A stretch of 64,000 bases of DNA, taken from Comamonas fluminis. GTDB taxonomy: Bacteria; Pseudomonadota; Gammaproteobacteria; Burkholderiales; Burkholderiaceae_C. A program made the position numbers and the translations under genes. The stretch spans positions 2,555,501-2,619,500 of the forward strand of contig NZ_CP066783.1 of NCBI RefSeq assembly GCF_019186805.1, in the 5' to 3' direction. This document shows, one piece after another, positions 1-64,000 of the stretch. Within the stretch, counting starts at the first letter, position 1. The number at the start of each line of letters is the position of its first letter. The notes beneath the pieces are model-generated. The model searched no databases and had not been told where the DNA came from. It worked only from the letters and a program-made list of their open reading frames with translations.

Positions 1-405
1 CAGCACCTGCGGATCTTGCGGCGCGGTACGGCCCTGGCGCACCCGATCCAGCCGCTCAAGGCACAGGTAGGCCGAGCGCCCCTTGAGCCGCGCCATGCGC
101 AGCGGCAAGCCCAGGCCATGCACCAGACGCGGGAGATCGCGGGCAAACAGCTGATCCTGCAGCGCCTTGGTCGCCGTAGAGACCAGCACGCGCTGGCCAC
201 TGTAGAGCGCAGGCACCAGATAGGCATAGGTCTTGCCCACACCGGTGCCAGCCTGCGCCACCAGCACAGCGCCGTCTTCAATCGCCTGAGCCACGGCCAT
301 GGCCATCTGCGTCTGCCCGGCTCGCGGGTGAAACGCAGGTTCGGCCACAGACAGTGCACCATCCGGGGAAAAAGCGGCTGCCACCGCGTCCGACAATTGA
401 CTCAA
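1..405 (-). CDS. ATP-dependent DNA helicase, DinG/YoaA family (5' part only)
   Basis: The N-terminal 135 codons of an XPD-like superfamily 2 helicase; the rest lies left of the window. Translation of the minus strand gives a Walker A motif of the form AGTGVGKT near residue 55, followed by YLVPALYSGQRVLVSTAT and then TKALQDQL. This is the usual start of DinG/YoaA helicases, which unwind DNA with ATP and often carry a 4Fe-4S cluster (not in view). An in-frame stop precedes the reading frame. The likely start is therefore a TTG at 405-403 preceded by GGAAAG; a second TTG at 396-394 is possible. It diverges from the phosphatase gene at 496, so the 90 bp between them should hold both promoters. 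DinG and YoaA cannot be told apart from this part alone. Confidence 0.8.
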   Translation of the reverse strand, partial: MSQLSDAVAAAFSPDGALSVAEPAFHPRAGQTQMAMAVAQAIEDGAVLVAQAGTGVGKTYAYLVPALYSGQRVLVSTATKALQDQLFARDLPRLVHGLGLPLRMARLKGRSAYLCLERLDRVRQGRTAPQDPQVL

Positions 406-495
406 GACGATTTTTCACTTTCCAGTCCCACACAGCGCACCGACCGGCGGGCGATAAAATACGGGACTTACAGATACACGTATTACAAGCTTTAC

Positions 496-1260
496 ATGTC
501 ACCCAACTACCGTATCCAGGCTGCCACAGGCATTCACCGTGGAGACCGGGAGTACCAGCAAGACCAGGTCCTGCTGATGGCCCACCCTTATGCCAAAGGC
601 TGCATTCTGGGTGTGGTGGCGGATGGCATGGGCGGACGCAGCGGCGGCCGCAAGGCCTCAGACCAGGTCATGCTGACTGCACGCCAGCTGTTCGAGCGAT
701 TCGAGCCTGCCCATGAAGACTGCGCCCGCATGCTGCGCACCATTGTGCAGGATGCGCACACCGTCATCCGGCTCACGGCCATTGCTGCGGAGCAAGAGCC
801 GCACAGCACCATCGCTGCGTTTGTTGTTTTGCCCGACGGTGTCTGCCACTTCATGCATTCGGGCGACTCGCGGCTGTATCACTTTCACGGCCAGCAGCAA
901 ATGCATCGCAGCAAGGACCACTCCTATGTGCAGGCACTGGTTGACCGTGGCGACATCACTGACGAGCAGGCTCAGAACCACCCCCAGTCCAATATTTTGC
1001 TGGGCTGTCTGGGTGCCGCCACAGCTCCGCCGATGGAGCACCATGTCATCGCCAAGCTCCAGCCCGGTGACAGCCTGATGGCCTGCTCGGACGGCGTCTG
1101 GCACTACTTCACCGCCCAGGAGCTGGGGGCTGTGCTGGAGGCGCTCTCTCCACGCGAAGCCTCGCAGTTTCTGATCGAAAAAGCGCGCCTGCGCTCCAAT
1201 GGCGGCGGTGACAATCTGTCGCTGGCCATTCTCAAGCTCGAAGCTGCAGCCGCCAACTGA
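496..1260 (+). CDS. PP2C-family serine/threonine protein phosphatase
   Basis: A 254-residue, soluble, single-domain PPM/PP2C phosphatase. The metal-binding motifs of the family are in order: RGDREYQQD near residues 15-23, VVADGMGG at 40-47, HSGDSRLY near 120, SDGVW near 197 and a C-terminal GGGDNLSLA. These aspartates bind the two Mg/Mn ions that activate water for dephosphorylation of Ser/Thr phosphoproteins. The open frame continues upstream to position 16, but that part overlaps the divergent helicase on the other strand and has no family similarity, so the ATG at 496 is taken as the start. No kinase gene is adjacent, so the substrate is unknown. Confidence 0.9.
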   Translation: MSPNYRIQAATGIHRGDREYQQDQVLLMAHPYAKGCILGVVADGMGGRSGGRKASDQVMLTARQLFERFEPAHEDCARMLRTIVQDAHTVIRLTAIAAEQEPHSTIAAFVVLPDGVCHFMHSGDSRLYHFHGQQQMHRSKDHSYVQALVDRGDITDEQAQNHPQSNILLGCLGAATAPPMEHHVIAKLQPGDSLMACSDGVWHYFTAQELGAVLEALSPREASQFLIEKARLRSNGGGDNLSLAILKLEAAAAN

Positions 1261-1300
1261 CTGATTGCACAAAAAAAGACGCAAGCCCTTGATAGGATTG

Positions 1301-1325
1301 CGTCAGCAGCAATTATTTTGATAGC
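1301..1325. repeat. dispersed palindromic repeat, partial copy
   Basis: A CAGCAATTATTTTGATAGC segment between two convergent genes. It resembles one arm of the degenerate repeat whose best copy is at 3391-3440. Only one arm is recognisable here. Confidence 0.45.
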
Positions 1326-1354
1326 ACTAATCGTGCTTGCCGTGTCTGCCGTTC

Positions 1355-2173
1355 TTACGGTGCTGGTGCGGGCAAGGGCGCTGCTTTCTTGCCGCCCTCC
1401 TGCGCCTTTTTCAGCATGCTGGCCTTGTGCGCCTCGGCTTCCCTGAGCTTGGCTTCGTGATCGGCCCGGGCCTTGGCTTCGCGCTCGGCACGGCCCTGAT
1501 CGGCCTGGGCACGATTTTGCTCATGGCGGCGCACATAGTCGCTTTGTCTGGCTGCGCGCTGCTGCGCCTCCGTCTGGCGCTGTGCACGCGCGGCCTCTTC
1601 ATCCACCGCAGGCTTGGCGCCTGAGCCCTGAGGGCCTGGCGCAGAGCGAGGCGTCTTGTCGCGCTGCTGCGCCTTCATGGGCACAGCAGCATTCTCAGCT
1701 TTCTTCTCTTCGATGGTTTTAAGGCGCTCAGCCGCTTTTTCCTTGCGCTCCACCTCGTTGATCTGCAGCTCTCGCGCACGCAATGGTGCATCTTTTTCGC
1801 GGGCAGCCGCCCGGGCATCAGCCAGGCAGCCTTCCACCGCAAACTTCTGATAGCAGAGCTTTTCGTCTTCTAGGCTCTGGTGCTCAATCATGCTGCGCTT
1901 GGCCTGAATCTCTTTTCGCTCTGCTTCCCACTCTTTGCGCAGGCGTTCACGCTCTTTGTCCTGAGCCACTTTTTTCGCCTGTTTGGCATCCGCACTCCCC
2001 GCTGGCACTGCCGGTGCAGCGGATGCCGGAGCGGGCACGGGCGGCGTGGATGGTGCAGATGGCGTCGCAAGCGCAGAACCCGCCACGCACAAAGCAGCCA
2101 GCGACAGCGCCGCAGTGCGGCCACTGCGTTCAAGAGAGGCAGAAATCAAAGCAGAGAGTTTGGACATCTTCAT
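1355..2173 (-). CDS. exported Lys/Glu/Ala-rich coiled-coil protein of unknown function
   Basis: About 272 residues. A Sec-type signal peptide (hydrophobic run ALSLAALCVAGSALA, cleavage near ALA-TP) is followed by a Pro/Ala-rich linker. A long, highly charged, probably helical region then contains two cysteines in the pattern CYQKFAVEGC. The C-terminus is rich in Arg, Lys, Gln and Ala and ends in a Pro/Ala tail. The Cys-containing core resembles conserved hypothetical proteins of Burkholderiales; I do not know a function. The frame is open upstream to 2245; ATGs at 2197, 2173 and 2167 compete, and 2173 is chosen because it gives the cleanest signal peptide. The gene converges on the phosphatase gene and follows zapE with about 100 bp between. 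Confidence 0.65.
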   Translation of the reverse strand: MKMSKLSALISASLERSGRTAALSLAALCVAGSALATPSAPSTPPVPAPASAAPAVPAGSADAKQAKKVAQDKERERLRKEWEAERKEIQAKRSMIEHQSLEDEKLCYQKFAVEGCLADARAAAREKDAPLRARELQINEVERKEKAAERLKTIEEKKAENAAVPMKAQQRDKTPRSAPGPQGSGAKPAVDEEAARAQRQTEAQQRAARQSDYVRRHEQNRAQADQGRAEREAKARADHEAKLREAEAHKASMLKKAQEGGKKAAPLPAPAP

Positions 2174-2185
2174 GAGCGATATACG

Positions 2186-2231
2186 GGCCATAGGGGGACC
2201 ATAGGGGCCATACAGGGGCACACAGGGCATA
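2186..2231. repeat. imperfect tandem repeat of a CCATAGGGG-like unit
   Basis: Just upstream of the preferred start of the exported coiled-coil protein (minus strand) there are about four degenerate units of 9-12 bp: CCATAGGGGG, CCATAGGGG, CCATACAGGGG and CACACAGGG. The block falls in the 5' region, or in the N-terminus if an upstream start is used. Confidence 0.5.
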
Positions 2232-2269
2232 AGCCCAACAGCCACATCTTAAAACTCCCGCAGCACCAT

Positions 2270-3367
2270 TCAGGTCAACCGGGTGTCCACCACACGGCGC
2301 TCCAGTGCCAGATATTCCTTGGAGCGCATCTCGTTCAGACGCGAGACCGTGCGCGGGAATTCGTGGGCCAGCGGGCCTTCGGTGTAGATTTTCTCGGGCG
2401 GTACGGCCGCTGAGATGATGAGTTTGACGTGGCGGTCATACAGCACGTCCACCAGCAGCGTAAAGCGCCGCGCAGCCGATGCCATGTTGACATGCAGTTC
2501 CGGCACATCCGACAGCAAGATGGTGTGAAACTGCGTGGCAATTTCCAGATAGTCATTCTGCGAACGCGGGCCACCGCACAGTTCGCGGAAATCAAACCAG
2601 ATCATGCCGCCCGCACGGCGCTTGGCCGCAATCTGGCGGGTCTCGATCTGCATCACCGGCTCTTCGTCATGCGCTTCTGCTAGGCGGTTGAAGGTTTCCT
2701 CCATCTCGGCATCGGCCTCAGCACCCAGCGGGCAGTGGTAGAGCTTGGCGTCTTCCAGCGTGCGACGGCGGTAGTCGGTGCCGTTGTCCACGTTCACCAC
2801 TTCCATGCGCTCCTTGAGCAGCGCAATCGCGGGCAGGATACGGTCACGGTGCAAGCCGCCGGGGTAAAGCCCGTCTGGCTCGAAGTTGGAGGTGGTGACA
2901 AAGCCCACGCCGTTGGCAAACAGCGACTCCAGCAGCTTGTAGAGAATCATGGCATCCGTGATGTCGGAGACATGGAATTCGTCAAAGCAGATCAGCTTGT
3001 ACTTCTTGGCAATCTTGGCACCCAGCGCATCCAGCGGATTCTGCGTGCCTTGCATCAGGTGCATCTCGCGGTGCACCTCGCGCATGAATTCGTGAAAGTG
3101 CAGGCGCACCTTGCGCTTGATGGGCACGGCATTGAAGAAGCAGTCCATCAGAAAGCTCTTGCCGCGCCCCACACCGCCGAACATATAGACACCCTTGGGC
3201 AGATCGGGGTGGTTGATCAGTTTCTTGAGTGCATTGGAGCGCTTGCCCTTGTACACCGTCCACTCGTCGGCACAGCGCTGCAGCGCCTCGACAGCTCGCA
3301 GTTGCGCGGGATCGCTTTTGAAACCCTTGGCGGCCAGTTCTGCCTCGTAGGCCTGTTTTACATTCAC
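2270..3367 (-). CDS. zapE: cell division protein ZapE (AFG1-like ATPase)
   Basis: A 365-residue P-loop ATPase of the AFG1/ZapE family. In E. coli ZapE associates with the Z-ring and modulates FtsZ bundling. Walker A is GGVGRGKS at residues 64-71, followed by FLMDCFF. Walker B is ICFDEFHVSDITDAM, and the family signature TSNFEPDGLYPGGLHRDR is present. Length matches the family (about 360-380). It lies downstream of lpdA in the same direction, with a 154-bp gap holding a palindromic repeat. This gene order (sucA-sucB-lpdA-zapE) is familiar in Burkholderiales. The start is ATG 3367, the first methionine of the conserved N-terminus. Confidence 0.93.
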   Translation of the reverse strand: MNVKQAYEAELAAKGFKSDPAQLRAVEALQRCADEWTVYKGKRSNALKKLINHPDLPKGVYMFGGVGRGKSFLMDCFFNAVPIKRKVRLHFHEFMREVHREMHLMQGTQNPLDALGAKIAKKYKLICFDEFHVSDITDAMILYKLLESLFANGVGFVTTSNFEPDGLYPGGLHRDRILPAIALLKERMEVVNVDNGTDYRRRTLEDAKLYHCPLGAEADAEMEETFNRLAEAHDEEPVMQIETRQIAAKRRAGGMIWFDFRELCGGPRSQNDYLEIATQFHTILLSDVPELHVNMASAARRFTLLVDVLYDRHVKLIISAAVPPEKIYTEGPLAHEFPRTVSRLNEMRSKEYLALERRVVDTRLT

Positions 3368-3390
3368 CGTCTTGTCTCCAGATGCTCAAA

Positions 3391-3440
3391 AAACAATAGC
3401 TGCTAGCGCTTATGGACTAAGCGATAGCAGCCATTTTGTT
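3391..3440. repeat. dispersed palindromic repeat, best copy in the window
   Basis: A near-symmetric element in the zapE-lpdA gap: AATAGCTGCTAGCGCTTA, a short spacer, then TAAGCGATAGCAGCCATT. The arms can form a stem of about 15 bp with few mismatches. Related arms occur at about 15 other places in this window, mostly between genes. Confidence 0.75.
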
Positions 3441-3521
3441 CTGAATTCTAAAAGAAACTTCAGCTTGCGCGCCGACACATCACAGCCATGTCATAAGTCT
3501 GCGCGCAAGACTGAAAAAACT

Positions 3522-4949
3522 TTAGAAGTTCAAAGTGCGCTTGTCCACGGCCAGGGCCGCTTCCTTGGTGGATTCGGACAGCGATGGGTGTGCGTGGCAG
3601 ATGCGGGCAATGTCTTCGCTCGATGCCTTGAACTCCATGGCCACCACGGCTTCAGAGATCAGCTCGGACACCATGGGGCCCACCATGTGCACGCCCAGGA
3701 TTTCGTCGGTCTCAGCATCCGCCAGGAACTTCACCATGCCGGTGGTATCGCCCAGTGCGCGTGCGCGACCGTTGGCCAGGAAGGGGAAAGTGCCAGCCTT
3801 GTACTTCACGCCATCGGCCTTCAGTTGCTGCTCGGTGCGGCCCACCCATGCCACTTCAGGGCTGGTGTAGATCACGGAAGGCAGCGTAGCGAAGTTCACG
3901 TGACCGTGCTGGCCCGCAATGCGCTCGGCCACGGCCACAGCCTCTTCTTCGGCCTTGTGCGCCAGCATGGGGCCACGCACCACGTCGCCCACCGCCCACA
4001 CGCCTGGCAGATTGGTCTTGCACAGGTCATCCACCACAATGCAACCGCGCTCGTCCAGGGCCAGGCCCACGGCTTCAGCGTTCAGGCCATTGGTGTTGGC
4101 AGTACGGCCAATGGAGACAATCAGCTTGTCCACTTCCAGCGACACGGCTTCGCCCTTGGCGTTGGTGTAGGCAACGGACACGCCCTTCTTGCCAACCTTG
4201 ACTTCGCCAACCTTCACGCCCAGCTCGATCTTCAGACCTTGCTTGTCGAAAGCCTTCTTGGCTTCCTTGGCGATTTGCTCGTCCACGGCGGGCAGGAACT
4301 TGTCCATGCCTTCGAGCACGGTCACTTCCGTGCCCAGACGGCGCCAGACCGAACCCATTTCCAGGCCGATCACGCCGGAACCGATCAGACCCAGCTTCTT
4401 GGGCAGCTTGCCCAGGCTCAGAGCGCCGTCGTTGGACAGGATGTGCTCTTCGTCGAAAGGCACGCCAGGCAGTGCACGGGCGTTGGAGCCTGTGGCCACC
4501 ACGATCTGCTTGCCGGTGATGGTTTCTTCTTCCTTGCCAGCCACCTTGATTTCGTAGCCGCCTTCAACAGCCTTGACGAAGGAGCCACGGCCGTGGAAGA
4601 AAGTGACCTTGTTCTTCTTGAACAGGTACAGGATGCCGTCGTTGTTCTGCTTCACGATCGCTTCCTTGCGACCGATCATCTTGGCCACATCCATCTCGAC
4701 CTTGCCGGTGGAGATGCCGTGGTCAGCAAAGTGCAGCTTGGCATGCTCGTAGTGCTCGGAAGACTGCAGCAGCGCCTTCGAGGGGATGCAACCCACGTTG
4801 GTGCAAGTGCCGCCAGGAGCAGCGCCGCCAGCGGCGTTCTTCCACTCGTCGATACAGGCGACGTTGAAACCCAGTTGTGCAGCACGGATGGCAGCGATAT
4901 AGCCGCCGGGGCCTGCGCCGATCACGACGACGTCAAATTGCTTGCTCAT
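3522..4949 (-). CDS. lpdA: dihydrolipoyl dehydrogenase (E3)
   Basis: A 475-residue FAD flavoprotein that re-oxidises the dihydrolipoyl group of E2 with NAD+, here for 2-oxoglutarate dehydrogenase. The N-terminal FAD Rossmann motif is VVIGAGPGGY (residues 8-17). The redox-active disulfide is Cys49/Cys54 in TCTNVGC. The NAD-binding motif is GLIGSGVIGLEMG, a second FAD motif is GVWAVGDVV, and the C-terminal HAHPSLSE carries the catalytic His. Residues 36-46 contain a small Gly/Ala-rich insertion (WKNAAGGAAPGG) before the disulfide. The gene follows sucB on the same strand, but a hairpin at 4981-5017 lies between them. The product may also serve other lipoyl complexes. Confidence 0.96.
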   Translation of the reverse strand: MSKQFDVVVIGAGPGGYIAAIRAAQLGFNVACIDEWKNAAGGAAPGGTCTNVGCIPSKALLQSSEHYEHAKLHFADHGISTGKVEMDVAKMIGRKEAIVKQNNDGILYLFKKNKVTFFHGRGSFVKAVEGGYEIKVAGKEEETITGKQIVVATGSNARALPGVPFDEEHILSNDGALSLGKLPKKLGLIGSGVIGLEMGSVWRRLGTEVTVLEGMDKFLPAVDEQIAKEAKKAFDKQGLKIELGVKVGEVKVGKKGVSVAYTNAKGEAVSLEVDKLIVSIGRTANTNGLNAEAVGLALDERGCIVVDDLCKTNLPGVWAVGDVVRGPMLAHKAEEEAVAVAERIAGQHGHVNFATLPSVIYTSPEVAWVGRTEQQLKADGVKYKAGTFPFLANGRARALGDTTGMVKFLADAETDEILGVHMVGPMVSELISEAVVAMEFKASSEDIARICHAHPSLSESTKEAALAVDKRTLNF

Positions 4950-4975
4950 GATTCAAATCTCTTGGTGTTGGGTAC

Positions 4976-5017
4976 TTAAAAAACCCACCGCAGGGCTGCG
5001 TGGCCAAGGGTGGGTTT
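4976..5017 (-). terminator. hairpin with U-tract between sucB and lpdA
   Basis: The inverted repeat AAACCCACC (4981-4989) / GGTGGGTTT (5009-5017) is read on the minus strand as a stem followed by a run of T. It has the form of an intrinsic terminator or attenuator inside the sucAB-lpdA cluster. Confidence 0.65.
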
Positions 5018-5090
5018 AGCTCATCTCAGATCGTCTGAAACTACTTCAGTTCACTGCGCCTGAACTTGCGCGGCACATGCCAGCGGCAGC

Positions 5091-5186
5091 CGCGCAAGGG
5101 CCGCCCCGCCGCGCTGGCTGCGTCCCCCTACCCGAATTGCAAGGCAATTCGAGAGAAGGGGGAAGGCGCGCAGCGCCACAGGGGGT
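5091..5186. repeat. ~100-bp GC-rich interspersed repeat, copy A
   Basis: Lies directly after the sucB stop codon. On the minus strand it reads GGCGCTGCGCGCCTTCCCCC, a variable hairpin around CGAATTGC/GCAATTCG, GGGGGACG, then a GGCGGGGCGGCCC block. Two other copies (36292-36388 and 56415-56508) share the same order of blocks and also sit directly after stop codons. Confidence 0.7.
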
Positions 5187-5196
5187 TGGCTCATGT

Positions 5197-6432
5197 TTAC
5201 AGGTCAAACAGGAGGCGGGAAGGATCTTCCAGCGCGTCCTTCATGGCCACCAGGCTCAGCACGGCTTCGCGGCCGTCGATAATGCGGTGGTCATAAGACA
5301 TGGCCAGATAGTTCATGGGGCGAACCACCACTTGACCGTTTTCGACCACAGCGCGGTCCTTGGTGGCGTGCACGCCCAGGATGGCGGACTGAGGGGGGTT
5401 GATGATGGGGGTGGACATCATCGAGCCGAAAGTACCGCCATTGGAGATGGAGAAGGTGCCGCCAGTCATTTCGTCAATGCCCAGCTTGCCTTCCTTGGCC
5501 TTCTGACCGAATTCGGCAATCTTCTTTTCGATGTCGGCGAAGCTCATCTGGTCTGCATTGCGCAGGATGGGCACCACCAGACCGCGAGGCGAGCTCACAG
5601 CGATACCGATGTCGAAGTAGCCGTGATAGACGATGTCGTTGCCGTCGATCGAGGCGTTCACTGCGGGGAACTTCTTCAGGGCGTGCACAGCCGCCTTGAC
5701 GAAGAAGGACATGAAGCCCAGCTTCACGCCATGTTCCTTGGTGAACTGGTCCTGGAACTTCTTGCGCAGGTCCATCACAGGCGCCATGTTCACTTCGTTG
5801 AACGTGGTCAGGATGGCGTTGGTCGCTTGCGATTGCAGCAGACGCTCGGCAATACGGGCACGCAGACGTGTCATGGGCACGCGCTGCTCAGGACGGTCAC
5901 CCAGCTCTTCCTTAGAAGCAGGAGCTGCCACCTGAGGCAGAGCCGCCTTGGGAGCGCCAGTGGGGATGGAGGAGCCAGCCTTGATGGCACCCAGGGCGTC
6001 GCCCTTGGTCACGCGGCCGTCCTTGCCTGTGCCAGCCACGTTGGCGGCGGACAGGTTGTTGTCGGCCAGGATCTTGGCAGCAGCGGGCATGGCCACACCG
6101 CTCTTGTCGGCGCTGGCGGCAGGTGCTGCAGCGGCAGGAGCCGAAGCAGCGGCTGCCGGGGCAGCAGCAGGCGCAGCGGCGCCAGCCACGGCGTCAGTGT
6201 CGATCTTGGCGATCAGTTGCTCGGCGGTAACGGTTGCGCCGTCGCCTTGCAGGATTTCGGTGATCACACCAGCCGAGGGAGCGGGCACTTCCAGCACGAC
6301 CTTGTCGGTTTCCACTTCGATGAGGATTTCATCGACAGCGACAGCCTCGCCAACCTTTTTCTTCCAGGTCAGCATGGTGGCTTCAGTGATGGATTCGGAC
6401 AGCTGAGGAACTTTGACTTCAACGATGGCCAT
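5197..6432 (-). CDS. sucB: 2-oxoglutarate dehydrogenase E2, dihydrolipoyllysine succinyltransferase
   Basis: A 411-residue E2 of the 2-oxoglutarate dehydrogenase complex; it moves the succinyl group from lipoate to CoA. It has an N-terminal lipoyl domain with the acceptor Lys44 in ETDKVVLEV and an Ala/Pro-rich flexible linker (about residues 78-110). A peripheral-subunit-binding domain follows ([12 protein letters not shown]... [10 protein letters not shown]). The C-terminal catalytic acetyltransferase-type domain ends with the active-site [10 protein letters not shown]. The start is ATG 6432, preceded by GGAAAG; the longer frame would need TTG at 6447. It is 65 bp downstream of sucA and clearly co-directional with it. 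Confidence 0.96.
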
Positions 6433-6497
6433 TTTGATTCTTTCCAAAAAGTGTTTTGTCTGATACGTGTGCGAACGTAGATAAAGGGGTTACTGCC

Positions 6498-9377
6498 TTA
6501 CTTGGTCAGGACAAAACCCTTGAGCTTGGCGAATGCGCCTTCCACCAGTGCCTTTTGTTGCTCTTGGTGCAGATGCGAGTAGCCCACAGCTGGCGATGCG
6601 GACGCAGCGCGACCGGAGTAGCCCAGCTTCTGGCCTTCACGCATGTTTTCGTGAATATTGTGCTGGATGAAGAACCAGGCACCCTGGTTCTGTGGCTCAT
6701 CCTGGCACCACACGATGTCAGTCGCGTTAGCGAACTTCTTTACTTCAGCAGCGAATGCCTTGTGAGGGAAAGGATACAGCTGCTCGACGCGGATGATGGC
6801 CACGTCCTTGCTTTCCTTCTCTGCGCGCTTCTTGACCAGGTCGTAGTACACCTTGCCCGAGCAGGCAATGATGCGCTTGACCCTGGCGGCGTTCTTGACC
6901 ACGGCTTCGTCCTGCTCGGGAATCACGGTCTGGAAACCGCCATTCGTGAACTCGGACAGAGGCGATGTCGCATCCTTGTTACGCAGCAGCGACTTGGGCG
7001 TGAAGATGACCAGAGGCTTGCGCAGGTTGCGAACCATCTGGCGACGCAGCACGTGGAAGATCTGGCTGGCCGTTGTGGGCTGCACGATCTGCATGTTGGC
7101 GTCAGCGGCCAGCTGCATGAAACGCTCCAGACGCGCCGAGCTGTGCTCAGGACCCTGACCTTCGTAGCCGTGAGGCAGCATCAGTGTCAGGCCATTGATA
7201 CGGCCCCACTTCACTTCGCCGGAGGCGATGAACTGGTCGATCACCACTTGAGCGCCGTTGGCGAAGTCGCCGAACTGAGCTTCCCAGATCACCAGAGTGT
7301 TGGGGTCGTTCGATGCATAGCCGTACTCGAAGCCCAGCACTGCCTCTTCGGACAGGATGGAGTCAATGACGGTGAAGTCAGCCTGATTGTCAGCCACATT
7401 CTGCAGAGGAATGTAGGTGCCTTCGTCCCACTTTTCACGCTTTTGGTCGTGAATCACAGCGTGACGGTGTGTGAAGGTGCCGCGGCCCGAATCTTCACCC
7501 GACAGGCGCACGGGATAGCCGGAAGCCACCAGAGAGCCCAGAGCCATGGTTTCGCCCATGCCCCAGTCCACGTTCACATCACCACGGCCCATGGCAGCGC
7601 GGTCGTCATAGACCTTCTTGACCAGAGCGTGAGGATTGACGGTGGCAGGCAGCGTGGTGATCTTGTCGGCCAGACGCTTCCACTCGGTCAGAGGAATCGC
7701 AGTATCGCCAGCATCGGTCCAGGTCTTGCCCACGAAGGGGCTCCAGTCCACGGCGTACTTGCTCTTGAAGTTGGTCAGCACCACTTCCTGAGTGTGACGG
7801 CCTTCGTCCATGGCAGCGCGGTAGGCCTTGACCATGTCGTCGCCCAGCGTTTCGCCCAGACCCTGGGTGGCCAGCTTGTCTGCGTACAGCTTGCGCGTGC
7901 CGGGGTGGGCACCAATCTTCTTGTACATCAGAGGCTGTGTCAGAGCGGGAGTATCCTGCTCGTTGTGGCCCAGCTTACGGAAACAGACGATGTCCACGAC
8001 CACGTCCTTGGAGAATTCCATACGGAAGTCCAGGGCCAGCTGCATCGCCAGACACACGGCTTCGGGATCATCACCGTTCACGTGCAGAACTGGAGACTCC
8101 ACCATCTTCACGATGTCCGTGCAATAGGTGGTCGAGCGCAGGTCGCGGGGGTCAGAGGTGGTGAAACCGATCTGGTTGTTGATGATGATGTGAACCGTAC
8201 CGCCTGTGGTGTAGCCACGGGTTTCGGACAGTGCCAGGGTTTCCTGGTTCACGCCCTGACCAGCGAAGGCCGCGTCACCGTGCACCAGCACGGGCAGCAC
8301 TTGCTTGCCCTGAGGGTCATCACGACGGTCCATGCGCGAGCGCACCGAACCTTCGACCACGGGGTTCACGATTTCCAGGTGGGAAGGGTTGAACGCCAGC
8401 GACAGGTGCATGGGGCCGCCCTTGGCGGACACATCAGAGCTGAAGCCCTGGTGGTACTTCACGTCACCAGCAGGCAGATCTTCTGGGGCTGTGTGATCGA
8501 ACTCGGCGAACAGGTCCTTGGGCATCTTGCCCAGGGTGTTGACCAGCACGTTCAGACGGCCACGGTGAGCCATGCCGATGACCACTTCCTGCACGCCCTT
8601 GGCGCTGGCGGAGTTGATCAGTTCGTCCATCGCTGCGATGAAGGATTCACCACCTTCCAGCGAGAAGCGCTTCTGGCCCACGTACTTGGTGTGCAGATAG
8701 CGTTCCAGGCCTTCGGCCGCTGTCAGGCGGTCCAGAATGCGCTTCTTTTCTTCGGCGTTGAAAACGGGCTTGGAGCGAATCGACTCCAAGCGTTGCTGCC
8801 ACCAGCGCTTCTGGTTCTGGTCGGTGGCATACATGTACTCAGCACCCATGGTGCCGCAGTAGGTCTCGCGCAGCGCATTGAGCAGCTCGCGCAGAGTCAT
8901 GGAATCCTTGCCGAAGAAGGTATTGCTGGTGTTGAACACCACTTCCTGGTCGGCGTCGGTGAAGCCGTAGAAAGAAGGCTCCAGCTCGGGGATTTCGGGG
9001 CGCTCAGTGCGTTTGAGGGGGTCGAGATCAGCCCAGCGCTGACCCACGTTGCGGTAAGCAGCAATCAGCTGCTGCACTGCGGTACGCTTGCGACCCAGTT
9101 CGGAGTCTGCGCCCGAAGCGACAACAACCTTGGTGCCGCCCTGCTTTGCACGTTCGGCAAAGGCGTTGATGACAGGCAGGTGAGGAATGTCTTTGGAATC
9201 TGTACCGTCGACTGCAGGCACGTGCTGCAGTGCGTCGAAGTATTCACGCCACGAATCCGGCACGCTGCCAGGATTGGCCAAATAGCTTTCGTACATCTCT
9301 TCGACATAGGGGGCATTGCCGCCGAAGAGGTAAGTATTGCCTTGATAGGCTTTGTAAACCGATGACTGATCGCTCAT
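6498..9377 (-). CDS. sucA: 2-oxoglutarate dehydrogenase E1 component
   Basis: A 959-residue thiamine-diphosphate E1 that decarboxylates 2-oxoglutarate and succinylates lipoyl-E2. The N-terminal E2-binding segment (MSDQSSVYKAYQ... NAPYVEEMYESYLANPGSVPDSWREYF) is typical. The ThDP domain contains GMAHRGRLNVLVN and HGDAAFAGQG. The transketolase-like C-terminal half contains EDSGRGTFTHRHAV and QDEPQNQGAW. Length is close to E. coli SucA (933). The start ATG 9377 has a strong GGAGGTC ribosome-binding site upstream. Between that site and the promoter region lies a small hairpin (9393-9409). Confidence 0.97.
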   Translation of the reverse strand: MSDQSSVYKAYQGNTYLFGGNAPYVEEMYESYLANPGSVPDSWREYFDALQHVPAVDGTDSKDIPHLPVINAFAERAKQGGTKVVVASGADSELGRKRTAVQQLIAAYRNVGQRWADLDPLKRTERPEIPELEPSFYGFTDADQEVVFNTSNTFFGKDSMTLRELLNALRETYCGTMGAEYMYATDQNQKRWWQQRLESIRSKPVFNAEEKKRILDRLTAAEGLERYLHTKYVGQKRFSLEGGESFIAAMDELINSASAKGVQEVVIGMAHRGRLNVLVNTLGKMPKDLFAEFDHTAPEDLPAGDVKYHQGFSSDVSAKGGPMHLSLAFNPSHLEIVNPVVEGSVRSRMDRRDDPQGKQVLPVLVHGDAAFAGQGVNQETLALSETRGYTTGGTVHIIINNQIGFTTSDPRDLRSTTYCTDIVKMVESPVLHVNGDDPEAVCLAMQLALDFRMEFSKDVVVDIVCFRKLGHNEQDTPALTQPLMYKKIGAHPGTRKLYADKLATQGLGETLGDDMVKAYRAAMDEGRHTQEVVLTNFKSKYAVDWSPFVGKTWTDAGDTAIPLTEWKRLADKITTLPATVNPHALVKKVYDDRAAMGRGDVNVDWGMGETMALGSLVASGYPVRLSGEDSGRGTFTHRHAVIHDQKREKWDEGTYIPLQNVADNQADFTVIDSILSEEAVLGFEYGYASNDPNTLVIWEAQFGDFANGAQVVIDQFIASGEVKWGRINGLTLMLPHGYEGQGPEHSSARLERFMQLAADANMQIVQPTTASQIFHVLRRQMVRNLRKPLVIFTPKSLLRNKDATSPLSEFTNGGFQTVIPEQDEAVVKNAARVKRIIACSGKVYYDLVKKRAEKESKDVAIIRVEQLYPFPHKAFAAEVKKFANATDIVWCQDEPQNQGAWFFIQHNIHENMREGQKLGYSGRAASASPAVGYSHLHQEQQKALVEGAFAKLKGFVLTK

Positions 9378-9392
9378 CTTGCGCTGACCTCC

Positions 9393-9409
9393 GCTTTCCT
9401 TCAGAAAGC
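9393..9409 (-). promoter_or_regulatory. small hairpin at the sucA ribosome-binding region
   Basis: GCTTTC / GAAAGC with a 5-nt loop lies immediately upstream of the sucA GGAGGTC site on the minus strand. It could affect initiation of translation. A chance inverted repeat of this size is also possible. Confidence 0.3.
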
Positions 9410-9597
9410 ATTAGCTGGTTTGTGGAACCTTCCGCGACACGGCTGTACCGATTGGCGGATGCGACTGTGGCTAGGGAAGGGCCTTGAGTTGCTGGCGCCA
9501 TTGTGCCACTGTTCGAGCACTCACTCTTATAAAAGACCATATGTTTACGTTCGCAAGCCTCGCTTACATTGGGCAGGCCCTCTAAACAAGGAAAACC

Positions 9598-10815
9598 ATG
9601 CCACTTTTGCCTCTGCACAAACGCAGCTTCATTCTTCTTTTGATAGCAGTCACCGCCGCATTCATCTGGGTTCTCTCGGAATATTCCATGGCAATCTTTT
9701 GGGGGGTTGCCTTTGCCATCGTCTTCGCGCCCTTCCACAAACGCGTTGTTGCGCGCATGCCCAACAAGCCCACTCTGGCCGCGATCCTGACTTTGCTTCT
9801 CAGTCTTTTCGTCGTCATCTTGCCGCTGGTGCTCATCAGCCTCTCGCTGGTCAAGGAAACCTCTGCCATCTACGAGCGCATCAATAGTGGCAACACCTCG
9901 TTTGGCAGCTATCTGCAGCAAATCTTTGACGCCCTGCCCAGCTGGATGACACCGTGGCTGGAAAAGCTGCACCTGGGAACGCTGGAGGAATTGCAAACAA
10001 AGCTGTCCAATATTGCGCTGCAGGCCAGCAAGCTGGCGGCCAGCAAGGCCGTGGGACTGGGCCAGAACACGCTGGGCTTTGTCGTGGGCTTCGGCGTGAT
10101 GCTTTATCTGATGTTCTTTCTGCTGCGCGACGGCAAATCGCTGATTGAACGCATCTGGCGCGCAACCCCGCTGGCACCTGACCACAAGCGTGAACTGGCC
10201 ATCAAATTTGCCACCGTAATCCGCGCCACCGTCAAAGGCAATCTGGCCGTTGCCGCGGCCCAGGGCGCACTGGGCGGCCTGATTTTCTGGATTCTGGGCA
10301 TTCAGGGCCCGGTGCTGTGGGCCGTGGTCATGGCGTTTCTGTCCCTGTTGCCCGCCGTAGGCGCAGGTCTGGTCTGGGGGCCGGTGGCCATCTATTTTCT
10401 GGCCACTGGCGACACCACCAAGGGTCTGGTCCTGGCCGCCTATGGCACGCTGGTGATCGGCTTTGTGGACAACATGCTGCGCCCGCTGCTGGTTGGCAAA
10501 GACACCAAGATGCCTGACTACATTGTGCTGATCTCCACTCTGGGCGGCATGGCCGTCTTCGGGCTGACCGGCTTTGTTCTGGGCCCGGCGATTGCGGCCC
10601 TTTTCATGGCCACCTGGGCTATGTTTGCCGAGATGCAGGAGCAGGATGAAGCGACCTGGACCGCCGAGCACGCGGAGTTAGCCCGCAAGCAAGAAGTGGC
10701 CACACCCGAGCCCTTGCCCGCTACCACAACCAGCACGCCTCCTTTGCCTGCAGACGCTTCCAGCGAAAGCCCAGAAAACGAAAAATTGCAGTCACCCGAC
10801 CAAAAACAAGGCTAG
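9598..10815 (+). CDS. AI-2E family (PF01594) membrane permease
   Basis: A 405-residue inner-membrane protein with about eight hydrophobic segments. It starts with a pair (SFILLLIAVTAAFIWVL and AIFWGVAFAIVFAPF) and has a family-typical second half (GVMLYLMFFLLRDG, GNLAVAAAQGALGGLIFWILGI, GPVLWAVVMAFLSLLPAVGAGLVWGP, VIGFVDNMLRPLLVGKD). The C-terminal 60 residues are hydrophilic and Pro/Glu/Ser-rich. The family exports diverse small solutes; despite its name, AI-2 transport is shown for few members, and the substrate here is unknown. ATG 9598 has AAGGA seven bases upstream. It diverges from sucA. Confidence 0.88.
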   Translation: MPLLPLHKRSFILLLIAVTAAFIWVLSEYSMAIFWGVAFAIVFAPFHKRVVARMPNKPTLAAILTLLLSLFVVILPLVLISLSLVKETSAIYERINSGNTSFGSYLQQIFDALPSWMTPWLEKLHLGTLEELQTKLSNIALQASKLAASKAVGLGQNTLGFVVGFGVMLYLMFFLLRDGKSLIERIWRATPLAPDHKRELAIKFATVIRATVKGNLAVAAAQGALGGLIFWILGIQGPVLWAVVMAFLSLLPAVGAGLVWGPVAIYFLATGDTTKGLVLAAYGTLVIGFVDNMLRPLLVGKDTKMPDYIVLISTLGGMAVFGLTGFVLGPAIAALFMATWAMFAEMQEQDEATWTAEHAELARKQEVATPEPLPATTTSTPPLPADASSESPENEKLQSPDQKQG

Positions 10816-11050
10816 AGCGCTGAAATCCGCCACCAATTTCCCCAACTCGCCTAATTCCTGCAAGCGCGACTAGCTATAAATTTTGATGATCGGCATCATT
10901 GAAATTTCAAAAGATGCTGACATTCACGAATTTACTGTCAAAGGCGCACGGCTGAGGTCAGGAATTAAGGGATTGTTATCTGGGCCAATTGGTGACCAAA
11001 CCGTAAAATTTGCTTTCACACAAAGCGTTATTTCGAAAAGGTACCCCACA

Positions 11051-14000
11051 ATGGTCCAATTCTCCAGACGCCAGTTCATGAAAGTGACTGGTTCGACTCT
11101 GGCGGGTTCCAGCCTGGCGCTGATGGGTTTCTCACCCACAGCCGCTCTGGCCGAGGTGCGGCAGTACAAACTGTCCGCCACCACCGTGACCCGCCAAACC
11201 TGCACCTACTGCTCTGTAGGCTGCGGCATCTTGATGTACTCCCTGGGCGACGGCGCCAAAAACGCGCATCTGTCCGTGATGCACGTGGAAGGCGACCCGG
11301 ATCATCCGGTCAATCGCGGCACACTGTGCCCCAAGGGTGCATCGCTGCTGGACTTCGTTCACAGCCCCAACCGTCTCAAGTACCCCGAGTACCGCGCTCC
11401 TGGCTCCAGCGAGTGGAAGCGCATCTCTTGGGATGAGGCGCTGACTCGCGTTGCCAAGCTCCTCAAGGACGACCGCGACGCCAACTTTGTCGAAAAGAAC
11501 GACAAGGGCCAGACGGTCAACCGCTGGCTGACCACCGGCATGCTGGCCGCTTCGGCCGCCAGCAATGAAGCCGGATACATCACGCACAAAGTGGCCCGTT
11601 CCTGGGGCCTTCTTGCACTCGATAACCAAGCACGTGTCTGACACGGCCCGACGGTGGCAGGTCTTGCCCCGACGTTTGGCCGTGGAGCGATGACGAACCA
11701 TTGGGTCGACATCAAGAACGCGGACGTTATTTTGGTGATGGGCGGCAATGCCGCTGAAGCACACCCTTGTGGTTTCAAGTGGGTGACCGAAGCGAAGGAG
11801 CACAACAAGGCTCACTTCATGGTGGTCGATCCGCGCTTTAACCGCTCTGCATCCGTAGCTGATTTCTATGCCCCTATTCGTTCGGGCTCGGACATCGTGT
11901 TCCTGGGTGGTGTGATCAATTACCTGCTCACGAACGACAAGATTCACCACGAGTATGTGAAGAACTACACGGACTTCACCTTCATCGTGCGCGAAGACTT
12001 TGCGTTCAACGACGGCATCTTCTCGGGCTACAACCCCGAAAAGCGCACCTACGAAAAGGGTTCGTGGGACTACGAGATGGGCGACGATGGCTTTGCCAAG
12101 GTTGACCCGACTCTGCAGCACCCCCGTTGCGTCTTCCAGCTGCTCAAAAAGCACTACGAGGGCTATACCCCTGAAAAGGTCGAGAGCATCTGCGGCACAC
12201 CCAAGGAAAAATTCCTGCACGTGTGCGAGAAGCTGGGATCGACGGCTGTGCCAGGCCGCTCGGCCACGATGATGTATGCCCTGGGCTGGACCCAGCACAC
12301 CATCGGCGCCCAGATTCTGCGTACCGGCGCCATGATCCAGCTGCTGCTGGGCAATATCGGTATTGCTGGCGGCGGCATGAACGCGCTGCGCGGCCACTCC
12401 AACATTCAGGGCCTGACGGACCTGGGTATTCTGTCTGCTTCGCTTCCTGGGTACCTGACGCTGCCAAACGAAGCCGAACAGGACTACGGCCAGTACATCG
12501 CCTCGCGCACGCCCAAGGCATTGCGTCCCGGCCAGATGAACTACTGGGCCAACACACCCAAGTTCCACGTCAGCCTGATGAAGGCATGGTGGGGCCCTGC
12601 AGCCACAGCCGAAAACAACTGGGCTTTCGACTACCTGCCCAAGCTCGACAAGCAGTACGACATGCTGCAGATCTTCGAGATGATGACGCAGGGCAAGGTC
12701 AACGGCTACATCGCACAGGGCTTCAACCCGCTGGCGGCTCTGGCCAACAGTAACAGCGTGCGCGAAGGCCTCAAGAAGCTCAAGTTCCTGGTCATCATGG
12801 ACCCGCTGACGACTGAAACGTCCGAGTTCTGGAAGAGCCATGGCGAGTTCAACGATGTGGATTCCGCATCGATTCAGACCGAGGTGTTCCGTCTGCCAAC
12901 CACCTGCTTCGCTGAAGAAGATGGCGCGGTGGTCAGCTCCTCGCGCGTGCTGCAGTGGCACTGGAAGGCTGCAGAGCCCCCAGGAGAAGCCAAGACCGAC
13001 ATCGCCATCATGTCGGCCCTGCACCTGCGCCTGAAGGCCCTGTACCAGAAGGAAGGCGGCAAGTTCCCCGAGCCCATCACCAACCTGTACTGGCCCTACG
13101 CTCAGGCGGCTCACCCCTCCTCCGAGGAAGTGGCCAAGGAGTACAACGGCCGCGCACTGGTGGACCTGTTTGACCCCAAGGACCCCACCAAGCTCATCCG
13201 CAAGGCGGGCGAACAGTTGGGCGGCTTTGGCGAAATGCGCGACGACGGCACCACCCTGGGCGGATGCTGGATCTGGGCTGGCGCCTGGACTTCGTCCGGC
13301 AACCAGATGGCCCGCCGCGACAACAGCGACCCTACCGGTATCGGCAATACGCTGAACTGGGCCTGGGCATGGCCGGCCAACCGCCGCATTCTGTACAACC
13401 GTGCATCGTGCGACCGCGAAGGCAAGCCTTTCAACCCCGAGCGCGTTCTGATCAAGTGGAATGGCAAGACCTGGGGCGGCCCGGATGTACCCGATATGGG
13501 TCCAACCATGCCTCCGGAGACCACCGATCCGTTCATCATGAACCCCGAAGGTGTGGCTCGTCTGTTTGCACGCAAAGGCATGGCCGAAGGTCCGTTCCCA
13601 ACGCACTACGAAGCGTTTGACAACCCGCTGGGATACAACCCCATGTATCCCGAAAACAAGCTGGCCGTCAGCAGCCCCGTGATGCGTATCCTGGCAACCG
13701 CCAAGGACACCATGGGCGCCCCCAAGGACTACCCGCATGTCGGCACGACCTATCGCCTGACCGAGCACTTCCACTACTGGACCAAGCACGTTCACCTGAA
13801 CAACATCGTTCAGCCTGAGCAGTTTGTGGAAATTGGTGAAGCGCTGGCCAAGGAACTGGGTATCGAAACCGGTCAGCAGGTCAAGGTCAGCTCCAAGCGT
13901 GGCTTTATCAAGGCTGCAGCCGTGGTGACCAAGCGCATCAAGCCCATGAAGATTGACGGCAAAACCGTCCATCACGTGGGTGTGCCAATTCACTGGGGCT

Positions 14001-14116
14001 TCTCTTCACAGGGGCGCAAGGGCTATCTGGCCAACAATCTGACAGCCTCGGTGGGTGACGGTAACAGCATGACCCCTGAATCCAAGACCTTCCTCGTGAA
14101 GGTAGAAAAGATCTAA
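11051..14116 (+). CDS. fdnG: selenocysteine-containing formate dehydrogenase, catalytic alpha subunit
   Basis: A 1021-residue molybdo/tungsto-bis-MGD enzyme that oxidises formate to CO2, read through an in-frame UGA at 11639-11641 as selenocysteine 197. A twin-arginine signal (SRRQF, residues 5-9, then a hydrophobic run ending in AALA) sends it to the periplasm. Cys51, Cys54, Cys58 and Cys93 form the 4Fe-4S site. The sequence around the UGA ([28 protein letters not shown]) matches the Sec site of E. coli FdnG/FdoG, where Sec is residue 196. A SECIS hairpin follows the UGA, and selA, selB, selC and selD are nearby. Automatic calling would split it into two ORFs at the UGA. The start ATG 11051 is chosen because it begins the Tat signal; the frame is open upstream to 10883. 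Membrane partners fdnH and fdnI follow at once. Confidence 0.96.
11639..11684 (+). promoter_or_regulatory. UGA-Sec codon and bacterial SECIS element of fdnG
   Basis: Directly after the UGA, CACGGCC (11642-11648) pairs perfectly with GGCCGTG (11678-11684). Above it, GG-U-GGCA / TGCC-CC forms an apical stem with a single bulged U (11655) and a GGUCU loop (11660-11664). The bulged U and the GGUCU loop are the features SelB recognises in the E. coli fdhF/fdnG SECIS. Confidence 0.93.
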
Positions 14117-14126
14117 GGAGCAGCTG

Positions 14127-15047
14127 ATGTCATCAACCATGTCTTTAGATATCAAGCGCCGTTCGGCCACCACCACTCCCGCGCCCAGCGGGCGCGAAGC
14201 GCACGCAGGCGAAGTGGCCAAGCTGATCGACGTCTCCAAGTGCATTGGCTGCAAGGCTTGCCAGACAGCTTGCATGGAGTGGAACGACCTTCGTGACGAA
14301 ATCGGCACCGCCGCAGCCGGCGTCTATGACAACCCGACGGATCTGACGTCGGAGTCGTGGACCGTGATGCGGTTTACCGAGTACGAAAACGAAGCGACCG
14401 GCAATCTGGAATGGCTGATCCGCAAGGACGGCTGCATGCACTGCGAGGACCCAGGCTGCCTGAAGGCCTGCCCCTCGCCAGGCGCCATCGTCCAGTACGC
14501 CAACGGCATCGTGGACTTCCAGCAAGACCAGTGCGTGGGCTGCGGCTACTGCGTCACGGGCTGCCCGTTCAACATTCCTCGCATCTCCAAGAAGGACAAG
14601 AAGGCATACAAGTGCACCTTGTGCTCGGATCGCGTGGCTGTTGGCCAGGAACCTGCCTGCGTCAAGACCTGCCCTACCGGCGCCATCCAGTTTGGCACCA
14701 AGGAAGCCATGAAGGAACACGCTGCGCACCGCGTCGTGGACCTCAAGGAACGCGGCTACGAGCAGGCGGGTCTCTACGACCCGCAAGGTGTGGGCGGCAC
14801 CCACGTGATGTACGTGCTGCATCACGCGGACAAGCCTTCGCTGTACAAGGGCCTGCCGGATGATCCATCCATCAGCCCCATGGTGGCGCTGTGGAAGGGC
14901 GTGGCTAAGCCTCTGGCGCTGGCAGCCCTTGGCGCAGCGGCCGTTGGCAGCTTCTTCCACTACATCACCAAGGGCCCTCTGGAAGTACCCGAGGAGCTGG
15001 AAGAGGAAGAAAACCGTGCAGCCAAGCGTGAGGAGGACCGCACATGA
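14127..15047 (+). CDS. fdnH: formate dehydrogenase iron-sulfur (beta) subunit
   Basis: A 306-residue FdxH-type subunit passing electrons from the selenoprotein to the cytochrome b subunit. Four ferredoxin-like cysteine clusters are visible: [11 protein letters not shown] (near residue 33), [20 protein letters not shown] and CTLCSDRV... CVKTCP. A single C-terminal membrane anchor ([20 protein letters not shown]) is followed by an acidic tail. The start ATG 14127 has AAGGAG eight bases upstream and lies 10 bp after fdnG. The stop overlaps the fdnI start (ATGA), so translation is probably coupled. Confidence 0.95.
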
Positions 15048-15673
15048 CCAGCCGCAAATCTCGTGACATCGTGCGCTACACGGCCAGCGAGCGCGTCAAC
15101 CACTGGGTAGTGGCCATCAGCTTTGTGCTGCTGGCTCTGTCCGGTCTGGCGTTCTTCCACCCCTCGTTCTTCTTCATGACGAACCTGTTCGGTGGCGGCC
15201 CCTGGACCCGCATCCTGCACCCCTACATCGGCGTCATCATGGCCGTCGGTTTCCTGCTGATGTTCTTCCGCTTCTGGCAGCTGAACATCATCAAGGACCG
15301 CGATGTGGAATGGCTCAAGAATGTCGGCGCACTGGTCAACGGCGAGCATGAAAAAATGCCTCCCGTTGAAAAGTACAACGGCGGCCAGAAGGTCTTGTTC
15401 TGGCTGCTGGTGCTGTGCATGCTGGGCCTGACGGTGACGGGTGTGCTGATGTGGCGCGCCTGGTGGAATCTGCCTGTGACCGTGGTTCGCATCGGCTCAC
15501 TGGTGCATGCCATCAGCGCCTTTGGCCTGATCGGCCTGATCATTGCCCACATCTACGCCGCCATCTGGACCAAGGGCACCATCCGTGCCATGACCCGTGG
15601 CACCGTGACCCGCGCCTGGGCACGCTTCCACCACCCCTTGTGGTTCCGCAAGGTTACCGGCGAAGACAAGTAA
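15044..15673 (+). CDS. fdnI: formate dehydrogenase cytochrome b556 (gamma) subunit
   Basis: A 209-residue integral membrane diheme cytochrome b with four hydrophobic segments ([77 protein letters not shown]). Conserved His residues sit in [21 protein letters not shown] and IAHIYAA. It anchors the FdnGH dimer and reduces quinone. It overlaps fdnH by 4 bp. Length fits E. coli FdnI (217). Confidence 0.94.
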
Positions 15674-15762
15674 TTGTCCTGACCGGCTTCAGGCCTAGCG
15701 CCTGAATGGAGCCGCCGTCCCCCATCATGGTGGTCGGCGGCCATTTATTTTTGGGAATGAAT

Positions 15763-16731
15763 ATGCAACGCATCCTCCAACCCGGTGAAATCGAAGCGCT
15801 GGACCACACCAGCTTTCCCCGTGTTCTGCTGCCCCAGGCTGGCAGCCTGTTCGCCGAGCGTGCAGCGCGTCTGCGTCAACTGGCCAATGGCAACCCCATT
15901 GCCGACTATCTGCAGTTTGTGGCGCAGATCATGGATGCGCAGCACAAGGCTGCCGCCCTTGTCGACATTGCGCCTGCCGATGCCGAAATCATCGCCCGCT
16001 CGCAGCAGCACTCCATGCCGCTGCTGCCCGCCGTCGACCATATCGACCCCGCATGGCAGTCTGTTCTGAACAATATGCTGGACAGCCTGGAAGGCGGCGC
16101 CGACGCGCTACCCGCACCGCTGCAGCCTCTGCTCAAGGAACTGCGCGCCCTGCCCGCTGAAACACGCAACGACATCGCCAAAAAGCTGCTGCAAAAAGAA
16201 GTGGCAGCCCGCCATATCGGCATGGCCCCCTTCATCATGGCCGCCCTGCAAGTCGTGTTCACCAAGCGTGCGGCCAGCATTGCCCTGCATGATGTGCCCA
16301 TGACCGACCCGGCCAGCATCTGCCCCATCTGCGCCTGCGAGCCTGTTGCCAGCGTCATCCGCATTGGCGGCAAAATGGCCGGCCACCGCTATCTGCACTG
16401 CGGCACCTGCGCCTGCGAGTGGCAGATGGTTCGCGTCAAATGCTCGCACTGCGAGTCCACCAAGGGCATCCACTACCAGGGCGTAGAGGGTTCTGGCGAG
16501 ACCGTGCTGGCCGAAACCTGCGACGAATGCGGCTGCTACCGCAAAATCGTGAATCAGGAAAAAGACCCCATGGCCGACCCGCTGGCCGATGATCTGGCCA
16601 GCCTGATGCTGGACCTGCTGATGAGCGAGACCTCTTTCCAGCGCGCCAGCGCCAACCCCCTGCTGTTTGTGGCCGTCGCCGAAGAGCAGCAAGGCGATCT
16701 GGACAACTCCCTGATCGACCCCGCGGCCTGA
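15763..16731 (+). CDS. fdhE: formate dehydrogenase accessory protein FdhE
   Basis: A 322-residue cytoplasmic rubredoxin-like protein needed for maturation of respiratory formate dehydrogenases before Tat export. The C-terminal half has four paired-cysteine knuckles, as in the family: CPICAC, CGTCAC, CSHC and CDECGC. The frame is open to 15706, but GGGA six bases before ATG 15763 favours that start; ATG 15757 is a second choice. It lies about 90 bp after fdnI and is probably in the same transcript. A terminator follows at 16782. Confidence 0.92.
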   Translation: MQRILQPGEIEALDHTSFPRVLLPQAGSLFAERAARLRQLANGNPIADYLQFVAQIMDAQHKAAALVDIAPADAEIIARSQQHSMPLLPAVDHIDPAWQSVLNNMLDSLEGGADALPAPLQPLLKELRALPAETRNDIAKKLLQKEVAARHIGMAPFIMAALQVVFTKRAASIALHDVPMTDPASICPICACEPVASVIRIGGKMAGHRYLHCGTCACEWQMVRVKCSHCESTKGIHYQGVEGSGETVLAETCDECGCYRKIVNQEKDPMADPLADDLASLMLDLLMSETSFQRASANPLLFVAVAEEQQGDLDNSLIDPAA

Positions 16732-16781
16732 ACACCGCACCACACACGCCCGGAGCCACCGTGCCCTGGGCCACAATGCAA

Positions 16782-16813
16782 GGGCGGCGGAATGCTTTTC
16801 TGCCGCCCTTTTC
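16782..16813 (+). terminator. intrinsic terminator after fdhE
   Basis: GGGCGGC (16782-16788) / GCCGCCC (16802-16808) is followed by TTTTCTTT. It separates the fdnGHI-fdhE unit from selA. Confidence 0.75.
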
Positions 16814-16876
16814 TTTCGTCACACCATCATTTTTGTAGCATCCTGCGCAGTGCCCTGCTGCGCCTGGACCTGAAAC

Positions 16877-18286
16877 ATGTCAGAAATTACGCACCCGTCC
16901 CAGTTGCCCGCCGTTGACAAGCTTTTGCTGCAAAAGCCCATGGAAGCCCTGCGCCAGAGCTATGGGCTGGATGCTTGCACGCGGGCCGTGCGCGAGGTGC
17001 TGGCCCAGACGCGCAGCCGCGTTCTGGCAGGCGAAGCCATTACAGCCACACCCGCTGATCTGATTGCACTGGCCGAGCAGCAACTGAAAAAGCAGTTTGC
17101 CCCCAGACTGCGCCCCGTCTTCAACCTCACCGGCACCGTGTTGCACACCAACCTGGGCCGCGCCCTGCTGCCCCAGGCCGCCATTGATGCCGTGGTGCAA
17201 GCCATGAGCGCGCCCGCCAATCTGGAATACGACCTGGAAGACGGCAGCCGCGGCGACCGTGATGATCTGGTGGAGTCGCTGATCTGCGAGCTGACGGGCG
17301 CGGAAGCTGCCACCATCGTCAACAACAATGCCGCCGCCGTGCTGCTGGTTCTGTCCACCCTGGCGCTGAACAAGGAAGTCATCGTCTCGCGCGGTGAACT
17401 GGTGGAGATTGGCGGCGCTTTTCGCATTCCCGATGTGATGACGCGTGCCGGTGCAAAGCTGGTGGAAGTTGGCACCACCAACCGCACGCATGAAAAAGAC
17501 TATGCAGGCGCCATCACCGAAAACACTGCAGCACTGATGAAGGTGCACTGCAGCAACTACGCCATCAGCGGCTTTACCAAGTCGGTCAGCGACGCCGACG
17601 TGGCTGGTATTTCCCATGAAAAGGGTCTGCCCATGATCGTGGACCTGGGTAGCGGCACGCTCATCGATATGCGCGACTGGGGCCTTCCCTACGAGGTAAC
17701 GGTGCGCGAAACCGTAGAGTCTGGTGCCGACATCGTCACCTTCAGTGGCGACAAGCTGCTGGGCGGTCCACAGGCCGGCATCATCGTGGGCAAGAAAGAG
17801 CTGATTGCCCAGATCAAGAAAAACCCGCTCAAGCGCGCCCTGCGCGTGGGCAAGATCACCATGGCTGCACTGGAGCCCACACTGCGCCTGTACCTCAACC
17901 CCGAAACCCTGGCGCAGGAGCTGACGACGCTGCGCCTGTTCACACGCAAAGCGGCCGATATGCAGGCCCAGGCCGAGCAACTGCTCGCGCCGCTGCAAGC
18001 CGCGCTGGGTGCGAACTTTGTGGTGGAGGTCGCGCCCATGACCAGCCAGATCGGCAGCGGCGCCCTGCCTGTAGAAAGCCTGCCCAGCTTTGGCCTGAAA
18101 ATCTATCCCGCCAGCGGCAAACAGGCGGGCCGCCAGCTCAATCAGCTGGAGTCACGCTTTCGCGCCCTGCCCCGCCCCGTCATCGGCCGCCTGCGCGATG
18201 ATGCCTACTGGCTGGACCTGCGTTGCCTGGAAGCTTTCGCCCAGGCCGAGTTCGTTCAGCAGTTTCCCCAGTTAACCTCCGCTTAG
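16877..18286 (+). CDS. selA: L-seryl-tRNA(Sec) selenium transferase
   Basis: A 469-residue PLP enzyme converting seryl-tRNA(Sec) to selenocysteyl-tRNA(Sec) with selenophosphate. The PLP lysine is Lys293 in FSGDKLLGGPQAG (E. coli Lys295). Other family motifs are NLTGTVLHTNLGRALL, NNNAAAVLLVL and VDLGSGTLID. Length matches the family (about 463). The start ATG 16877 begins the conserved N-terminal domain. It heads a sel cluster: a small gene follows after 9 bp, then selB. Confidence 0.96.
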   Translation: MSEITHPSQLPAVDKLLLQKPMEALRQSYGLDACTRAVREVLAQTRSRVLAGEAITATPADLIALAEQQLKKQFAPRLRPVFNLTGTVLHTNLGRALLPQAAIDAVVQAMSAPANLEYDLEDGSRGDRDDLVESLICELTGAEAATIVNNNAAAVLLVLSTLALNKEVIVSRGELVEIGGAFRIPDVMTRAGAKLVEVGTTNRTHEKDYAGAITENTAALMKVHCSNYAISGFTKSVSDADVAGISHEKGLPMIVDLGSGTLIDMRDWGLPYEVTVRETVESGADIVTFSGDKLLGGPQAGIIVGKKELIAQIKKNPLKRALRVGKITMAALEPTLRLYLNPETLAQELTTLRLFTRKAADMQAQAEQLLAPLQAALGANFVVEVAPMTSQIGSGALPVESLPSFGLKIYPASGKQAGRQLNQLESRFRALPRPVIGRLRDDAYWLDLRCLEAFAQAEFVQQFPQLTSA

Positions 18287-18295
18287 GACAGCTCC

Positions 18296-18544
18296 ATGGC
18301 CCCAGCAGACCTTGACGACAGCGAAGACCGCCAGGTCGATGTGCACAGCGCCGAAGTGCCTGCTGGCATCAGGGCCGCAGCACTCTCGCGCTGGCAGCCG
18401 GGGCACAGCCTGTGGCGCTGCCCGCGCCTGTCGGCGCCGCGCGGCCCACTGGGCATTCTGGGCATAGGCCAGCGCAGCGTTGTCATCGAATGGTGGCAGC
18501 TTGATGCCGATGGGGATCTGGTGGAAGCCTACTGGGAAAAATAG
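18296..18544 (+). CDS. small unknown protein between selA and selB
   Basis: An 82-residue protein starting 9 bp after selA and ending 62 bp before selB, on the same strand. Codon third positions are strongly G/C, as in its neighbours, which supports real coding. It has no signal peptide and no membrane segment. The N-terminus is acidic. The second half has a Pro/Arg patch ([12 protein letters not shown]) and then a Trp-rich end ([21 protein letters not shown]). I do not recognise the family. Its place suggests a link to selenocysteine synthesis or simple co-transcription. A single Cys near residue 43 could be relevant, but that is speculation. Confidence 0.65.
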
Positions 18545-18558
18545 AAAAACTGCCTTTT

Positions 18559-18596
18559 GCGCTTATCCATAAAGCGTTATTAGCTAGCATAAAGAT
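18559..18596. repeat. dispersed palindromic repeat copy
   Basis: GCGCTTATCCATAAAGCGTT followed by TTAGCTAGCATAAAG in the gap before selB. This is a degenerate copy of the family seen at 3391-3440, close enough to selB to lie in its leader. Confidence 0.6.
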
Positions 18597-18606
18597 AGTA
18601 AAAACA

Positions 18607-20532
18607 ATGATTATTGGCACAGCAGGCCATATTGACCACGGCAAAACCACCCTGGTCGGCGCACTCACCGGCGTGGAGACAGACCGCCTCAAGGAAGAAA
18701 AAGCACGCGGCATTTCCATCGAACTGGGCTATGCCTACGCGCCGCTGGCCAACGGCGATGTGCTGGGCATTATTGATGTGCCCGGCCACGAAAAATTCGT
18801 GCACACGATGGCCGCCGGCGCCGTGGGCATTGACCATGCGCTGCTCGTCATTGCCGCCGACGACGGCATCATGCCGCAGACCATAGAGCACCTGGAAATT
18901 CTGCAACTGCTGGGTGTTCAGCAAGGCACGGTGGCGCTGACCAAGGTGGATCGCGCTGCCCGTGAGCGCATAGACGAAGTGCGCGCCGAAATCGAAGCCA
19001 TTCTGTCAGTCACCGCTCTGGCCGATGCCCCCATCTTTGAAACCGCCGCCGCCCAGCCCAATGACCCCGGCGTCTGGGCCCTGCGCCAGCACCTCGATCT
19101 GCAAGCCCAGCAAATGCCCGCGCGGGCACGCGACGGGCTGTTTCGCCTGGCGGTGGACCGTGTGTTCACCCTCTCCGGGCAAGGCACGGTTGTGACCGGC
19201 ACCGTCTTCAACGGCCAGGTCAAAGTGGGCGACACACTGATCCACTCCGCCACCGGCAAGCCCGTGCGCGTGCGCAGCATTCATGCGCAAAATCAGTCCA
19301 GCGACACAGGCGTTGCCGGCCAGCGCTGCGCGCTGAACCTGGCAGGCATTTCCAAAGAAGAAATCGAGCGCGGCGACTGGATGGCCGATGCACGGGTGCT
19401 GCAATCCACTGACCGCATCGACATCCACCTGCTGGCCGAAGCCCCGCCCCTGCAGCAATGGACGCCTGTACACGTGCATCTGGGCACCCGTCGCACCACA
19501 GCCCATATTGCGCTGCTGCAAGACGCGGCCATTGAGCCTGGCACCGAAGCCCGCGTGCAACTGGTGCTGGATGCACCCATGTTCACTGTGCCCGGCGACC
19601 GCTTGATTCTGCGCAACGCACAGGCCAGCCGCACCATTGCTGGCGGCATGGTGCTGGACCCCTATGCCCCCGCGCGCAAGCGCCGAAGCGCCGAGCGCAT
19701 GGCCTATCTCGATGCGATGGAGCAACTCATCCGCCATCAGGACTTTGCCGCCCTGATTGCTCAAGCACCGCACGGCATTGCACTGTCGCAGTTGATGCGA
19801 CTGAGCGGTCACGCCCTTGACTCCAGCAAGCCCGTGCCGGGCACCATCACCTTGCCTATCGGCAACGGCGATGCCCTGGTTCTGAACGAGCAACGCTGGC
19901 AAGCCCTGCAAAACCAGACGCTGCAGGCGCTGGAGCGCTTTCACGAAAAATCCCCCGACGAGCCCGGCGTCAACGCAGCACGCCTGCGCCGCATGGCCCT
20001 GCCCGGCCTGCAGCAAGCCGCGCATGATGCGCTGTACCAGGCCCTACTGGAAGCCCTGCTGGCCCAAAAGCTGCTGGCCAGCTCCGGGGCTTGGCTGCAC
20101 CTGCCAGCACACAGCGTGCAGCTGTCAGATGCTGAACAGACACTGGCGCAAAAGCTGCTGCCCGCTATTGACGCAGGCCGCTACGACCCGCCCTGGGTGC
20201 GCGATCTGGCCCGCGACCATGGTGCGGGCGAAGAAGTGGTGCGCCAGCTGCTCAAAAAGCTCTCACGTCAGGGCCTGCTGTTTCAGGTGGTCAAAGACCT
20301 GTTCTACACGCCCTCTCGCATGGACGAACTGGCTGCTCTGACAGCCCAGCTGGCAGCAACCGCAAGCAACCACGAGGTGGAAGCCCGGGCCTTCCGTGAC
20401 GCCACCGACCTGGGCCGCAAGCGCGCCATTCAGATTCTGGAATTCTTCGACCGCATCGGCTACACCCGCCGCGTGCGCGATGCGCATATGCTGCGCCCCG
20501 ATGTGCAGTGGCAGACCTCCACATCACAGTAA
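18607..20532 (+). CDS. selB: selenocysteine-specific elongation factor SelB
   Basis: A 641-residue translation GTPase that carries Sec-tRNA(Sec) to UGA codons marked by a SECIS. The G1 motif is GHIDHGKT (residues 7-14), with the G2 region [12 protein letters not shown]3 DVPGHEKF and G4 TKVD. EF-Tu-like domains II/III follow. The C-terminal third carries the winged-helix repeats that bind the SECIS RNA ([23 protein letters not shown] and [23 protein letters not shown]). Length is in the family range. No strong ribosome-binding site is visible before ATG 18607. Confidence 0.96.
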
Positions 20533-20540
20533 CGCCGCTG

Positions 20541-20582
20541 CAGCGCAATAGTGCATTGCGCTGGCAGCTATCAGTTTGATAG
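20541..20582. repeat. hairpin after selB within a dispersed repeat copy
   Basis: AGCGCAAT (20542-20549) / ATTGCGCT (20555-20562) forms a perfect 8-bp stem, followed by GGCAGCTATC and TTTGATAG. It matches the repeat family and might also help to end selB transcripts, although there is no T-run. Confidence 0.55.
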
Positions 20583-20638
20583 AAGACTGTTTCAGCAGGC
20601 CATCGCTGTGTGAGCCCAATCGCCTGCTCAATGCTGGC

Positions 20639-20644
20639 TACAAT
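20639..20644 (+). promoter_or_regulatory. possible -10 box for selC
   Basis: TACAAT lies 48 bp before the mature tRNA-Sec 5' end. No good -35 hexamer is seen at the expected spacing, so the call is weak. Confidence 0.3.
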
Positions 20645-20691
20645 CCTCTATCTTCTACAAGAGTGAAGCGCTGCCTTCGCTGCTTGCACAA

Positions 20692-20787
20692 GGAAGGCAA
20701 TCGTGCCCGGTGGCGCGGCCAGGCTTCAAACCTGGTGGGGGGCGTCAGCCGCTCCCGGGTTGGTTCGACTCCAGCTGCTTTCCGCCA
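20692..20787 (+). tRNA. selC: tRNA-Sec (anticodon TCA)
   Basis: A 96-nt tRNA(Sec) gene. The 8-bp acceptor stem (GGAAGGCA pairing with TGCTTTCC through one G-U), discriminator G and encoded CCA are clear. The anticodon stem CCAGG/CCTGG encloses loop CTTCAAA with anticodon TCA at 20726-20728. A long variable arm follows, and the T arm is GTTGG-TTCGACT-CCAGC. The extra acceptor base pair and the length are specific to selenocysteine tRNAs. It is downstream of selB in the same direction, with a gap of about 160 bp. Confidence 0.95.
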
Positions 20788-20803
20788 TTTCTTTTTACCT
20801 TAT

Positions 20804-21601
20804 CTATCTCACATGAATCGCGCCTGTGAGATTGCCTTGTTCATAAACAAGCTCAATGGCAGCCCCCGCATGAGCAGGATGCTGGGCCAGGTACTCGATT
20901 CCCGCCAGCCGCTGGAACTGATAACCCAGTCCAGAAAACAGTGCCAGCAGTTCCTCCCGCTGCTGAGCAAACCAGTCGTGATCCCAAGCTTCAAACAGAA
21001 TCGGCGGGTAACCATGATCGGCAAGAAACCGGAGCCCCCCGCGAAGCACTTCTGCCTCCAGCCCCTCTACATCCATCTTGATCAAGCAAGGCGACTTTCT
21101 GAGCGCCAGCTCATCCAGTCGAATCATCCGCACAGAGTGTTTCTCTGCCTTCATGGACTGCTCGATCGCATGGTTTTCACGATAGGTCTGAACCAGAGAA
21201 AAAGCACCAATATTGGTGTTGCCTGAATAATTCACCTCAGGAATATCTATCTCGCCACTCTCTCGCCCCAGCGCCTGCTGATAGGCGTGACAGTTATCAA
21301 GGCGGTTAAGCAAAATATTGGCGCACAGCTGATAGAACACAATTCGCTGAGGCTCAAAAGCAAGCACTTGGCCCGAGGATTTGGCAATATCCTTGGCCAC
21401 AGGCACGGCATAGGCACCAAGATTCGCGCCAATATCCAGAATCAGCGGCGCCTCTGCACCCTGGTAGAACAATCTGGAGATATCCAGAATGTGCTGCTCC
21501 CAGCGCCCATCGCGAAACAAGTGGTTGGAGATGTAATCAGGCCCGGCAAACAGTAAAAAATCCCCGCTATCCGTCTGTACCTGGCTCAATCTTGGAAGCA
21601 T
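20804..21601 (-). CDS. FkbM-family methyltransferase
   Basis: A 265-residue SAM-dependent methyltransferase. Motif I is ILDIGANLGAYAVPVA, and the FkbM signatures VLAFEPQR and IKMDVEGLEAEVLRGG are present. Members methylate sugars, lipids or natural products; the substrate here is unknown. The frame opens at 21766, but ATG 21601 has GGAG eight bases upstream and avoids the 3' end of the adjacent acetyltransferase gene, so it is preferred (ATG 21682 is possible). The gene is visibly richer in A/T than its neighbours (for example 21180-21320) and ends 16 bp from the 3' end of tRNA-Sec, a common site for foreign DNA, which suggests later acquisition. Confidence 0.82.
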   Translation of the reverse strand: MLPRLSQVQTDSGDFLLFAGPDYISNHLFRDGRWEQHILDISRLFYQGAEAPLILDIGANLGAYAVPVAKDIAKSSGQVLAFEPQRIVFYQLCANILLNRLDNCHAYQQALGRESGEIDIPEVNYSGNTNIGAFSLVQTYRENHAIEQSMKAEKHSVRMIRLDELALRKSPCLIKMDVEGLEAEVLRGGLRFLADHGYPPILFEAWDHDWFAQQREELLALFSGLGYQFQRLAGIEYLAQHPAHAGAAIELVYEQGNLTGAIHVR

Positions 21602-21650
21602 GTCATCAACTCCATTTCGATTTAGAAGATCTATTCCTGCTGCGGCTCTT

Positions 21651-22475
21651 TCAGCCTTGGCCAATGCGATAGTGATAGCCATACACCGGTTCAAAGCCCA
21701 GTGATGCATACAGCGTCTGCGCCACATGGTTGCTGCCTGCCACCTGCAGATCGGTACTGCGAACACCTTGCTCTGCCGCCCAACGCAGCAGCCCCTTGAT
21801 CAGCATACGGCCCAGACCCCGGCCACGCATTTGCGGCGCCACCACCACGTCATACAAACCAGCGGCCTCTTTTTCCAGCACCGCCAGGCCCCATGCCACG
21901 GCCTGGCCATTTTGCACAATGCGGGCATAGCCGCAGCGCAGGCCAATGCGGTCCACGATCGCGCTGTGTAAGGCTTGCTGGTGTGGCGAGAGGGAGCTGG
22001 CTGTGCAAACACCCTCCAGCCAGGAGTGACTCAAAGCCTGCTCCACCACGATGGCCGGCCCCTGCAAATCGGCTTGCTGCCCTCGCCTGTGCATGAACAA
22101 GGATGGGTCTTGCAATTGGTAGCCACGTGCTTGCAGCAGCGCGTCCACCTCAACATTGGCCAGCGGCGAGATTCTGAAGATGCACGGCTGCCCCATGCGG
22201 GCATAAACCTGCTCGATTTCATGCAGCAGTGGCTCATCCAGCGCTGCGCCTGCCTGCATGGCATTGGCCGAGTTTGCCCGCTTGGTATAGCCGCCCGCCG
22301 CGCGCACAACCCAGCCGCCCATCAGCAGGGTCTGCGGGGCCGGCCATGCATTGAAACTGCGCCGCTCCAGATGCAGAACATCGGCCCCCTGCAAACTACC
22401 CTGCAACGGCCACCGGCAAAAGCTGGCATTGAGGGCTTGCGGCTCCAGAAACGCTACGGGTGTCTGTCTCGTCAT
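21651..22475 (-). CDS. GNAT-family N-acetyltransferase
   Basis: A 274-residue protein with a C-terminal GNAT fold. The acetyl-CoA pyrophosphate loop is MRGRGLGRMLIKGLL, followed by AQTLYASLGFEPVYGYHYR, the usual end of the fold. The N-terminal 120 residues are a separate, partly GNAT-like domain (CIFRISPLANVEVDALLQARGY). The substrate is not evident. It converges on tRNA-Sec together with the FkbM gene and is divergent from selD. The start ATG 22475 is the first methionine of the conserved frame. Confidence 0.85.
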   Translation of the reverse strand: MTRQTPVAFLEPQALNASFCRWPLQGSLQGADVLHLERRSFNAWPAPQTLLMGGWVVRAAGGYTKRANSANAMQAGAALDEPLLHEIEQVYARMGQPCIFRISPLANVEVDALLQARGYQLQDPSLFMHRRGQQADLQGPAIVVEQALSHSWLEGVCTASSLSPHQQALHSAIVDRIGLRCGYARIVQNGQAVAWGLAVLEKEAAGLYDVVVAPQMRGRGLGRMLIKGLLRWAAEQGVRSTDLQVAGSNHVAQTLYASLGFEPVYGYHYRIGQG

Positions 22476-22677
22476 GATTTGATGGGCGCTACCCGCATGG
22501 GGCCAATGTCCTGACGGCTTGCTGCAGGATGGGCCGCGACTGCCCTTTGTTTATCTGCGGGGTCGATAATAGAAGACTGCCGTGCAAATTTTGCCGCTGG
22601 ACTCAACCCAAAGGCTAGTCGCGCGGCCATTTTTTATCAATGCAGTCCTGCTGTGGCTGCTATTTGTCTCGATTGCC

Positions 22678-23745
22678 ATGAACACAAACTCCGCCTCCGA
22701 ACCCTCCACGCCTCGCCTGACTTCGCTGTCCCACGGCGGCGGCTGCGGCTGCAAGATCGCCCCCGGTGTGCTGTCGGAGTTGCTGGCCAAGAGCAATCTG
22801 CCCAAGCAGTTTTTCCCCGACCTACTGGTCGGCACCGAGACCGCTGATGACGCCGCCGTCTACAAGATCAACGACGAGCAGGCCATTGTGGCAACGACGG
22901 ACTTTTTCATGCCCATCGTCGACGACCCGTATGACTTTGGCCGCATTGCCGCAACCAATGCGCTTTCCGATATTTACGCCATGGGCGGCACGCCGCTGAT
23001 GGCGCTGGCCATTGTGGGCATGCCCATCAATGTGCTGCCCCACGATGTGATTGCCAAGATTCTGGAAGGCGGCGAATCCGTCTGCCGCGACGCGGGCATT
23101 CCCCTGGCGGGCGGCCACTCGATTGACTCGGTCGAGCCCATCTATGGCCTGGTCGGTATCGGCATCGTCAACCCCAAACAGATGAAGCGCAACGCCGATG
23201 CCAAGGCGGGCGACGTGCTGATTCTGGGCAAGCCCCTGGGCGTGGGCATTCTGTCGGCTGCGCTGAAAAAGAACCTGCTGGACGACGCGGGCTACCGCGC
23301 CATGGTGGATGCAACCACCAAGCTCAACCGCCCCGGCGCAGACCTCTCCAAGCTCGATGGCGTGCATGCACTGACCGATGTGACCGGCTTTGGCCTGCTG
23401 GGCCACGGGCTGGAACTGGCACGCGGCGCAGGTCTGACTGCCCGCATCGACAGCGCCAAGCTGCCCGTGCTGCCCGGCGTGCAGGCGCTGGCCGAGCAAG
23501 GCGTCTTCACCGGCGCATCGGGCCGCAACTGGGCGTCCTACGGCGCGTCCGTCGAATTGGGCGCATCGGTCAGCGATGCACAAAAGGCTTTGCTGACGGA
23601 CCCGCAAACCTCCGGCGGCCTGCTGGTGTCCTGCGCACCTGAAGCGGTGCAGCAAGTGCTCAAGGCTTTTGCCGACAGCGGCTTTGCCGATGCTGCCATC
23701 GTTGGAAAAATGGAGTCGGGCAGTGCCAAGGTCTGCGTAGATTAA
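22678..23745 (+). CDS. selD: selenide, water dikinase (selenophosphate synthetase)
   Basis: A 355-residue PurM-fold enzyme making selenophosphate from selenide and ATP, the Se donor for SelA and SelU. The N-terminal Gly-rich loop HGGGCGCK carries catalytic Cys23 (Cys here, not Sec) and Lys26. ATP/metal motifs include DDAAVY and TDFFMPIVDDPYDFGRIAATNALSDIYAMGG, and the C-terminus contains DPQTSGGLLVSC. The frame is open to 22582, but that extension encodes a hydrophobic stretch foreign to SelD, so ATG 22678 is preferred although no clear ribosome-binding site precedes it. A strong terminator follows. Confidence 0.95.
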   Translation: MNTNSASEPSTPRLTSLSHGGGCGCKIAPGVLSELLAKSNLPKQFFPDLLVGTETADDAAVYKINDEQAIVATTDFFMPIVDDPYDFGRIAATNALSDIYAMGGTPLMALAIVGMPINVLPHDVIAKILEGGESVCRDAGIPLAGGHSIDSVEPIYGLVGIGIVNPKQMKRNADAKAGDVLILGKPLGVGILSAALKKNLLDDAGYRAMVDATTKLNRPGADLSKLDGVHALTDVTGFGLLGHGLELARGAGLTARIDSAKLPVLPGVQALAEQGVFTGASGRNWASYGASVELGASVSDAQKALLTDPQTSGGLLVSCAPEAVQQVLKAFADSGFADAAIVGKMESGSAKVCVD

Positions 23746-23765
23746 GCGCAGGAAGCTATAAAAAA

Positions 23766-23789
23766 GGGAGCCGGATGGCTCCCTTTTTT
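23766..23789 (+). terminator. intrinsic terminator after selD
   Basis: GGGAGCC (23766-23772), loop GGAT, GGCTCCC (23777-23783), then six T. A-rich bases on the other side would let it also serve the convergent acylase gene. Confidence 0.9.
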
Positions 23790-23802
23790 CTTCCCCAGTT
23801 GT

Positions 23803-26295
23803 TTACTCACTCACAGTCTGGGTACTGTAGTTTTTGTCAGCTGCGATGGCCGCATCGGTAAACGGCTGTCGCACCCATTGCTTGGCCCCATAAGACTGGG
23901 TGTAGTCCGCATAGTGGGGGTTCTTCGGATCATCGGACAAAGAGAAGGTCAGGAAGGTATGGGCCTCCACTCCGGCAGCAGGAAAGCTCACCACCTGCAT
24001 ATAGCTATTGCCATGGGGTTGACCATCCATGGAGTAGTTGCCTGTGCTGATGCTGTTTTCCGAACAGTTGATGGTGAAATAGCCCACATTGCCACAGCCG
24101 CCGTACAACGCTGTCGTCGTTCCAGCTTTTTTGGAATACAGCAGGCTGCCCCGCTCTGCAGCCATGGCAACACCACCTGTGTTGACCGCCTGCACTGCCT
24201 GGCCAAAAGCGAATTTCAGCGCACTTTGAGCTGACGCCTTGATGCCACTAGGCGTGTTAATGGGGTCACTGCTGCTGAATGGAGTCTGATACAGCTCCGC
24301 CTCCTTGATCTGGCTTGCCACACGTGACCAGAATTCATCCCAGATATGCGAGCCCTTGGCCTGGCTATCGCCCACACCATTCCATTGCATCAGCACCTGA
24401 CAAGCTTCAGTCACAGGCACCTCCGTGCCACTGACAGAAACCGTGGCCTTGTCACAGACCAGTTGCAAAGCTTGGTCCTTAAACTTGGTGGAATAGATTC
24501 GGCTGTCCAGAACCATCTGACGCACGATCTCGCTGCTGGCATTCTTGCCTGCATAACCATCAGATCCCGCCAGACGCTGCAAAGCCATGGTGTGACCCAG
24601 CCTTGTGCGCAGGCTTTGCGATGAAGAAGTCGACCCGAAGATGGACGGATAGCCTGTTAGCGGGGCTGTGGCATTGGACAGCCAGTAGCTGTCATTCATA
24701 TTGCCCACGTAGTCGTCCCGCTTGAGACTGGGCATGCGCGAAGGACCAATCGCGCCATCCTGCACAGAATCTGCATCCTTGACCCAGTCACACTGGCTGC
24801 TGCTGCCCACCAGCACCGGCACTTCGGGCAAGCTCGCGTTCAATGCTGCTGACAAAGGTGATGCGCATGCCTTGAGCAAGGCTGGCGGCGCATTGGGCAC
24901 CGCCCCCATATCGGCATACCAGACCTGCGCACTTCCCCGTCCCGCCGCGACTGTGTTGACCCAAGGAATGGCGGCTTCTTCCTTCTGAACCTGAATGAAC
25001 TCGTCGAGAGACTTAGCCTGATTCCAGCGCAACCAGTTTCGGAAAGTGCGGAAGTTGTAGGCATTGATATCTCGGATGGCCAGCACATACTGGCTATTCC
25101 AGCCCAGAGCGGGATTCATCGCCGCCAATGTCAGCACGGGGCCATGCTCGGTCTTGTAGAGCGTGCGCTTGACAGTATCCGTTCCACCCGAGGCATTGCG
25201 CACCCTGACGCTGATCTCATTGGCCTGCATGGCCTTGGGCTGGCCGTCGCGCATGTACTGCGTCGGATCACTGGATGAGAGCTGATAGAAGAAGAATCCA
25301 AACCGTCGAGCTGTGGAGACGGTATGGCTCCATGCCACATCGTTATTGAACCCGATCAGTACCAGCGGGATGCCAAGGAACGACGCACCGCTGACGTCGA
25401 TCTTGCCGGGGATGGTGAGCTGCTGCTGATAGAAGCGGTCCGGCCCCTTCCAGTACCAGTGCGGATTGCCGAACAGCACACTGCTGTCGCCACCCGTGAC
25501 CTGCTGGCCAAAGCCGTACATATTGCTGCCAATACCTGTGGTGCCTCCCACTTGCAAAGCGGGAGTCTTCACACTGCCAGGCTTGAGCATTGCCAGTTGC
25601 ACCTCTGCGGCCTTAGCATCTTTTGCGCGCAGGCTTTTGGCTCTAGCGTTGGGCTTGCTGCTCAGTGCCGCTGTTTTCGTGGCCTGGGGTGGCTGAGCAT
25701 TGGCAATGGCCGCAACAAAATTGCTCAAGCCGCCGGCCAGATTGGCCGTGTACATGCGCCGCCAGACATCATCACGCGTGATCGGCTGCAGCCAGGCCTC
25801 CTTCGCGCAAGCCGCATGGCGATCGCTGCCTTTTTGTGTCTCGGCCAGCATGCGGTTATAGCCTGCAACATAGCCGTCGACCAGTTGCAGCAAATTATCG
25901 GGCTGCGCTTTTTCCATCTGCGCGATCATGTCTGCCGAGACAACATGACGAAAGAAAAAGTCCGAGTCGATATTGCGCGGCCGGTCTATGGTGCTGTCAT
26001 ACAAAGCCGTCGCATCGCCACCGAAATATTGAGAACGCTCTCCTCGGTACGTCACAAACGAATCGGCCAACGTGCAAAGATTGTCCTGCGCCTGGGCATA
26101 GCCTGATCCATAGCCCAGGCCACCCCAATCCTGCGCCTTGATGTGGGGCACCCCCATGGCTGTACGCCGAATTTCGGCTTTGTACTTGCTCTGAACCTCT
26201 GGTGCAGGGCTGTCCGAACCACCACAAGCCGCAAGCGCAGCCGCAGCAACAAGTGACAGAGACCTCCACGAACTGCGAAACACTGTCTGGATCAT
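23803..26295 (-). CDS. penicillin acylase family (Ntn-hydrolase) lipoprotein
   Basis: An 830-residue secreted amidohydrolase. The signal peptide ends in lipobox LAAC (Cys24), so it is probably a lipoprotein. The alpha-chain part contains MGVPHIKAQDWGGLGYGSGYAQAQDNL. A spacer rich in Lys/Ala (about residues 203-250) precedes GIGSNMYGFG, where Ser257 is the expected N-terminal nucleophile after self-cleavage. The beta chain follows (GNPHWYWKGP, HTVSTARRFGFFFYQL, TEHGPVL). The family includes penicillin and acyl-homoserine-lactone acylases; activity on AHLs or other acyl amides is possible but not shown. The start ATG 26295 has AAGGGGA upstream; the longer frame to 26415 would spoil the signal peptide. 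Confidence 0.87.
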   Translation of the reverse strand: MIQTVFRSSWRSLSLVAAAALAACGGSDSPAPEVQSKYKAEIRRTAMGVPHIKAQDWGGLGYGSGYAQAQDNLCTLADSFVTYRGERSQYFGGDATALYDSTIDRPRNIDSDFFFRHVVSADMIAQMEKAQPDNLLQLVDGYVAGYNRMLAETQKGSDRHAACAKEAWLQPITRDDVWRRMYTANLAGGLSNFVAAIANAQPPQATKTAALSSKPNARAKSLRAKDAKAAEVQLAMLKPGSVKTPALQVGGTTGIGSNMYGFGQQVTGGDSSVLFGNPHWYWKGPDRFYQQQLTIPGKIDVSGASFLGIPLVLIGFNNDVAWSHTVSTARRFGFFFYQLSSSDPTQYMRDGQPKAMQANEISVRVRNASGGTDTVKRTLYKTEHGPVLTLAAMNPALGWNSQYVLAIRDINAYNFRTFRNWLRWNQAKSLDEFIQVQKEEAAIPWVNTVAAGRGSAQVWYADMGAVPNAPPALLKACASPLSAALNASLPEVPVLVGSSSQCDWVKDADSVQDGAIGPSRMPSLKRDDYVGNMNDSYWLSNATAPLTGYPSIFGSTSSSQSLRTRLGHTMALQRLAGSDGYAGKNASSEIVRQMVLDSRIYSTKFKDQALQLVCDKATVSVSGTEVPVTEACQVLMQWNGVGDSQAKGSHIWDEFWSRVASQIKEAELYQTPFSSSDPINTPSGIKASAQSALKFAFGQAVQAVNTGGVAMAAERGSLLYSKKAGTTTALYGGCGNVGYFTINCSENSISTGNYSMDGQPHGNSYMQVVSFPAAGVEAHTFLTFSLSDDPKNPHYADYTQSYGAKQWVRQPFTDAAIAADKNYSTQTVSE

Positions 26296-26487
26296 CGCGT
26301 CCCCTTCATTGATATGGATGTACCTCATGCGGCGCATGAGCACTCCAGCATAGAAAGGCACCGACTTGGTGCATAGCAAGCATAAATACCGAGATTCTGA
26401 AATCACGCTGAACAATGTCCTGCTGTAAACCCTTGGACCCTGTGATTTAGCGCAGACAATACAGCCCGCGTTTTTGGACTTTCAACC

Positions 26488-26511
26488 GCGCAGCACAAAG
26501 TTCTGCTGCGC
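26488..26511 (+). promoter_or_regulatory. hairpin just before the dadA-like start codon
   Basis: GCGCAGCA (26488-26495) / TGCTGCGC (26504-26511) ends 8 bp before ATG 26520, where a ribosome-binding site would be expected but none is obvious. A leader structure or an unrelated repeat are both possible. Confidence 0.35.
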
Positions 26512-26519
26512 GCTTTCTC

Positions 26520-27785
26520 ATGACAAACAACACAGTGGCTGTTCTGGGCGCCGGCATGGTCGGCGTGGCAACAGCCTTGGAATTACAGCGTCGCGGCCTG
26601 CGGGTAACGCTGATGGACCGGCGCGCGCCGGGGCTTGAAACTTCTTACGGCAATGCGGGCGTGATTGCACGCAGCTCGCTGATGCCGTTCAACCATCACA
26701 AGCTCTGGGGCACTCTGCCCGGCTTGCTCAAAAACAAAGGCGCGGGTTTTCGCTACAACCCGTTTTTTGTCGCCAGCAATCTGAAATGGGCTCTGGGCTT
26801 TCTGGGCAATGCCCGCCAGAAAGTCTTTGAAGAAACCGCCGCCGCGCTGGACGGGCTGATTCGCCTGTCCACCACCGAACACCTGCGGCTGCTGACCGAA
26901 GTCAACGCCCGGGACAGGCTGCGCGACAACGGCTGGCTGTTTCTGTATCGAACCGCCCAGGCTTTCAACACGCCCGGCGCCCAGCTGGGCCGCGACACCA
27001 TGGCCCGCTTCGGCATCAGGACACAGACCTTGAGCGGGTCTGAGCTGCAGGCGCTGGAGCCTGCGCTCAACCCCGTCTTCGAAAAAGCCCTGTGGGTGCA
27101 GGACAGTTACTCGGTCAACAGCCCCGGTGCTGTAGTCAAAGCCTACGCCGATGCCTTTGTGGCCCGTGGCGGGCAGATTCAAAATACCGAACTGCGAACC
27201 CTGCGCTCTGCGGCCAATGGCCAGTGGCAGGTGGTGGATGGCAGTGGGCAGACACAGGAATTTGGCCGCGTAGTTGTGGCACTCGGGCCATGGGCGCCCA
27301 AATTTTTGGCCGATCTGGGGGTGGACATTCCCATGGGCTTTGAGCGCGGCTACCACATGCACTACGCAGGCCAATCAGGCTCCCAACACGCATTGCAGCG
27401 CCCTATCTACGACACGGCCGGCGGCTATGTGCTCTCGCCCATGGAGCAAGGCCTGCGCCTGTCCACCGGCGTGGAGCTGAATCGCTGTGATGCCCCCATG
27501 AAGCCGGTGCAGCTGGAAATTGCCGAAGCCGCCGCCCGCAAGGCCCTGCCATTGGGTGAGCGACTGGAGCACCCGCTGTGGATGGGCCGCCGCCCCACCC
27601 TTCCCGACAGCCGCCCCATCATTGACGAAATGCCGGGCCGCCCCGGCCTGTGGCTGGCTTTTGGTCACCAGCACATCGGCTTCAGCACCGGCCCCGGCAC
27701 AGCCGCGCTGCTGGCGGGCATGATGCTGGGCGACAAAAATCTGCCTCTCAATCCTCACCCATTCCGGGCCAGCCGATTCCTGTAG
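26520..27785 (+). CDS. FAD-dependent D-amino acid dehydrogenase (DadA-like)
   Basis: A 421-residue DAO-superfamily flavoprotein that should oxidise D-amino acids to 2-oxo acids and pass electrons to the respiratory chain. The FAD-binding motif is VLGAGMVGVATALELQRRG (residues 8-26), and TSYGNAGVIARSSLMPF is characteristic of DadA. The C-terminal GLWLAFGHQHIGFSTGPGTAALLAGMML closes the flavin site. Length matches DadA (about 430). The neighbouring Lrp regulator and amino-acid ABC transporter, on the other strand, support a role in amino-acid use. No alanine racemase (dadX) is adjacent, so substrate preference is open. Confidence 0.85.
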   Translation: MTNNTVAVLGAGMVGVATALELQRRGLRVTLMDRRAPGLETSYGNAGVIARSSLMPFNHHKLWGTLPGLLKNKGAGFRYNPFFVASNLKWALGFLGNARQKVFEETAAALDGLIRLSTTEHLRLLTEVNARDRLRDNGWLFLYRTAQAFNTPGAQLGRDTMARFGIRTQTLSGSELQALEPALNPVFEKALWVQDSYSVNSPGAVVKAYADAFVARGGQIQNTELRTLRSAANGQWQVVDGSGQTQEFGRVVVALGPWAPKFLADLGVDIPMGFERGYHMHYAGQSGSQHALQRPIYDTAGGYVLSPMEQGLRLSTGVELNRCDAPMKPVQLEIAEAAARKALPLGERLEHPLWMGRRPTLPDSRPIIDEMPGRPGLWLAFGHQHIGFSTGPGTAALLAGMMLGDKNLPLNPHPFRASRFL

Positions 27786-28078
27786 GACTCATTGCGATAC
27801 GCTTGGCTCGGTGTCTCCAGCGCGGGCCGGGCATCCCAATAGCGCTCTCCGTACAGATGCAGCATGGCCCAGTGCCAGGCTTCGTCGTGGAAAATCAAGG
27901 CGCGGAACTCATCATCGGCTGATTCATAGGGGTAGCGCTCAAGCGCTTGCTTTTGTGCCTCGGCTTCGGGCAAGCCTCCATGCTCGCGCAGCACAAAGGC
28001 ATAGAGGTGCCGCTCCACTTCCAGATAGCGGCAATACTCTTCTTCGCTGGGCCAGGTGGCGTCTTCGGCTTGATTCAC
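27755..28078 (-). CDS. conserved small acidic protein of unknown function
   Basis: A 107-residue soluble protein rich in Glu, Tyr and Trp (WPSEEEYCRYLEVERHLYAFVLREHGG; HDEAWHWAMLHLYGERYW). It starts with GTG at 28078-28076 preceded by AAGGGG, a convincing ribosome-binding site. Its 3' end overlaps the convergent dadA-like gene by 31 bp. I do not recognise the family. It could form an operon with the upstream lrp gene, 37 bp away on the same strand. Confidence 0.65.
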   Translation of the reverse strand: MNQAEDATWPSEEEYCRYLEVERHLYAFVLREHGGLPEAEAQKQALERYPYESADDEFRALIFHDEAWHWAMLHLYGERYWDARPALETPSQAYRNESYRNRLARNG

Positions 28079-28115
28079 ACTCTGCCCCTTCCACCATGAA
28101 AATGCCTGAACGCTT

Positions 28116-28589
28116 TCAGGCCGCTGGCTGACTCACCACTTCCGCCGTGGTGCGGCGGTCAATCTTGCGGCTGAGCACCACCGAGGTATAGGTCTGCTGA
28201 ATGCCGTCGATAAGACCAATGCGGTCCAGCAGCGCATCCAGTTTTTCATTGCTTTCGCAGCGCACAAACACCATGTAGTCGTACTGGCCGCTGACGGCGG
28301 AGACTTCCTCTACCTCAGTGAAGCGGTTGAGCGCCTGCATGACGGAAGTAGCTGTCTTGGGCAGCACGCGAATGCCGCAATAGGCACGCACTGCGGATTG
28401 CTCCATGCGCGAGCCCAGGCGCACGCCGTAACCGGCGATCACGCCCTCCTGCTCCAGCTTGGCAATGCGCGCCACCACGGTGGTACGCGCCAGGTTCATC
28501 TGCCGCGCCAGGTGCGCTGTAGAGGCACGCGCATTGGTCTGCAGCAGGCGCAGCAGCTGGCGGTCGGTTTCGTCGAGTCGATATTCCAT
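28116..28589 (-). CDS. Lrp/AsnC-family transcriptional regulator
   Basis: A 157-residue regulator. The N-terminal helix-turn-helix (LDETDRQLLRLLQTNARASTAHLARQMNLARTTVVARIAKLEQEGVI) is followed by the RAM ligand-binding domain (SGQYDYMVFVRC). It follows the ABC ATPase gene with an 18-bp gap and so is probably co-transcribed with the transporter. It is a good candidate to control the transporter and the DadA-like gene in response to amino acids. Confidence 0.9.
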   Translation of the reverse strand: MEYRLDETDRQLLRLLQTNARASTAHLARQMNLARTTVVARIAKLEQEGVIAGYGVRLGSRMEQSAVRAYCGIRVLPKTATSVMQALNRFTEVEEVSAVSGQYDYMVFVRCESNEKLDALLDRIGLIDGIQQTYTSVVLSRKIDRRTTAEVVSQPAA

Positions 28590-28607
28590 AAATTGTCCGT
28601 TTCTTGC

Positions 28608-29393
28608 TCAGCCTCTGGCCGCCACATGGCTGCTGCCCAGAATCCGCCCCAGAAAGCTGCGCGTGGCTTCCTGCTGCGGATTGTCGATCACCTGCACGGG
28701 CGGGCCAGATTCCACCACCACACCATCGCGCATGAAGACCACCTTGTCGGCAACCTCCCGCGCAAAAGCGATTTCGTGGGTGACCAGAATCATGGTCATG
28801 CCTTCGCGGGCCAGTGATTGAATCACACCCAGCACCTCGGCCACCAGTTCGGGGTCCAGCGCAGAAGTGGCTTCGTCAAACAGCATGACCGATGGCTCCA
28901 TGGCCAGCGCCCGTGCAATGGCTACGCGCTGCTTTTGTCCGCCGGACATTTTGTCAGGGAACATATCCGCCCGTTCCGCCAGGCCCACCTTGGCAAGCAA
29001 TTCGCGTGCCTTGGCCTCTGCCTCACGCCTGCTTTTCTTCAGCACCGTGACGGGGCCTTCCATCACGTTCTGCAGCACCGTCATATGCGGAAACAGATTG
29101 AAGTGCTGAAACACCATGCCGGTGCGTGCCCGAAAGCCCGCCAGCACCTTGTCGGCTGGCAGCGCAGTGGCCTTGCCGCTGAAGGCCAGCGACTGCTCGC
29201 CTACGCGAATCTCGCCCCCATCGGGCACTGTGAGCAGATTCACGCAGCGCAGCAGTGTGGATTTGCCCGAGCCTGACGGCCCGATCAGCGCCACCACGGT
29301 GCCACGCTCTACGGACAGGGAAATATTCTTCAGAACCTCAAGATTGCCAAAGGACTTGCGCAGGTTCTTGATCTCAATAACAGGAGCACTCAT
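28608..29393 (-). CDS. amino-acid ABC transporter ATP-binding protein
   Basis: A 261-residue ATPase of the polar amino acid uptake family. Walker A is GPSGSGKST (about residues 38-46), the Q-loop region is FQHFNLFPHMTVLQN, the signature is MSGGQKQRVAIARALA, and Walker B is VMLFDEATSALDPE followed by the switch His in VTHEIAF. It lies 3 bp after the permease gene. Confidence 0.95.
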   Translation of the reverse strand: MSAPVIEIKNLRKSFGNLEVLKNISLSVERGTVVALIGPSGSGKSTLLRCVNLLTVPDGGEIRVGEQSLAFSGKATALPADKVLAGFRARTGMVFQHFNLFPHMTVLQNVMEGPVTVLKKSRREAEAKARELLAKVGLAERADMFPDKMSGGQKQRVAIARALAMEPSVMLFDEATSALDPELVAEVLGVIQSLAREGMTMILVTHEIAFAREVADKVVFMRDGVVVESGPPVQVIDNPQQEATRSFLGRILGSSHVAARG

Positions 29394-29396
29394 CGC

Positions 29397-30065
29397 TTAT
29401 GCCTCCTTGGCTTGAGAGTGATTTTGTTCAATCCGCTTGGCCCACATGGTGGCCGGCAGCAGGATGATGAAATACGCCACGGCGATGAAGGTATAGACCT
29501 CCAGCGGGCGATAGGTGTCATGCGCAATCACCTGGCCCTGGTACAGCAGATCGGGCACAGCCAGCACCGACAGCAGCGAAGTGTTCTTGAGCTGCATGAT
29601 GGACTGGCTCATCAACGGCGGCACCATGCGCTTGAAAGCCTGCGGCAAGATGATGCGGCGCATGACCTGAAAGCGCGTCATGCCAATGGCCTGCCCTGCT
29701 TCGGTCTGCCCGGGGTCAATGGAGATGATGCCGCCACGAATGATCTCGGAGTAAAAAGCGCCGCCATACAGAGACAGGCAGATGCCTGCCGCCATGGGCG
29801 CCGACATCTCGATGCCGGTCAGCACCGGCAGCGCGTAATAAAACCAGACCAGTTGCACCAGCACAGGCGTGCAGCGAAACACTTCCACAAACGCGCGCAG
29901 CGGCGTCGTGATCCATTTGTTGCTGGACAGGCGACCCAGCCCTGCAATCAGGCCCACGGCCAGACCGCCGATCACGCAGATCGCGGTGAACAGCAGTGTG
30001 TAGCTTATGCCCTGCAGCAGCAGGGTCTTATAAGTCCACAGCAGGGAAAAATCCCATTCGTACAT
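29397..30065 (-). CDS. amino-acid ABC transporter permease
   Basis: A 222-residue HisMQ-type permease with about five membrane segments. The EAA loop is EAGQAIGMTRFQVMRRIILPQAFKRMVPP. As it is the only permease in the operon, it probably works as a homodimer. It is transcribed between the solute-binding protein gene (113-bp gap) and the ATPase gene. Confidence 0.93.
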   Translation of the reverse strand: MYEWDFSLLWTYKTLLLQGISYTLLFTAICVIGGLAVGLIAGLGRLSSNKWITTPLRAFVEVFRCTPVLVQLVWFYYALPVLTGIEMSAPMAAGICLSLYGGAFYSEIIRGGIISIDPGQTEAGQAIGMTRFQVMRRIILPQAFKRMVPPLMSQSIMQLKNTSLLSVLAVPDLLYQGQVIAHDTYRPLEVYTFIAVAYFIILLPATMWAKRIEQNHSQAKEA

Positions 30066-30178
30066 TTGCTACTCCTGAACGAAATACGGCCACGCACAAG
30101 GGTGGCCGCCTTCCGTCCTTGATGCGGAACGATCACACGTCCCGCTGATTCAATGACGCTTTGAACGCGCTTACGATC

Positions 30179-31009
30179 TCAAAACTTGACTTGCTTGGGG
30201 AAGCTGTCTGGCTTCACGCCAGCCAGCTTTTCCATGTTCTTGACGATGACGGACTGCACTTCACCCTTGCCGCGCGCTTCGGTCAGCCACGCGTTGACGG
30301 CCTTCTCGAAGTCCTTGTTGGCACTTTTCTGCAGGCCAATGTGGGTGGGCGATGTGGTCACGGGCTCAGGCACAAACATGCTGCCAATATCGGGACGCTT
30401 GGCCAGCAGCGGCTGCGCCAGCAGAACCATCAGAATCTGGCAGTCTGCGCGGCCCGTCTGCACGGCCATGGAGGCTGCGCCCGAGCTGTCCAGACGCGAA
30501 ATCGTGGCCTTGGGCAGCATGCGGGTGGCGTACTGGTCCTGGTTGGAGCCCACATCCACCACGATCTTCACCTTGGGGTCGTTGAGCTGCTCCCAGGTCT
30601 TGACCGGGCCAAAGCCTTTTTTGCAGACCGCCGTCAGCGTGTTGTTGAACAGCATGTCCGAGAAATCAACCATCTCGCGGCGCGCTGGCGTAGGGCCCAT
30701 GCCAAACATCACATCAATCTTGTTGGCCTGCAAGTCCATCACCGAGTTGCCCCAGGTCGTTTCCACCAGCTCGATCTTGGTGCCCAGCTTTTGCGCCAGG
30801 CTGGCCGCGAAATCGGGGCCAAAGCCTTGCCATTTCTGGGTGACCAGATCCTTGTGGAAATAAGGGGTGGCGCCCGAAATCACGCCCACGCGCAGCGTCT
30901 TGGTGCGTTCCACGCGCTGCATGGGGGTTTCCTGCGCCATCGCGGCAGTACCAAGGGCCAAGCTCGCAGCCAGTGCCACGGACTTGAGAATCGAAAACTT
31001 GCTGACCAT
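30179..31009 (-). CDS. amino-acid ABC transporter solute-binding protein
   Basis: A 276-residue periplasmic family 3 binding protein. A signal peptide (ALAASLALGTAAMAQ) is followed by the domain start KTLRVGVISGATPYFHKD. NKIDVMFGMGPTPARREMVDFSD is the usual ligand-site region. It is the first gene of the transporter-lrp operon. The long A/T-rich leader upstream carries repeated TTCGA motifs (31037-31079). Confidence 0.93.
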   Translation of the reverse strand: MVSKFSILKSVALAASLALGTAAMAQETPMQRVERTKTLRVGVISGATPYFHKDLVTQKWQGFGPDFAASLAQKLGTKIELVETTWGNSVMDLQANKIDVMFGMGPTPARREMVDFSDMLFNNTLTAVCKKGFGPVKTWEQLNDPKVKIVVDVGSNQDQYATRMLPKATISRLDSSGAASMAVQTGRADCQILMVLLAQPLLAKRPDIGSMFVPEPVTTSPTHIGLQKSANKDFEKAVNAWLTEARGKGEVQSVIVKNMEKLAGVKPDSFPKQVKF

Positions 31010-31036
31010 ATCTGCCTCTGAAATCCAGGAATCAAC

Positions 31037-31079
31037 TTCGACCCAATTCGAACAAAAATCGAATCCAAGTCGAACAAAA
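31037..31079 (-). promoter_or_regulatory. clustered TTCGA/TCGAACAAAA repeats upstream of the ABC operon
   Basis: TCGAACAAAA occurs at 31048-31057 and again at 31070-31079, 22 bp apart (two helical turns). Further TTCGA or TCGAA elements lie at about 31038 and 31059. The spacing suits a multimeric regulator such as Lrp, but the binding protein is inferred. Confidence 0.4.
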
Positions 31080-31430
31080 GTGATCAGAGTCTAAAAGCAG
31101 TTTTTGCTTCCCAAGTAAACAAAATGACGATCTGTCGAAAACCAAACGTCACTTCGCACCATTTCTCTGGATAATTATCGACAGATAGGTGGTAACCCTA
31201 GTATTTCTGAGCAATTACGACAGGGATTACTCACATCGCAGGGCAACGATTCGTCAGGATATTCAGGCAATTCGCTTGATCGCGCCGACAGGTGCACCGA
31301 TCACAGGCGCAATCTGCGCACTGGCTTGGTCAGATTCAAGTGCCAAAAACCGCTGATGCCCAACAAGAGGCTACGCTAGCAGCTATCACATTGAAAGTAT
31401 CAGGCGTGATGCACATAGATTTCAGGCAAC
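31080..31430. other. A/T-rich non-coding stretch between the ABC operon and tRNA-Gln
   Basis: No plausible gene is seen here. It presumably contains the promoter for the solute-binding protein gene. A copy of the palindromic repeat (CTACGCTAGCAGCTATCA) lies at 31371-31394 near its right end. Confidence 0.6.
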
Positions 31431-31460
31431 AAAAAACCCCGTCCACTTGCGTGAACGGGG
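31430..31460 (-). terminator. intrinsic terminator of tRNA-Gln
   Basis: On the minus strand CCCCGTTCAC, loop GCAA, GTGGACGGGG, then six T (31431-31436). It lies 11 bp after the tRNA 3' end. Confidence 0.88.
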
Positions 31461-31470
31461 CTCTTAATTT

Positions 31471-31547
31471 TGGCAGGGGAAGAAGGATTCGAACCTTCGC
31501 ATGCTGGAATCAAAATCCAGTGCCTTAACCAGCTTGGCGACTCCCCT
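31471..31547 (-). tRNA. tRNA-Gln (anticodon TTG)
   Basis: A 77-nt tRNA on the minus strand: acceptor AGGGGAG pairing with TTCCCCT through one G-U, discriminator G, encoded CCA. The anticodon stem CTGGA/TCCAG encloses loop TTTTGAT (anticodon TTG). The T arm contains GGTTCGAATCC. A TACAAT -10 box is at 31560-31565 (complement). Confidence 0.95.
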
Positions 31548-31577
31548 ACGATGAACGTGATTGTACAACGACTTTCA

Positions 31578-31611
31578 GCGCACAATTTCGAAGTTGCTCA
31601 AAATTGTGCGC
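31578..31611. promoter_or_regulatory. perfect 11-bp inverted repeat upstream of tRNA-Gln
   Basis: GCGCACAATTT (31578-31588) and AAATTGTGCGC (31601-31611), separated by 12 bp. It lies just upstream of the tRNA-Gln -10 box and downstream of the YbjQ-family gene. No T-run follows, so an operator or an RNA hairpin are both possible. Confidence 0.45.
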
Positions 31612-31675
31612 TTGCACAAAAACCGGGGCGAAAGCGGCTGTCGGGGGCTGAACACTGCAGCAGAAAAGTCGCCTG

Positions 31676-31996
31676 TTATTCCACCACCACGGCTGTGCCG
31701 CTGGCAGACACCATCAGCATGCCATTGCCCTGCCCCAGAACTTCGAAGTCCAGGTCCACGCCGACGACTGCATTGGCGCCCGCTTCGCTTGCACGCTCTT
31801 GCATCTCTTTGAGCGCGATTTCGCGTGCCTTCTGCAGCTCTCGCTCATAAGTGCCCGAGCGGCCACCCACGATGTCGCGAATGCCGGCAAAAAAGTCCTT
31901 GACCACATTGGCGCCCAGAATGGCCTCGCCAGCCACCACGCCGCAGTAGCGGGTGATGCGCTTGCCTTCAATGCTGGGCGTAGTTGTCACGATCAT
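31676..31996 (-). CDS. YbjQ/UPF0145-family protein
   Basis: A 106-residue cytoplasmic protein of the YbjQ (DUF74) family, which forms pentameric rings. Function is not established; heavy-metal binding has been suggested from structure. Recognisable parts are [44 protein letters not shown] and [16 protein letters not shown]. The start ATG 31996 has AAGGA six bases upstream; the longer frame to 32053 adds nothing family-like. Confidence 0.88.
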
Positions 31997-32083
31997 GATG
32001 CGTCCTTGTGATGCCTGTGAATGCACAAATCCTAAGCCAGTTTGGCAAAGCATCTGCCAAAAACCTTCTCAAGCCCATAGATT

Positions 32084-32118
32084 GCAAGCGCTTGCAGCTA
32101 TCTATTTTGAATAGCAGG
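32084..32118. repeat. dispersed palindromic repeat copy
   Basis: GCAAGCGCTTGCAGCTATCTATTTTGAATAGCAGG in two arms, between the YbjQ-family gene and the convergent end of the LysR gene. Confidence 0.6.
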
Positions 32119-32123
32119 CGTCG

Positions 32124-33023
32124 CTACGCGGGGCAAAGCTGGGAGCGCATGGACTGCACGGCGTCGCGCAGAAAACTCCAGGTCGTGGCAATACGCGGAA
32201 TCTGACGTGATTCCACGGGCATGCTCATCCAGAAGGTGCGGGTAAAGCAGGCTTGCTCTGGCAGCACGCGGCTGAGGATGGGGTCTTTATCGGCCACAAA
32301 CGCGGGCAGCACGGCAAGACCTGCCCCGGCGCGCACGGCTTCGTACTGCGCGGTGATGCTGGTGCTGCGCAGCGCAAAGCGCTCTGGCCGGTGCAATGTG
32401 TCCAGCAGTTGCAGCTCCCGCGTGAACAGCAGATCGTCCACATAGTGCACAAAGCTGTGGTGGCGCAGGTCTTCGGTCTTGGCTACCAGCGGCTTTCGCG
32501 CCAGGTATTCGCGCTGACCGTAGAGGTAAAGACGGTAGTCGGCCAGCTTGGTCACGACGATGGAGCCGCGCTTGGGCCGCTCCAGCGAGATCACGATATC
32601 GGCCTCGCGGCTGGACAGGTGCAGCATGCGCGGCAGCGCCAGCAAATCCACGCTGAGCAAGGGGTAGCGCAGCGTCAGCCGCGCCAGCTCGCCCGCCAGC
32701 ATTTGCGTGCCAAAGCCTTCGGTAGCGCCAACTCGCACCAGGCCTGCGGGGCCTTCGCTGGCAGCGGTCTGTACCAGCGGGCTGTTTTCCAGGCTGTCCA
32801 CCGCGCTTTGCATGGTGTCGGCCACGGCCAGCAACTGGCGCCCGGCCTCGGTCAGCCGCCACTGCCCGGCGTCGCGGGCAAAGAGCACGGCGCCCAGCTG
32901 CTTTTCCAGCGCCTGAATGCGGCGCGAGACGGTGGTGTGCTCCACGCCCATGCGCCGCGCAGCCGCCGCCATGCTGCCGCTGCGAGCCAGCTCTCCGAAA
33001 AAGCGCAGATGGTCCCAGTCCAT
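32124..33023 (-). CDS. LysR-family transcriptional regulator
   Basis: A 299-residue regulator. The N-terminal winged helix-turn-helix is MDWDHLRFFGELARSGSMAAAARRMGVEHTTVSRRIQALEKQLGAVLF. A periplasmic-binding-like effector domain follows (GLVRVGATEGFGTQML, YEAVRAGAGLAVLPAF). It is 11 bp downstream of the marR gene and may be co-transcribed with it. Its target is not evident; the nearby gentisate genes are one candidate. Confidence 0.92.
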   Translation of the reverse strand: MDWDHLRFFGELARSGSMAAAARRMGVEHTTVSRRIQALEKQLGAVLFARDAGQWRLTEAGRQLLAVADTMQSAVDSLENSPLVQTAASEGPAGLVRVGATEGFGTQMLAGELARLTLRYPLLSVDLLALPRMLHLSSREADIVISLERPKRGSIVVTKLADYRLYLYGQREYLARKPLVAKTEDLRHHSFVHYVDDLLFTRELQLLDTLHRPERFALRSTSITAQYEAVRAGAGLAVLPAFVADKDPILSRVLPEQACFTRTFWMSMPVESRQIPRIATTWSFLRDAVQSMRSQLCPA

Positions 33024-33034
33024 GCGCGGTGACC

Positions 33035-33598
33035 TCAGTCTTCGTTCAGACCGGTTTGCCGGGCTTTGCCGGTCAGGCCTTTGACGGCTTTAACCGCCTT
33101 GACGGCGGCAGAGCGTTTGCGCTCGGCGCTGCGCTGCGCCACAACGCTGGGGGCGCGGGCAAATTCGTCGTTTTCATGAATCAGCAAGGACAGCATTTCC
33201 ATGAACTGCGCACGCTTGTCGTCGGGCAGCGGGTCCAGCATGCGGCGCTGGGCGCGCAGCACCGAGGGTTCGGCCTGCTGCAGCAGCAACTGGCCGTCTT
33301 CGGTCAGCGTCAGCAGGCGCACCCGCCGGTCAGTGGGACTGGTGTTGCGCAGCATCAGGCCACGGGCTTCGAGCCGGTCAATCACGCTGCCGATGGTGGA
33401 AGTATCAAAGCCGATGGTGCGTGCCAGCGTGCGTTGATCCACGCCAGGCTGGCGCAGCACGGCCGACAGCGCCGCGTACTGCACGGGCGTGACGGCGAAC
33501 TCCTCGGTCTCTTCCATGAACACGGCAACAGCGATCTGCTGCAGTCGGCGGATGTGATAGCCAGGATAGTTTTCTAGTTCTGCTGGTTGGTATTGCAT
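33035..33598 (-). CDS. MarR-family transcriptional regulator
   Basis: A 187-residue MarR regulator. The winged helix is VTPVQYAALSAVLRQPGVDQRTLARTIGFDTSTIGSVIDRLEARGLM, followed by wing RRVRLLTLTEDGQ. The C-terminus is a basic, Ala/Lys/Val-rich tail (SAAVKAVKAVKGL). ATG 33598 is taken as the start; the frame is open to 33655. It diverges from the 3-hydroxybenzoate/gentisate genes, and palindromes in the shared gap make it the probable local regulator, as MarR proteins often govern aromatic-acid operons. Confidence 0.88.
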   Translation of the reverse strand: MQYQPAELENYPGYHIRRLQQIAVAVFMEETEEFAVTPVQYAALSAVLRQPGVDQRTLARTIGFDTSTIGSVIDRLEARGLMLRNTSPTDRRVRLLTLTEDGQLLLQQAEPSVLRAQRRMLDPLPDDKRAQFMEMLSLLIHENDEFARAPSVVAQRSAERKRSAAVKAVKAVKGLTGKARQTGLNED

Positions 33599-33914
33599 GG
33601 TGTTCTGAAAACTGCGCCCAGAGCGCAAAACGTGCCTGCACGGGTGCGGCAGCACAACGGCTCATTGTCCACCAGCCACAGGCTTGCTCTGCAGAAATCC
33701 GCCATGCGGCTTTGTCTGATGCGTGCGTGCATCAGTGCGCTTTCTCCAAAACCCTTGAACAAGGGTTAACCCCATAAGTTTCTTATTCAAATAAAAACTA
33801 CACTGATCGTCAGCACACTGTTTATTGTTCAAAAACAAAACAGCCGAGACAAAACTGTGCCAGCGCCACGGCACTGACATTGCCCCACACCACAGTCACC
33901 CGAAAGAGAGTTGC
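33599..33914. promoter_or_regulatory. divergent control region between marR and the gentisate cluster
   Basis: This 316-bp gap holds an 18-bp palindrome (AACCCTTG AA CAAGGGTT, 33750-33767) and a second inverted repeat (TTGTT CAAA AACAA, 33825-33838). The right half is A/T-rich and likely holds promoters. Both palindromes are candidate operators for the divergently coded MarR protein. Confidence 0.55.
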
Positions 33915-35123
33915 ATGATGAACAGCCCCACCTCCTCGAACCTGCCCGTACTGATCGCCGGCGGCGGCATCGGCGGCGTTGCAGCGGCTTTGTCGCTGGC
34001 GCGGCTGGGTTATGCCGTCAAGGTGCTTGAGCAGGCGCCCGAGCTTGGCGAGATTGGCGCGGGTATTCAGCTCGGCCCGAATGCGTTTGCGGCGTTTGAT
34101 GCACTGGGCATTGGCGAGCTGGCACGCGCTCGCGCCGTCTATACCGATGAGATGGTCATGCACGACGCGCTGGACGAGCGCCTGGTCGGGCGCATTCCCA
34201 CCGACCAGGCCTTTCGTGAACGCTTTGGCAACCCCTATGCCGTGATTCACCGGGCCGACATTCACACCTCGCTGCTGGAAGGTGCGCAGCAGCACGGCAA
34301 TATCGAAACACTGACGGGCACGCGCATTGAACGCGTGGAGCAGGATGGCGACAGCGTCACCGTCTATGACCAGCACGGCAATGCCCACAAAGGCCAGGCG
34401 CTGATTGGGGCAGATGGCGTCAAGTCCGTCGTGCGCCAGCAGTATGTGGGCGACCCCGCCCGCGTCTCCGGCCATGTGGTTTACCGCGCCGTGGTGGAAA
34501 AAGAGGAGTTTCCTGCAGACCTGCGCTGGAATGCCGCCAGCATCTGGGTGGGCCCCAACTACCACCTGGTGCACTACCCGCTGCGAGGCGGCGAGCAATA
34601 CAACGTGGTCGTGACCTTTCACAGCCGCGAACAGGAAGAATGGGGCGTGCGCGAAGGCAGCCGCGAAGAAGTGCAGAGCTACTACCAGGACTGCTGCCCT
34701 CGCGCCCACCAGCTCATCGACATGCCCAAGAGCTGGAAACGCTGGGCCACGGCCGACCGCGAACCCATTGGCCAGTGGACTTTTGGCCGTGCCACCTTGC
34801 TGGGCGATGCCGCCCACCCCACGCTGCAATACATCGCCCAGGGCGCCTGCATGGCGCTGGAAGATGCGGTGACGCTGGGCGAAGCCCTCAAGCACACCGG
34901 CCACGACTGGCCCAAGGCGCTACAGCTTTATGAGCAGTCACGCATTGCCCGCACAGCGCGTGTGGTGCTTTCGGCGCGGGAAATGGGCCGCATCTTCCAC
35001 GCCAAGGGTGTGGAGCGACTGGTGCGCAACGACCTCTGGAAAGGCCGCTCGCCCGAGCGTTTCTACGACGCCATGGAGTGGCTGTACGGCTGGACCGTGG
35101 ACAAGGCCCTGGCCACCTCCTGA
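33915..35123 (+). CDS. 3-hydroxybenzoate 6-monooxygenase (FAD)
   Basis: A 402-residue class A flavoprotein hydroxylase expected to convert 3-hydroxybenzoate to gentisate with NADH and O2. The FAD motif is IAGGGIGGVAAALSLARLG, the DG motif region is GQALIGADGVKSVVRQ, and the second FAD motif is GRATLLGDAAHPTLQYIAQGACMALEDA. Placement directly before gentisate dioxygenase, fumarylpyruvate hydrolase and maleylpyruvate isomerase sets the likely reaction. A salicylate 5-hydroxylase role is unlikely since that enzyme is a multi-component Rieske system. ATG 33915 (or 33918) follows GAGAG; the frame is open to 33825 without similarity. Confidence 0.85.
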   Translation: MMNSPTSSNLPVLIAGGGIGGVAAALSLARLGYAVKVLEQAPELGEIGAGIQLGPNAFAAFDALGIGELARARAVYTDEMVMHDALDERLVGRIPTDQAFRERFGNPYAVIHRADIHTSLLEGAQQHGNIETLTGTRIERVEQDGDSVTVYDQHGNAHKGQALIGADGVKSVVRQQYVGDPARVSGHVVYRAVVEKEEFPADLRWNAASIWVGPNYHLVHYPLRGGEQYNVVVTFHSREQEEWGVREGSREEVQSYYQDCCPRAHQLIDMPKSWKRWATADREPIGQWTFGRATLLGDAAHPTLQYIAQGACMALEDAVTLGEALKHTGHDWPKALQLYEQSRIARTARVVLSAREMGRIFHAKGVERLVRNDLWKGRSPERFYDAMEWLYGWTVDKALATS

Positions 35124-35170
35124 CCAGACCCCGATCGCAGCACCGCGCAAAAAAAGCATTGGCAACACAC

Positions 35171-36298
35171 ATGACGATAGAACAAGCAATCCCCTCCCCC
35201 GTCAAGCTCACGGCCAGGGCGGCGCCCGGCCAGCCTGAGCCCACGCCTGCGCTGGAGCAGCTTTACCGCGGCTTCGAGCAGGAAATGCTGGTGCCGCTGT
35301 GGACGGAAATCAGCGGCCTGATGCCCGCCCATCCCAAAAGCCAGGCTGCTGCCCACCTCTGGCGCTGGGACCATCTGCTCAAGCTGGCCGATGAAGCGGG
35401 CCGCATCGTGCCCGTGGGCCGCGGCGGCGAGCGGCGTGCCATTGCGCTGGCCAACCCGGCGCTGGGCGGGCGCCCATTTGCCACGCCCACGCTGTGGGCC
35501 GCCATCCAGTACCTGATGCCCGGCGAGGATGCGCCCGAGCATCGCCACACCCAGCATGCGTTCCGCTTTGTGGTGGAGGGTGAAGGCGTGTGGACCGTGG
35601 TCAACGGCGACTCCATCCGCATGTCGCGCGGCGACTTTCTGCCCCAGGGCGGCTGGAACTGGCATGCCCACCACAATGCCGCCAGCCAGCCCATGGCCTG
35701 GATTGACGGGCTGGACATTCCGTTTGCCTACTACACCGAGTCTCAATTCTTCGAGCATGGGCGACTGAACCTTGATGCCCATGAGCGCATCACCCCCGAG
35801 TTTTCACGCTCGGAGCGGCTGTGGGCCCACCCCGGCCTGCGCCCCGTCGCCCATGTGCAGGAAAGCCCGGTCACCCCGCTGCTGGCCTATCGCTGGGTAG
35901 ATACCGACCGTGCCTTGAGCGAGCAACTGGCGCTGGAAGCCGAAGGCTATGCCGCCACGGTCAGCCCCGGCCACGCCGCCGTGCGCTACAGCAACCCCAC
36001 CAATGGCCGCGATGTGCTGCCCACCATTCGCTGCGAAATGCACCGCGTGACCTGCGGTGCCAGCACCCAGCCCAAGCGCGAGGTTGGCTCCGCCGTGTTT
36101 CAGGTCTTTGACGGTGAAGGCACGGTCACCGTGGGCGACAAGCAGTGGCACGTGCGCCGCGGCGACATGTTCGTCGTGCCGTCCTGGCAGCCTTTCACCG
36201 CACAGTGCGATGCCGACCAGCCGCAACTGGACATGTTCCGCTTTGCAGACACGCCGATCTTTGAGGCTGTTCACGCGTATAGAGCAGAAACCCCCTGA
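35171..36298 (+). CDS. gentisate 1,2-dioxygenase
   Basis: A 375-residue double-cupin Fe(II) ring-cleavage enzyme turning gentisate into maleylpyruvate. Iron ligands are in the first cupin: PEHRHTQHAFRFVVEGEG (His124, His126) and GGWNWHAHHN. The second cupin (FQVFDGEGTVTVGDKQWHVRRGDMFVVPSWQPF) is the degenerate partner. The start ATG 35171 is preferred; the frame is open upstream into the previous gene. It follows the hydroxylase by 47 bp. Its stop codon lies within the first bases of an interspersed repeat. Confidence 0.93.
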   Translation: MTIEQAIPSPVKLTARAAPGQPEPTPALEQLYRGFEQEMLVPLWTEISGLMPAHPKSQAAAHLWRWDHLLKLADEAGRIVPVGRGGERRAIALANPALGGRPFATPTLWAAIQYLMPGEDAPEHRHTQHAFRFVVEGEGVWTVVNGDSIRMSRGDFLPQGGWNWHAHHNAASQPMAWIDGLDIPFAYYTESQFFEHGRLNLDAHERITPEFSRSERLWAHPGLRPVAHVQESPVTPLLAYRWVDTDRALSEQLALEAEGYAATVSPGHAAVRYSNPTNGRDVLPTIRCEMHRVTCGASTQPKREVGSAVFQVFDGEGTVTVGDKQWHVRRGDMFVVPSWQPFTAQCDADQPQLDMFRFADTPIFEAVHAYRAETP

Positions 36299-36388
36299 GG
36301 CGCTCCGCGCCTTCCCCTGGAAGGGGGACGACAGCCTTTGCTGGGGCAGCCCCTGCTGCGGGGCGGCGGGGCCGCCCAGGCCCTTGCT
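36292..36388. repeat. ~100-bp GC-rich interspersed repeat, copy B
   Basis: CCCTGAGGCGCTCCGCGCC, TTCCCCTGGAAGGGGGACGA, then GGGGCGGCGGGGCCGCCC and CCCTTGC. It overlaps the gentisate dioxygenase stop codon and fills most of the gap before the hydrolase gene, so it lies inside a probable operon. Confidence 0.75.
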
Positions 36389-36461
36389 GGCTGTCTTGCT
36401 CGGCACACACGCCACTTTTCCCCAGCAGCACCCCATACCGATATCTATAAGGAACCACACC

Positions 36462-37169
36462 ATGACCCAAGCCAACTACCTCTGGACTCCCGCCCCCGTT
36501 CAATCTCTGCCCGTGCGCGGCAGCGAGCAGCGCCTGCCCATCAACCGTCTGTTCTTTGTGGGCCGCAACTATCACGCCCACGCCGTGGAAATGGGCCGTC
36601 CCGTGGACAAGAGTGTGGAGCGCCCCTTCTATTTCACCAAGGCCCCCCAGACGCTGACGGAATCCGGCGCCACCGTGGCCTACCCACCCGAAACCAAGAA
36701 CTACCACTTCGAGATGGAGCTGGTTGTGGCCATTGGCAAGGCCGGCTTCCGCATCCCTGCCGAGCAGGCCCATGAATACATCTACGGCTACGCCTGCGGC
36801 CTGGACATGACCCGCCGTGACCTGCAACTGGTCGCCCGCGACAAGGGCCGCCCCTGGGATCTGGGCAAGGACGTGGAGCAATCCTCCGTCGCCACCGAAG
36901 TCGTACCCATGCCCGGCAAGGTGATCGAGTCTGGCGAGATCGCGCTGTCCGTCAACGGCGAAGTCAAGCAGCAATCCAATGTGGACAAGCTGATCTGGAA
37001 CATCCGCGAAATCATTGCCGACCTGTCCCTGTTCTACCACCTGCAGCCCGGCGACCTGATCTATACCGGCACCCCCGAAGGCGTGGGCGCCGTGCTGCCT
37101 GGTGACCAGATCACCGGCCGCGTGGAAGGTGTGGGCGAGATCAGCCTGACCGTGGGCCAGCCCGAGTAA
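36462..37169 (+). CDS. fumarylpyruvate hydrolase (FAH family)
   Basis: A 235-residue metal-dependent hydrolase splitting fumarylpyruvate into fumarate and pyruvate, the last step of the glutathione-dependent gentisate route. FAH-fold motifs: FFVGRNYHAHAVEMG, the metal site region NYHFEMELVVAIGKAG, YGYACGLDMTRRDLQ and LIYTGTPEGVGAVLPGD. The start ATG 36462 has AAGGAA upstream; the frame is open to 36057 inside the dioxygenase gene. The isomerase gene follows after 18 bp. Confidence 0.93.
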   Translation: MTQANYLWTPAPVQSLPVRGSEQRLPINRLFFVGRNYHAHAVEMGRPVDKSVERPFYFTKAPQTLTESGATVAYPPETKNYHFEMELVVAIGKAGFRIPAEQAHEYIYGYACGLDMTRRDLQLVARDKGRPWDLGKDVEQSSVATEVVPMPGKVIESGEIALSVNGEVKQQSNVDKLIWNIREIIADLSLFYHLQPGDLIYTGTPEGVGAVLPGDQITGRVEGVGEISLTVGQPE

Positions 37170-37187
37170 ACACAGAAAGACGCAGTC

Positions 37188-37835
37188 ATGAAGCTCTACA
37201 GCTTTTTCCGCAGCGGCACCTCCCACCGCCTGCGCATTGCGCTCAACCTCAAGGGCCTGAGCCCCGACTACATCCCCGTCGATCTGCGTGTGGATGAACA
37301 GGCCGAGGCCGCGTTCAAAAGCGTGAACCCGCAAGGCTTGGTACCCGCCCTGACGCTGGACAGCGGCGAGACACTGATCCAGTCACCCGCCATCATCGAA
37401 TGGCTGGAAGAGCGCTACCCCAGCCCCGCCCTGCTACCCGCAGAGTCCGAGGCCCGCGCCCATGTGCGCGCCCTGGCGGCCATTGTGGGCTGCGACGTGC
37501 ACCCCATCAACAACCGCCGCATTCTGCAGGCCCTGCGCCAGCAGTTCGGCGCCGATGAGAACGCTGTCAACGCCTGGTGCGCCACCTGGATCACCGCTGG
37601 CTTTGACGCCATCGAGGCACTGCTGGCCCAGGACAAGACACGCGGCGCCTTCTGCTTTGGCAACACACCAGGCCTGGCTGACGTCTACCTGATTCCCCAG
37701 GTAGAGAGCGCGCGCCGCTTTGGCGTGGACCTTGCCCGCTGGCCGCTGATCAGCGCCGTCGATGCGGCCTGCGCCGCGCTGCCAGCCTTTGCCCAGGCTG
37801 CGCCGCTGGCCCAGCCTGATGCACCGCAGAAGTAA
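37188..37835 (+). CDS. maleylpyruvate isomerase (zeta-class GST)
   Basis: A 215-residue glutathione S-transferase-fold enzyme converting maleylpyruvate to fumarylpyruvate with glutathione. The N-terminal FFRSGTSHRLRIALNLKGL has Ser where zeta-class enzymes bind glutathione; NPQGLVPALTLDSGETLIQSPAIIEWLEERYP and the C-terminal GNTPGLADVYLIPQ are typical of MaiA/NagL. ATG 37188 starts 18 bp after the hydrolase gene. A strong terminator follows. Confidence 0.93.
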   Translation: MKLYSFFRSGTSHRLRIALNLKGLSPDYIPVDLRVDEQAEAAFKSVNPQGLVPALTLDSGETLIQSPAIIEWLEERYPSPALLPAESEARAHVRALAAIVGCDVHPINNRRILQALRQQFGADENAVNAWCATWITAGFDAIEALLAQDKTRGAFCFGNTPGLADVYLIPQVESARRFGVDLARWPLISAVDAACAALPAFAQAAPLAQPDAPQK

Positions 37836-37861
37836 GCTAAAAAATCGACAAAAACTTGCGC

Positions 37862-37897
37862 AGGACTTGAGCCTAAACAGGCTCAAGTCCTTTATCT
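37862..37897 (+). terminator. strong hairpin after the gentisate genes
   Basis: AGGACTTGAGCCT (37862-37874), loop AAAC, AGGCTCAAGTCCT (37879-37891): a perfect 13-bp stem followed by TTATCT. It probably ends the catabolic operon before the Bug gene. Confidence 0.8.
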
Positions 37898-38029
37898 ACA
37901 AGCGCTAACCGCTCATTTAAAAGAAGCGGAAGCCAGGGTAAGGACCCAAAGGCAGACATGCCGGCCCGCAGACCTCTGCGTTCGCTGGCATGCCTGCCGT
38001 CCCAACGATTTTCAACGAGGAGACAAACT

Positions 38030-39073
38030 GTGAAAAACCAGCAAAACACGCACCCAGCCCATATTCAACCAGCGCCAGCAGCTATCAAAACTGCAAGGCG
38101 CAAGCTCATGGCTGCAGGCGTGCTGCTGGCCCTGGGCGGCACCGCCATGGCCCAAAGCAGCACGGCAGCCAGCTACCCCACGCGGCCCGTTACCGTGGTC
38201 ACGGCCTTTGCCGTGGGCAGCGGCCCCGACGCCGTGCTGCGCATCGTGGGCGAAAAACTGGCCACACGCTGGAAGCAGAGCGTGACCGTGGACAACCGCC
38301 CCGGCGGCGGCGGCTTTGTCGCCATCGAATACGCACGCCGCGCCAAGCCCGACGGCTATACCCTGCTGCAGCTGGACAGCGAACATGTCTCGGCCCTGCC
38401 CTATCTCTACAAGAACAAAAACTTCAACACGCTGGACCACTTCGACCCCGTGGCCCCGCTGTTTCTGACACCGTTCTTTGTGGCCGTGCCCACCGGCTCG
38501 CCGTGGAAGAACATGGCTGACCTCATCAAGTCTGCCAAGGCCGAACCCGGCAAGGTCAGCTACGGTTCATGGGGCGTGGGCAGCCCCGGCCATCTGGGCG
38601 GTGAGTGGCTGGACTACCTGACCGGCAGCAAGATGACCCACGTGCCCTACCGCGAGGTCAGCCAGCTCTTTACCTCGGTGGCCAACGGCGACCCCGCATG
38701 GAGCTTTGGCAGCCTGCCCTCCAGCCAGGGCATCTACAAAAGCGGCAAGATCCGCTACATCGCCGTGGCCGCGCCCAAACGCATTCCGCAGATGCCCGAT
38801 GTGCCCACCGTGGCCGAAGCCGGTGGCCCCGCCGAGCTGGATGTGAACTCCTTTGTCTCCCTGCTCTCGCCCAAGGGGCTGGATGCCGCCACCCGCGACA
38901 AGATCCGAAGCGATGTCGTGGCCGTGCTGCAGGACCCGCAGGTCAAGGAAAAGTTCTCCACCTTCGCCTTCCAGCCCATCACCTGGACCGTGCCCGAGAT
39001 GCAGCAGTTTGCCAAAAAGAAGTCCGAGCAGTACAAGCTCTTGATTGAAAAAGCGCATATCAGCCTGGACTGA
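38030..39073 (+). CDS. Bug-family (TctC) periplasmic solute-binding protein
   Basis: A 347-residue periplasmic receptor of the tripartite tricarboxylate transporter family, abundant in Burkholderiales and often paired with aromatic-acid genes. The conserved core starts YPTRPVTVVTAFAVGSGPDAVLRIVGEKL and includes NRPGGGGFVAIEYARRAKPDGYT, YGSWGVGSPGHLGGEWL and DVPTVAEAG. The GTG at 38030 is taken as the start because AGGAG lies seven bases before it. The signal peptide then has an unusually long N-region (about 25 residues before the hydrophobic core), part of which is encoded by a repeat copy (38071-38092). No TctA/TctB membrane genes are adjacent. Confidence 0.88.
   Translation: MKNQQNTHPAHIQPAPAAIKTARRKLMAAGVLLALGGTAMAQSSTAASYPTRPVTVVTAFAVGSGPDAVLRIVGEKLATRWKQSVTVDNRPGGGGFVAIEYARRAKPDGYTLLQLDSEHVSALPYLYKNKNFNTLDHFDPVAPLFLTPFFVAVPTGSPWKNMADLIKSAKAEPGKVSYGSWGVGSPGHLGGEWLDYLTGSKMTHVPYREVSQLFTSVANGDPAWSFGSLPSSQGIYKSGKIRYIAVAAPKRIPQMPDVPTVAEAGGPAELDVNSFVSLLSPKGLDAATRDKIRSDVVAVLQDPQVKEKFSTFAFQPITWTVPEMQQFAKKKSEQYKLLIEKAHISLD
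38071..38092. repeat. dispersed repeat arm inside a coding sequence
   Basis: AGCGCCAGCAGCTATCAAAA, an arm of the palindromic repeat family, is read in frame as PAPAAIK within the N-region of the Bug protein signal peptide. Confidence 0.5.
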
Positions 39074-39100
39074 CAAGCGCTGATAGCTATTGATTTCATA
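39073..39100. repeat. dispersed palindromic repeat, short copy
   Basis: AAGCGCTGATAGCTATTGATTTC directly after the Bug gene stop codon and before its terminator. Confidence 0.5.
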
Positions 39101-39118
39101 GTGAAATCAGGCCCTGCC

Positions 39119-39142
39119 AGCCCTGCTGCGCAGGGCTTTTTA
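39119..39142 (+). terminator. intrinsic terminator after the Bug gene
   Basis: AGCCCTGC (39119-39126), loop TGC, GCAGGGCT (39130-39137), then TTTTAT. Confidence 0.88.
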
Positions 39143-39375
39143 TATTCCACCGGGCACAGCATCCATTGCGCGGGGTTCCCGCAGCTTCACCAGCCGCAGC
39201 GCAGTGGCACGCGCACCTTGCGTTACATTTTCGCCAGATGTTTCAGAAAGCCCTGAATTTTTGAAGCCTCTGCGCGGCCTAGCCATGTTTCTGATCCGGC
39301 AAAGGCTTTCGCCACATAGCCGCTGCATCAGCCCCGTCACGTCATGAGTTCATGCGCTGCGGGTTTCTCTTTTTC
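39143..39375. other. non-coding stretch before the unknown exported protein gene
   Basis: With the repeat and terminator at its left end, the gap between genes is 302 bp. A 66-codon minus-strand frame is present, but it lacks a good start or any known feature, and I see no gene here. Confidence 0.55.
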
Positions 39376-40071
39376 ATGACAAGCATGCATTTCTCCCTCA
39401 AGCGGGTCGCAGCCCTCGCCATTTTTTCCACTGCAGCACTCTCTCAGGCTGTAGAGCCAGAGCCATCTTCCGCCGTCACTGCCGCCGTCACTGCCGCCGA
39501 CCTCTATCTGCGCACTCTGGTCAACCACGAGGAAAAAGCCGTTGCCGACCTCAACAGCTATCTGCGCCCGGACCGCCTGCGCTCGGGCCGCAGCGCCGAC
39601 TATGCTGATTTCGCGGCGCTGAAAAAAGCCGATCAGGAATTCCCCGCCGAAGTCACTGCGATGGCCCTGCCGCTGTTCCCCGAAGCCCAGCGCAGCAGTC
39701 TGAAAGAACCCATCGAAAAGCTGATGCTGGCCGTGCAACAGGCCCGTCAGAAGTCCGAATGCAAGGCGCTGACTGCCAGCGAAGCCGAGACTGGCGCGCA
39801 TGGCGTGCTCAACACCCAGGTGCAGTTCCAGTGCTTGCTGGTCAAGACGCCTGAAACCTGGGCCCATAGCATTCAGCGCATGGCCCGCGCCAAGCAGGGC
39901 GCGGCCAAGACGGTGGCCGAGCTGGAATCGCTGCAGCAAGCCTATGCAGGCCCGGCCAGCTACCAATACGAAGGCGTGTTTCCGCTGAGCACCGTGCCCC
40001 AGGACAAGGATCTGGCCTGGCGCAATGACTTTGCGCGCGAAGTGGTGGACGCAATGTTCCGCCAGTTTTAA
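39376..40071 (+). CDS. exported protein of unknown function
   Basis: About 231 residues. A signal peptide (LKRVAALAIFSTAALSQA) is followed by a mature helical domain with two cysteines (SECKALTAS and FQCLLVK) that may form a disulfide. A short coding repeat gives AVTAAVTAAD after the signal. The C-terminal TYR/PHE-rich end includes YQYEGVFPLSTVP. I do not recognise the family. Start choice is uncertain: ATGs at 39352, 39376 and 39385 are all in frame, and 39376 or 39385 give a normal signal peptide. It converges on the P-loop gene, separated by 9 bp. Confidence 0.65.
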   Translation: MTSMHFSLKRVAALAIFSTAALSQAVEPEPSSAVTAAVTAADLYLRTLVNHEEKAVADLNSYLRPDRLRSGRSADYADFAALKKADQEFPAEVTAMALPLFPEAQRSSLKEPIEKLMLAVQQARQKSECKALTASEAETGAHGVLNTQVQFQCLLVKTPETWAHSIQRMARAKQGAAKTVAELESLQQAYAGPASYQYEGVFPLSTVPQDKDLAWRNDFAREVVDAMFRQF

Positions 40072-40080
40072 GCGGCCCAA

Positions 40081-40629
40081 TCACCTCTGCCGCAGCGACG
40101 CCAGCCACTGCTCAGCCTGCTGCGGCGTGTGAAACTCCAGCCACTGCGCCTGCGCAAACTGACCGCTGGCGCGCAGTTCGCGGTATCGGCGCTGGTTCTT
40201 GGTAAAGGTCTTCCAGGACCACAGCAGGATGGAGTCCTTGGAAAAGAATGCGCTGCGCCAGCTCTCGCGGTTGCCATGAAACAGTGGCGTGCGCAGCGCC
40301 ACGCTGCGAATGGTGCGCCATAGCACGCGTGAAAACACCGTCCCGCGTCCATAGTTGAGCCACACAATATGCGTGGCGCGTGGCCATAGCTGATCGCGCA
40401 CCACGCTGTAGTTCCCATCCATGACCCAGCGCTGGCCCGCTGCCGCCTGCGCCGTGGCACGAACAAACTGCTCGGTAGGCGCAGGCGTCCAGCCTGGCCC
40501 CCAGTGCAGCTGATCCAGCTCGGTATGCTGCAAATTCATGGCTGCGACCAGAGCGTTCGCAAACGTGGTTTTGCCAGCGCCGCTGGTGCCCACCACCACC
40601 ACGCGCATCTCTGCCAGCTCAGGCTTCAT
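40081..40629 (-). CDS. P-loop NTPase, adenylate-kinase/topology-modulator-like
   Basis: A 182-residue nucleotide-binding protein. Walker A is GTSGAGKTT near residue 14, preceded by MRVVVV. A lid-like region is WVMDGNYSVVRDQLWPRATHIVWLNYGR and the C-terminus is Trp/Gln-rich. It resembles small AAA/adenylate-kinase-like proteins of unknown substrate. ATG 40629 overlaps the end of the hxlR gene by 11 bp, suggesting translational coupling; ATG 40608 is the alternative start. Confidence 0.75.
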   Translation of the reverse strand: MKPELAEMRVVVVGTSGAGKTTFANALVAAMNLQHTELDQLHWGPGWTPAPTEQFVRATAQAAAGQRWVMDGNYSVVRDQLWPRATHIVWLNYGRGTVFSRVLWRTIRSVALRTPLFHGNRESWRSAFFSKDSILLWSWKTFTKNQRRYRELRASGQFAQAQWLEFHTPQQAEQWLASLRQR

Positions 40630-41092
40630 CGACCCCATCCAGTTTGCGCACCCGCGTTTGATCGGGCCGTAGCTCCTGGCCCTGCGCATCCAGCACACGC
40701 AAAAGCGGCACGGGCTGGCCGCTGGCCTGGTCCAGCAGCAGCGAATGCGCCTCGCCCGGCGCAAACAAATTCCCTTCCCCCCACTGGCGCAAGGCCAGCA
40801 CCACGGGAAACAGGCTTTCGCCACGCGGCGTGAGCACATAGGCCTGATAGGCCGAGCCTTTGGCGGCGGCTTCGGTTTGGAGAATTCCCGCATCAACCAG
40901 CTTTTTGAGCCGATCCGAGAGGATGTTGCGCGCCACCCCCAGGCTGCGCTGAAAGTCGCTGAAGCGGCGCATGCCGTCAAAAGCATCGCGCACGATCAGC
41001 AGCGACCAGCGGTCCCCGATCAGATCGACCGAGCGGGCCACAGGGCAAGGCTGCCCACTCACGGTTTCGGAATCAGGCGCAGAGGTGGACAT
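40619..41092 (-). CDS. HxlR-family transcriptional regulator
   Basis: A 157-residue winged-helix regulator. CPVARSVDLIGDRWSLLIVRDAFDGMRRFSDFQRSLGVARNILSDRLKKLVDAGIL is the full HxlR/MarR-like DNA-binding domain, with the conserved N-terminal Cys that can sense electrophiles in this family. ATG 41092 has AAGGA upstream; the frame is open to 41119. It diverges from an MFS transporter gene and probably represses it. Confidence 0.9.
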   Translation of the reverse strand: MSTSAPDSETVSGQPCPVARSVDLIGDRWSLLIVRDAFDGMRRFSDFQRSLGVARNILSDRLKKLVDAGILQTEAAAKGSAYQAYVLTPRGESLFPVVLALRQWGEGNLFAPGEAHSLLLDQASGQPVPLLRVLDAQGQELRPDQTRVRKLDGVDEA

Positions 41093-41129
41093 GGCGTTCC
41101 TTGAAGGCTTTCCATGCATTCTAGTTGCA

Positions 41130-41174
41130 TTTCAAAACTGAATTAATTAGCATCCATCTAGTTTTGTTTTGAAA
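41130..41174. promoter_or_regulatory. possible HxlR operator between hxlR and the MFS gene
   Basis: TTTCAAAAC (41130-41138) and its inverted copy GTTTTGAAA (41166-41174) bracket the A/T-rich centre of a 97-bp divergent gap. Confidence 0.4.
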
Positions 41175-41189
41175 CCAAAAAGGCAAGCC

Positions 41190-42425
41190 ATGCCAGACCC
41201 CGCACACTCCACGTCAAGCTCCACCGCGCACAAACTGCCCTTGAGTCTGGTATTGCTGTTTGCCATTGCCAGCGGCCTGAGCGTGGCCAATGTCTATTAC
41301 GCCCAGCCCCTGCTGGAGGCACTGGCCAGCGATTTCGGCATTGCGCTGGCCGCCGTGGGGGGCGTGGTCACCGCCACACAAACCGGCTGCGCGCTGGCCC
41401 TGCTCTTGCTGGTACCACTAGGGGACTTGATGAATCGGCGGCGTTTGATGCTGCTGCAACTGCTGGCACTGGTCGCCGCACTGCTGCTGGTGTCGGCGGC
41501 AACTGCGCCTTCTGCCCTGCTGGTAAGCATGCTGCTGGTGGGCCTGCTGGGCACGGCCATGACGCAGGGGTTGATTGCCTATGCCGCCAGCGCCGCAGCG
41601 CCCCAGGAGCAGGGCCGCGTCGTGGGTGCGGCGCAAAGCGGTGTCTTTGTGGGCCTGCTGCTGGCGCGGGTCTTTGCCGGGGCAGTGAGCGACCTGGCAG
41701 GCTGGCGCGGTGTTTATCAGTGTTCGGCCATGCTGATGCTGTGCATGGCGCTATTGTTATGGAAGCACTTACCGGCGCTGCCCCCCTCGCCTGCCGCAGC
41801 CAGCGGGCTGCGTTACCGCGACCTGATTGCCTCCATGTTCACACTGCTGCGCCAGGAACGCCTGCTGCAAATACGCGGCCTGCTGGCACTGCTGATGTTT
41901 GCGGCCTTCAACATCTTCTGGAGCGCCTTGGTGCTGCCGCTCAGCGCAGCGCCATTTCATCTCTCTCGCACCGCCATTGGCGCCTTCGGGCTGGTGGGTG
42001 CAATGGGTGCGCTGATGGCTGCACGGGCCGGGCAATGGGCCGATCGCGGCTACGCCCAGCGCACCAGTGGCGCGGCACTGCTTTTGTTGCTGCTGGCTTG
42101 GGGGCCGCTGTCGCTGCTGCACAGCTCTTTATGGGCCTTGATGCTGGGCATTGTGCTACTCGACCTGGGCGGCCAGGCCCTGCATGTCACCAACCAGAGC
42201 ATGATCCTGCGCTCCCGCCCCGAAGCCAGCAGCCGCCTGATTGGTCTTTACATGTTGTTCTATGCCGCAGGCAGCGGCCTGGGGGCGATTGCCAGCACCA
42301 TGGCCTACGCCCATGAAGGGTGGCAAGGCGTGTGCCTGCTGGGTGCGGTGGTCAGCCTGCTGGCCTTGCTGTTGTGGTGGGGCACGCGGCGCTCTGCGCC
42401 AGCGGTCTCTTGTACCAGGGGGTAA
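41190..42425 (+). CDS. MFS transporter (drug/arabinose efflux type)
   Basis: A 411-residue membrane protein with about 12 hydrophobic segments. [20 protein letters not shown] is a signature of a subgroup of MFS efflux proteins, and [18 protein letters not shown] is the loop between helices 2 and 3. Substrate unknown. ATG 41190 is preferred over the upstream 41169. Divergence from hxlR suggests induction by the exported compound. Confidence 0.87.
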
Positions 42426-42537
42426 CAAACGCCCCATCCGTGCACATTTGCACACCCTATGTGCAACAAACTCTATTGCCTGCGCAAAACCGCACACATA
42501 CCATGAGGACCAAATTCACCACCACCGGAGACTCTTC

Positions 42538-44061
42538 ATGAACGCACCCACTTCCGCCAAGGTTCTGGCGCCCACGGTCAAGCTGCTCATCAATGGGCAG
42601 ATGGTCGAATCCAAAACCACGCAATGGCGCGATGTGGTCAACCCTGCCACGCAGGAAGTGCTGGCCCGTGTGCCGTTTGCCACGCCCGATGAAGTCAACG
42701 CCGCTGTGGCCAACGCCAAGCAAGCGTTCAAGACCTGGAAGAAGACCCCCATCGGCGCACGCGCCCGCATCTTTCTGAAGCTGCAGCAGCTGATTCGTGA
42801 AAACATGAAAGAGCTGGCCGCCCTGCTGACGGCCGAGCAAGGCAAGACCCTGCCGGACGCCGAAGGCGACGTCTTCCGCGGCCTGGAAGTGGTGGAGCAC
42901 GCGGCCAATATCGGCTCGCTGCAGCTGGGTGAGCTGGCCAACAACGTGGCCAACGGCGTCGATACCTATTCCATCATGCAGCCGCTGGGCGTTTGCGCAG
43001 GCATCACCCCGTTCAACTTCCCCGCGATGATTCCGCTGTGGATGTTCCCCATGGCCATTGCCACGGGCAATACCTTTGTGCTCAAGCCTTCGGAGCAAGA
43101 CCCCATCGTCACCATGCGCCTGTGCGAGCTGGCCCTGGAAGCGGGCGTGCCCCCCGGCGTGCTGAACGTGATTCACGGCGGCGAAGACGTGGTCAACGCG
43201 ATTTGCGACCACCCCGATATCAAGGCCATCAGCTTTGTGGGCTCTACCAAGGTGGGCACCCATGTGTACAACCGCGCCTCGCTGGCTGGCAAGCGCGTGC
43301 AATGCATGATGGGGGCCAAGAACCACGCCATCGTCATGCCCGACGCCAACAAGGAGCAGTCGCTCAACGCCCTGCTGGGTGCAGCCTTTGGCGCAGCCGG
43401 TCAGCGCTGCATGGCCGTGTCGGTGGCCGTGCTGGTGGGCGATGCACAGAAGTGGATTCCCGAGCTGGTGGCCAAGTCCAAGACCCTCAAGGTTTCTGGC
43501 GGCACCGAAGCGGGCACGGATGTCGGCCCGCTGGTCAGCTGCGCAGCGCTGGCACGCGTGGAAGGCCTGATTGAGCGCGGCATTGCCGAAGGCGCGGTGC
43601 TGGAGCTCGATGGCCGCAAGCCCACCGTGGCCGGTTACGACAAGGGCAACTTTGTCGCCCCCACCATCTTCAGCGGCGTCAAGCCCGGCATGAGCATTTA
43701 TGAGCAGGAAGTCTTCGGCCCCGTGCTGGCCCTGATGGGCGCCGATACGCTGGAAGAAGCGATTGAGCTGATCAACGCCAATCCCAACGGCAACGGCACC
43801 GCCATCTTCACCCAGAGCGGCGCGGCTGCGCGCAAGTTCCAGGAAGACATCGACGTGGGCCAGGTCGGCATCAACGTGCCAATTCCCGTGCCCGTGCCCC
43901 TGTTCTCCTTCACCGGCAGCCGCGCCTCCAAGCTGGGCGATCTGGGCCCCTACGGCAAGCAGGTCGTACTGTTCTACACCCAGACCAAGACGGTGACCGC
44001 ACGCTGGTTCGATGACTCGACCACCAGCCAGGGCGTGAACACCACCATCAGCCTGAAGTAA
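42538..44061 (+). CDS. mmsA: methylmalonate-semialdehyde dehydrogenase (CoA-acylating)
   Basis: A 507-residue aldehyde dehydrogenase-fold enzyme turning methylmalonate semialdehyde into propionyl-CoA in valine breakdown. MmsA features: [41 protein letters not shown], the catalytic Cys291 in GAAGQRCMA, and [31 protein letters not shown] at the C-terminus. Family enzymes lack the usual general-base Glu, consistent with the [12 protein letters not shown] segment. ATG 42538 has GGAG upstream. It heads a co-directional gene run that ends with mmsB. Confidence 0.95.
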
Positions 44062-44079
44062 GCCCGGCGGGCCCTGCAC

Positions 44080-44865
44080 ATGCCACTGCACCCACCCATC
44101 ACCCTTTCAAAACCTTTGCGGATTTTGAACAAGGGGCTGGGTGCGGTGCTGCTGTGCGTGGTGACCAGCGCTGCCTGGGCGCAGCCTGCCCCTGTGCCGC
44201 CCGCGAGTTCGGTATGCGAGCCCGGGGAGGATTGGCCGCGCACGCTGGAGTGCCTGCGCGAGAAAACTGGCTTTATCGACATTGCGCTGCAAGACAGCCT
44301 GCGCCAACTGCACGAAAAACTGCCAACCGAGCTGCGCGAATCCCTGCAAACCCAGCAAGACGACTGGGAGCAGCGCCGCGACACAGATTGCACACCTACG
44401 GACCGCCCCGCCTCTGACAGCAACGCACTGGCCTACGCCATGCTGTGCCGCAGCAAGATGGCACTGCAGCGCACCAAGCTGCTGCAAAGCCTGCTGGAGG
44501 CCAGCGAGCTACCGCCCGCACCCACAGACATGAACTGCCCCAAAGAACAGGCAATGAGCCCGCAATGTCTGCAAAAGCGACAAGCTGTCATTGAAAACGG
44601 CATGAATGGCATCTACCGCTCTTTGCTGCTGCGCCTGCCCGAATTGCAGGCCCAGAAGCTCTACGCCGAGCAAAGCAGTTGGGAGGAAGATCGTGAAGCC
44701 GCCTGCCAGCGCATTGCAGGCGCGCATGAACCGGCAGACCAGGCCGTCTGCCACTTTGTCATGGCCATGGAGCGGGTCAAAGTCTTTCGCGAGGTCTGGA
44801 ACCCTCTTGCCAAACAAAACCAGACAAAGAACCAGACAAAAAACCAGTCAAAGAGGGAGCCATGA
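44080..44865 (+). CDS. exported protein with two LprI-like (DUF1311) domains
   Basis: A 261-residue secreted protein: signal peptide (GAVLLCVVTSAAWAQP), then two related segments, each with a Cys-x-Leu-x-Arg/Lys start (TLECLREK and PQCLQKR) and a W-x(2-4)-R/D-x-x-C motif (WEQRRDTDC and WEEDREAAC). This is the layout of lysozyme-inhibitor LprI-like domains, here duplicated. The C-terminus is a KNQTKNQTKNQ repeat. Lysozyme inhibition is a family suggestion only. It sits 18 bp after mmsA, and its stop overlaps the next frame (ATGA). Confidence 0.75.
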   Translation: MPLHPPITLSKPLRILNKGLGAVLLCVVTSAAWAQPAPVPPASSVCEPGEDWPRTLECLREKTGFIDIALQDSLRQLHEKLPTELRESLQTQQDDWEQRRDTDCTPTDRPASDSNALAYAMLCRSKMALQRTKLLQSLLEASELPPAPTDMNCPKEQAMSPQCLQKRQAVIENGMNGIYRSLLLRLPELQAQKLYAEQSSWEEDREAACQRIAGAHEPADQAVCHFVMAMERVKVFREVWNPLAKQNQTKNQTKNQSKREP

Positions 44866-44921
44866 GCGCCAGACCAGCCCGTCTTCGCCAGTTTCACGCC
44901 CGCAACTGCGATGATGGACGC

Positions 44922-45344
44922 ATGATTTCATGCATTCAGAAATTTCAACAAAAACAAGCTATTTTCCTTGGCAGATATGCGCTGGCCGCTATGGTTTTAG
45001 CGAGCAGCGCCAGCGCCCAGGCCCAGGCAGGTGCCGACTGCGTGCCCGGCGGCAACACCGCCCAGACCAATGCCTGCGCCATCAAGGATTTTCAGCAGGC
45101 CGATAGCGACCACCAGATTCTGTACGGCGATGTGATGCGCTCCCTGTCCGCCCATGAGCGCCCGGCCCTGCGCAAAGAGCAAAGCGAATGGAGCCGCCAG
45201 CGCATCACCCAGTGCAAGCAAAGCAGCAAAGCCTTTGAAGCGCAGGCCGACTGGCCCAGCCGCTATCACCAATGCCTGATCCAGCAGATCAAGGCCCGTG
45301 ACAGTGTTCTCAAACGCTGGCTGCACCAGGGAGCACCAGATTGA
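44922..45344 (+). CDS. exported single LprI-like (DUF1311) domain protein
   Basis: About 140 residues with a signal peptide (YALAAMVLASSASAQAQA) and one LprI-like domain (NACAIKDFQQADSDHQILYGDVMRSL, then EWSRQRITQCKQ and YHQCLIQQ). It is a relative of the gene before it. An in-frame ATG at 44862 overlaps the preceding stop (ATGA) and could also be used; 44922 gives a tidier signal peptide. The signal-peptide region overlaps a copy of the palindromic repeat (44950-44999). Confidence 0.72.
   Translation: MISCIQKFQQKQAIFLGRYALAAMVLASSASAQAQAGADCVPGGNTAQTNACAIKDFQQADSDHQILYGDVMRSLSAHERPALRKEQSEWSRQRITQCKQSSKAFEAQADWPSRYHQCLIQQIKARDSVLKRWLHQGAPD
44950..44999. repeat. dispersed palindromic repeat inside a signal-peptide coding region
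   Basis: AAAACAAGCTATTTT and TATGCGCTGGCCGCTATGG are diverged arms of the repeat. They are read in frame through the start of the second LprI-like protein. Confidence 0.5.
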
Positions 45345-45365
45345 ACCGGTGGCAAAAACATCGAA

Positions 45366-45398
45366 TTTGATAGCTGACAGCGCTTGAACATCAAGGGC
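45366..45398. repeat. dispersed palindromic repeat copy
   Basis: TTTGATAGCTGACAGCGCTTGAACATCAAGGGC in the 88-bp gap before the acyl-CoA dehydrogenase gene. Confidence 0.55.
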
Positions 45399-45432
45399 TG
45401 GAAGGCAAATAGAACAAAAAAGGAGACATGAG

Positions 45433-46599
45433 ATGGACTTTGAACTCAGCGAAGATCAGCGCGCATTTGCCGACACCGCCCGCCAGTTTGCGCAGGCAGA
45501 ACTGGCCCCCCATGCCGCGCAGTGGGACCGCGAAGCCCACTTCCCCCGCGATGCCATTGCCAAGGCCGGTGAGCTGGGTTTCTGCGGCCTGTACGCGCCC
45601 GAAAACGCGGGTGGCCTGGCCCTGCCACGCCTTGATGCCACGCTGGTGTTCGAGGAACTCGCTGCCGTCGATCCATCCACCACCGCCTTTATCACCATCC
45701 ACAATATGGCGACCTGGATGTTGGGCACCTGGGCCACCGACGCCGTGCGTGAGCAATGGGGCGAGCAGCTCACCAGCGGCCAGAAGCTGGCCAGCTATGC
45801 CTTGACCGAACCCGGCGCAGGCTCAGATGCCGCATCGCTCAAAACCCGCGCCGAGCTGGTGGGCAACGAATATGTCATCAACGGCAGCAAAGCCTTTATC
45901 AGCGGCGCAGGCAGCACCGATGTGCTGGTGCTGATGGCCCGCACGAGTGATGCCAGCTCTGGCGCGTCGGGCATCAGCGCCTTTGCCGTGCCCGCAAATA
46001 CCCAGGGCATCAGCTACGGCAAAAAAGAAGAAAAAATGGGCTGGAACAGCCAGCCCACGCGCGTCATCAATTTCGACAATGTGCGCATCCCCGCCAACCA
46101 CCTGCTGGGCCGCGAAGGCGAAGGCTTCAAGATCGCCATGAAGGGGCTGGACGGCGGGCGCATCAATATCGCCACCTGCTCAGTTGGCGCCGCACAAGGC
46201 GCCCTCACCCAGGCGCAGAGCTATATGCAAGAGCGCAAGCAGTTCGGCAAACCCATCGCCAGCTTTCAGGCCCTGCAGTTCAAGCTGGCCGATATGGCGA
46301 CCGAGCTGGTCGCAGCCCGCCAGATGGTGAGACTGGCTGCTAGCAAATTAGATGCGGGCGCCCGCGATGCATCGACCTACTGCGCCATGGCCAAACGCTT
46401 TGCGACCGATGCGGGCTTCAATGTCTGCAACGAGGCGCTGCAGATTCACGGCGGCTACGGATACCTGAATGACTTTCCGCTGGAGCGCCTGGTGCGCGAC
46501 GCCCGTGTGCACCAGATCCTGGAAGGCACCAACGAAATCATGCGCGTCATCATTGCGCGGCGCATGCTGGATGGCGATGCTTGTGAGGCCATTCGCTGA
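45433..46599 (+). CDS. acyl-CoA dehydrogenase (probably isobutyryl-CoA dehydrogenase)
   Basis: A 388-residue FAD enzyme. Signatures are YALTEPGAGSDAASLKTRA and QIHGGYGYLNDFPLERLVRDARVHQILEGTNEIMR, the latter with the catalytic Glu of LEGT. Between mmsA and mmsB the most likely job is oxidation of isobutyryl-CoA to methacrylyl-CoA in valine breakdown; other short branched acyl-CoAs remain possible. ATG 45433 has AAGGAG upstream. Confidence 0.9.
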   Translation: MDFELSEDQRAFADTARQFAQAELAPHAAQWDREAHFPRDAIAKAGELGFCGLYAPENAGGLALPRLDATLVFEELAAVDPSTTAFITIHNMATWMLGTWATDAVREQWGEQLTSGQKLASYALTEPGAGSDAASLKTRAELVGNEYVINGSKAFISGAGSTDVLVLMARTSDASSGASGISAFAVPANTQGISYGKKEEKMGWNSQPTRVINFDNVRIPANHLLGREGEGFKIAMKGLDGGRINIATCSVGAAQGALTQAQSYMQERKQFGKPIASFQALQFKLADMATELVAARQMVRLAASKLDAGARDASTYCAMAKRFATDAGFNVCNEALQIHGGYGYLNDFPLERLVRDARVHQILEGTNEIMRVIIARRMLDGDACEAIR

Positions 46600-46620
46600 A
46601 ACTGCCTGAAAACGGATCCC

Positions 46621-47061
46621 ATGCCAGCCAAGCCCATCGCCCCCGAAACCCTGCAGCTCATTGACGCCGTGCGCGAGGCGCTGGCGGCGCATGCGCCCGG
46701 TGCCGAGGTGGAGGAGAAGGCCATGTTTGGCTGCCTTGTGTTCATGGTCAACGGCAAGATGTGCCTGGGCGTAGAAAACGACGAGTTGCTGGTGCGCCTG
46801 CCACCGGATACGCACGATGCCGTGGCCGAGATGCCGGGGCTGCGCCCTCTGTCCAGCAAGGGGCTGATGCAGGGCTATTTCCTCGTCGGCCCCACCGCGT
46901 ATGCGAGCCGCGAGGCCTGGCAGCAATGGATTGCCCAGGCGCTGGCCTTTAACCCGCTGGCCAAGGCCACACCCAAACGTAAAAGCCAAAGCCCACCCGC
47001 TGCGCAGGCCCCCAAAGCACCCGCCCGCAAACGCCACAGTGTCTTCGAGAGCGATATCTGA
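46621..47061 (+). CDS. TfoX/Sxy N-terminal domain protein
   Basis: A 146-residue protein with the TfoX N-terminal domain (ALAAHAPGAEVEEKAMFGCLVFMVNGKMCLGVENDELLVRLP; Trp-rich end AWQQWIAQAL). It lacks the C-terminal TfoX domain, so it is unlikely to be the classical competence activator. A Lys/Pro/Ala tail follows. It starts 21 bp after the acyl-CoA dehydrogenase gene. Confidence 0.82.
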   Translation: MPAKPIAPETLQLIDAVREALAAHAPGAEVEEKAMFGCLVFMVNGKMCLGVENDELLVRLPPDTHDAVAEMPGLRPLSSKGLMQGYFLVGPTAYASREAWQQWIAQALAFNPLAKATPKRKSQSPPAAQAPKAPARKRHSVFESDI

Positions 47062-47077
47062 CAGGAGAACCGCCACC

Positions 47078-47497
47078 ATGTCCCTACGCATTGTTCAGCT
47101 GGGAACGCCCCGCGCACCGGGCGAAGGCAGCCGCATCGGCACCGTGCGCCGCCCGCCACGCGGCGTGCCCAAGGCCGAGTTTGCCAGCCGCAATTACTAC
47201 GACACCTGGCTGCCCGAGCTCTCGCCTGAGCCAGAGCTGATGCAGGCCGCACAGGCTGCGGCCAAGCTGCTGGAGTCTGGCGACAGTGCCGAAGGCAGCA
47301 AGCAGTGGAAGACGTTTGAAAAGCAGTTTCGCAAGCAACTGGCCGAAGCTCCCGCCGCCCGCACGCTGGACTTGCTGGCTGCCCTGTCGCACAGCGGTGC
47401 GTTTTCCATCGGCTGTTACTGCGATGAAGAGTCGCGCTGCCACCGCAGCATCTTGCGCGGCCTGCTGCAGGAGCGCGGCGCTGATATCACCGCCTGA
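47078..47497 (+). CDS. DUF488 family protein
   Basis: A 139-residue cytoplasmic protein with typical DUF488 features: RIGTVRRPPRGVPKAEFASRNYYDTWLPELSP in the first half and a Cys/His end, IGCYCDEESRCHRSILRGLL. The biochemical role of the family is not settled. ATG 47078 has CAGGAG upstream; the longer frame overlaps the previous gene. Lies between the TfoX-like gene and mmsB. Confidence 0.85.
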   Translation: MSLRIVQLGTPRAPGEGSRIGTVRRPPRGVPKAEFASRNYYDTWLPELSPEPELMQAAQAAAKLLESGDSAEGSKQWKTFEKQFRKQLAEAPAARTLDLLAALSHSGAFSIGCYCDEESRCHRSILRGLLQERGADITA

Positions 47498-47527
47498 AAA
47501 CATTCATCAAATCCGCCTCTAGCGCAG

Positions 47528-47563
47528 TATTGATAAGCACAAGCAGCTATCAAATCAGATAAA
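47528..47563. repeat. dispersed palindromic repeat copy
   Basis: TATTGATAAGCACAAGCAGCTATCAAATCAGA in the gap before mmsB. Confidence 0.55.
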
Positions 47564-47580
47564 CCACAGGAGACAAAAAC

Positions 47581-48477
47581 ATGCAAATCGCATTCATCGG
47601 CCTCGGCAATATGGGCGCCCCCATGGCCATCAACCTCGTCAAGGCGGGCCACAGCGTCAAGGCGTTTGACCTCAGCGCCGATGCGCTGGCCCGTGTCAAA
47701 GCCGAAGGCGGCCACACCGCCGCCAGCGCCAGCGAGGCCGTTCAGGGCGCTGAAGTGGTGATTTCCATGCTGCCAGCCAGCCAGCATGTGCAGGCGCTGT
47801 ATCTGGGCAAGGATGGAGAGCCAGGTCTGCTCAGCAGCATCACCAAGGGTGCGCTCATCATCGACAGCTCCACCATCGCCGCCGCCACCAGCCAGAAGGT
47901 GGCGCAGGCGGCCGTCGCTGCTGGCATGGGCTTTATTGATGCGCCGGTGTCAGGTGGTACGGGCGGCGCGATTGCAGGCACGCTGACATTCATGGTGGGC
48001 GGCTCGAATGCCGATCTGGAACGCGCCCGCCCGCTGCTGGAGAAAATGGGCAAGAACATCTTCCACGCCGGTGATGTGGGCGCAGGCCAGACGGCCAAGA
48101 TCTGCAACAACATGCTGCTGGGCATTTTGATGATTGGCACCAGCGAAGCCATTGCGCTGGGCGTGGCCAACGGTCTGGACCCCAAGGTGCTCAGCGAAAT
48201 CATGCGCCGCAGCTCGGGCGGCAACTGGGCGCTGGAGGTATACAACCCCTTCCCCGGCGTGCAGGAATCCAGCGCCGCCACACGCGGCTATACCGGCGGC
48301 TTTGGCACCGATCTGATGCTCAAAGACCTGGGCCTGGCCCAGGAAAGCGCCATGACCGTCAAGGCCAGCACGCCGCTGGGCGGCATGGCCCGCCAGATCT
48401 ACGCCGCGCACAGCCTGGCAGGCCATGGGCCGGAGGACTTTTCCAGCGTTATCAAGATGCTGCAAAAGCCTGCCTGA
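47581..48477 (+). CDS. mmsB: 3-hydroxyisobutyrate dehydrogenase
   Basis: A 298-residue NAD-dependent beta-hydroxyacid dehydrogenase that gives methylmalonate semialdehyde, the MmsA substrate. The NAD motif is FIGLGNMGAPMAINLVKAGH, the substrate motif is DAPVSGGTGGA, and the catalytic Lys lies in GAGQTAKICNNMLLG. C-terminal KDLGLAQES is typical. The start ATG 47581 follows AGGAG. Confidence 0.95.
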   Translation: MQIAFIGLGNMGAPMAINLVKAGHSVKAFDLSADALARVKAEGGHTAASASEAVQGAEVVISMLPASQHVQALYLGKDGEPGLLSSITKGALIIDSSTIAAATSQKVAQAAVAAGMGFIDAPVSGGTGGAIAGTLTFMVGGSNADLERARPLLEKMGKNIFHAGDVGAGQTAKICNNMLLGILMIGTSEAIALGVANGLDPKVLSEIMRRSSGGNWALEVYNPFPGVQESSAATRGYTGGFGTDLMLKDLGLAQESAMTVKASTPLGGMARQIYAAHSLAGHGPEDFSSVIKMLQKPA

Positions 48478-48519
48478 ACTCCGCTACAGTGCTTTCGTAA
48501 GTCACCTCAAGGCCGCGCC

Positions 48520-48807
48520 ATGCAATACCCTGTTCAGCACGAAGAAGCCCAGTCCAAGGGCGTGTTTCATATTGACAAGAATGGCCAGCGCGTAGCCGAG
48601 ATGACTTACAGCCGCACCAATGCCACCATGATCATCATCGACCACACGGATGTCGATGAATCGCTGCGCGGTGAAGGCGTGGGCCGCCAGTTGCTGGATG
48701 CGCTGGTGGCCTGGGCGCGCAACACCGGCACCAAGGTGCTGCCGCTGTGCCCCTTTGCCAAAGCACAGTTTGCCAAGGACGCCAGCATTCGTGACGTGCT
48801 GGTTTAA
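48520..48807 (+). CDS. small GNAT-like N-acetyltransferase (YjdJ type)
   Basis: A 95-residue minimal GNAT of the YjdJ/COG2388 group: FHIDKNGQRVAEMTYSR, then IDHTDVDESLRGEGVGRQLLDALVAWAR with the CoA loop, and VLPLCPFAKAQFAKD. Physiological substrate unknown. It starts 42 bp after mmsB. Confidence 0.88.
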   Translation: MQYPVQHEEAQSKGVFHIDKNGQRVAEMTYSRTNATMIIIDHTDVDESLRGEGVGRQLLDALVAWARNTGTKVLPLCPFAKAQFAKDASIRDVLV

Positions 48808-48831
48808 AGCCGCTAACGCATTCTTGCCCGC

Positions 48832-49074
48832 ATGATTCTGGCCTCGGTTCTGCTGTCTCTGCTCTCCTTGCCGCTGCTGTGGCTGGTGCTACCTATTTTT
48901 GTCATGCCACCTCTGGCTTTCTATCTGGGCTGGGTCGGCTTCAAGCGTGCGGTGCTGCAGGCACCCGAGCCCGTCAGCACGGTCATGCAAGTGCTCTATG
49001 CCCTGCCCATGGTGCTGGCGGTAACGGTTCTGGTACTGGAGCTGTGGATCATGAACACGGGCTACAAGGCCTGA
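48832..49074 (+). CDS. small membrane protein of unknown function
   Basis: 80 residues with two or three hydrophobic segments (VLLSLLSLPLLWLVLPIFVMPPLAFYLGW and VMQVLYALPMVLAVTVLVLELWIM). Probably a small inner-membrane protein; family unknown to me. It follows the GNAT gene by 24 bp. Confidence 0.65.
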   Translation: MILASVLLSLLSLPLLWLVLPIFVMPPLAFYLGWVGFKRAVLQAPEPVSTVMQVLYALPMVLAVTVLVLELWIMNTGYKA

Positions 49075-49182
49075 TACGGCACAACGCCGCGCATTCCGCC
49101 GCGATTGTCATCAAACTGTGATTGAACTTGCACCGCAGGCGCGGGACAATGGTGCGTTGTCGCTTGTGCAAGAGGTGTCGCC

Positions 49183-49515
49183 ATGGACCATGTTCTCTCC
49201 ATGCCCGCTCAGCCGCTGGATGTAGCGCCGTTTGGCGCCAGACTCACGGGCGCGCGCTCTGCGGTGCTGTTCAAGGCCGAAGATATGGAAGTCATCCGTA
49301 TCGTGCTCAGAAAGGGCCAGACCCTGCCCCCGCACCGGGTGCCGGGCAGCGTCAGTCTGCAGTGCCTGGAAGGCAGTCTGGAAGTGATGCTGGGCCAGAA
49401 CCTGCACGAGCTGCAGCGCGACCAGCTCATTCACCTGCCGCGGGGCATGCCCCATGCGGTGCGGGCGCTGGAGGATTCCTCGGCCATTGTCACCATCGTT
49501 TTGTGTGACAGCTGA
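49183..49515 (+). CDS. small cupin-domain protein
   Basis: A 110-residue single cupin: IRIVLRKGQTLPPHRVPGSVSLQCLEGSLEVMLG is motif 1 with only one His, and LPRGMPHAVRALEDSSAIVTIVL is motif 2. The incomplete metal ligands suggest a binding or regulatory role instead of catalysis. A GAGGTG site precedes ATG 49183. Confidence 0.8.
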   Translation: MDHVLSMPAQPLDVAPFGARLTGARSAVLFKAEDMEVIRIVLRKGQTLPPHRVPGSVSLQCLEGSLEVMLGQNLHELQRDQLIHLPRGMPHAVRALEDSSAIVTIVLCDS

Positions 49516-49516
49516 T

Positions 49517-50284
49517 TCAGCGCACTGGCAAAAACTGCATGAATGGCCCGGCGATCAAGCCCTGCCCATAGCCGATGACGGCGCGGCGATAGCGCTCTGT
49601 GGTGTAGCTGGCGATCAGGTCCAGCCTGCCAATGATTTTTCCCATTTCCCGCTCAAAGCTGAGGTTGCGCTCGCTGTCTGCTATCTGATTTGATAGCAGC
49701 AAGGGCTTGCCATCTGTGGCGCGGCGCGAGTTGAGAATCCAGTTGGCAATTTCCAGATTGCGCGCTGCATTGAAGACATGCTGCGGGTCCAGACCATCGA
49801 TCAGGGTGAACGAGGTACGCCCGCCGTGCGCAGTAATCAGCATATCGCCCGCCGCGTAGATAAAAGCCGCAATGCGGTCGCCGGCAAAATCGGGCTGCAG
49901 CGCCAGTGACAGCGCAGCCACATCGCGCTTGCCCTGAAGCTCATGCCAGGGCTGGCGCTCGAGCACGGCAATGCGCACATAGGCCACGGCGGCTTCCCGA
50001 CTCTCGGCTGTGGCACGCCACTGGCCGGGGTTGCGGCGGTAGAGCTTGTCCATCAGCGCAAACAGACTGTCCAGGTTTTCCTTCATGGCCAGCGTGGCCA
50101 TGCGGTTGCTGTCGGATTGCAGCAGCTCACCACCGCGAAAGCCCTCCCCTTCCACCTTGCCGTGGTTGGTGGGCGCGCTGGAGCAGCCTGCCAGCAGCAC
50201 GCTCAGCAGCGCAGTCGCAAGCACAGCCCGCAGGCTGGGATGGCTTAACGCGGTCTCATGGCAAATGGCATGGGCTGCAGACAT
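49517..50284 (-). CDS. lipoprotein of unknown function
   Basis: A 255-residue protein with a signal peptide ending in lipobox LLAGC. The mature part is helical, with the segments RMATLAMKENLDSLFALMDKLYRRNPGQW and DMLITAHGGRTSFTLIDGLDPQHVFNAARNLEIANWIL. Probably outer-membrane anchored. I do not recognise the family. Part of the coding sequence (49681-49708, giving LLLSNQIADSE) coincides with an arm of the palindromic repeat. It converges on the cupin gene, 1 bp apart. Confidence 0.75.
   Translation of the reverse strand: MSAAHAICHETALSHPSLRAVLATALLSVLLAGCSSAPTNHGKVEGEGFRGGELLQSDSNRMATLAMKENLDSLFALMDKLYRRNPGQWRATAESREAAVAYVRIAVLERQPWHELQGKRDVAALSLALQPDFAGDRIAAFIYAAGDMLITAHGGRTSFTLIDGLDPQHVFNAARNLEIANWILNSRRATDGKPLLLSNQIADSERNLSFEREMGKIIGRLDLIASYTTERYRRAVIGYGQGLIAGPFMQFLPVR
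49681..49708. repeat. dispersed repeat arm within a lipoprotein gene
   Basis: CTATCTGATTTGATAGCAGCAAGGGCTT matches the A/T end and GATAGC core of the repeat family and is read in frame on the minus strand. Confidence 0.45.
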
Positions 50285-50375
50285 TGGGCAAACATAGCAG
50301 CAGATGCCGCTTGTTTGCTGGGGTTTGCGCTACAGATTTGTTATCAATCGTGAATCACGAGCCGTGCAAGCCTAG

Positions 50376-50559
50376 GGTCTGTTGAGAATTGAGCGGGGTC
50401 GCGAAGGATTCTGGCCGCTTGCCAATCTAGGCGCGTGACGCCGTGCGGGTGCCTACCCGATGTATCCCCATAACTGGAACGCAACAACGAGTGGCGGGCG
50501 GCCAGATTCCTTCCCTTCGGGTTGCAGCGACAGGATCCCCGCCTAAATCTCAACAGACC
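50376..50559. mobile_element. 184-bp MITE-like element with CTAG target duplication
   Basis: Terminal inverted repeats GGTCTGTTGAGA / TCTCAACAGACC bound the element. CTAG occurs directly outside both ends (50372-50375 and 50560-50563). It has no transposase frame. The right-hand CTAG contains the TAG stop codon of the MocR gene. The 57-bp element at 52835 shares both outer ends. The target pattern resembles that of some IS5-family elements, which is inference. Confidence 0.78.
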
Positions 50560-52062
50560 CTAGCGCCGCAACTGCGCCAAAAGCTGCTCCAGCAGCTTCC
50601 AGGGCGCTGCCTGATCGGCCATGGCCACGGGCACACGCAGCATGCTGCTGCTGACTTGCTGAGGCGAAAATAGTACGCCCGGAGCCAGCAGCAGCTCGCT
50701 GGCCGCCGCCTGCCTTGCCAGCACTTCGGTATCCACACCGCAGTCCACCCAGGCAAAGGTTCCCGCAAGAGGTTCGTGATGGGCATGGCAGCCCAGCGTT
50801 TCAAGCTTGCGGAGGCAGCGGTTGCGGGCCCTGTCCACGCGCTCGCGCAGCCGGTCCACATGCTTACGGTAGGAACCATCGGCCAGGATGTGGTGCACGA
50901 TCTGCTCGGCAGGCAGCGACGAAGTCAGCCCTGACAGCAGCTTCATATCGGTGAGCCGGTGCACATATTCAGGCCTGGCCGCCACATAGCCCACACGCAG
51001 GCAGCCGGACAAGGTTTTGGAGAAGCCGCCCACCAGAATCACGCGCTGCAGCCTGTCCATCGCCGCCAGCCGCAGCGGCATGCTGCCCAGAAAATCGGCA
51101 TAGGTATCGTCTTCAACCAGCAGAAAATCGTGCCGCTCGGCAATGCGCAGCACCTCGTGGGCCACACCTGCGGACAAGCTCAGGCCCGTGGGGTTGTGCA
51201 CCACGGTGTTGAGGATGAAAAGCCGGGGCTTGTGCTGCTGGGCCAGAGACTCCAGCGCCGCAACGTCCGGCCCACCGGGCAGGCGCGGCACGCCCACCAC
51301 GTTGACGCCCATGAGCTTGAGCCGCCCGAAGATCAGAAACCATGCGGGATCTTCCACCAGCACGGTATCGCCAGGCTTGAGAAAGCAGCGCACGATGAGA
51401 TCAAGACCCTGGGTAACGCCGCCCACGGTCATCAGATTCAGCTCCGGGTGAGCGGGAACCTCTTGCGCCTGCAGTTGCGATGCAATCTGCTGGCGCAGTG
51501 GCAAATGGCCTTGTGGCTGGCCGTAGCTCAGCAGGCTCAGCTCCGCCTTGGGACCCTGGCGGGTAATGGCCCGCATGGCGCTGGTTATCAGGCCCTGATC
51601 CATCCAGTGCGCAGGCAGGCAGCCCGCGCTGCCCGTGCCGTCCCCTCCCTCTCGGAAAATGCCACGCAGCAAGTAGGCCGTATCAAACTCCAGAGACTGC
51701 GCCGCAGCCGCCTGCATCTGCGCCGCAGGCTCGACCACACGGCGCTGCGCTGCCACATAAAACCCGCTGCCGCGCCGCGACTGAAGCAGCCCTTGCGCAG
51801 CCAGCCGGTCATAGGCCTGAACCACCGTATCACGGCTCACGCCTGAGGCCTGCGCCAGCGCCCGCACCGACGGCAGGCGCATACCGGCGCGCATTCCGTG
51901 GTTGCGAATCAGGGTGCCGAAATGCTCCACCAGTTGCTCTGCCAGCCCGATGGCGCTGGAGCGCATGGGCTGCCAGCCCATGGCGGCGGCTGTAGTGCCA
52001 GAGGTCTGGGCTGCAGAGGCGGATTCGGATTCGGATTCGAGCTCGGGCTTGGCGTCCAGCAT
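50560..52062 (-). CDS. MocR-family regulator (GntR helix-turn-helix fused to aminotransferase-like domain)
   Basis: 500 residues: an acidic Ser/Glu repeat N-terminus, then a GntR winged helix (GMRLPSVRALAQASGVSRDTVVQAYDRLAAQGLLQSRRGSGFYV) and a fold-type I aminotransferase domain (LMTVGGVTQGLDLIVRCFLKPGDTVLVEDPAWF; NPTGLSLS; PLP Lys in GGFSKTLSGCLRVGYV). Such proteins use PLP or an amine effector to control genes. It diverges from a LysE-type exporter with a 154-bp gap and probably regulates it. Its stop codon abuts a MITE-like element. Confidence 0.92.
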   Translation of the reverse strand: MLDAKPELESESESASAAQTSGTTAAAMGWQPMRSSAIGLAEQLVEHFGTLIRNHGMRAGMRLPSVRALAQASGVSRDTVVQAYDRLAAQGLLQSRRGSGFYVAAQRRVVEPAAQMQAAAAQSLEFDTAYLLRGIFREGGDGTGSAGCLPAHWMDQGLITSAMRAITRQGPKAELSLLSYGQPQGHLPLRQQIASQLQAQEVPAHPELNLMTVGGVTQGLDLIVRCFLKPGDTVLVEDPAWFLIFGRLKLMGVNVVGVPRLPGGPDVAALESLAQQHKPRLFILNTVVHNPTGLSLSAGVAHEVLRIAERHDFLLVEDDTYADFLGSMPLRLAAMDRLQRVILVGGFSKTLSGCLRVGYVAARPEYVHRLTDMKLLSGLTSSLPAEQIVHHILADGSYRKHVDRLRERVDRARNRCLRKLETLGCHAHHEPLAGTFAWVDCGVDTEVLARQAAASELLLAPGVLFSPQQVSSSMLRVPVAMADQAAPWKLLEQLLAQLRR

Positions 52063-52216
52063 GGCTTGGCTCCAACAGGGTCAAGAAGAGTCAGGAAGAA
52101 AGTGTCCGGGTCATGAAAGCAGGCCAGCTCATTAACTGGCCTGCACAAGTGTACTGCTACTGTACTGATTTCAGCCATTAGCATGGAGCACACAACAAGC
52201 CCCGACCAAGACTGCC

Positions 52217-52834
52217 ATGTCCTATCTGACCACCTCCACTGCTTTCATCCTGCCGCTGGCCATGTTTGCCTTTGTCAGCTCCGTCACGCCCGGCCCCAAC
52301 AATGTGATGCTCACCGCCTCCGGTGCCACCTTTGGCTACCGCCGCAGCGTGCCGCATATGCTGGGCATCTGTCTGGGCGTGGTGGTGATGGTGCTGCTGA
52401 TTGGCGCAGGCCTGGGCAAGCTGTTCGAGGCCGAGCCCCGCATTTACACCCTGCTCAAATACGTGGGCGCCGCCTATCTGGTCTGGCTGGCCTGGAAGAT
52501 TGCGCTGTCTGGCAGCGTGGACCAGGGCAAATCGGGCAGCCAGCCCTTCAGCTTCTGGCAAGCCGCCGCCTTTCAGTGGGTCAACCCCAAGGCCTGGATC
52601 ATGGCGGTGGGGGTGGTGGCCACCTACACCCCGCGCGAGGGCTTTTTCATGAACCTGCTGCTGTCAGCACTGGTGCTGGGCCTGGTCAACTACCCCAGCA
52701 TCAGCGTCTGGACCCTGTTTGGCAGCACCGTAGGCCGTGCGCTGCGCACGCCTCAGGCCTTGCGCATCTTCAATGGGGTGATGGCGGGGCTGCTGCTGCT
52801 GTCGCTGGTTCCGATTTTCATGGAGCATGTCTAA
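52217..52834 (+). CDS. LysE/RhtB-family amino-acid exporter
   Basis: A 205-residue membrane protein with about six hydrophobic segments. The family N-terminus SSVTPGPNNVMLTASGATFGYRRSVPHMLGICLGVVVMVLLIG and AFQWVNPKAWIMAVG are diagnostic. It should export an amino acid or a derivative. Its TAA stop lies within the CTAA target duplication of the 57-bp element that follows. Confidence 0.92.
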   Translation: MSYLTTSTAFILPLAMFAFVSSVTPGPNNVMLTASGATFGYRRSVPHMLGICLGVVVMVLLIGAGLGKLFEAEPRIYTLLKYVGAAYLVWLAWKIALSGSVDQGKSGSQPFSFWQAAAFQWVNPKAWIMAVGVVATYTPREGFFMNLLLSALVLGLVNYPSISVWTLFGSTVGRALRTPQALRIFNGVMAGLLLLSLVPIFMEHV

Positions 52835-52891
52835 GGTCTGTTGAGATTTAGGCGAGGATCCTTCGCGACCTCGCTCAATTCTCAACAGACC
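52835..52891. mobile_element. 57-bp MITE-like element, internal-deletion relative of the 50376 element
   Basis: The same terminal repeats GGTCTGTTGAGA / TCTCAACAGACC, with CTAA on both sides (52831-52834 and 52892-52895). Reverse-complemented, its left 30 bp match the left end of the 184-bp element and its right 25 bp match the other end. The join falls at a GGAT shared by both ends. Confidence 0.8.
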
Positions 52892-52904
52892 CTAAACTTG
52901 GCGC

Positions 52905-53420
52905 ATGCCCTATGAGATACGCCCACTGACCGAGTCCGACCTTCGCAGCTATCGCGCCCTTCGCCTGCAGGCTTTGACGGAGTGCCCCAGCGCCTTTGGT
53001 GCCACGCCCAGCACCGAACAGGCACTGGAAGATGCGCAGATACTGCATCGCTTTGGTGGCGGGCCCGGTCAGATCATGTGGGGCGGATTTGATGAAGATG
53101 ACAAGCTCTGCGCCACGCTGGGCATGTACCGCGATACCGGGGAAAAGACGGCGCACAAAGGCCATCTCTTTGCCATGTATGTGAGCCTGCAGGCGCGTGG
53201 TCAGGGCTTGGCCCGTCGCCTGCTGGAGGTAGCCATCGTACACGCCAGCGCTCTGCAACTAAGGCAATTAATGCTGGGATGCAATACCACCAACCACAAT
53301 GCGCTACGTTTATATGAGCAAGCAGGTTTTCAGACCTATGGCCGAGAGCCTGCTGCTCTGTATGTCAACGGGGAGTTTTTCGACGAAGTGCTGATGGTGC
53401 GCCCGCTGGCATCCATCTGA
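52905..53420 (+). CDS. GNAT-family N-acetyltransferase
   Basis: A 171-residue GNAT: N-terminus YEIRPLTESDLRSYRALRLQALTECPSAFG, CoA loop VSLQARGQGLARRLLEVAI, and end NHNALRLYEQAGFQTYGREPAALYV, typical of the RimI/YitI type. Substrate unknown. It starts 13 bp after the 57-bp element, which may therefore affect its promoter or leader. Confidence 0.9.
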   Translation: MPYEIRPLTESDLRSYRALRLQALTECPSAFGATPSTEQALEDAQILHRFGGGPGQIMWGGFDEDDKLCATLGMYRDTGEKTAHKGHLFAMYVSLQARGQGLARRLLEVAIVHASALQLRQLMLGCNTTNHNALRLYEQAGFQTYGREPAALYVNGEFFDEVLMVRPLASI

Positions 53421-53453
53421 GCCCATTCAGCACCGCCAAAGGCCTGAGGCCAA

Positions 53454-54518
53454 TCAACGCGCCTCCAGCGCCATGACCTGCTCGGCCAGGCGGGCAATCG
53501 CCTCGTCCGACAAATCATCGGTCTCCAGCACCTGACGCTGGGGCCATTGCTGGAAGTGGTTGGACTGGGAGCGTTCGTAGTGCGGGTCGTAGTGGCGCAG
53601 CATCAGCTCTTCAAACAGGGGCGACAAGTCCTTGGCTCTGGCCCATTGCTGCCATCGGCCCACGGTTTCATTGCCTTGCAGTTCCTTGAGCCAACCCAGC
53701 TTGGTGGCCAGAGCTTCGGGGTCATCGCCCAGATAGGCATAGTCGCGCAGCAGATAGGACAGGCGCGCAGCCGTGGTGGCGCGCACCTCAATCACCGGCG
53801 CCTTGTGCAGATGCTGCACCAGCACCAGCGGCAGGCCCACGCGGCCGATCTTGGCGCTCTCGCCTTCCAGATACACGGGGCGCGAGAGGTCGAACGTCTC
53901 CAGTTGCTCTGCCAGCAGCGTCTCAAAACGCTTCTGGCTGGGCTGCTCAATGCCAGGCAAACCGCCAAGCAGCGAGCCCTTGTGGTTGGCATAGCCTTCC
54001 AGGTCCAGCACCTGCTCGCCGCGCTCGGCCAGCGCATGCAGCACGCGGGTCTTGGCCGAGCCAGTCGCGCCGCACAGCACACGCATCTGCAGCTGCGGCA
54101 CCTGGGTTTCCAGCTGCTCGATCACATGACCGCGAAACGCCTTGTAGCCACCGGCCAGCTGCTGCGCATCCCAGCCCACCAGGCGCAGCCAGGTCACCAT
54201 GGAGCCGCTGCGCAGGCCGCCGCGCCAGCAATAGACCAGTGGCTTCCAGTTGGCAGGCTTGTCGGCAAAGGTTTCGCGCAGGTGCCGAGCCAGGTTGGCC
54301 GACACATAGGATGCGCCCAGACGCTTGGCCTCGAATGGGCTGACTTGCTTGTAAATAGTGCCGATCTCGGCACGCTCTTCGTTGCTAAGCACGGGGCAAT
54401 TGATGGCGCCGGGAATATGGTCCAGCGCGAACTCGGCAGGCGAGCGGGCATCGATCAGAGCATCGAACTGGTGGCGTTCAGGAACGCGAACGGGCTGGCG
54501 GTGGGACACGGCAGACAT
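53454..54518 (-). CDS. selU: tRNA 2-selenouridine synthase
   Basis: A 354-residue enzyme (also called MnmH/YbbB) that replaces sulfur by selenium in 2-thiouridine at tRNA wobble positions, using selenophosphate from SelD. It has an N-terminal rhodanese domain with active-site Cys97 in YCWRGG and a P-loop GATGSAKT near residue 149. LEGESAKIGRVGLP is typical of the family. Length matches E. coli (364). It is 30 kb from selD in this window and converges on the GNAT gene. Confidence 0.95.
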   Translation of the reverse strand: MSAVSHRQPVRVPERHQFDALIDARSPAEFALDHIPGAINCPVLSNEERAEIGTIYKQVSPFEAKRLGASYVSANLARHLRETFADKPANWKPLVYCWRGGLRSGSMVTWLRLVGWDAQQLAGGYKAFRGHVIEQLETQVPQLQMRVLCGATGSAKTRVLHALAERGEQVLDLEGYANHKGSLLGGLPGIEQPSQKRFETLLAEQLETFDLSRPVYLEGESAKIGRVGLPLVLVQHLHKAPVIEVRATTAARLSYLLRDYAYLGDDPEALATKLGWLKELQGNETVGRWQQWARAKDLSPLFEELMLRHYDPHYERSQSNHFQQWPQRQVLETDDLSDEAIARLAEQVMALEAR

Positions 54519-54915
54519 CCATGGCTACGCCCGCGTCATCAGAGACCTGCGGGCAATGGCGTGGTCGGGCATCGGCAGGCTGCCATGAATCGGCAGTCGG
54601 CCTGAAGGCTCGGCAACATGAAGAACCCGCTGTCATTGATAAAAGCCAATCTGGCAGCAGGCCACGAAGCAAGGGTGTGGATCGAGCCTCGATACGCACG
54701 ACGGCTGCGACAAACTTGCCAGCCCCGCTCATTCCCTGAGATGGGGCGTATTTTCGCAGATGCTGGGCAGGGCTTCAGAGCGCAGCGCCAAAACCGCACG
54801 GGGCGCAGCTGCTTGCACAACTGCGCCCCGGCGTATTCAACAAATCAAGCTCCAGCCCCTATCCATAAAGCGCTGGCAGCTATCAAATCAGAAGTCCTTG
54901 AATTTTCAATCCCGC
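54519..54915. other. 397-bp intergenic region with hairpin and repeat copy
   Basis: No convincing gene. It has a perfect 10-bp inverted repeat (CGGGGCGCAG at 54799-54808, CTGCGCCCCG at 54821-54830) and a palindromic-repeat copy at 54860-54890 (TATCCATAAAGCGCTGGCAGCTATCAAATCA, split over two arms). The selU promoter is presumably near its left end. Confidence 0.6.
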
Positions 54916-55458
54916 TTACTTACGCGGCCGCAGCAACATTTCATCGCCGCTCATCTGCACATCAAAGTAGCGCAGAAAGTTCTGCCCCAGCAGTGCATCG
55001 TCGCTGTCATCGCCGGTGTAACCCGTTCCCACATGCAGATCGCGCACCACCAGGCTGGCCACGCGCACCTCGCTGGCCACCACGATACGGCCATCGCGCT
55101 CGCCGTTGGCCGTGCGAAAGCGGGCTTTTTCACCGCCTTCAAGCCCCGCCTTGCTGGCCAGCGCATCCGTCACGCTCACCGAAGTTGCCCCGGTATCGAC
55201 CATGAACGTCACCGGCTGGCCATTGACGGAGCCACGCGCGCGAAAGTGGCCATCCATGCCGCGCTCAATGCGCACGCTGCCGTCGGCCTGCACCCGAGCC
55301 TGCGCGGGCTTGAGGAAATGCTGCATGGCCAGATACATCACCCCCATGACGACCAGCCAGAACAGCAAAAACATCATGGTGCTGCGCCGCGCCACCGATT
55401 GGGTGGACGGTTCCTGGCTTGCAGTGTTCTTCTGGGGCGGTGTGGCGTTCAGGCGCAT
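54916..55458 (-). CDS. membrane-anchored retropepsin-like aspartic protease
   Basis: 180 residues: a cytoplasmic N-terminus, one membrane helix (MMFLLFWLVVMGVMYLAM) and a single clan AA domain with catalytic FMVDTGATSVSVT and the second motif DALLGQNFLRYFDV. This is the arrangement of the proteobacterial retropepsin-like family (TIGR02281); it would act as a dimer facing the periplasm. Natural substrates unknown. Confidence 0.88.
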   Translation of the reverse strand: MRLNATPPQKNTASQEPSTQSVARRSTMMFLLFWLVVMGVMYLAMQHFLKPAQARVQADGSVRIERGMDGHFRARGSVNGQPVTFMVDTGATSVSVTDALASKAGLEGGEKARFRTANGERDGRIVVASEVRVASLVVRDLHVGTGYTGDDSDDALLGQNFLRYFDVQMSGDEMLLRPRK

Positions 55459-55591
55459 GGACAGCTCAAAACAATGAATGACGCTGGCATTTTGCCAAGT
55501 TCACAGCCAAGGTCATCTGTTTGCTGCATTCACGCGTCCGTGCATCTGCGCGTACATTGCCAGCTGTCTGCAATCTCGTGATCAGCGCACC

Positions 55592-56350
55592 ATGAATAAC
55601 AACACGCTTCCCCCACTCGTTCTGCACTATGTCTTTGATCCGCTGTGCGGCTGGTGCTATGCCGCTGCGCCACTGGTCAAGGCGGCACGCAGCGTGCCCG
55701 GCATCGCCGTGCAGTGGCACGCCGGCGGCATGCTGACCGGCGCGCACACCCGCACCATCACCGCCGACTGGCGGGAAAAAGTGATGGCCAGCGATCAGCG
55801 CATTGCCGAAATGACGGGCCAGCCGTTTGGCGATGCCTATTTCAACGGTCTGCTGAACGACATCGGCGCACCATTGGACTCCGAGCCGCCCACCACCGCC
55901 CTGCTGGCAGCCGAATCACTGGGCGGCCTGGGCCTGGAAATGCTTTCGGCCGAACAAAAGGCCCACTATGTCGATGGCCGCCGCATCAGCGAAAGCGCCG
56001 TGCTGCGCGAACTGGCTGGCAGCATCGGCCTGGACAGCACGGCTTTTGACGCCGCCTATGCCGAGCAAAGCGGCGCAGCTACGCAAAAGCACATTACAGA
56101 AAGCCGCCAGTGGCTGAACATGCTCCAAGGCCAGGGCTTCCCCACCATTGGCCTGGAGTTTGACCACCCCGAACAACCCGGCCAGCGCGCTATTCAGCGC
56201 ATCGACATTGGCGAATGGCTGGGCGATGTGGACGGCTGGACCCAGCAACTGAGCGACTGGGCCGAACAGGTGGCTGGCCTCAAGCAGCAAACCAGTGACA
56301 GCACGGACCCCAGCTGTGGCCCTGACGGCTGCGAACTGCCACAGCGCTGA
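55592..56350 (+). CDS. DsbA-family (FrnE-like) thioredoxin-fold protein
   Basis: A 252-residue cytoplasmic protein with the redox motif CGWC near residue 18 in FDPLCGWCYAAAPLVKAA and the alpha-helical insert typical of the FrnE/HCCA group. The C-terminal tail ends in CGPDGC, which adds two more cysteines. It probably acts as a disulfide oxidoreductase or isomerase. ATG 55592 is the start; the frame is open to 55478. Confidence 0.87.
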   Translation: MNNNTLPPLVLHYVFDPLCGWCYAAAPLVKAARSVPGIAVQWHAGGMLTGAHTRTITADWREKVMASDQRIAEMTGQPFGDAYFNGLLNDIGAPLDSEPPTTALLAAESLGGLGLEMLSAEQKAHYVDGRRISESAVLRELAGSIGLDSTAFDAAYAEQSGAATQKHITESRQWLNMLQGQGFPTIGLEFDHPEQPGQRAIQRIDIGEWLGDVDGWTQQLSDWAEQVAGLKQQTSDSTDPSCGPDGCELPQR

Positions 56351-56370
56351 AACAGCAGCGCCAAGCAAAA

Positions 56371-56393
56371 CAGCCCTTTTCAGGGCTGTTTTT
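56371..56393 (+). terminator. intrinsic terminator after the DsbA-family gene
   Basis: CAGCCCT (56371-56377), loop TTTC, AGGGCTG (56382-56388), then five T. Confidence 0.9.
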
Positions 56394-56414
56394 GATTCGG
56401 GCGCAGTACAAAAA

Positions 56415-56508
56415 ACCGCGAGGCCCAACAAAGGGACGCCAAGCAAGAGCCGCCTCGCGGCGAGGGCGTCGTCCCCCTTGCGGGAAGGCGCAGAGCGCCT
56501 CAGAGGGT
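56415..56508. repeat. ~100-bp GC-rich interspersed repeat, copy C
   Basis: Directly after the icd stop codon. On the minus strand: TGAGGCGCTCTGCGCC, TTCCCGCAAGGGGGACGACG, then GCCGCGAGGCGGC. Same block order as copies A (5091) and B (36292). Confidence 0.7.
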
Positions 56509-56515
56509 AGACAAA

Positions 56516-57775
<1,260 letters not shown>

Positions 57776-58079
57776 GCTGTGGAATCTCCTAGTCTTGAAT
57801 ACTGTGCGGCGGCGCACCTTTATGGTGCTTTATCTTGCCCTCGATTTTGGCATCACGAACAAAGCAAATTTTAAGAAAAGCCGGATAAAAATCTGTCAAA
57901 CACGAAACAGTGTTTCCCGCGCCTGTCCTCCATCACCAGCCTGTGTGTCAGAACCTGTAAAACCCGATTCTTATGGCATGCTGGCTGATGCACACTGTGC
58001 ACAAACAGCGGCTTTCTGTCCTGACGCGTCAGATTCCCGCTTGTGGCGCCCACCCCTCTCCGTTTGGCAAGCTAGGCTC
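57776..58079. promoter_or_regulatory. divergent gap between icd and the DUF192 gene
   Basis: 304 bp, A/T-rich in its left half. It contains inverted repeat AAACAC / GTGTTT (57898-57903, 57910-57915) and a 13-bp palindrome TGCACA C TGTGCA (57989-58001). They are candidate operators; no protein is assigned. Confidence 0.45.
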
Positions 58080-58604
58080 ATGAAGAACCTCACCCCTGAC
58101 AAGACAAGACCTCAACACCAGCGCCCCGGCAAGAATTCCCTCTTGCGCAGTGCCCTGGCCACCCTGGCCTGCTCCACCTTGCTTGGTTTTTTTGCCCCCG
58201 CCGCCGTGGCGCAAAGCAATGGTCAGCCGCAGATGAACCTGCGCCGTGTTGATCTGACAGCAGGCATGTACCGCATTGATACGCAGCTGGCCATCACCGA
58301 GCAGCAGCGTGAAATTGGCCTGATGTTCCGCCGTGAAATGCCCCAGCAGGAAGGCATGCTGTTTATCTTTGAAGTGCCCGGTGTGCAGTGTTTCTGGATG
58401 CGCAACACCGTGCTGCCACTAACGGCGGCCTTTGTGGCCGATGACGGCACCATCGTCAACCTGGCCGATATGAAGCCCATGACCGAAGACTCCCACTGCT
58501 CGGCCAAGCCCGTTCGCTATGTACTGGAGATGAACCAGGGCTGGTTTGCCAAGCGCGGCATTCAGGCGGGCAGCAAGCTCAGCGGCGAGCCTTTCAGGCG
58601 CTGA
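58080..58604 (+). CDS. exported DUF192 family protein
   Basis: 174 residues: signal peptide (ALATLACSTLLGFFAPAAVAQS), then the DUF192 domain with QREIGLMFRREMPQQEGMLFIFEVPGVQCFWMRNTVLPLTAAFVADDGTIVNLADM. Function of the family is unknown. ATG 58080 is chosen over the far upstream open frame because the signal peptide begins there. Confidence 0.9.
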   Translation: MKNLTPDKTRPQHQRPGKNSLLRSALATLACSTLLGFFAPAAVAQSNGQPQMNLRRVDLTAGMYRIDTQLAITEQQREIGLMFRREMPQQEGMLFIFEVPGVQCFWMRNTVLPLTAAFVADDGTIVNLADMKPMTEDSHCSAKPVRYVLEMNQGWFAKRGIQAGSKLSGEPFRR

Positions 58605-58629
58605 AACCTCCCAGCCATACTCCAGCCCC

Positions 58630-59190
58630 ATGCGCTATCAGCCGCAGTTTCCAGCAGCCCTGAAGGACATTGCGCCTGATCTTCTGCAACGGCTTGGCAA
58701 GGGCGAGGCGTTCGAGCCCTACCCCGGCTTTACCGTCAACGTAAATGAAGAGTTGCTGCATGTGCCGTATCGCGTGTATTACGACGAACACCGGCTGCAG
58801 CAATGCATTCAGAAAACCACCGGCCCCACGCAGTGGCTGGCCTTGTGCCTGGGCAGCCGCCACGCCAACGGGCATGTGCGTGAAGCCTGCCTGCGCCAGC
58901 TCATCGCACAGGACTGCGCCTGGGTTGTGCCCTTCATCGTCCCACTGGGCGGAGACTATGTGCTGGAAATTGCCGAGTTTCTGGCGGCCCACATCCATCA
59001 GCTTTCTGCCCCGAGTTACGGGCGCTTTGCGGCCCAAAACCCGCAGCTTGTGACACTCTGCAAACAACAGGCGGCCAGCTACTGGGATTGCTATCACCGC
59101 AGACGCTATCCGCTGCTGCGCCAGCACCCGAGTATTCGGTTTCTGCAATGGGTGGATGCGGCAAGGCGATCACTGCTGCACGCAGACTGA
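58630..59190 (+). CDS. conserved hypothetical protein
   Basis: A 186-residue soluble protein with several His, Cys, Trp and Tyr (RHANGHVREACLRQLI; CAWVVPFIVPLGGDYVLEIAEFLAAHIHQL; YWDCYHRRRYPLLRQH). Good coding character, 25 bp after the DUF192 gene. I do not recognise the family. Its last 21 bp overlap the convergent CPCC gene. Confidence 0.7.
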   Translation: MRYQPQFPAALKDIAPDLLQRLGKGEAFEPYPGFTVNVNEELLHVPYRVYYDEHRLQQCIQKTTGPTQWLALCLGSRHANGHVREACLRQLIAQDCAWVVPFIVPLGGDYVLEIAEFLAAHIHQLSAPSYGRFAAQNPQLVTLCKQQAASYWDCYHRRRYPLLRQHPSIRFLQWVDAARRSLLHAD

Positions 59191-59466
59191 TGCCACTTTG
59201 TGCAGCACCCGTGGCTGGTGCTGATATCGGCCGCGCTCTGCGGGTGCAAGCACGCTTTTGCGCGACCGGTAATCACAGGCGCCAAAGTACTGAAAATTGC
59301 GCCGCCCCTCGCGCAGTGTCATGTGATTGGGGCCTGAGTATTGGTCGGGGCTGTCCACATCCCAGCCGCTGTCTTCCCAAAAGCAGACGGGGCAAATGTC
59401 GTACTCGCCACGGTCACTGAGCGTGAAATAGTCGCAGCACGGGCACTGATACAGCGGCATGTTCAT
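59170..59466 (-). CDS. CPCC-family cysteine-rich protein, paralogue 1
   Basis: A 98-residue protein with a probable zinc knuckle: YQCPCCDYFTL and CPVCFWEDSG, then HMTLREGRRNFQYFGACD. This is the CPCC (PF14206) pattern. Function unknown. A close paralogue is at 62083-62346; the two bracket an ABC transporter operon on the same strand. The C-terminus (HKVASVCVQQ) is longer than in the paralogue. Confidence 0.85.
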   Translation of the reverse strand: MNMPLYQCPCCDYFTLSDRGEYDICPVCFWEDSGWDVDSPDQYSGPNHMTLREGRRNFQYFGACDYRSRKSVLAPAERGRYQHQPRVLHKVASVCVQQ

Positions 59467-59490
59467 GCCATCCTCCCATTGAAGATAAAT

Positions 59491-59540
59491 CAGCCTCTAG
59501 CCTATGCATATCATGCGCAAAAAGCTTCTCTTTTAATAGC
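59491..59540. repeat. dispersed palindromic repeat, diverged copy
   Basis: CAGCCTCTAGCCTATGCATA and AAAAAGCTTCTCTTTTAATAGC in the gap upstream of CPCC paralogue 1. The copy upstream of the transporter's right flank (62360-62403) is similar. Confidence 0.45.
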
Positions 59541-59562
59541 GACAATTTGCAAAAAGCGGCTG

Positions 59563-60363
59563 TCAATGCACGGGCCTGCCTAGGCGCTTGCTTGCCCGCG
59601 AGATTGCATAGTTCACCAGGCAGTAAATCGCCGCAACGACAAGATACACCGGCACCAGCGACTGATAGTTCGCGATCAGCACCTTGGCGTTCTGCATCAA
59701 TTCGCCATAGGTGACGACATAGCCGAACGTGGTGTCCTTGACCACGATGACCAGTTGCGCCACCAGCGCGGGAACGATGTAGCGCAGCGCCTGCGGAAAG
59801 ATAACGAGGAAGAAGGCCTGAGCCTCCGTCATGCCCAGGCTTCTGGCCGCATCGCTCTGCCCACGCGGCACAGCCAGCACGCCTGCGCGGTACACCTCGG
59901 CCACCACAGCAGCGGTACTCAGGCCTATGGGCAAAGTCAGCATCCAGTAGGTGCTGAGCTTGATTCCCACAGACGGCAACACCAGAAAACAGACATAGAT
60001 CAGCAGCAACGTGGGCGTACCGCGCAGAAATTCGATCACTGCAATGCTAGGCCAGCGCACCAAACGCACAGGCGATAACCGCCCCAGCAGCAGCACCAGC
60101 CCCAGAAGCAGTGCAATCACAGCCGCCATGGCCGACGAGGCCAGTGTGCCCAGCAGGCCTTTGCCCAGAAAGGCCCAGGTGGTTGGCAGGGTAAAGAATT
60201 CCCAGAATGGCGCTTCGAGCTGACCGGCCTCCTGAAACTGCAGCACAACACCGACCAGCAGCGCCAGCAGCAGGACAGCGGCCACCGCACTGACCACCTT
60301 GGTGATGGTCTGGGCTCGTGGGCCAGGCGCCCCGAACAGAATGTCTTCCAGAGAGCGGCTCAT
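59563..60363 (-). CDS. amino-acid ABC transporter permease (GltK/GluD type)
   Basis: A 266-residue HisMQ-type permease with about six membrane segments and the EAA loop SDAARSLGMTEAQAFFLVIFPQALRYIVPAL. It overlaps the preceding permease gene by 4 bp (ATGA), so the two probably form a heterodimeric channel. It is the last gene of the operon; no ATPase gene follows. Confidence 0.9.
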   Translation of the reverse strand: MSRSLEDILFGAPGPRAQTITKVVSAVAAVLLLALLVGVVLQFQEAGQLEAPFWEFFTLPTTWAFLGKGLLGTLASSAMAAVIALLLGLVLLLGRLSPVRLVRWPSIAVIEFLRGTPTLLLIYVCFLVLPSVGIKLSTYWMLTLPIGLSTAAVVAEVYRAGVLAVPRGQSDAARSLGMTEAQAFFLVIFPQALRYIVPALVAQLVIVVKDTTFGYVVTYGELMQNAKVLIANYQSLVPVYLVVAAIYCLVNYAISRASKRLGRPVH

Positions 60364-61022
60364 CGCAGTATTCGCAGCTTCTTTTCAAGAGTGGCGCCGG
60401 CCCAGGCTATCAGCAAGCCGGTCAGCACATACAGCGCCGCCGCCACCGCAAACGCCGCGATTCCGGCGGCAGAGTCATTGGCGATCTTGGAGACCAGCGC
60501 TGTCAGCTCGCGCCCTTCAAACGGAACCTGAGAGGCCAGAGACGTCGAGAGCATGATGGCAATCAGCAATGAGGTCATGGGCTGCACCACTGCACGCAGC
60601 GCCTGCGGCAGCACCACCGCTGTGACGATCTGCATGGGCTGCATGCCCAGACTCATTGCCGCTTCGATCTGCCCGCCGGGAATGGTGTTGATGCCGGTAC
60701 GCAGATAGTCTGCCGTGAACGCCGAGCAGACCAGTGCCAGAGTCAGAATCACGCTGGGCTCGTAGTCGATCACCACATTCAGATCGGGCAGCGCAAACAC
60801 CATGAAAATCAGCAGCGCCACGCTGGGGATGTTGCGGAAGATTTCAACGTAAATGGTGAGCACAAAACGCAGTGGTGGCACTGGCAGCAGCCGCAGCACG
60901 GTCACGACCACACCCAGCAGAACGCCGGGTATGAACGATGCGATTGTGAGCTTCCATGTCAGCAACAAGGCCTGCACAAAGGCAGGCCCATACTCCGCCA
61001 GAAGCTTGGAAACTTCACCCAT
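60360..61022 (-). CDS. amino-acid ABC transporter permease (GltJ/GluC type)
   Basis: A 220-residue HisMQ-type permease (EAA loop EAAMSLGMQPMQIVTAVVLPQALRAVVQPM), with about five membrane segments. It starts 3 bp after the solute-binding protein gene and overlaps the second permease gene by 4 bp. Confidence 0.92.
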   Translation of the reverse strand: MGEVSKLLAEYGPAFVQALLLTWKLTIASFIPGVLLGVVVTVLRLLPVPPLRFVLTIYVEIFRNIPSVALLIFMVFALPDLNVVIDYEPSVILTLALVCSAFTADYLRTGINTIPGGQIEAAMSLGMQPMQIVTAVVLPQALRAVVQPMTSLLIAIMLSTSLASQVPFEGRELTALVSKIANDSAAGIAAFAVAAALYVLTGLLIAWAGATLEKKLRILR

Positions 61023-61025
61023 TAT

Positions 61026-61928
61026 TTAAGGAAGCACAGGCGGCTTGGGGGCCACTGTGGCGCCCGTGCGCTGCCCGATGGAAACCATCCAGAGCTTGGC
61101 CCAGGTGCCGTCAGCTTCCAGCTTCTTCAAGAAGCCATTGATGAAGGCCACGCCGTCAGATCCTTTGGGCAGCCCAATGCCATAGGGGTCTTGCTCGCCA
61201 AAAGGCGCTCCGGCCAGCCGCGCATTGGCAGTGCCAAGGCTCAGGGCATTGAGCAGCAGGGTGTAATCCGTCACATAGGCTTGCACACGGCCCTGTCGCA
61301 GGGCATCCAGCGACTCCTGATGGGTCTGAAACTCTTGCACCACGGCCTTGGGGGCGAACTTCGCCAGAATGACAGGCCCGGTAGAGCCCGCCTGCGTGGC
61401 CACCTTTTGGCCTGCCAGATCCGCGTAAGACTGAATCGACTTGTTGTTGGCCTTGACCAAGACTCCCGCCTGCGAGGTGTAGTAGGGGCCCGCGAATGAA
61501 ATCTTCTCGGCACGGGCAGGCGTGATGGAATACGTGGCGATCACCATATCCACCTGGTTGTTGATGAGCACCTGCTCGCGCGTGGACGAGTTCACCTGCG
61601 CAAACTGGTACTTGCTTGCATCGCCCAGGATGTAGCGCGTGATCAGCTCGGCCACACCGGCGTCAAAGCCACGAATCTTTCCATCTTTTTCATTGAGCAG
61701 CGAGAAAAGATTGGAGGTCTGCGTCGTGCCCAGGCGCAGCTTGCCCGCCTGCTTGATCTTGGTGGCCCAGGTGCTGGAGGCAATGGTTGCGGCATCCGCC
61801 ACGGGGCCTTGGGCCACCAGTGCATCAAACGCAGCCGCATTGATGGGCGTGCCCTGCGCAAAAAGAGAGCCACTGGAGGCAATCGCCAGAGCCACCACGG
61901 TGGACTTCAGAAGTTTTTTGATGGGCAT
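61026..61928 (-). CDS. amino-acid ABC transporter solute-binding protein
   Basis: A 300-residue periplasmic family 3 binding protein: signal peptide (STVVALAIASSGSLFAQG), then GKLRLGTTQTSNLFSLLNEKDGKIRGFDAGVAELI and NNQVDMVIATYSITPARAEKISFAGPYY, typical of glutamate/aspartate or general polar amino acid receptors. ATG 61928 is chosen because it begins the signal peptide; the open frame reaches 62171. First gene of a three-gene operon without an ATPase. Confidence 0.92.
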   Translation of the reverse strand: MPIKKLLKSTVVALAIASSGSLFAQGTPINAAAFDALVAQGPVADAATIASSTWATKIKQAGKLRLGTTQTSNLFSLLNEKDGKIRGFDAGVAELITRYILGDASKYQFAQVNSSTREQVLINNQVDMVIATYSITPARAEKISFAGPYYTSQAGVLVKANNKSIQSYADLAGQKVATQAGSTGPVILAKFAPKAVVQEFQTHQESLDALRQGRVQAYVTDYTLLLNALSLGTANARLAGAPFGEQDPYGIGLPKGSDGVAFINGFLKKLEADGTWAKLWMVSIGQRTGATVAPKPPVLP

Positions 61929-62082
61929 GTGGTCTTTTGAATGGGTCTGTGGCGCGAATGGATACTGCGGCAACGGGCGTTTGCACCACTGGAACTTGGC
62001 AAACCATGGCACATTGCCGCTCAGGCATTCATGATAGCCGCCCGCGCAAGCAGGCGCCGGGTATGCGCAGAGTTCCTGCCAG

Positions 62083-62346
62083 TCAGCCCAGTGAACGTAC
62101 CTGAAGCCGGAACTGACCGCGTTCTTCAACTGGCAGCACATGCTTGAGCATTTGAGGGTCGCAGGCGCCAAGTTCCTGAAAATTGCGGCGCCCTTCGCGC
62201 AGCGTCATGCGGTTGGGGCTTGATCGCTCATCGGGCTGATCCACATCGATTCCATCGTCTTCCCAGAAGCAGACTTTGCAGATGCTGTAGTCGCCAGAAC
62301 TATCGAGCGAAAAATAGTCACAGCAGGGGCATTGATAGAGTTTCAT
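62083..62346 (-). CDS. CPCC-family cysteine-rich protein, paralogue 2
   Basis: 87 residues: YQCPCCDYFSL, CKVCFWEDDG, then RMTLREGRRNFQELGACD, about 60 percent like paralogue 1 at 59170 by eye over the first 65 residues. The second knuckle has CKVC in place of CPVC. It lies 154 bp upstream of the ABC solute-binding gene on the same strand. Function unknown. Confidence 0.85.
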   Translation of the reverse strand: MKLYQCPCCDYFSLDSSGDYSICKVCFWEDDGIDVDQPDERSSPNRMTLREGRRNFQELGACDPQMLKHVLPVEERGQFRLQVRSLG

Positions 62347-62359
62347 GTCAAACAGCCTT

Positions 62360-62403
62360 CCAGCGCTTATTCAATATGCGCGAGCAGCTTCTGTTTATAT
62401 AGC
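62360..62403. repeat. dispersed palindromic repeat copy
   Basis: CCAGCGCTTATTCAATATGC, then GAGCAGCTTCTGTTTATATAGC, between CPCC paralogue 2 and the terminator of the isocitrate dehydrogenase gene. Confidence 0.55.
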
Positions 62404-62414
62404 AATCCGCCATC

Positions 62415-62447
62415 AAAAAAGCCGGTGGCCTTTTCAGGCGCACCGGC
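62415..62447 (-). terminator. intrinsic terminator of the monomeric isocitrate dehydrogenase gene
   Basis: On the minus strand GCCGGTG / CACCGGC (62441-62447 with 62421-62427) is followed by six T (62415-62420). Confidence 0.88.
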
Positions 62448-62492
62448 TTTTCGTTTCTGCAGGCGGGCTACCCCGCTCTGCAAAACCCTTGC

Positions 62493-64000
<1,508 letters not shown>

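What the first reader, a model, noticed from the sequence alone, without database searches (positions are those of the whole stretch)
50372..50563. MITE-like element whose target duplication contains a stop codon
Seen: 184-bp element with GGTCTGTTGAGA terminal repeats and CTAG on both sides; the CTAG on the right holds the TAG stop of the MocR gene. The second copy (52835) sits in CTAA that holds the TAA stop of the LysE gene. Insertion at CTAR stop codons leaves the protein intact, which would be a gentle way to spread.
Basis: partly seen in the sequence, partly recalled or inferred. Interest (0 to 1): 0.7.

Follow-up and report, generated by a model that had tools for sequence, protein, structure and literature searches.

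The report
Mini-transposons parked on stop codons
A family of tiny, gene-less jumping DNA pieces in Comamonas-type bacteria sits, in about half of the copies examined, exactly on the stop signal at the end of a gene, where it rebuilds the signal and leaves the protein unchanged.

Summary
Both window copies are miniature inverted-repeat elements (MITEs) sitting on the stop codons of a MocR-type gene and a LysE-type gene. One correction: in 60 copies with TA on both sides, the flanks fit duplication of TA (2 bp) within a YTAR target. The element then starts one base further out (GGGTCTG...CAGACCC) and its terminal G completes the stop (TAG in 35 of 36 listed gene ends).

The window genome holds 19 copies; 11 lie on a stop codon, against 2.3 expected from non-internal YTAR sites (p 1.5e-6). 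In 17 other genomes, pooled, it is 18 of 27 (expected 4.1, p 1.2e-9). The pattern is not universal: G028 gives 1 of 10, G046 0 of 4, and an autonomous IS with the same left end 1 of 13. Relatives show empty sites at both window positions.

The body, about 262 bp, folds into a covarying three-arm structure (30 elements).

Best reading: MITEs mobilised by IS5-family, IS427-type transposase, whose target motif contains two of the three stop codons. Copies persist there because insertion rebuilds the stop and spares coding and promoter DNA. Whether insertion itself is also biased is open. Eight answered literature searches (five lists capped) showed no report of such stop-codon residence.

The parts
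50375..50560 (.). MITE copy 1 (186 bp, internally deleted relative of the 262-264 bp form)
50375..50387 (+). left terminal repeat GGGTCTGTTGAGA
50548..50560 (-). right terminal repeat, inverted
50373..50374 (.). TA duplication, left
50561..50562 (.). TA duplication, right; first two bases of the MocR TAG stop on the minus strand, the G coming from the element
50560..52062 (-). MocR-type regulator gene (GntR + aminotransferase domain), 500 aa, stop TAG at 50560-50562
   Evidence: the 7 relatives read lack the element; TAG at this place in 6 of 7, TGA in one; only one (L104) reads YTAG
52834..52892 (.). MITE copy 2 (59 bp, minimal form; first base A where the other copies have G)
52832..52833 (.). 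TA duplication, left, inside the LysE TAA stop
52893..52894 (.). TA duplication, right
52217..52834 (+). LysE-type exporter gene, 205 aa, stop TAA at 52832-52834
   Evidence: empty site with one CTAA in 6 of 7 relatives read, TTAG in the seventh
52905..53420 (+). GNAT acetyltransferase gene; in several relatives its ATG follows the LysE stop by about 10 bp, here copy 2 lies between

Best explanation
The elements are non-autonomous MITEs, about 262-264 bp when complete with deletion forms down to about 45-59 bp, moved in trans by a transposase of the IS427 group of the IS5 family. The transposase uses YTAR, duplicates TA and leaves GGGTCTG...CAGACCC. Because TAR is a stop codon in one frame, and because the element begins with G, insertion at a YTAR stop rebuilds a stop (TAG) at the same place: the protein is unchanged and the element becomes the start of the 3' untranslated region. 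Insertions in coding DNA, in promoters or in terminators just downstream are mostly lost, so surviving copies pile up on stop codons. Shown: element, target, TA pattern, empty sites at four positions, stop residence well above site availability in two of four MITE data sets, and an autonomous IS with matching ends in relatives. Inferred: trans-mobilisation by that IS, recoding of TAA to TAG, and survival rather than choice as the main cause of the bias.
For: TA/YTAR table over 60 copies. Empty sites: LysE CTAA in 6 of 7 relatives, L041 CTAG stop in 4 of 10 relatives, L075 site CTAG in 8 of 13 empty loci. Stop share 11 of 19 in G000 and 18 of 27 in 17 other genomes, against 10-23% of non-internal YTAR sites by site type in the matching samples. 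Of 33 genes ending at those 29 sites, 32 have a Pfam domain. IS with the same left end, YTAR flanks and a two-ORF IS5 transposase, 13 copies in G048. IS in G012 whose two ends resemble the two unequal MITE ends. In print, IS427-group elements of Paracoccus are 832-865 bp, mostly with 2-bp repeats, and the text names IS427-group elements among those with two overlapping ORFs (PMC3281130, passages).
Against: G028 (1 of 10) and G046 (0 of 4) show no excess. Within 20 bp of gene ends the exact stop is favoured only about 3.4-fold (p 0.01), and survival alone must explain why sites a few bases on are rarer. In G000, full-length copies at stops are not clearly more diverged than the others (identities). 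No partner IS with the same exact ends was found in the window's own genome, so mobilisation is not shown. Some copies lie in genes: L042 in G000 (a called ORF) and L080 and L251 in the pooled set. At the MocR site only 1 of 7 relatives shows YTAR; at L032 two aligned relatives lack both element and YTAR.
Confidence: 0.6

Rival explanations
1. Insertion itself is biased towards gene 3' ends or stop codons, for example through transcription termination, convergent transcription or a DNA feature beyond YTAR.
For: Stops are favoured over other YTAR sites within 60 bp downstream (11 of 14 in G000 and 15 of 19 in the pooled set, against null shares of 38% and 36%). Sites shared by two convergent stops hold 4 of 46 copies in these two sets, against 2 of 1,338 sampled sites.
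Against: The autonomous IS with the same left end shows 1 of 13 at stops. Flanks of 60 targets show no strong motif beyond YTAR and the same G+C as other CTAG sites (0.564 against 0.571). G028 and G046 lack the bias.
Confidence: 0.2
2. The elements are kept at gene ends because they do something there: a strong hairpin just after the stop could protect or end transcripts, much as REP-type repeats are thought to do (recalled).
For: The folded structure is conserved: 58 of 94 pairs have changes on both sides in 30 elements, and 0 of 500 shuffles reach the observed values. Minimal copy 2 keeps a strong hairpin.
Against: At the four sites checked, relatives mostly lack the element. Palindromes can also keep their arms matched by template switching, so covariation does not prove function (recalled).
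Confidence: 0.12
3. The excess is an artefact: genes truncated by insertion at a TA make a new TAG from the element's G and are mistaken for natural ends.
For: L251 looks like such a case, an AsnC-type HTH fragment ending after 51 residues.
Against: Empty sites carry the stop already (LysE, L041). 32 of 33 genes have a Pfam domain, many of them reaching near the C-terminus. The base after the right TA is G or A in 59 of 60 copies, so the uninterrupted codon was TAG or TAA.
Confidence: 0.05

Closest known systems
IS5 family, IS427 group (e.g. IS1248, ISPpa6 of Paracoccus; PMC3281130, passages seen)
   Same: about 0.8 kb, two ORFs, mostly 2-bp direct repeats; the G048 IS fits, with DUF4096 and DDE domains
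   Different: the window elements carry no transposase; stop-codon residence is not mentioned in the passages seen
MITEPsy1 of Pseudomonas syringae (PMC3189936, passages seen)
   Same: small, IS5 origin suggested, duplicates CTAG or YTAA
   Different: 100 bp, reported as a 4-nt duplication; two of six copies interrupt loci; no stop-codon bias mentioned in the passages seen
Enterobacterial RU / ERIC-type repeats (PMC2759123, PMC2229807, passages seen)
   Same: hairpin-forming MITE-like repeats with TA duplication
   Different: different sizes and hosts; fusions that extend or alter genes are described in the passages seen, not insertion at the stop
MITEAba12 (PMC6382973, passages seen)
   Same: MITE tied to an IS by its ends
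   Different: 111-114 bp, 9-bp duplication, gene-disrupting insertions described

Membership tests
MITE (non-autonomous, IS-derived) | short, no transposase gene, terminal inverted repeats | tested here: met
   the one 1074-bp copy holds a different nested IS
MITE (non-autonomous, IS-derived) | target duplication and empty sites in relatives | tested here: met
MITE (non-autonomous, IS-derived) | ends shared with an autonomous IS | tested here: met
   G048 and G012; none with the same exact ends found in own genome
MITE (non-autonomous, IS-derived) | mobilisation in trans | not testable with these tools
   needs a transposition assay
IS5 family, IS427 group (partner IS of G048) | IS5-type transposase | tested here: met
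   NF033580 above cut-off for both ORFs; PF13340, PF01609
IS5 family, IS427 group (partner IS of G048) | about 0.8 kb, two ORFs, 2-bp repeat | tested here: met
   816 bp between the GG/CC ends, 818 with terminal G and C; ORFs of 130 and 128 aa; TA; compared with PMC3281130 Table 2 as shown
IS5 family, IS427 group (partner IS of G048) | programmed frameshift joins the ORFs | not tested
   only two ORFs in succession were seen
Described RNA family | match to an Rfam model | tested here: not met
   0 matches at E<=1 in window 49900-53400

The most novel reading that the evidence does not exclude
A widespread, structurally conserved MITE superfamily of the Comamonas family has become specialised for life on stop codons: either its insertion is steered to TAR stops at gene 3' ends, including stops shared by convergent genes, or its hairpins serve as portable 3'-end modules for host genes.
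Probability: 0.25. Interest if true: 0.8.

Novelty: new variant of a known kind. Interest (0 to 1): 0.55.

Why it matters
It suggests how a transposase target motif that contains two of the three stop codons can give a mobile element a harmless niche: insertion rebuilds the stop (by inference, turning a TAA stop into TAG). It makes an open question testable, namely whether element distributions in compact genomes come from where elements land or from where they survive. It also adds a structured repeat family to Comamonas-type genomes: matches at E<=1e-6 in 25 of 299 family genomes, 18 of 141 genera, with two candidates scored per genome.

Tried and rejected
The 1074-bp copy (L034) looked like the autonomous parent, but it is a MITE with a different IS5-type IS inside (ends GGGCGTGTCATC/GATGACGGGCCC, CTAG on both sides). 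It is not the partner.

A 4-bp CTAR duplication was assumed until and then set aside for 2-bp TA. The statistics were redone with corrected site types; the conclusion did not change.

Codon-model calls put long antisense ORFs over five gene ends (L083, L253, L256, L267, L271). These were re-assigned to stop after the translations and Pfam; the antisense rivals were judged by eye only. L251 was moved to gene-internal and L252 (48 aa, no domain) to intergenic. The uncorrected pooled count was 15 of 27. In one search the pooled null also counted stops called by either of two codon models.

This is not a full census. Only loci returned by the calls, with recognisable ends, were used. Dropped before counting: 4 of 16 fetched G028 loci without clear ends (L218, L219, L221, L222); 1 of 14 fetched G048 loci, which is not this IS (L237); L079 and L081 (same insertion as L075); L259, L262-L266, L268, L269, L329, L331, L334, L335 (no clear ends); L085-L098 (mostly other repeat families or partial matches). 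Duplicate loci of one place were counted once. Of the 84 copies kept, 11 had no YTAR on either side and were not in the tests (2 of 12 G028, 9 of 36 pooled).

The pooled null is 20 stretches from 11 genomes, 10 of them among the 17 genomes with counted copies; 7 of the 17 were not sampled. It is not matched copy by copy. The nulls of G046 (60 kb), G048 (120 kb) and G028 (140 kb) are small.

Age as a cause was looked at only roughly. All 6 copies under 200 bp in G000 are at stops, against 5 of 13 longer ones (p 0.018), but full-length copies at stops are not clearly more diverged.

Full report
WHAT IS THERE. The window holds two copies of one mobile repeat. Copy 1 lies at the 3' end of a MocR-type gene on the minus strand, copy 2 between a LysE-type gene and a GNAT gene. 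The ends GGTCTGTTGAGA are exact in both. The genome, G000, has 4.9 Mb; the closest named homologues of the MocR gene are in Comamonas (81-86% protein identity for the seven best). It has 31 exact ends and no match of the reversed control pattern. Reading them with a BLASTN list gave 19 copies: ten of 262 bp, two of 273 bp, one of 1074 bp with a nested foreign IS, and six short forms of 45 to 184 bp. Lengths are between the GG ends.

THE DUPLICATION IS TA. Of 84 copies from several genomes, including 13 IS copies of G048, 60 have TA on both sides. The base next to the element is G on the left in 59 of 60 and C on the right in 60 of 60. The outer bases are C or T on the left in 57 of 60, and G or A on the right in 59 of 60. 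A duplicated 4-mer would make both flanks equal; they are equal in 35 of 60 and differ in 25, where the outer base varies while the inner one stays G or C. So the target is YTAR, TA is duplicated, and the element runs GGGTCTG...CAGACCC. The terminal G therefore completes the stop of a gene entering from either side. In 36 listed gene ends the codon is now TAG in 35 and TAA in one, which is window copy 2.

EMPTY SITES. At the LysE site, 6 of 7 relatives read have one CTAA at the stop and no element; the seventh ends in TTAG. At the MocR site 7 of 7 lack the element, 6 of 7 have TAG and one TGA, but only one has the YTAG target. At L041, 10 aligned relatives lack the element and 4 of them have the CTAG stop. 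At the L075 site, filled in three genomes, 13 loci are empty and 8 of them read CTAG. At L032 two aligned relatives lack both the element and YTAR; at L036 the 16 alignments end before the site.

STOP CODONS. Genes were called with a codon model on 464 kb of G000 and on samples of other genomes. In G000, stops make up 10% of non-internal CTAG sites, 15% of CTAA/TTAG sites and 17% of TTAA sites; in the pooled sample 13-23% by type. Against this, 11 of 19 copies in G000 sit on a stop (expected 2.26 among 18 non-internal; p 1.5e-6). In 17 other genomes, found through, it is 18 of 27 (expected 4.12 among 25 non-internal; p 1.2e-9, after Pfam-based corrections; 15 of 27 before). Results against: G028 1 of 10 (expected 1.06), G046 0 of 4 (0.38), and the autonomous IS of G048 1 of 13 (3.82). 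All MITEs together: 30 of 60, expected 7.8 among 57 non-internal. Of 33 genes ending at the 29 sites in G000 and the pooled set, 32 have a Pfam domain; the gene at L044 has none. Gene-internal copies: L042 in G000, L080 and L251 in the pooled set, two IS copies in G048.

POSITION IN DETAIL. Within the stop plus 60 bp downstream, the stop itself holds 11 of 14 (G000) and 15 of 19 (pooled, uncorrected), against null shares of 38% and 36%. Against the first 20 bp alone the preference is 3.4-fold with p 0.01 (corrected counts). Four of 46 copies sit on stops shared by two convergent genes (L039, L043, L326, L327), against 2 of 1,338 null sites of the same two groups. Flanks beyond YTAR show no strong motif.

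PARTNER IS. G048 carries 13 closely similar IS copies, 816 bp between the GG/CC ends, with the same left end, YTAR flanks and two ORFs. The ORFs match IS5 family models (NF033580 above cut-off for both; PF13340 and PF01609). An IS in G012 has one end like each of the two unequal MITE ends. Published IS427-group elements of Paracoccus are 832-865 bp, mostly with 2-bp repeats (PMC3281130, passages). In the window's genome I found no IS with these exact ends, and the G048 IS matched only one 147-bp stretch at 70%, so its copies look stranded.

BODY. Thirty aligned elements of 259-273 bp share a three-arm structure: a stem of the two ends and two large hairpins. Of 94 pairs, 58 show changes on both sides; 95.9% of cells pair, against 79.6% in shuffles and 34-43% in slid controls. 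The terminal repeats themselves vary between copies while mostly staying matched. This could mean selection for a folded form or arm-to-arm correction; it is not proof of function.

HOW IT LIKELY WORKS. Steps shown: YTAR target, TA pattern, rebuilt stop, excess on stops in two of four MITE data sets. Steps inferred: movement by IS427-type transposase, and loss of insertions elsewhere. The IS copies of G048, alike and so probably recent, show no excess; this fits survival better than choice. The exact-stop and convergent-stop excess leaves room for biased insertion.

LITERATURE. Searches listed no paper on MITEs residing on stop codons or on this repeat; five of the eight lists were capped below the number of papers found. 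Passages of eight papers were seen; none was read whole. YTAR for IS5 is stated in PMC10359306 (passages). Absence from these searches is not proof of absence.

Noticed in passing
L034:1614-2687 (own genome C2:282113-283186): A MITE copy carries a different IS5-type IS nested at an internal CTAG (ends GGGCGTGTCATC/GATGACGGGCCC).
   Followed up: partly
L273 (own genome C2, around 3876-3877.5 kb): Two different IS5-type IS abut, sharing one CTAG, beside an ORF that looks like an IS481-type transposase (name recalled).
   Followed up: no
window 50560-52062; L077, L267, L323: Four of the stop-resident copies lie on stops of MocR-type (GntR + aminotransferase) genes, in four genomes. Noticed after the fact, not tested against a null.
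   Followed up: no
L086-L089, L092, L094, L095, L097, L098: Repeats with other ends (e.g. AACGTGTTTACGATC, GGCGTGTTCACAT) share the inner 62-bp module of this MITE (query 158-219), as if bodies had swapped ends.
   Followed up: partly
L034:1641-1740 against the L035 element: The two halves of the element resemble each other in inverted orientation (73% over 100 bp), so the two inner hairpins may come from one duplicated module.
   Followed up: no
window 52834-52904: Copy 2 separates LysE from the GNAT gene, whose ATG follows the LysE stop by about 10 bp in several relatives; a hairpin of -35 kcal/mol now lies between them and may affect coupling.
   Followed up: no
L080, L251: Apparent gene-disrupting insertions: a short ORF that looks like a membrane protein, and an AsnC-type HTH regulator ending after 51 residues.
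   Followed up: partly
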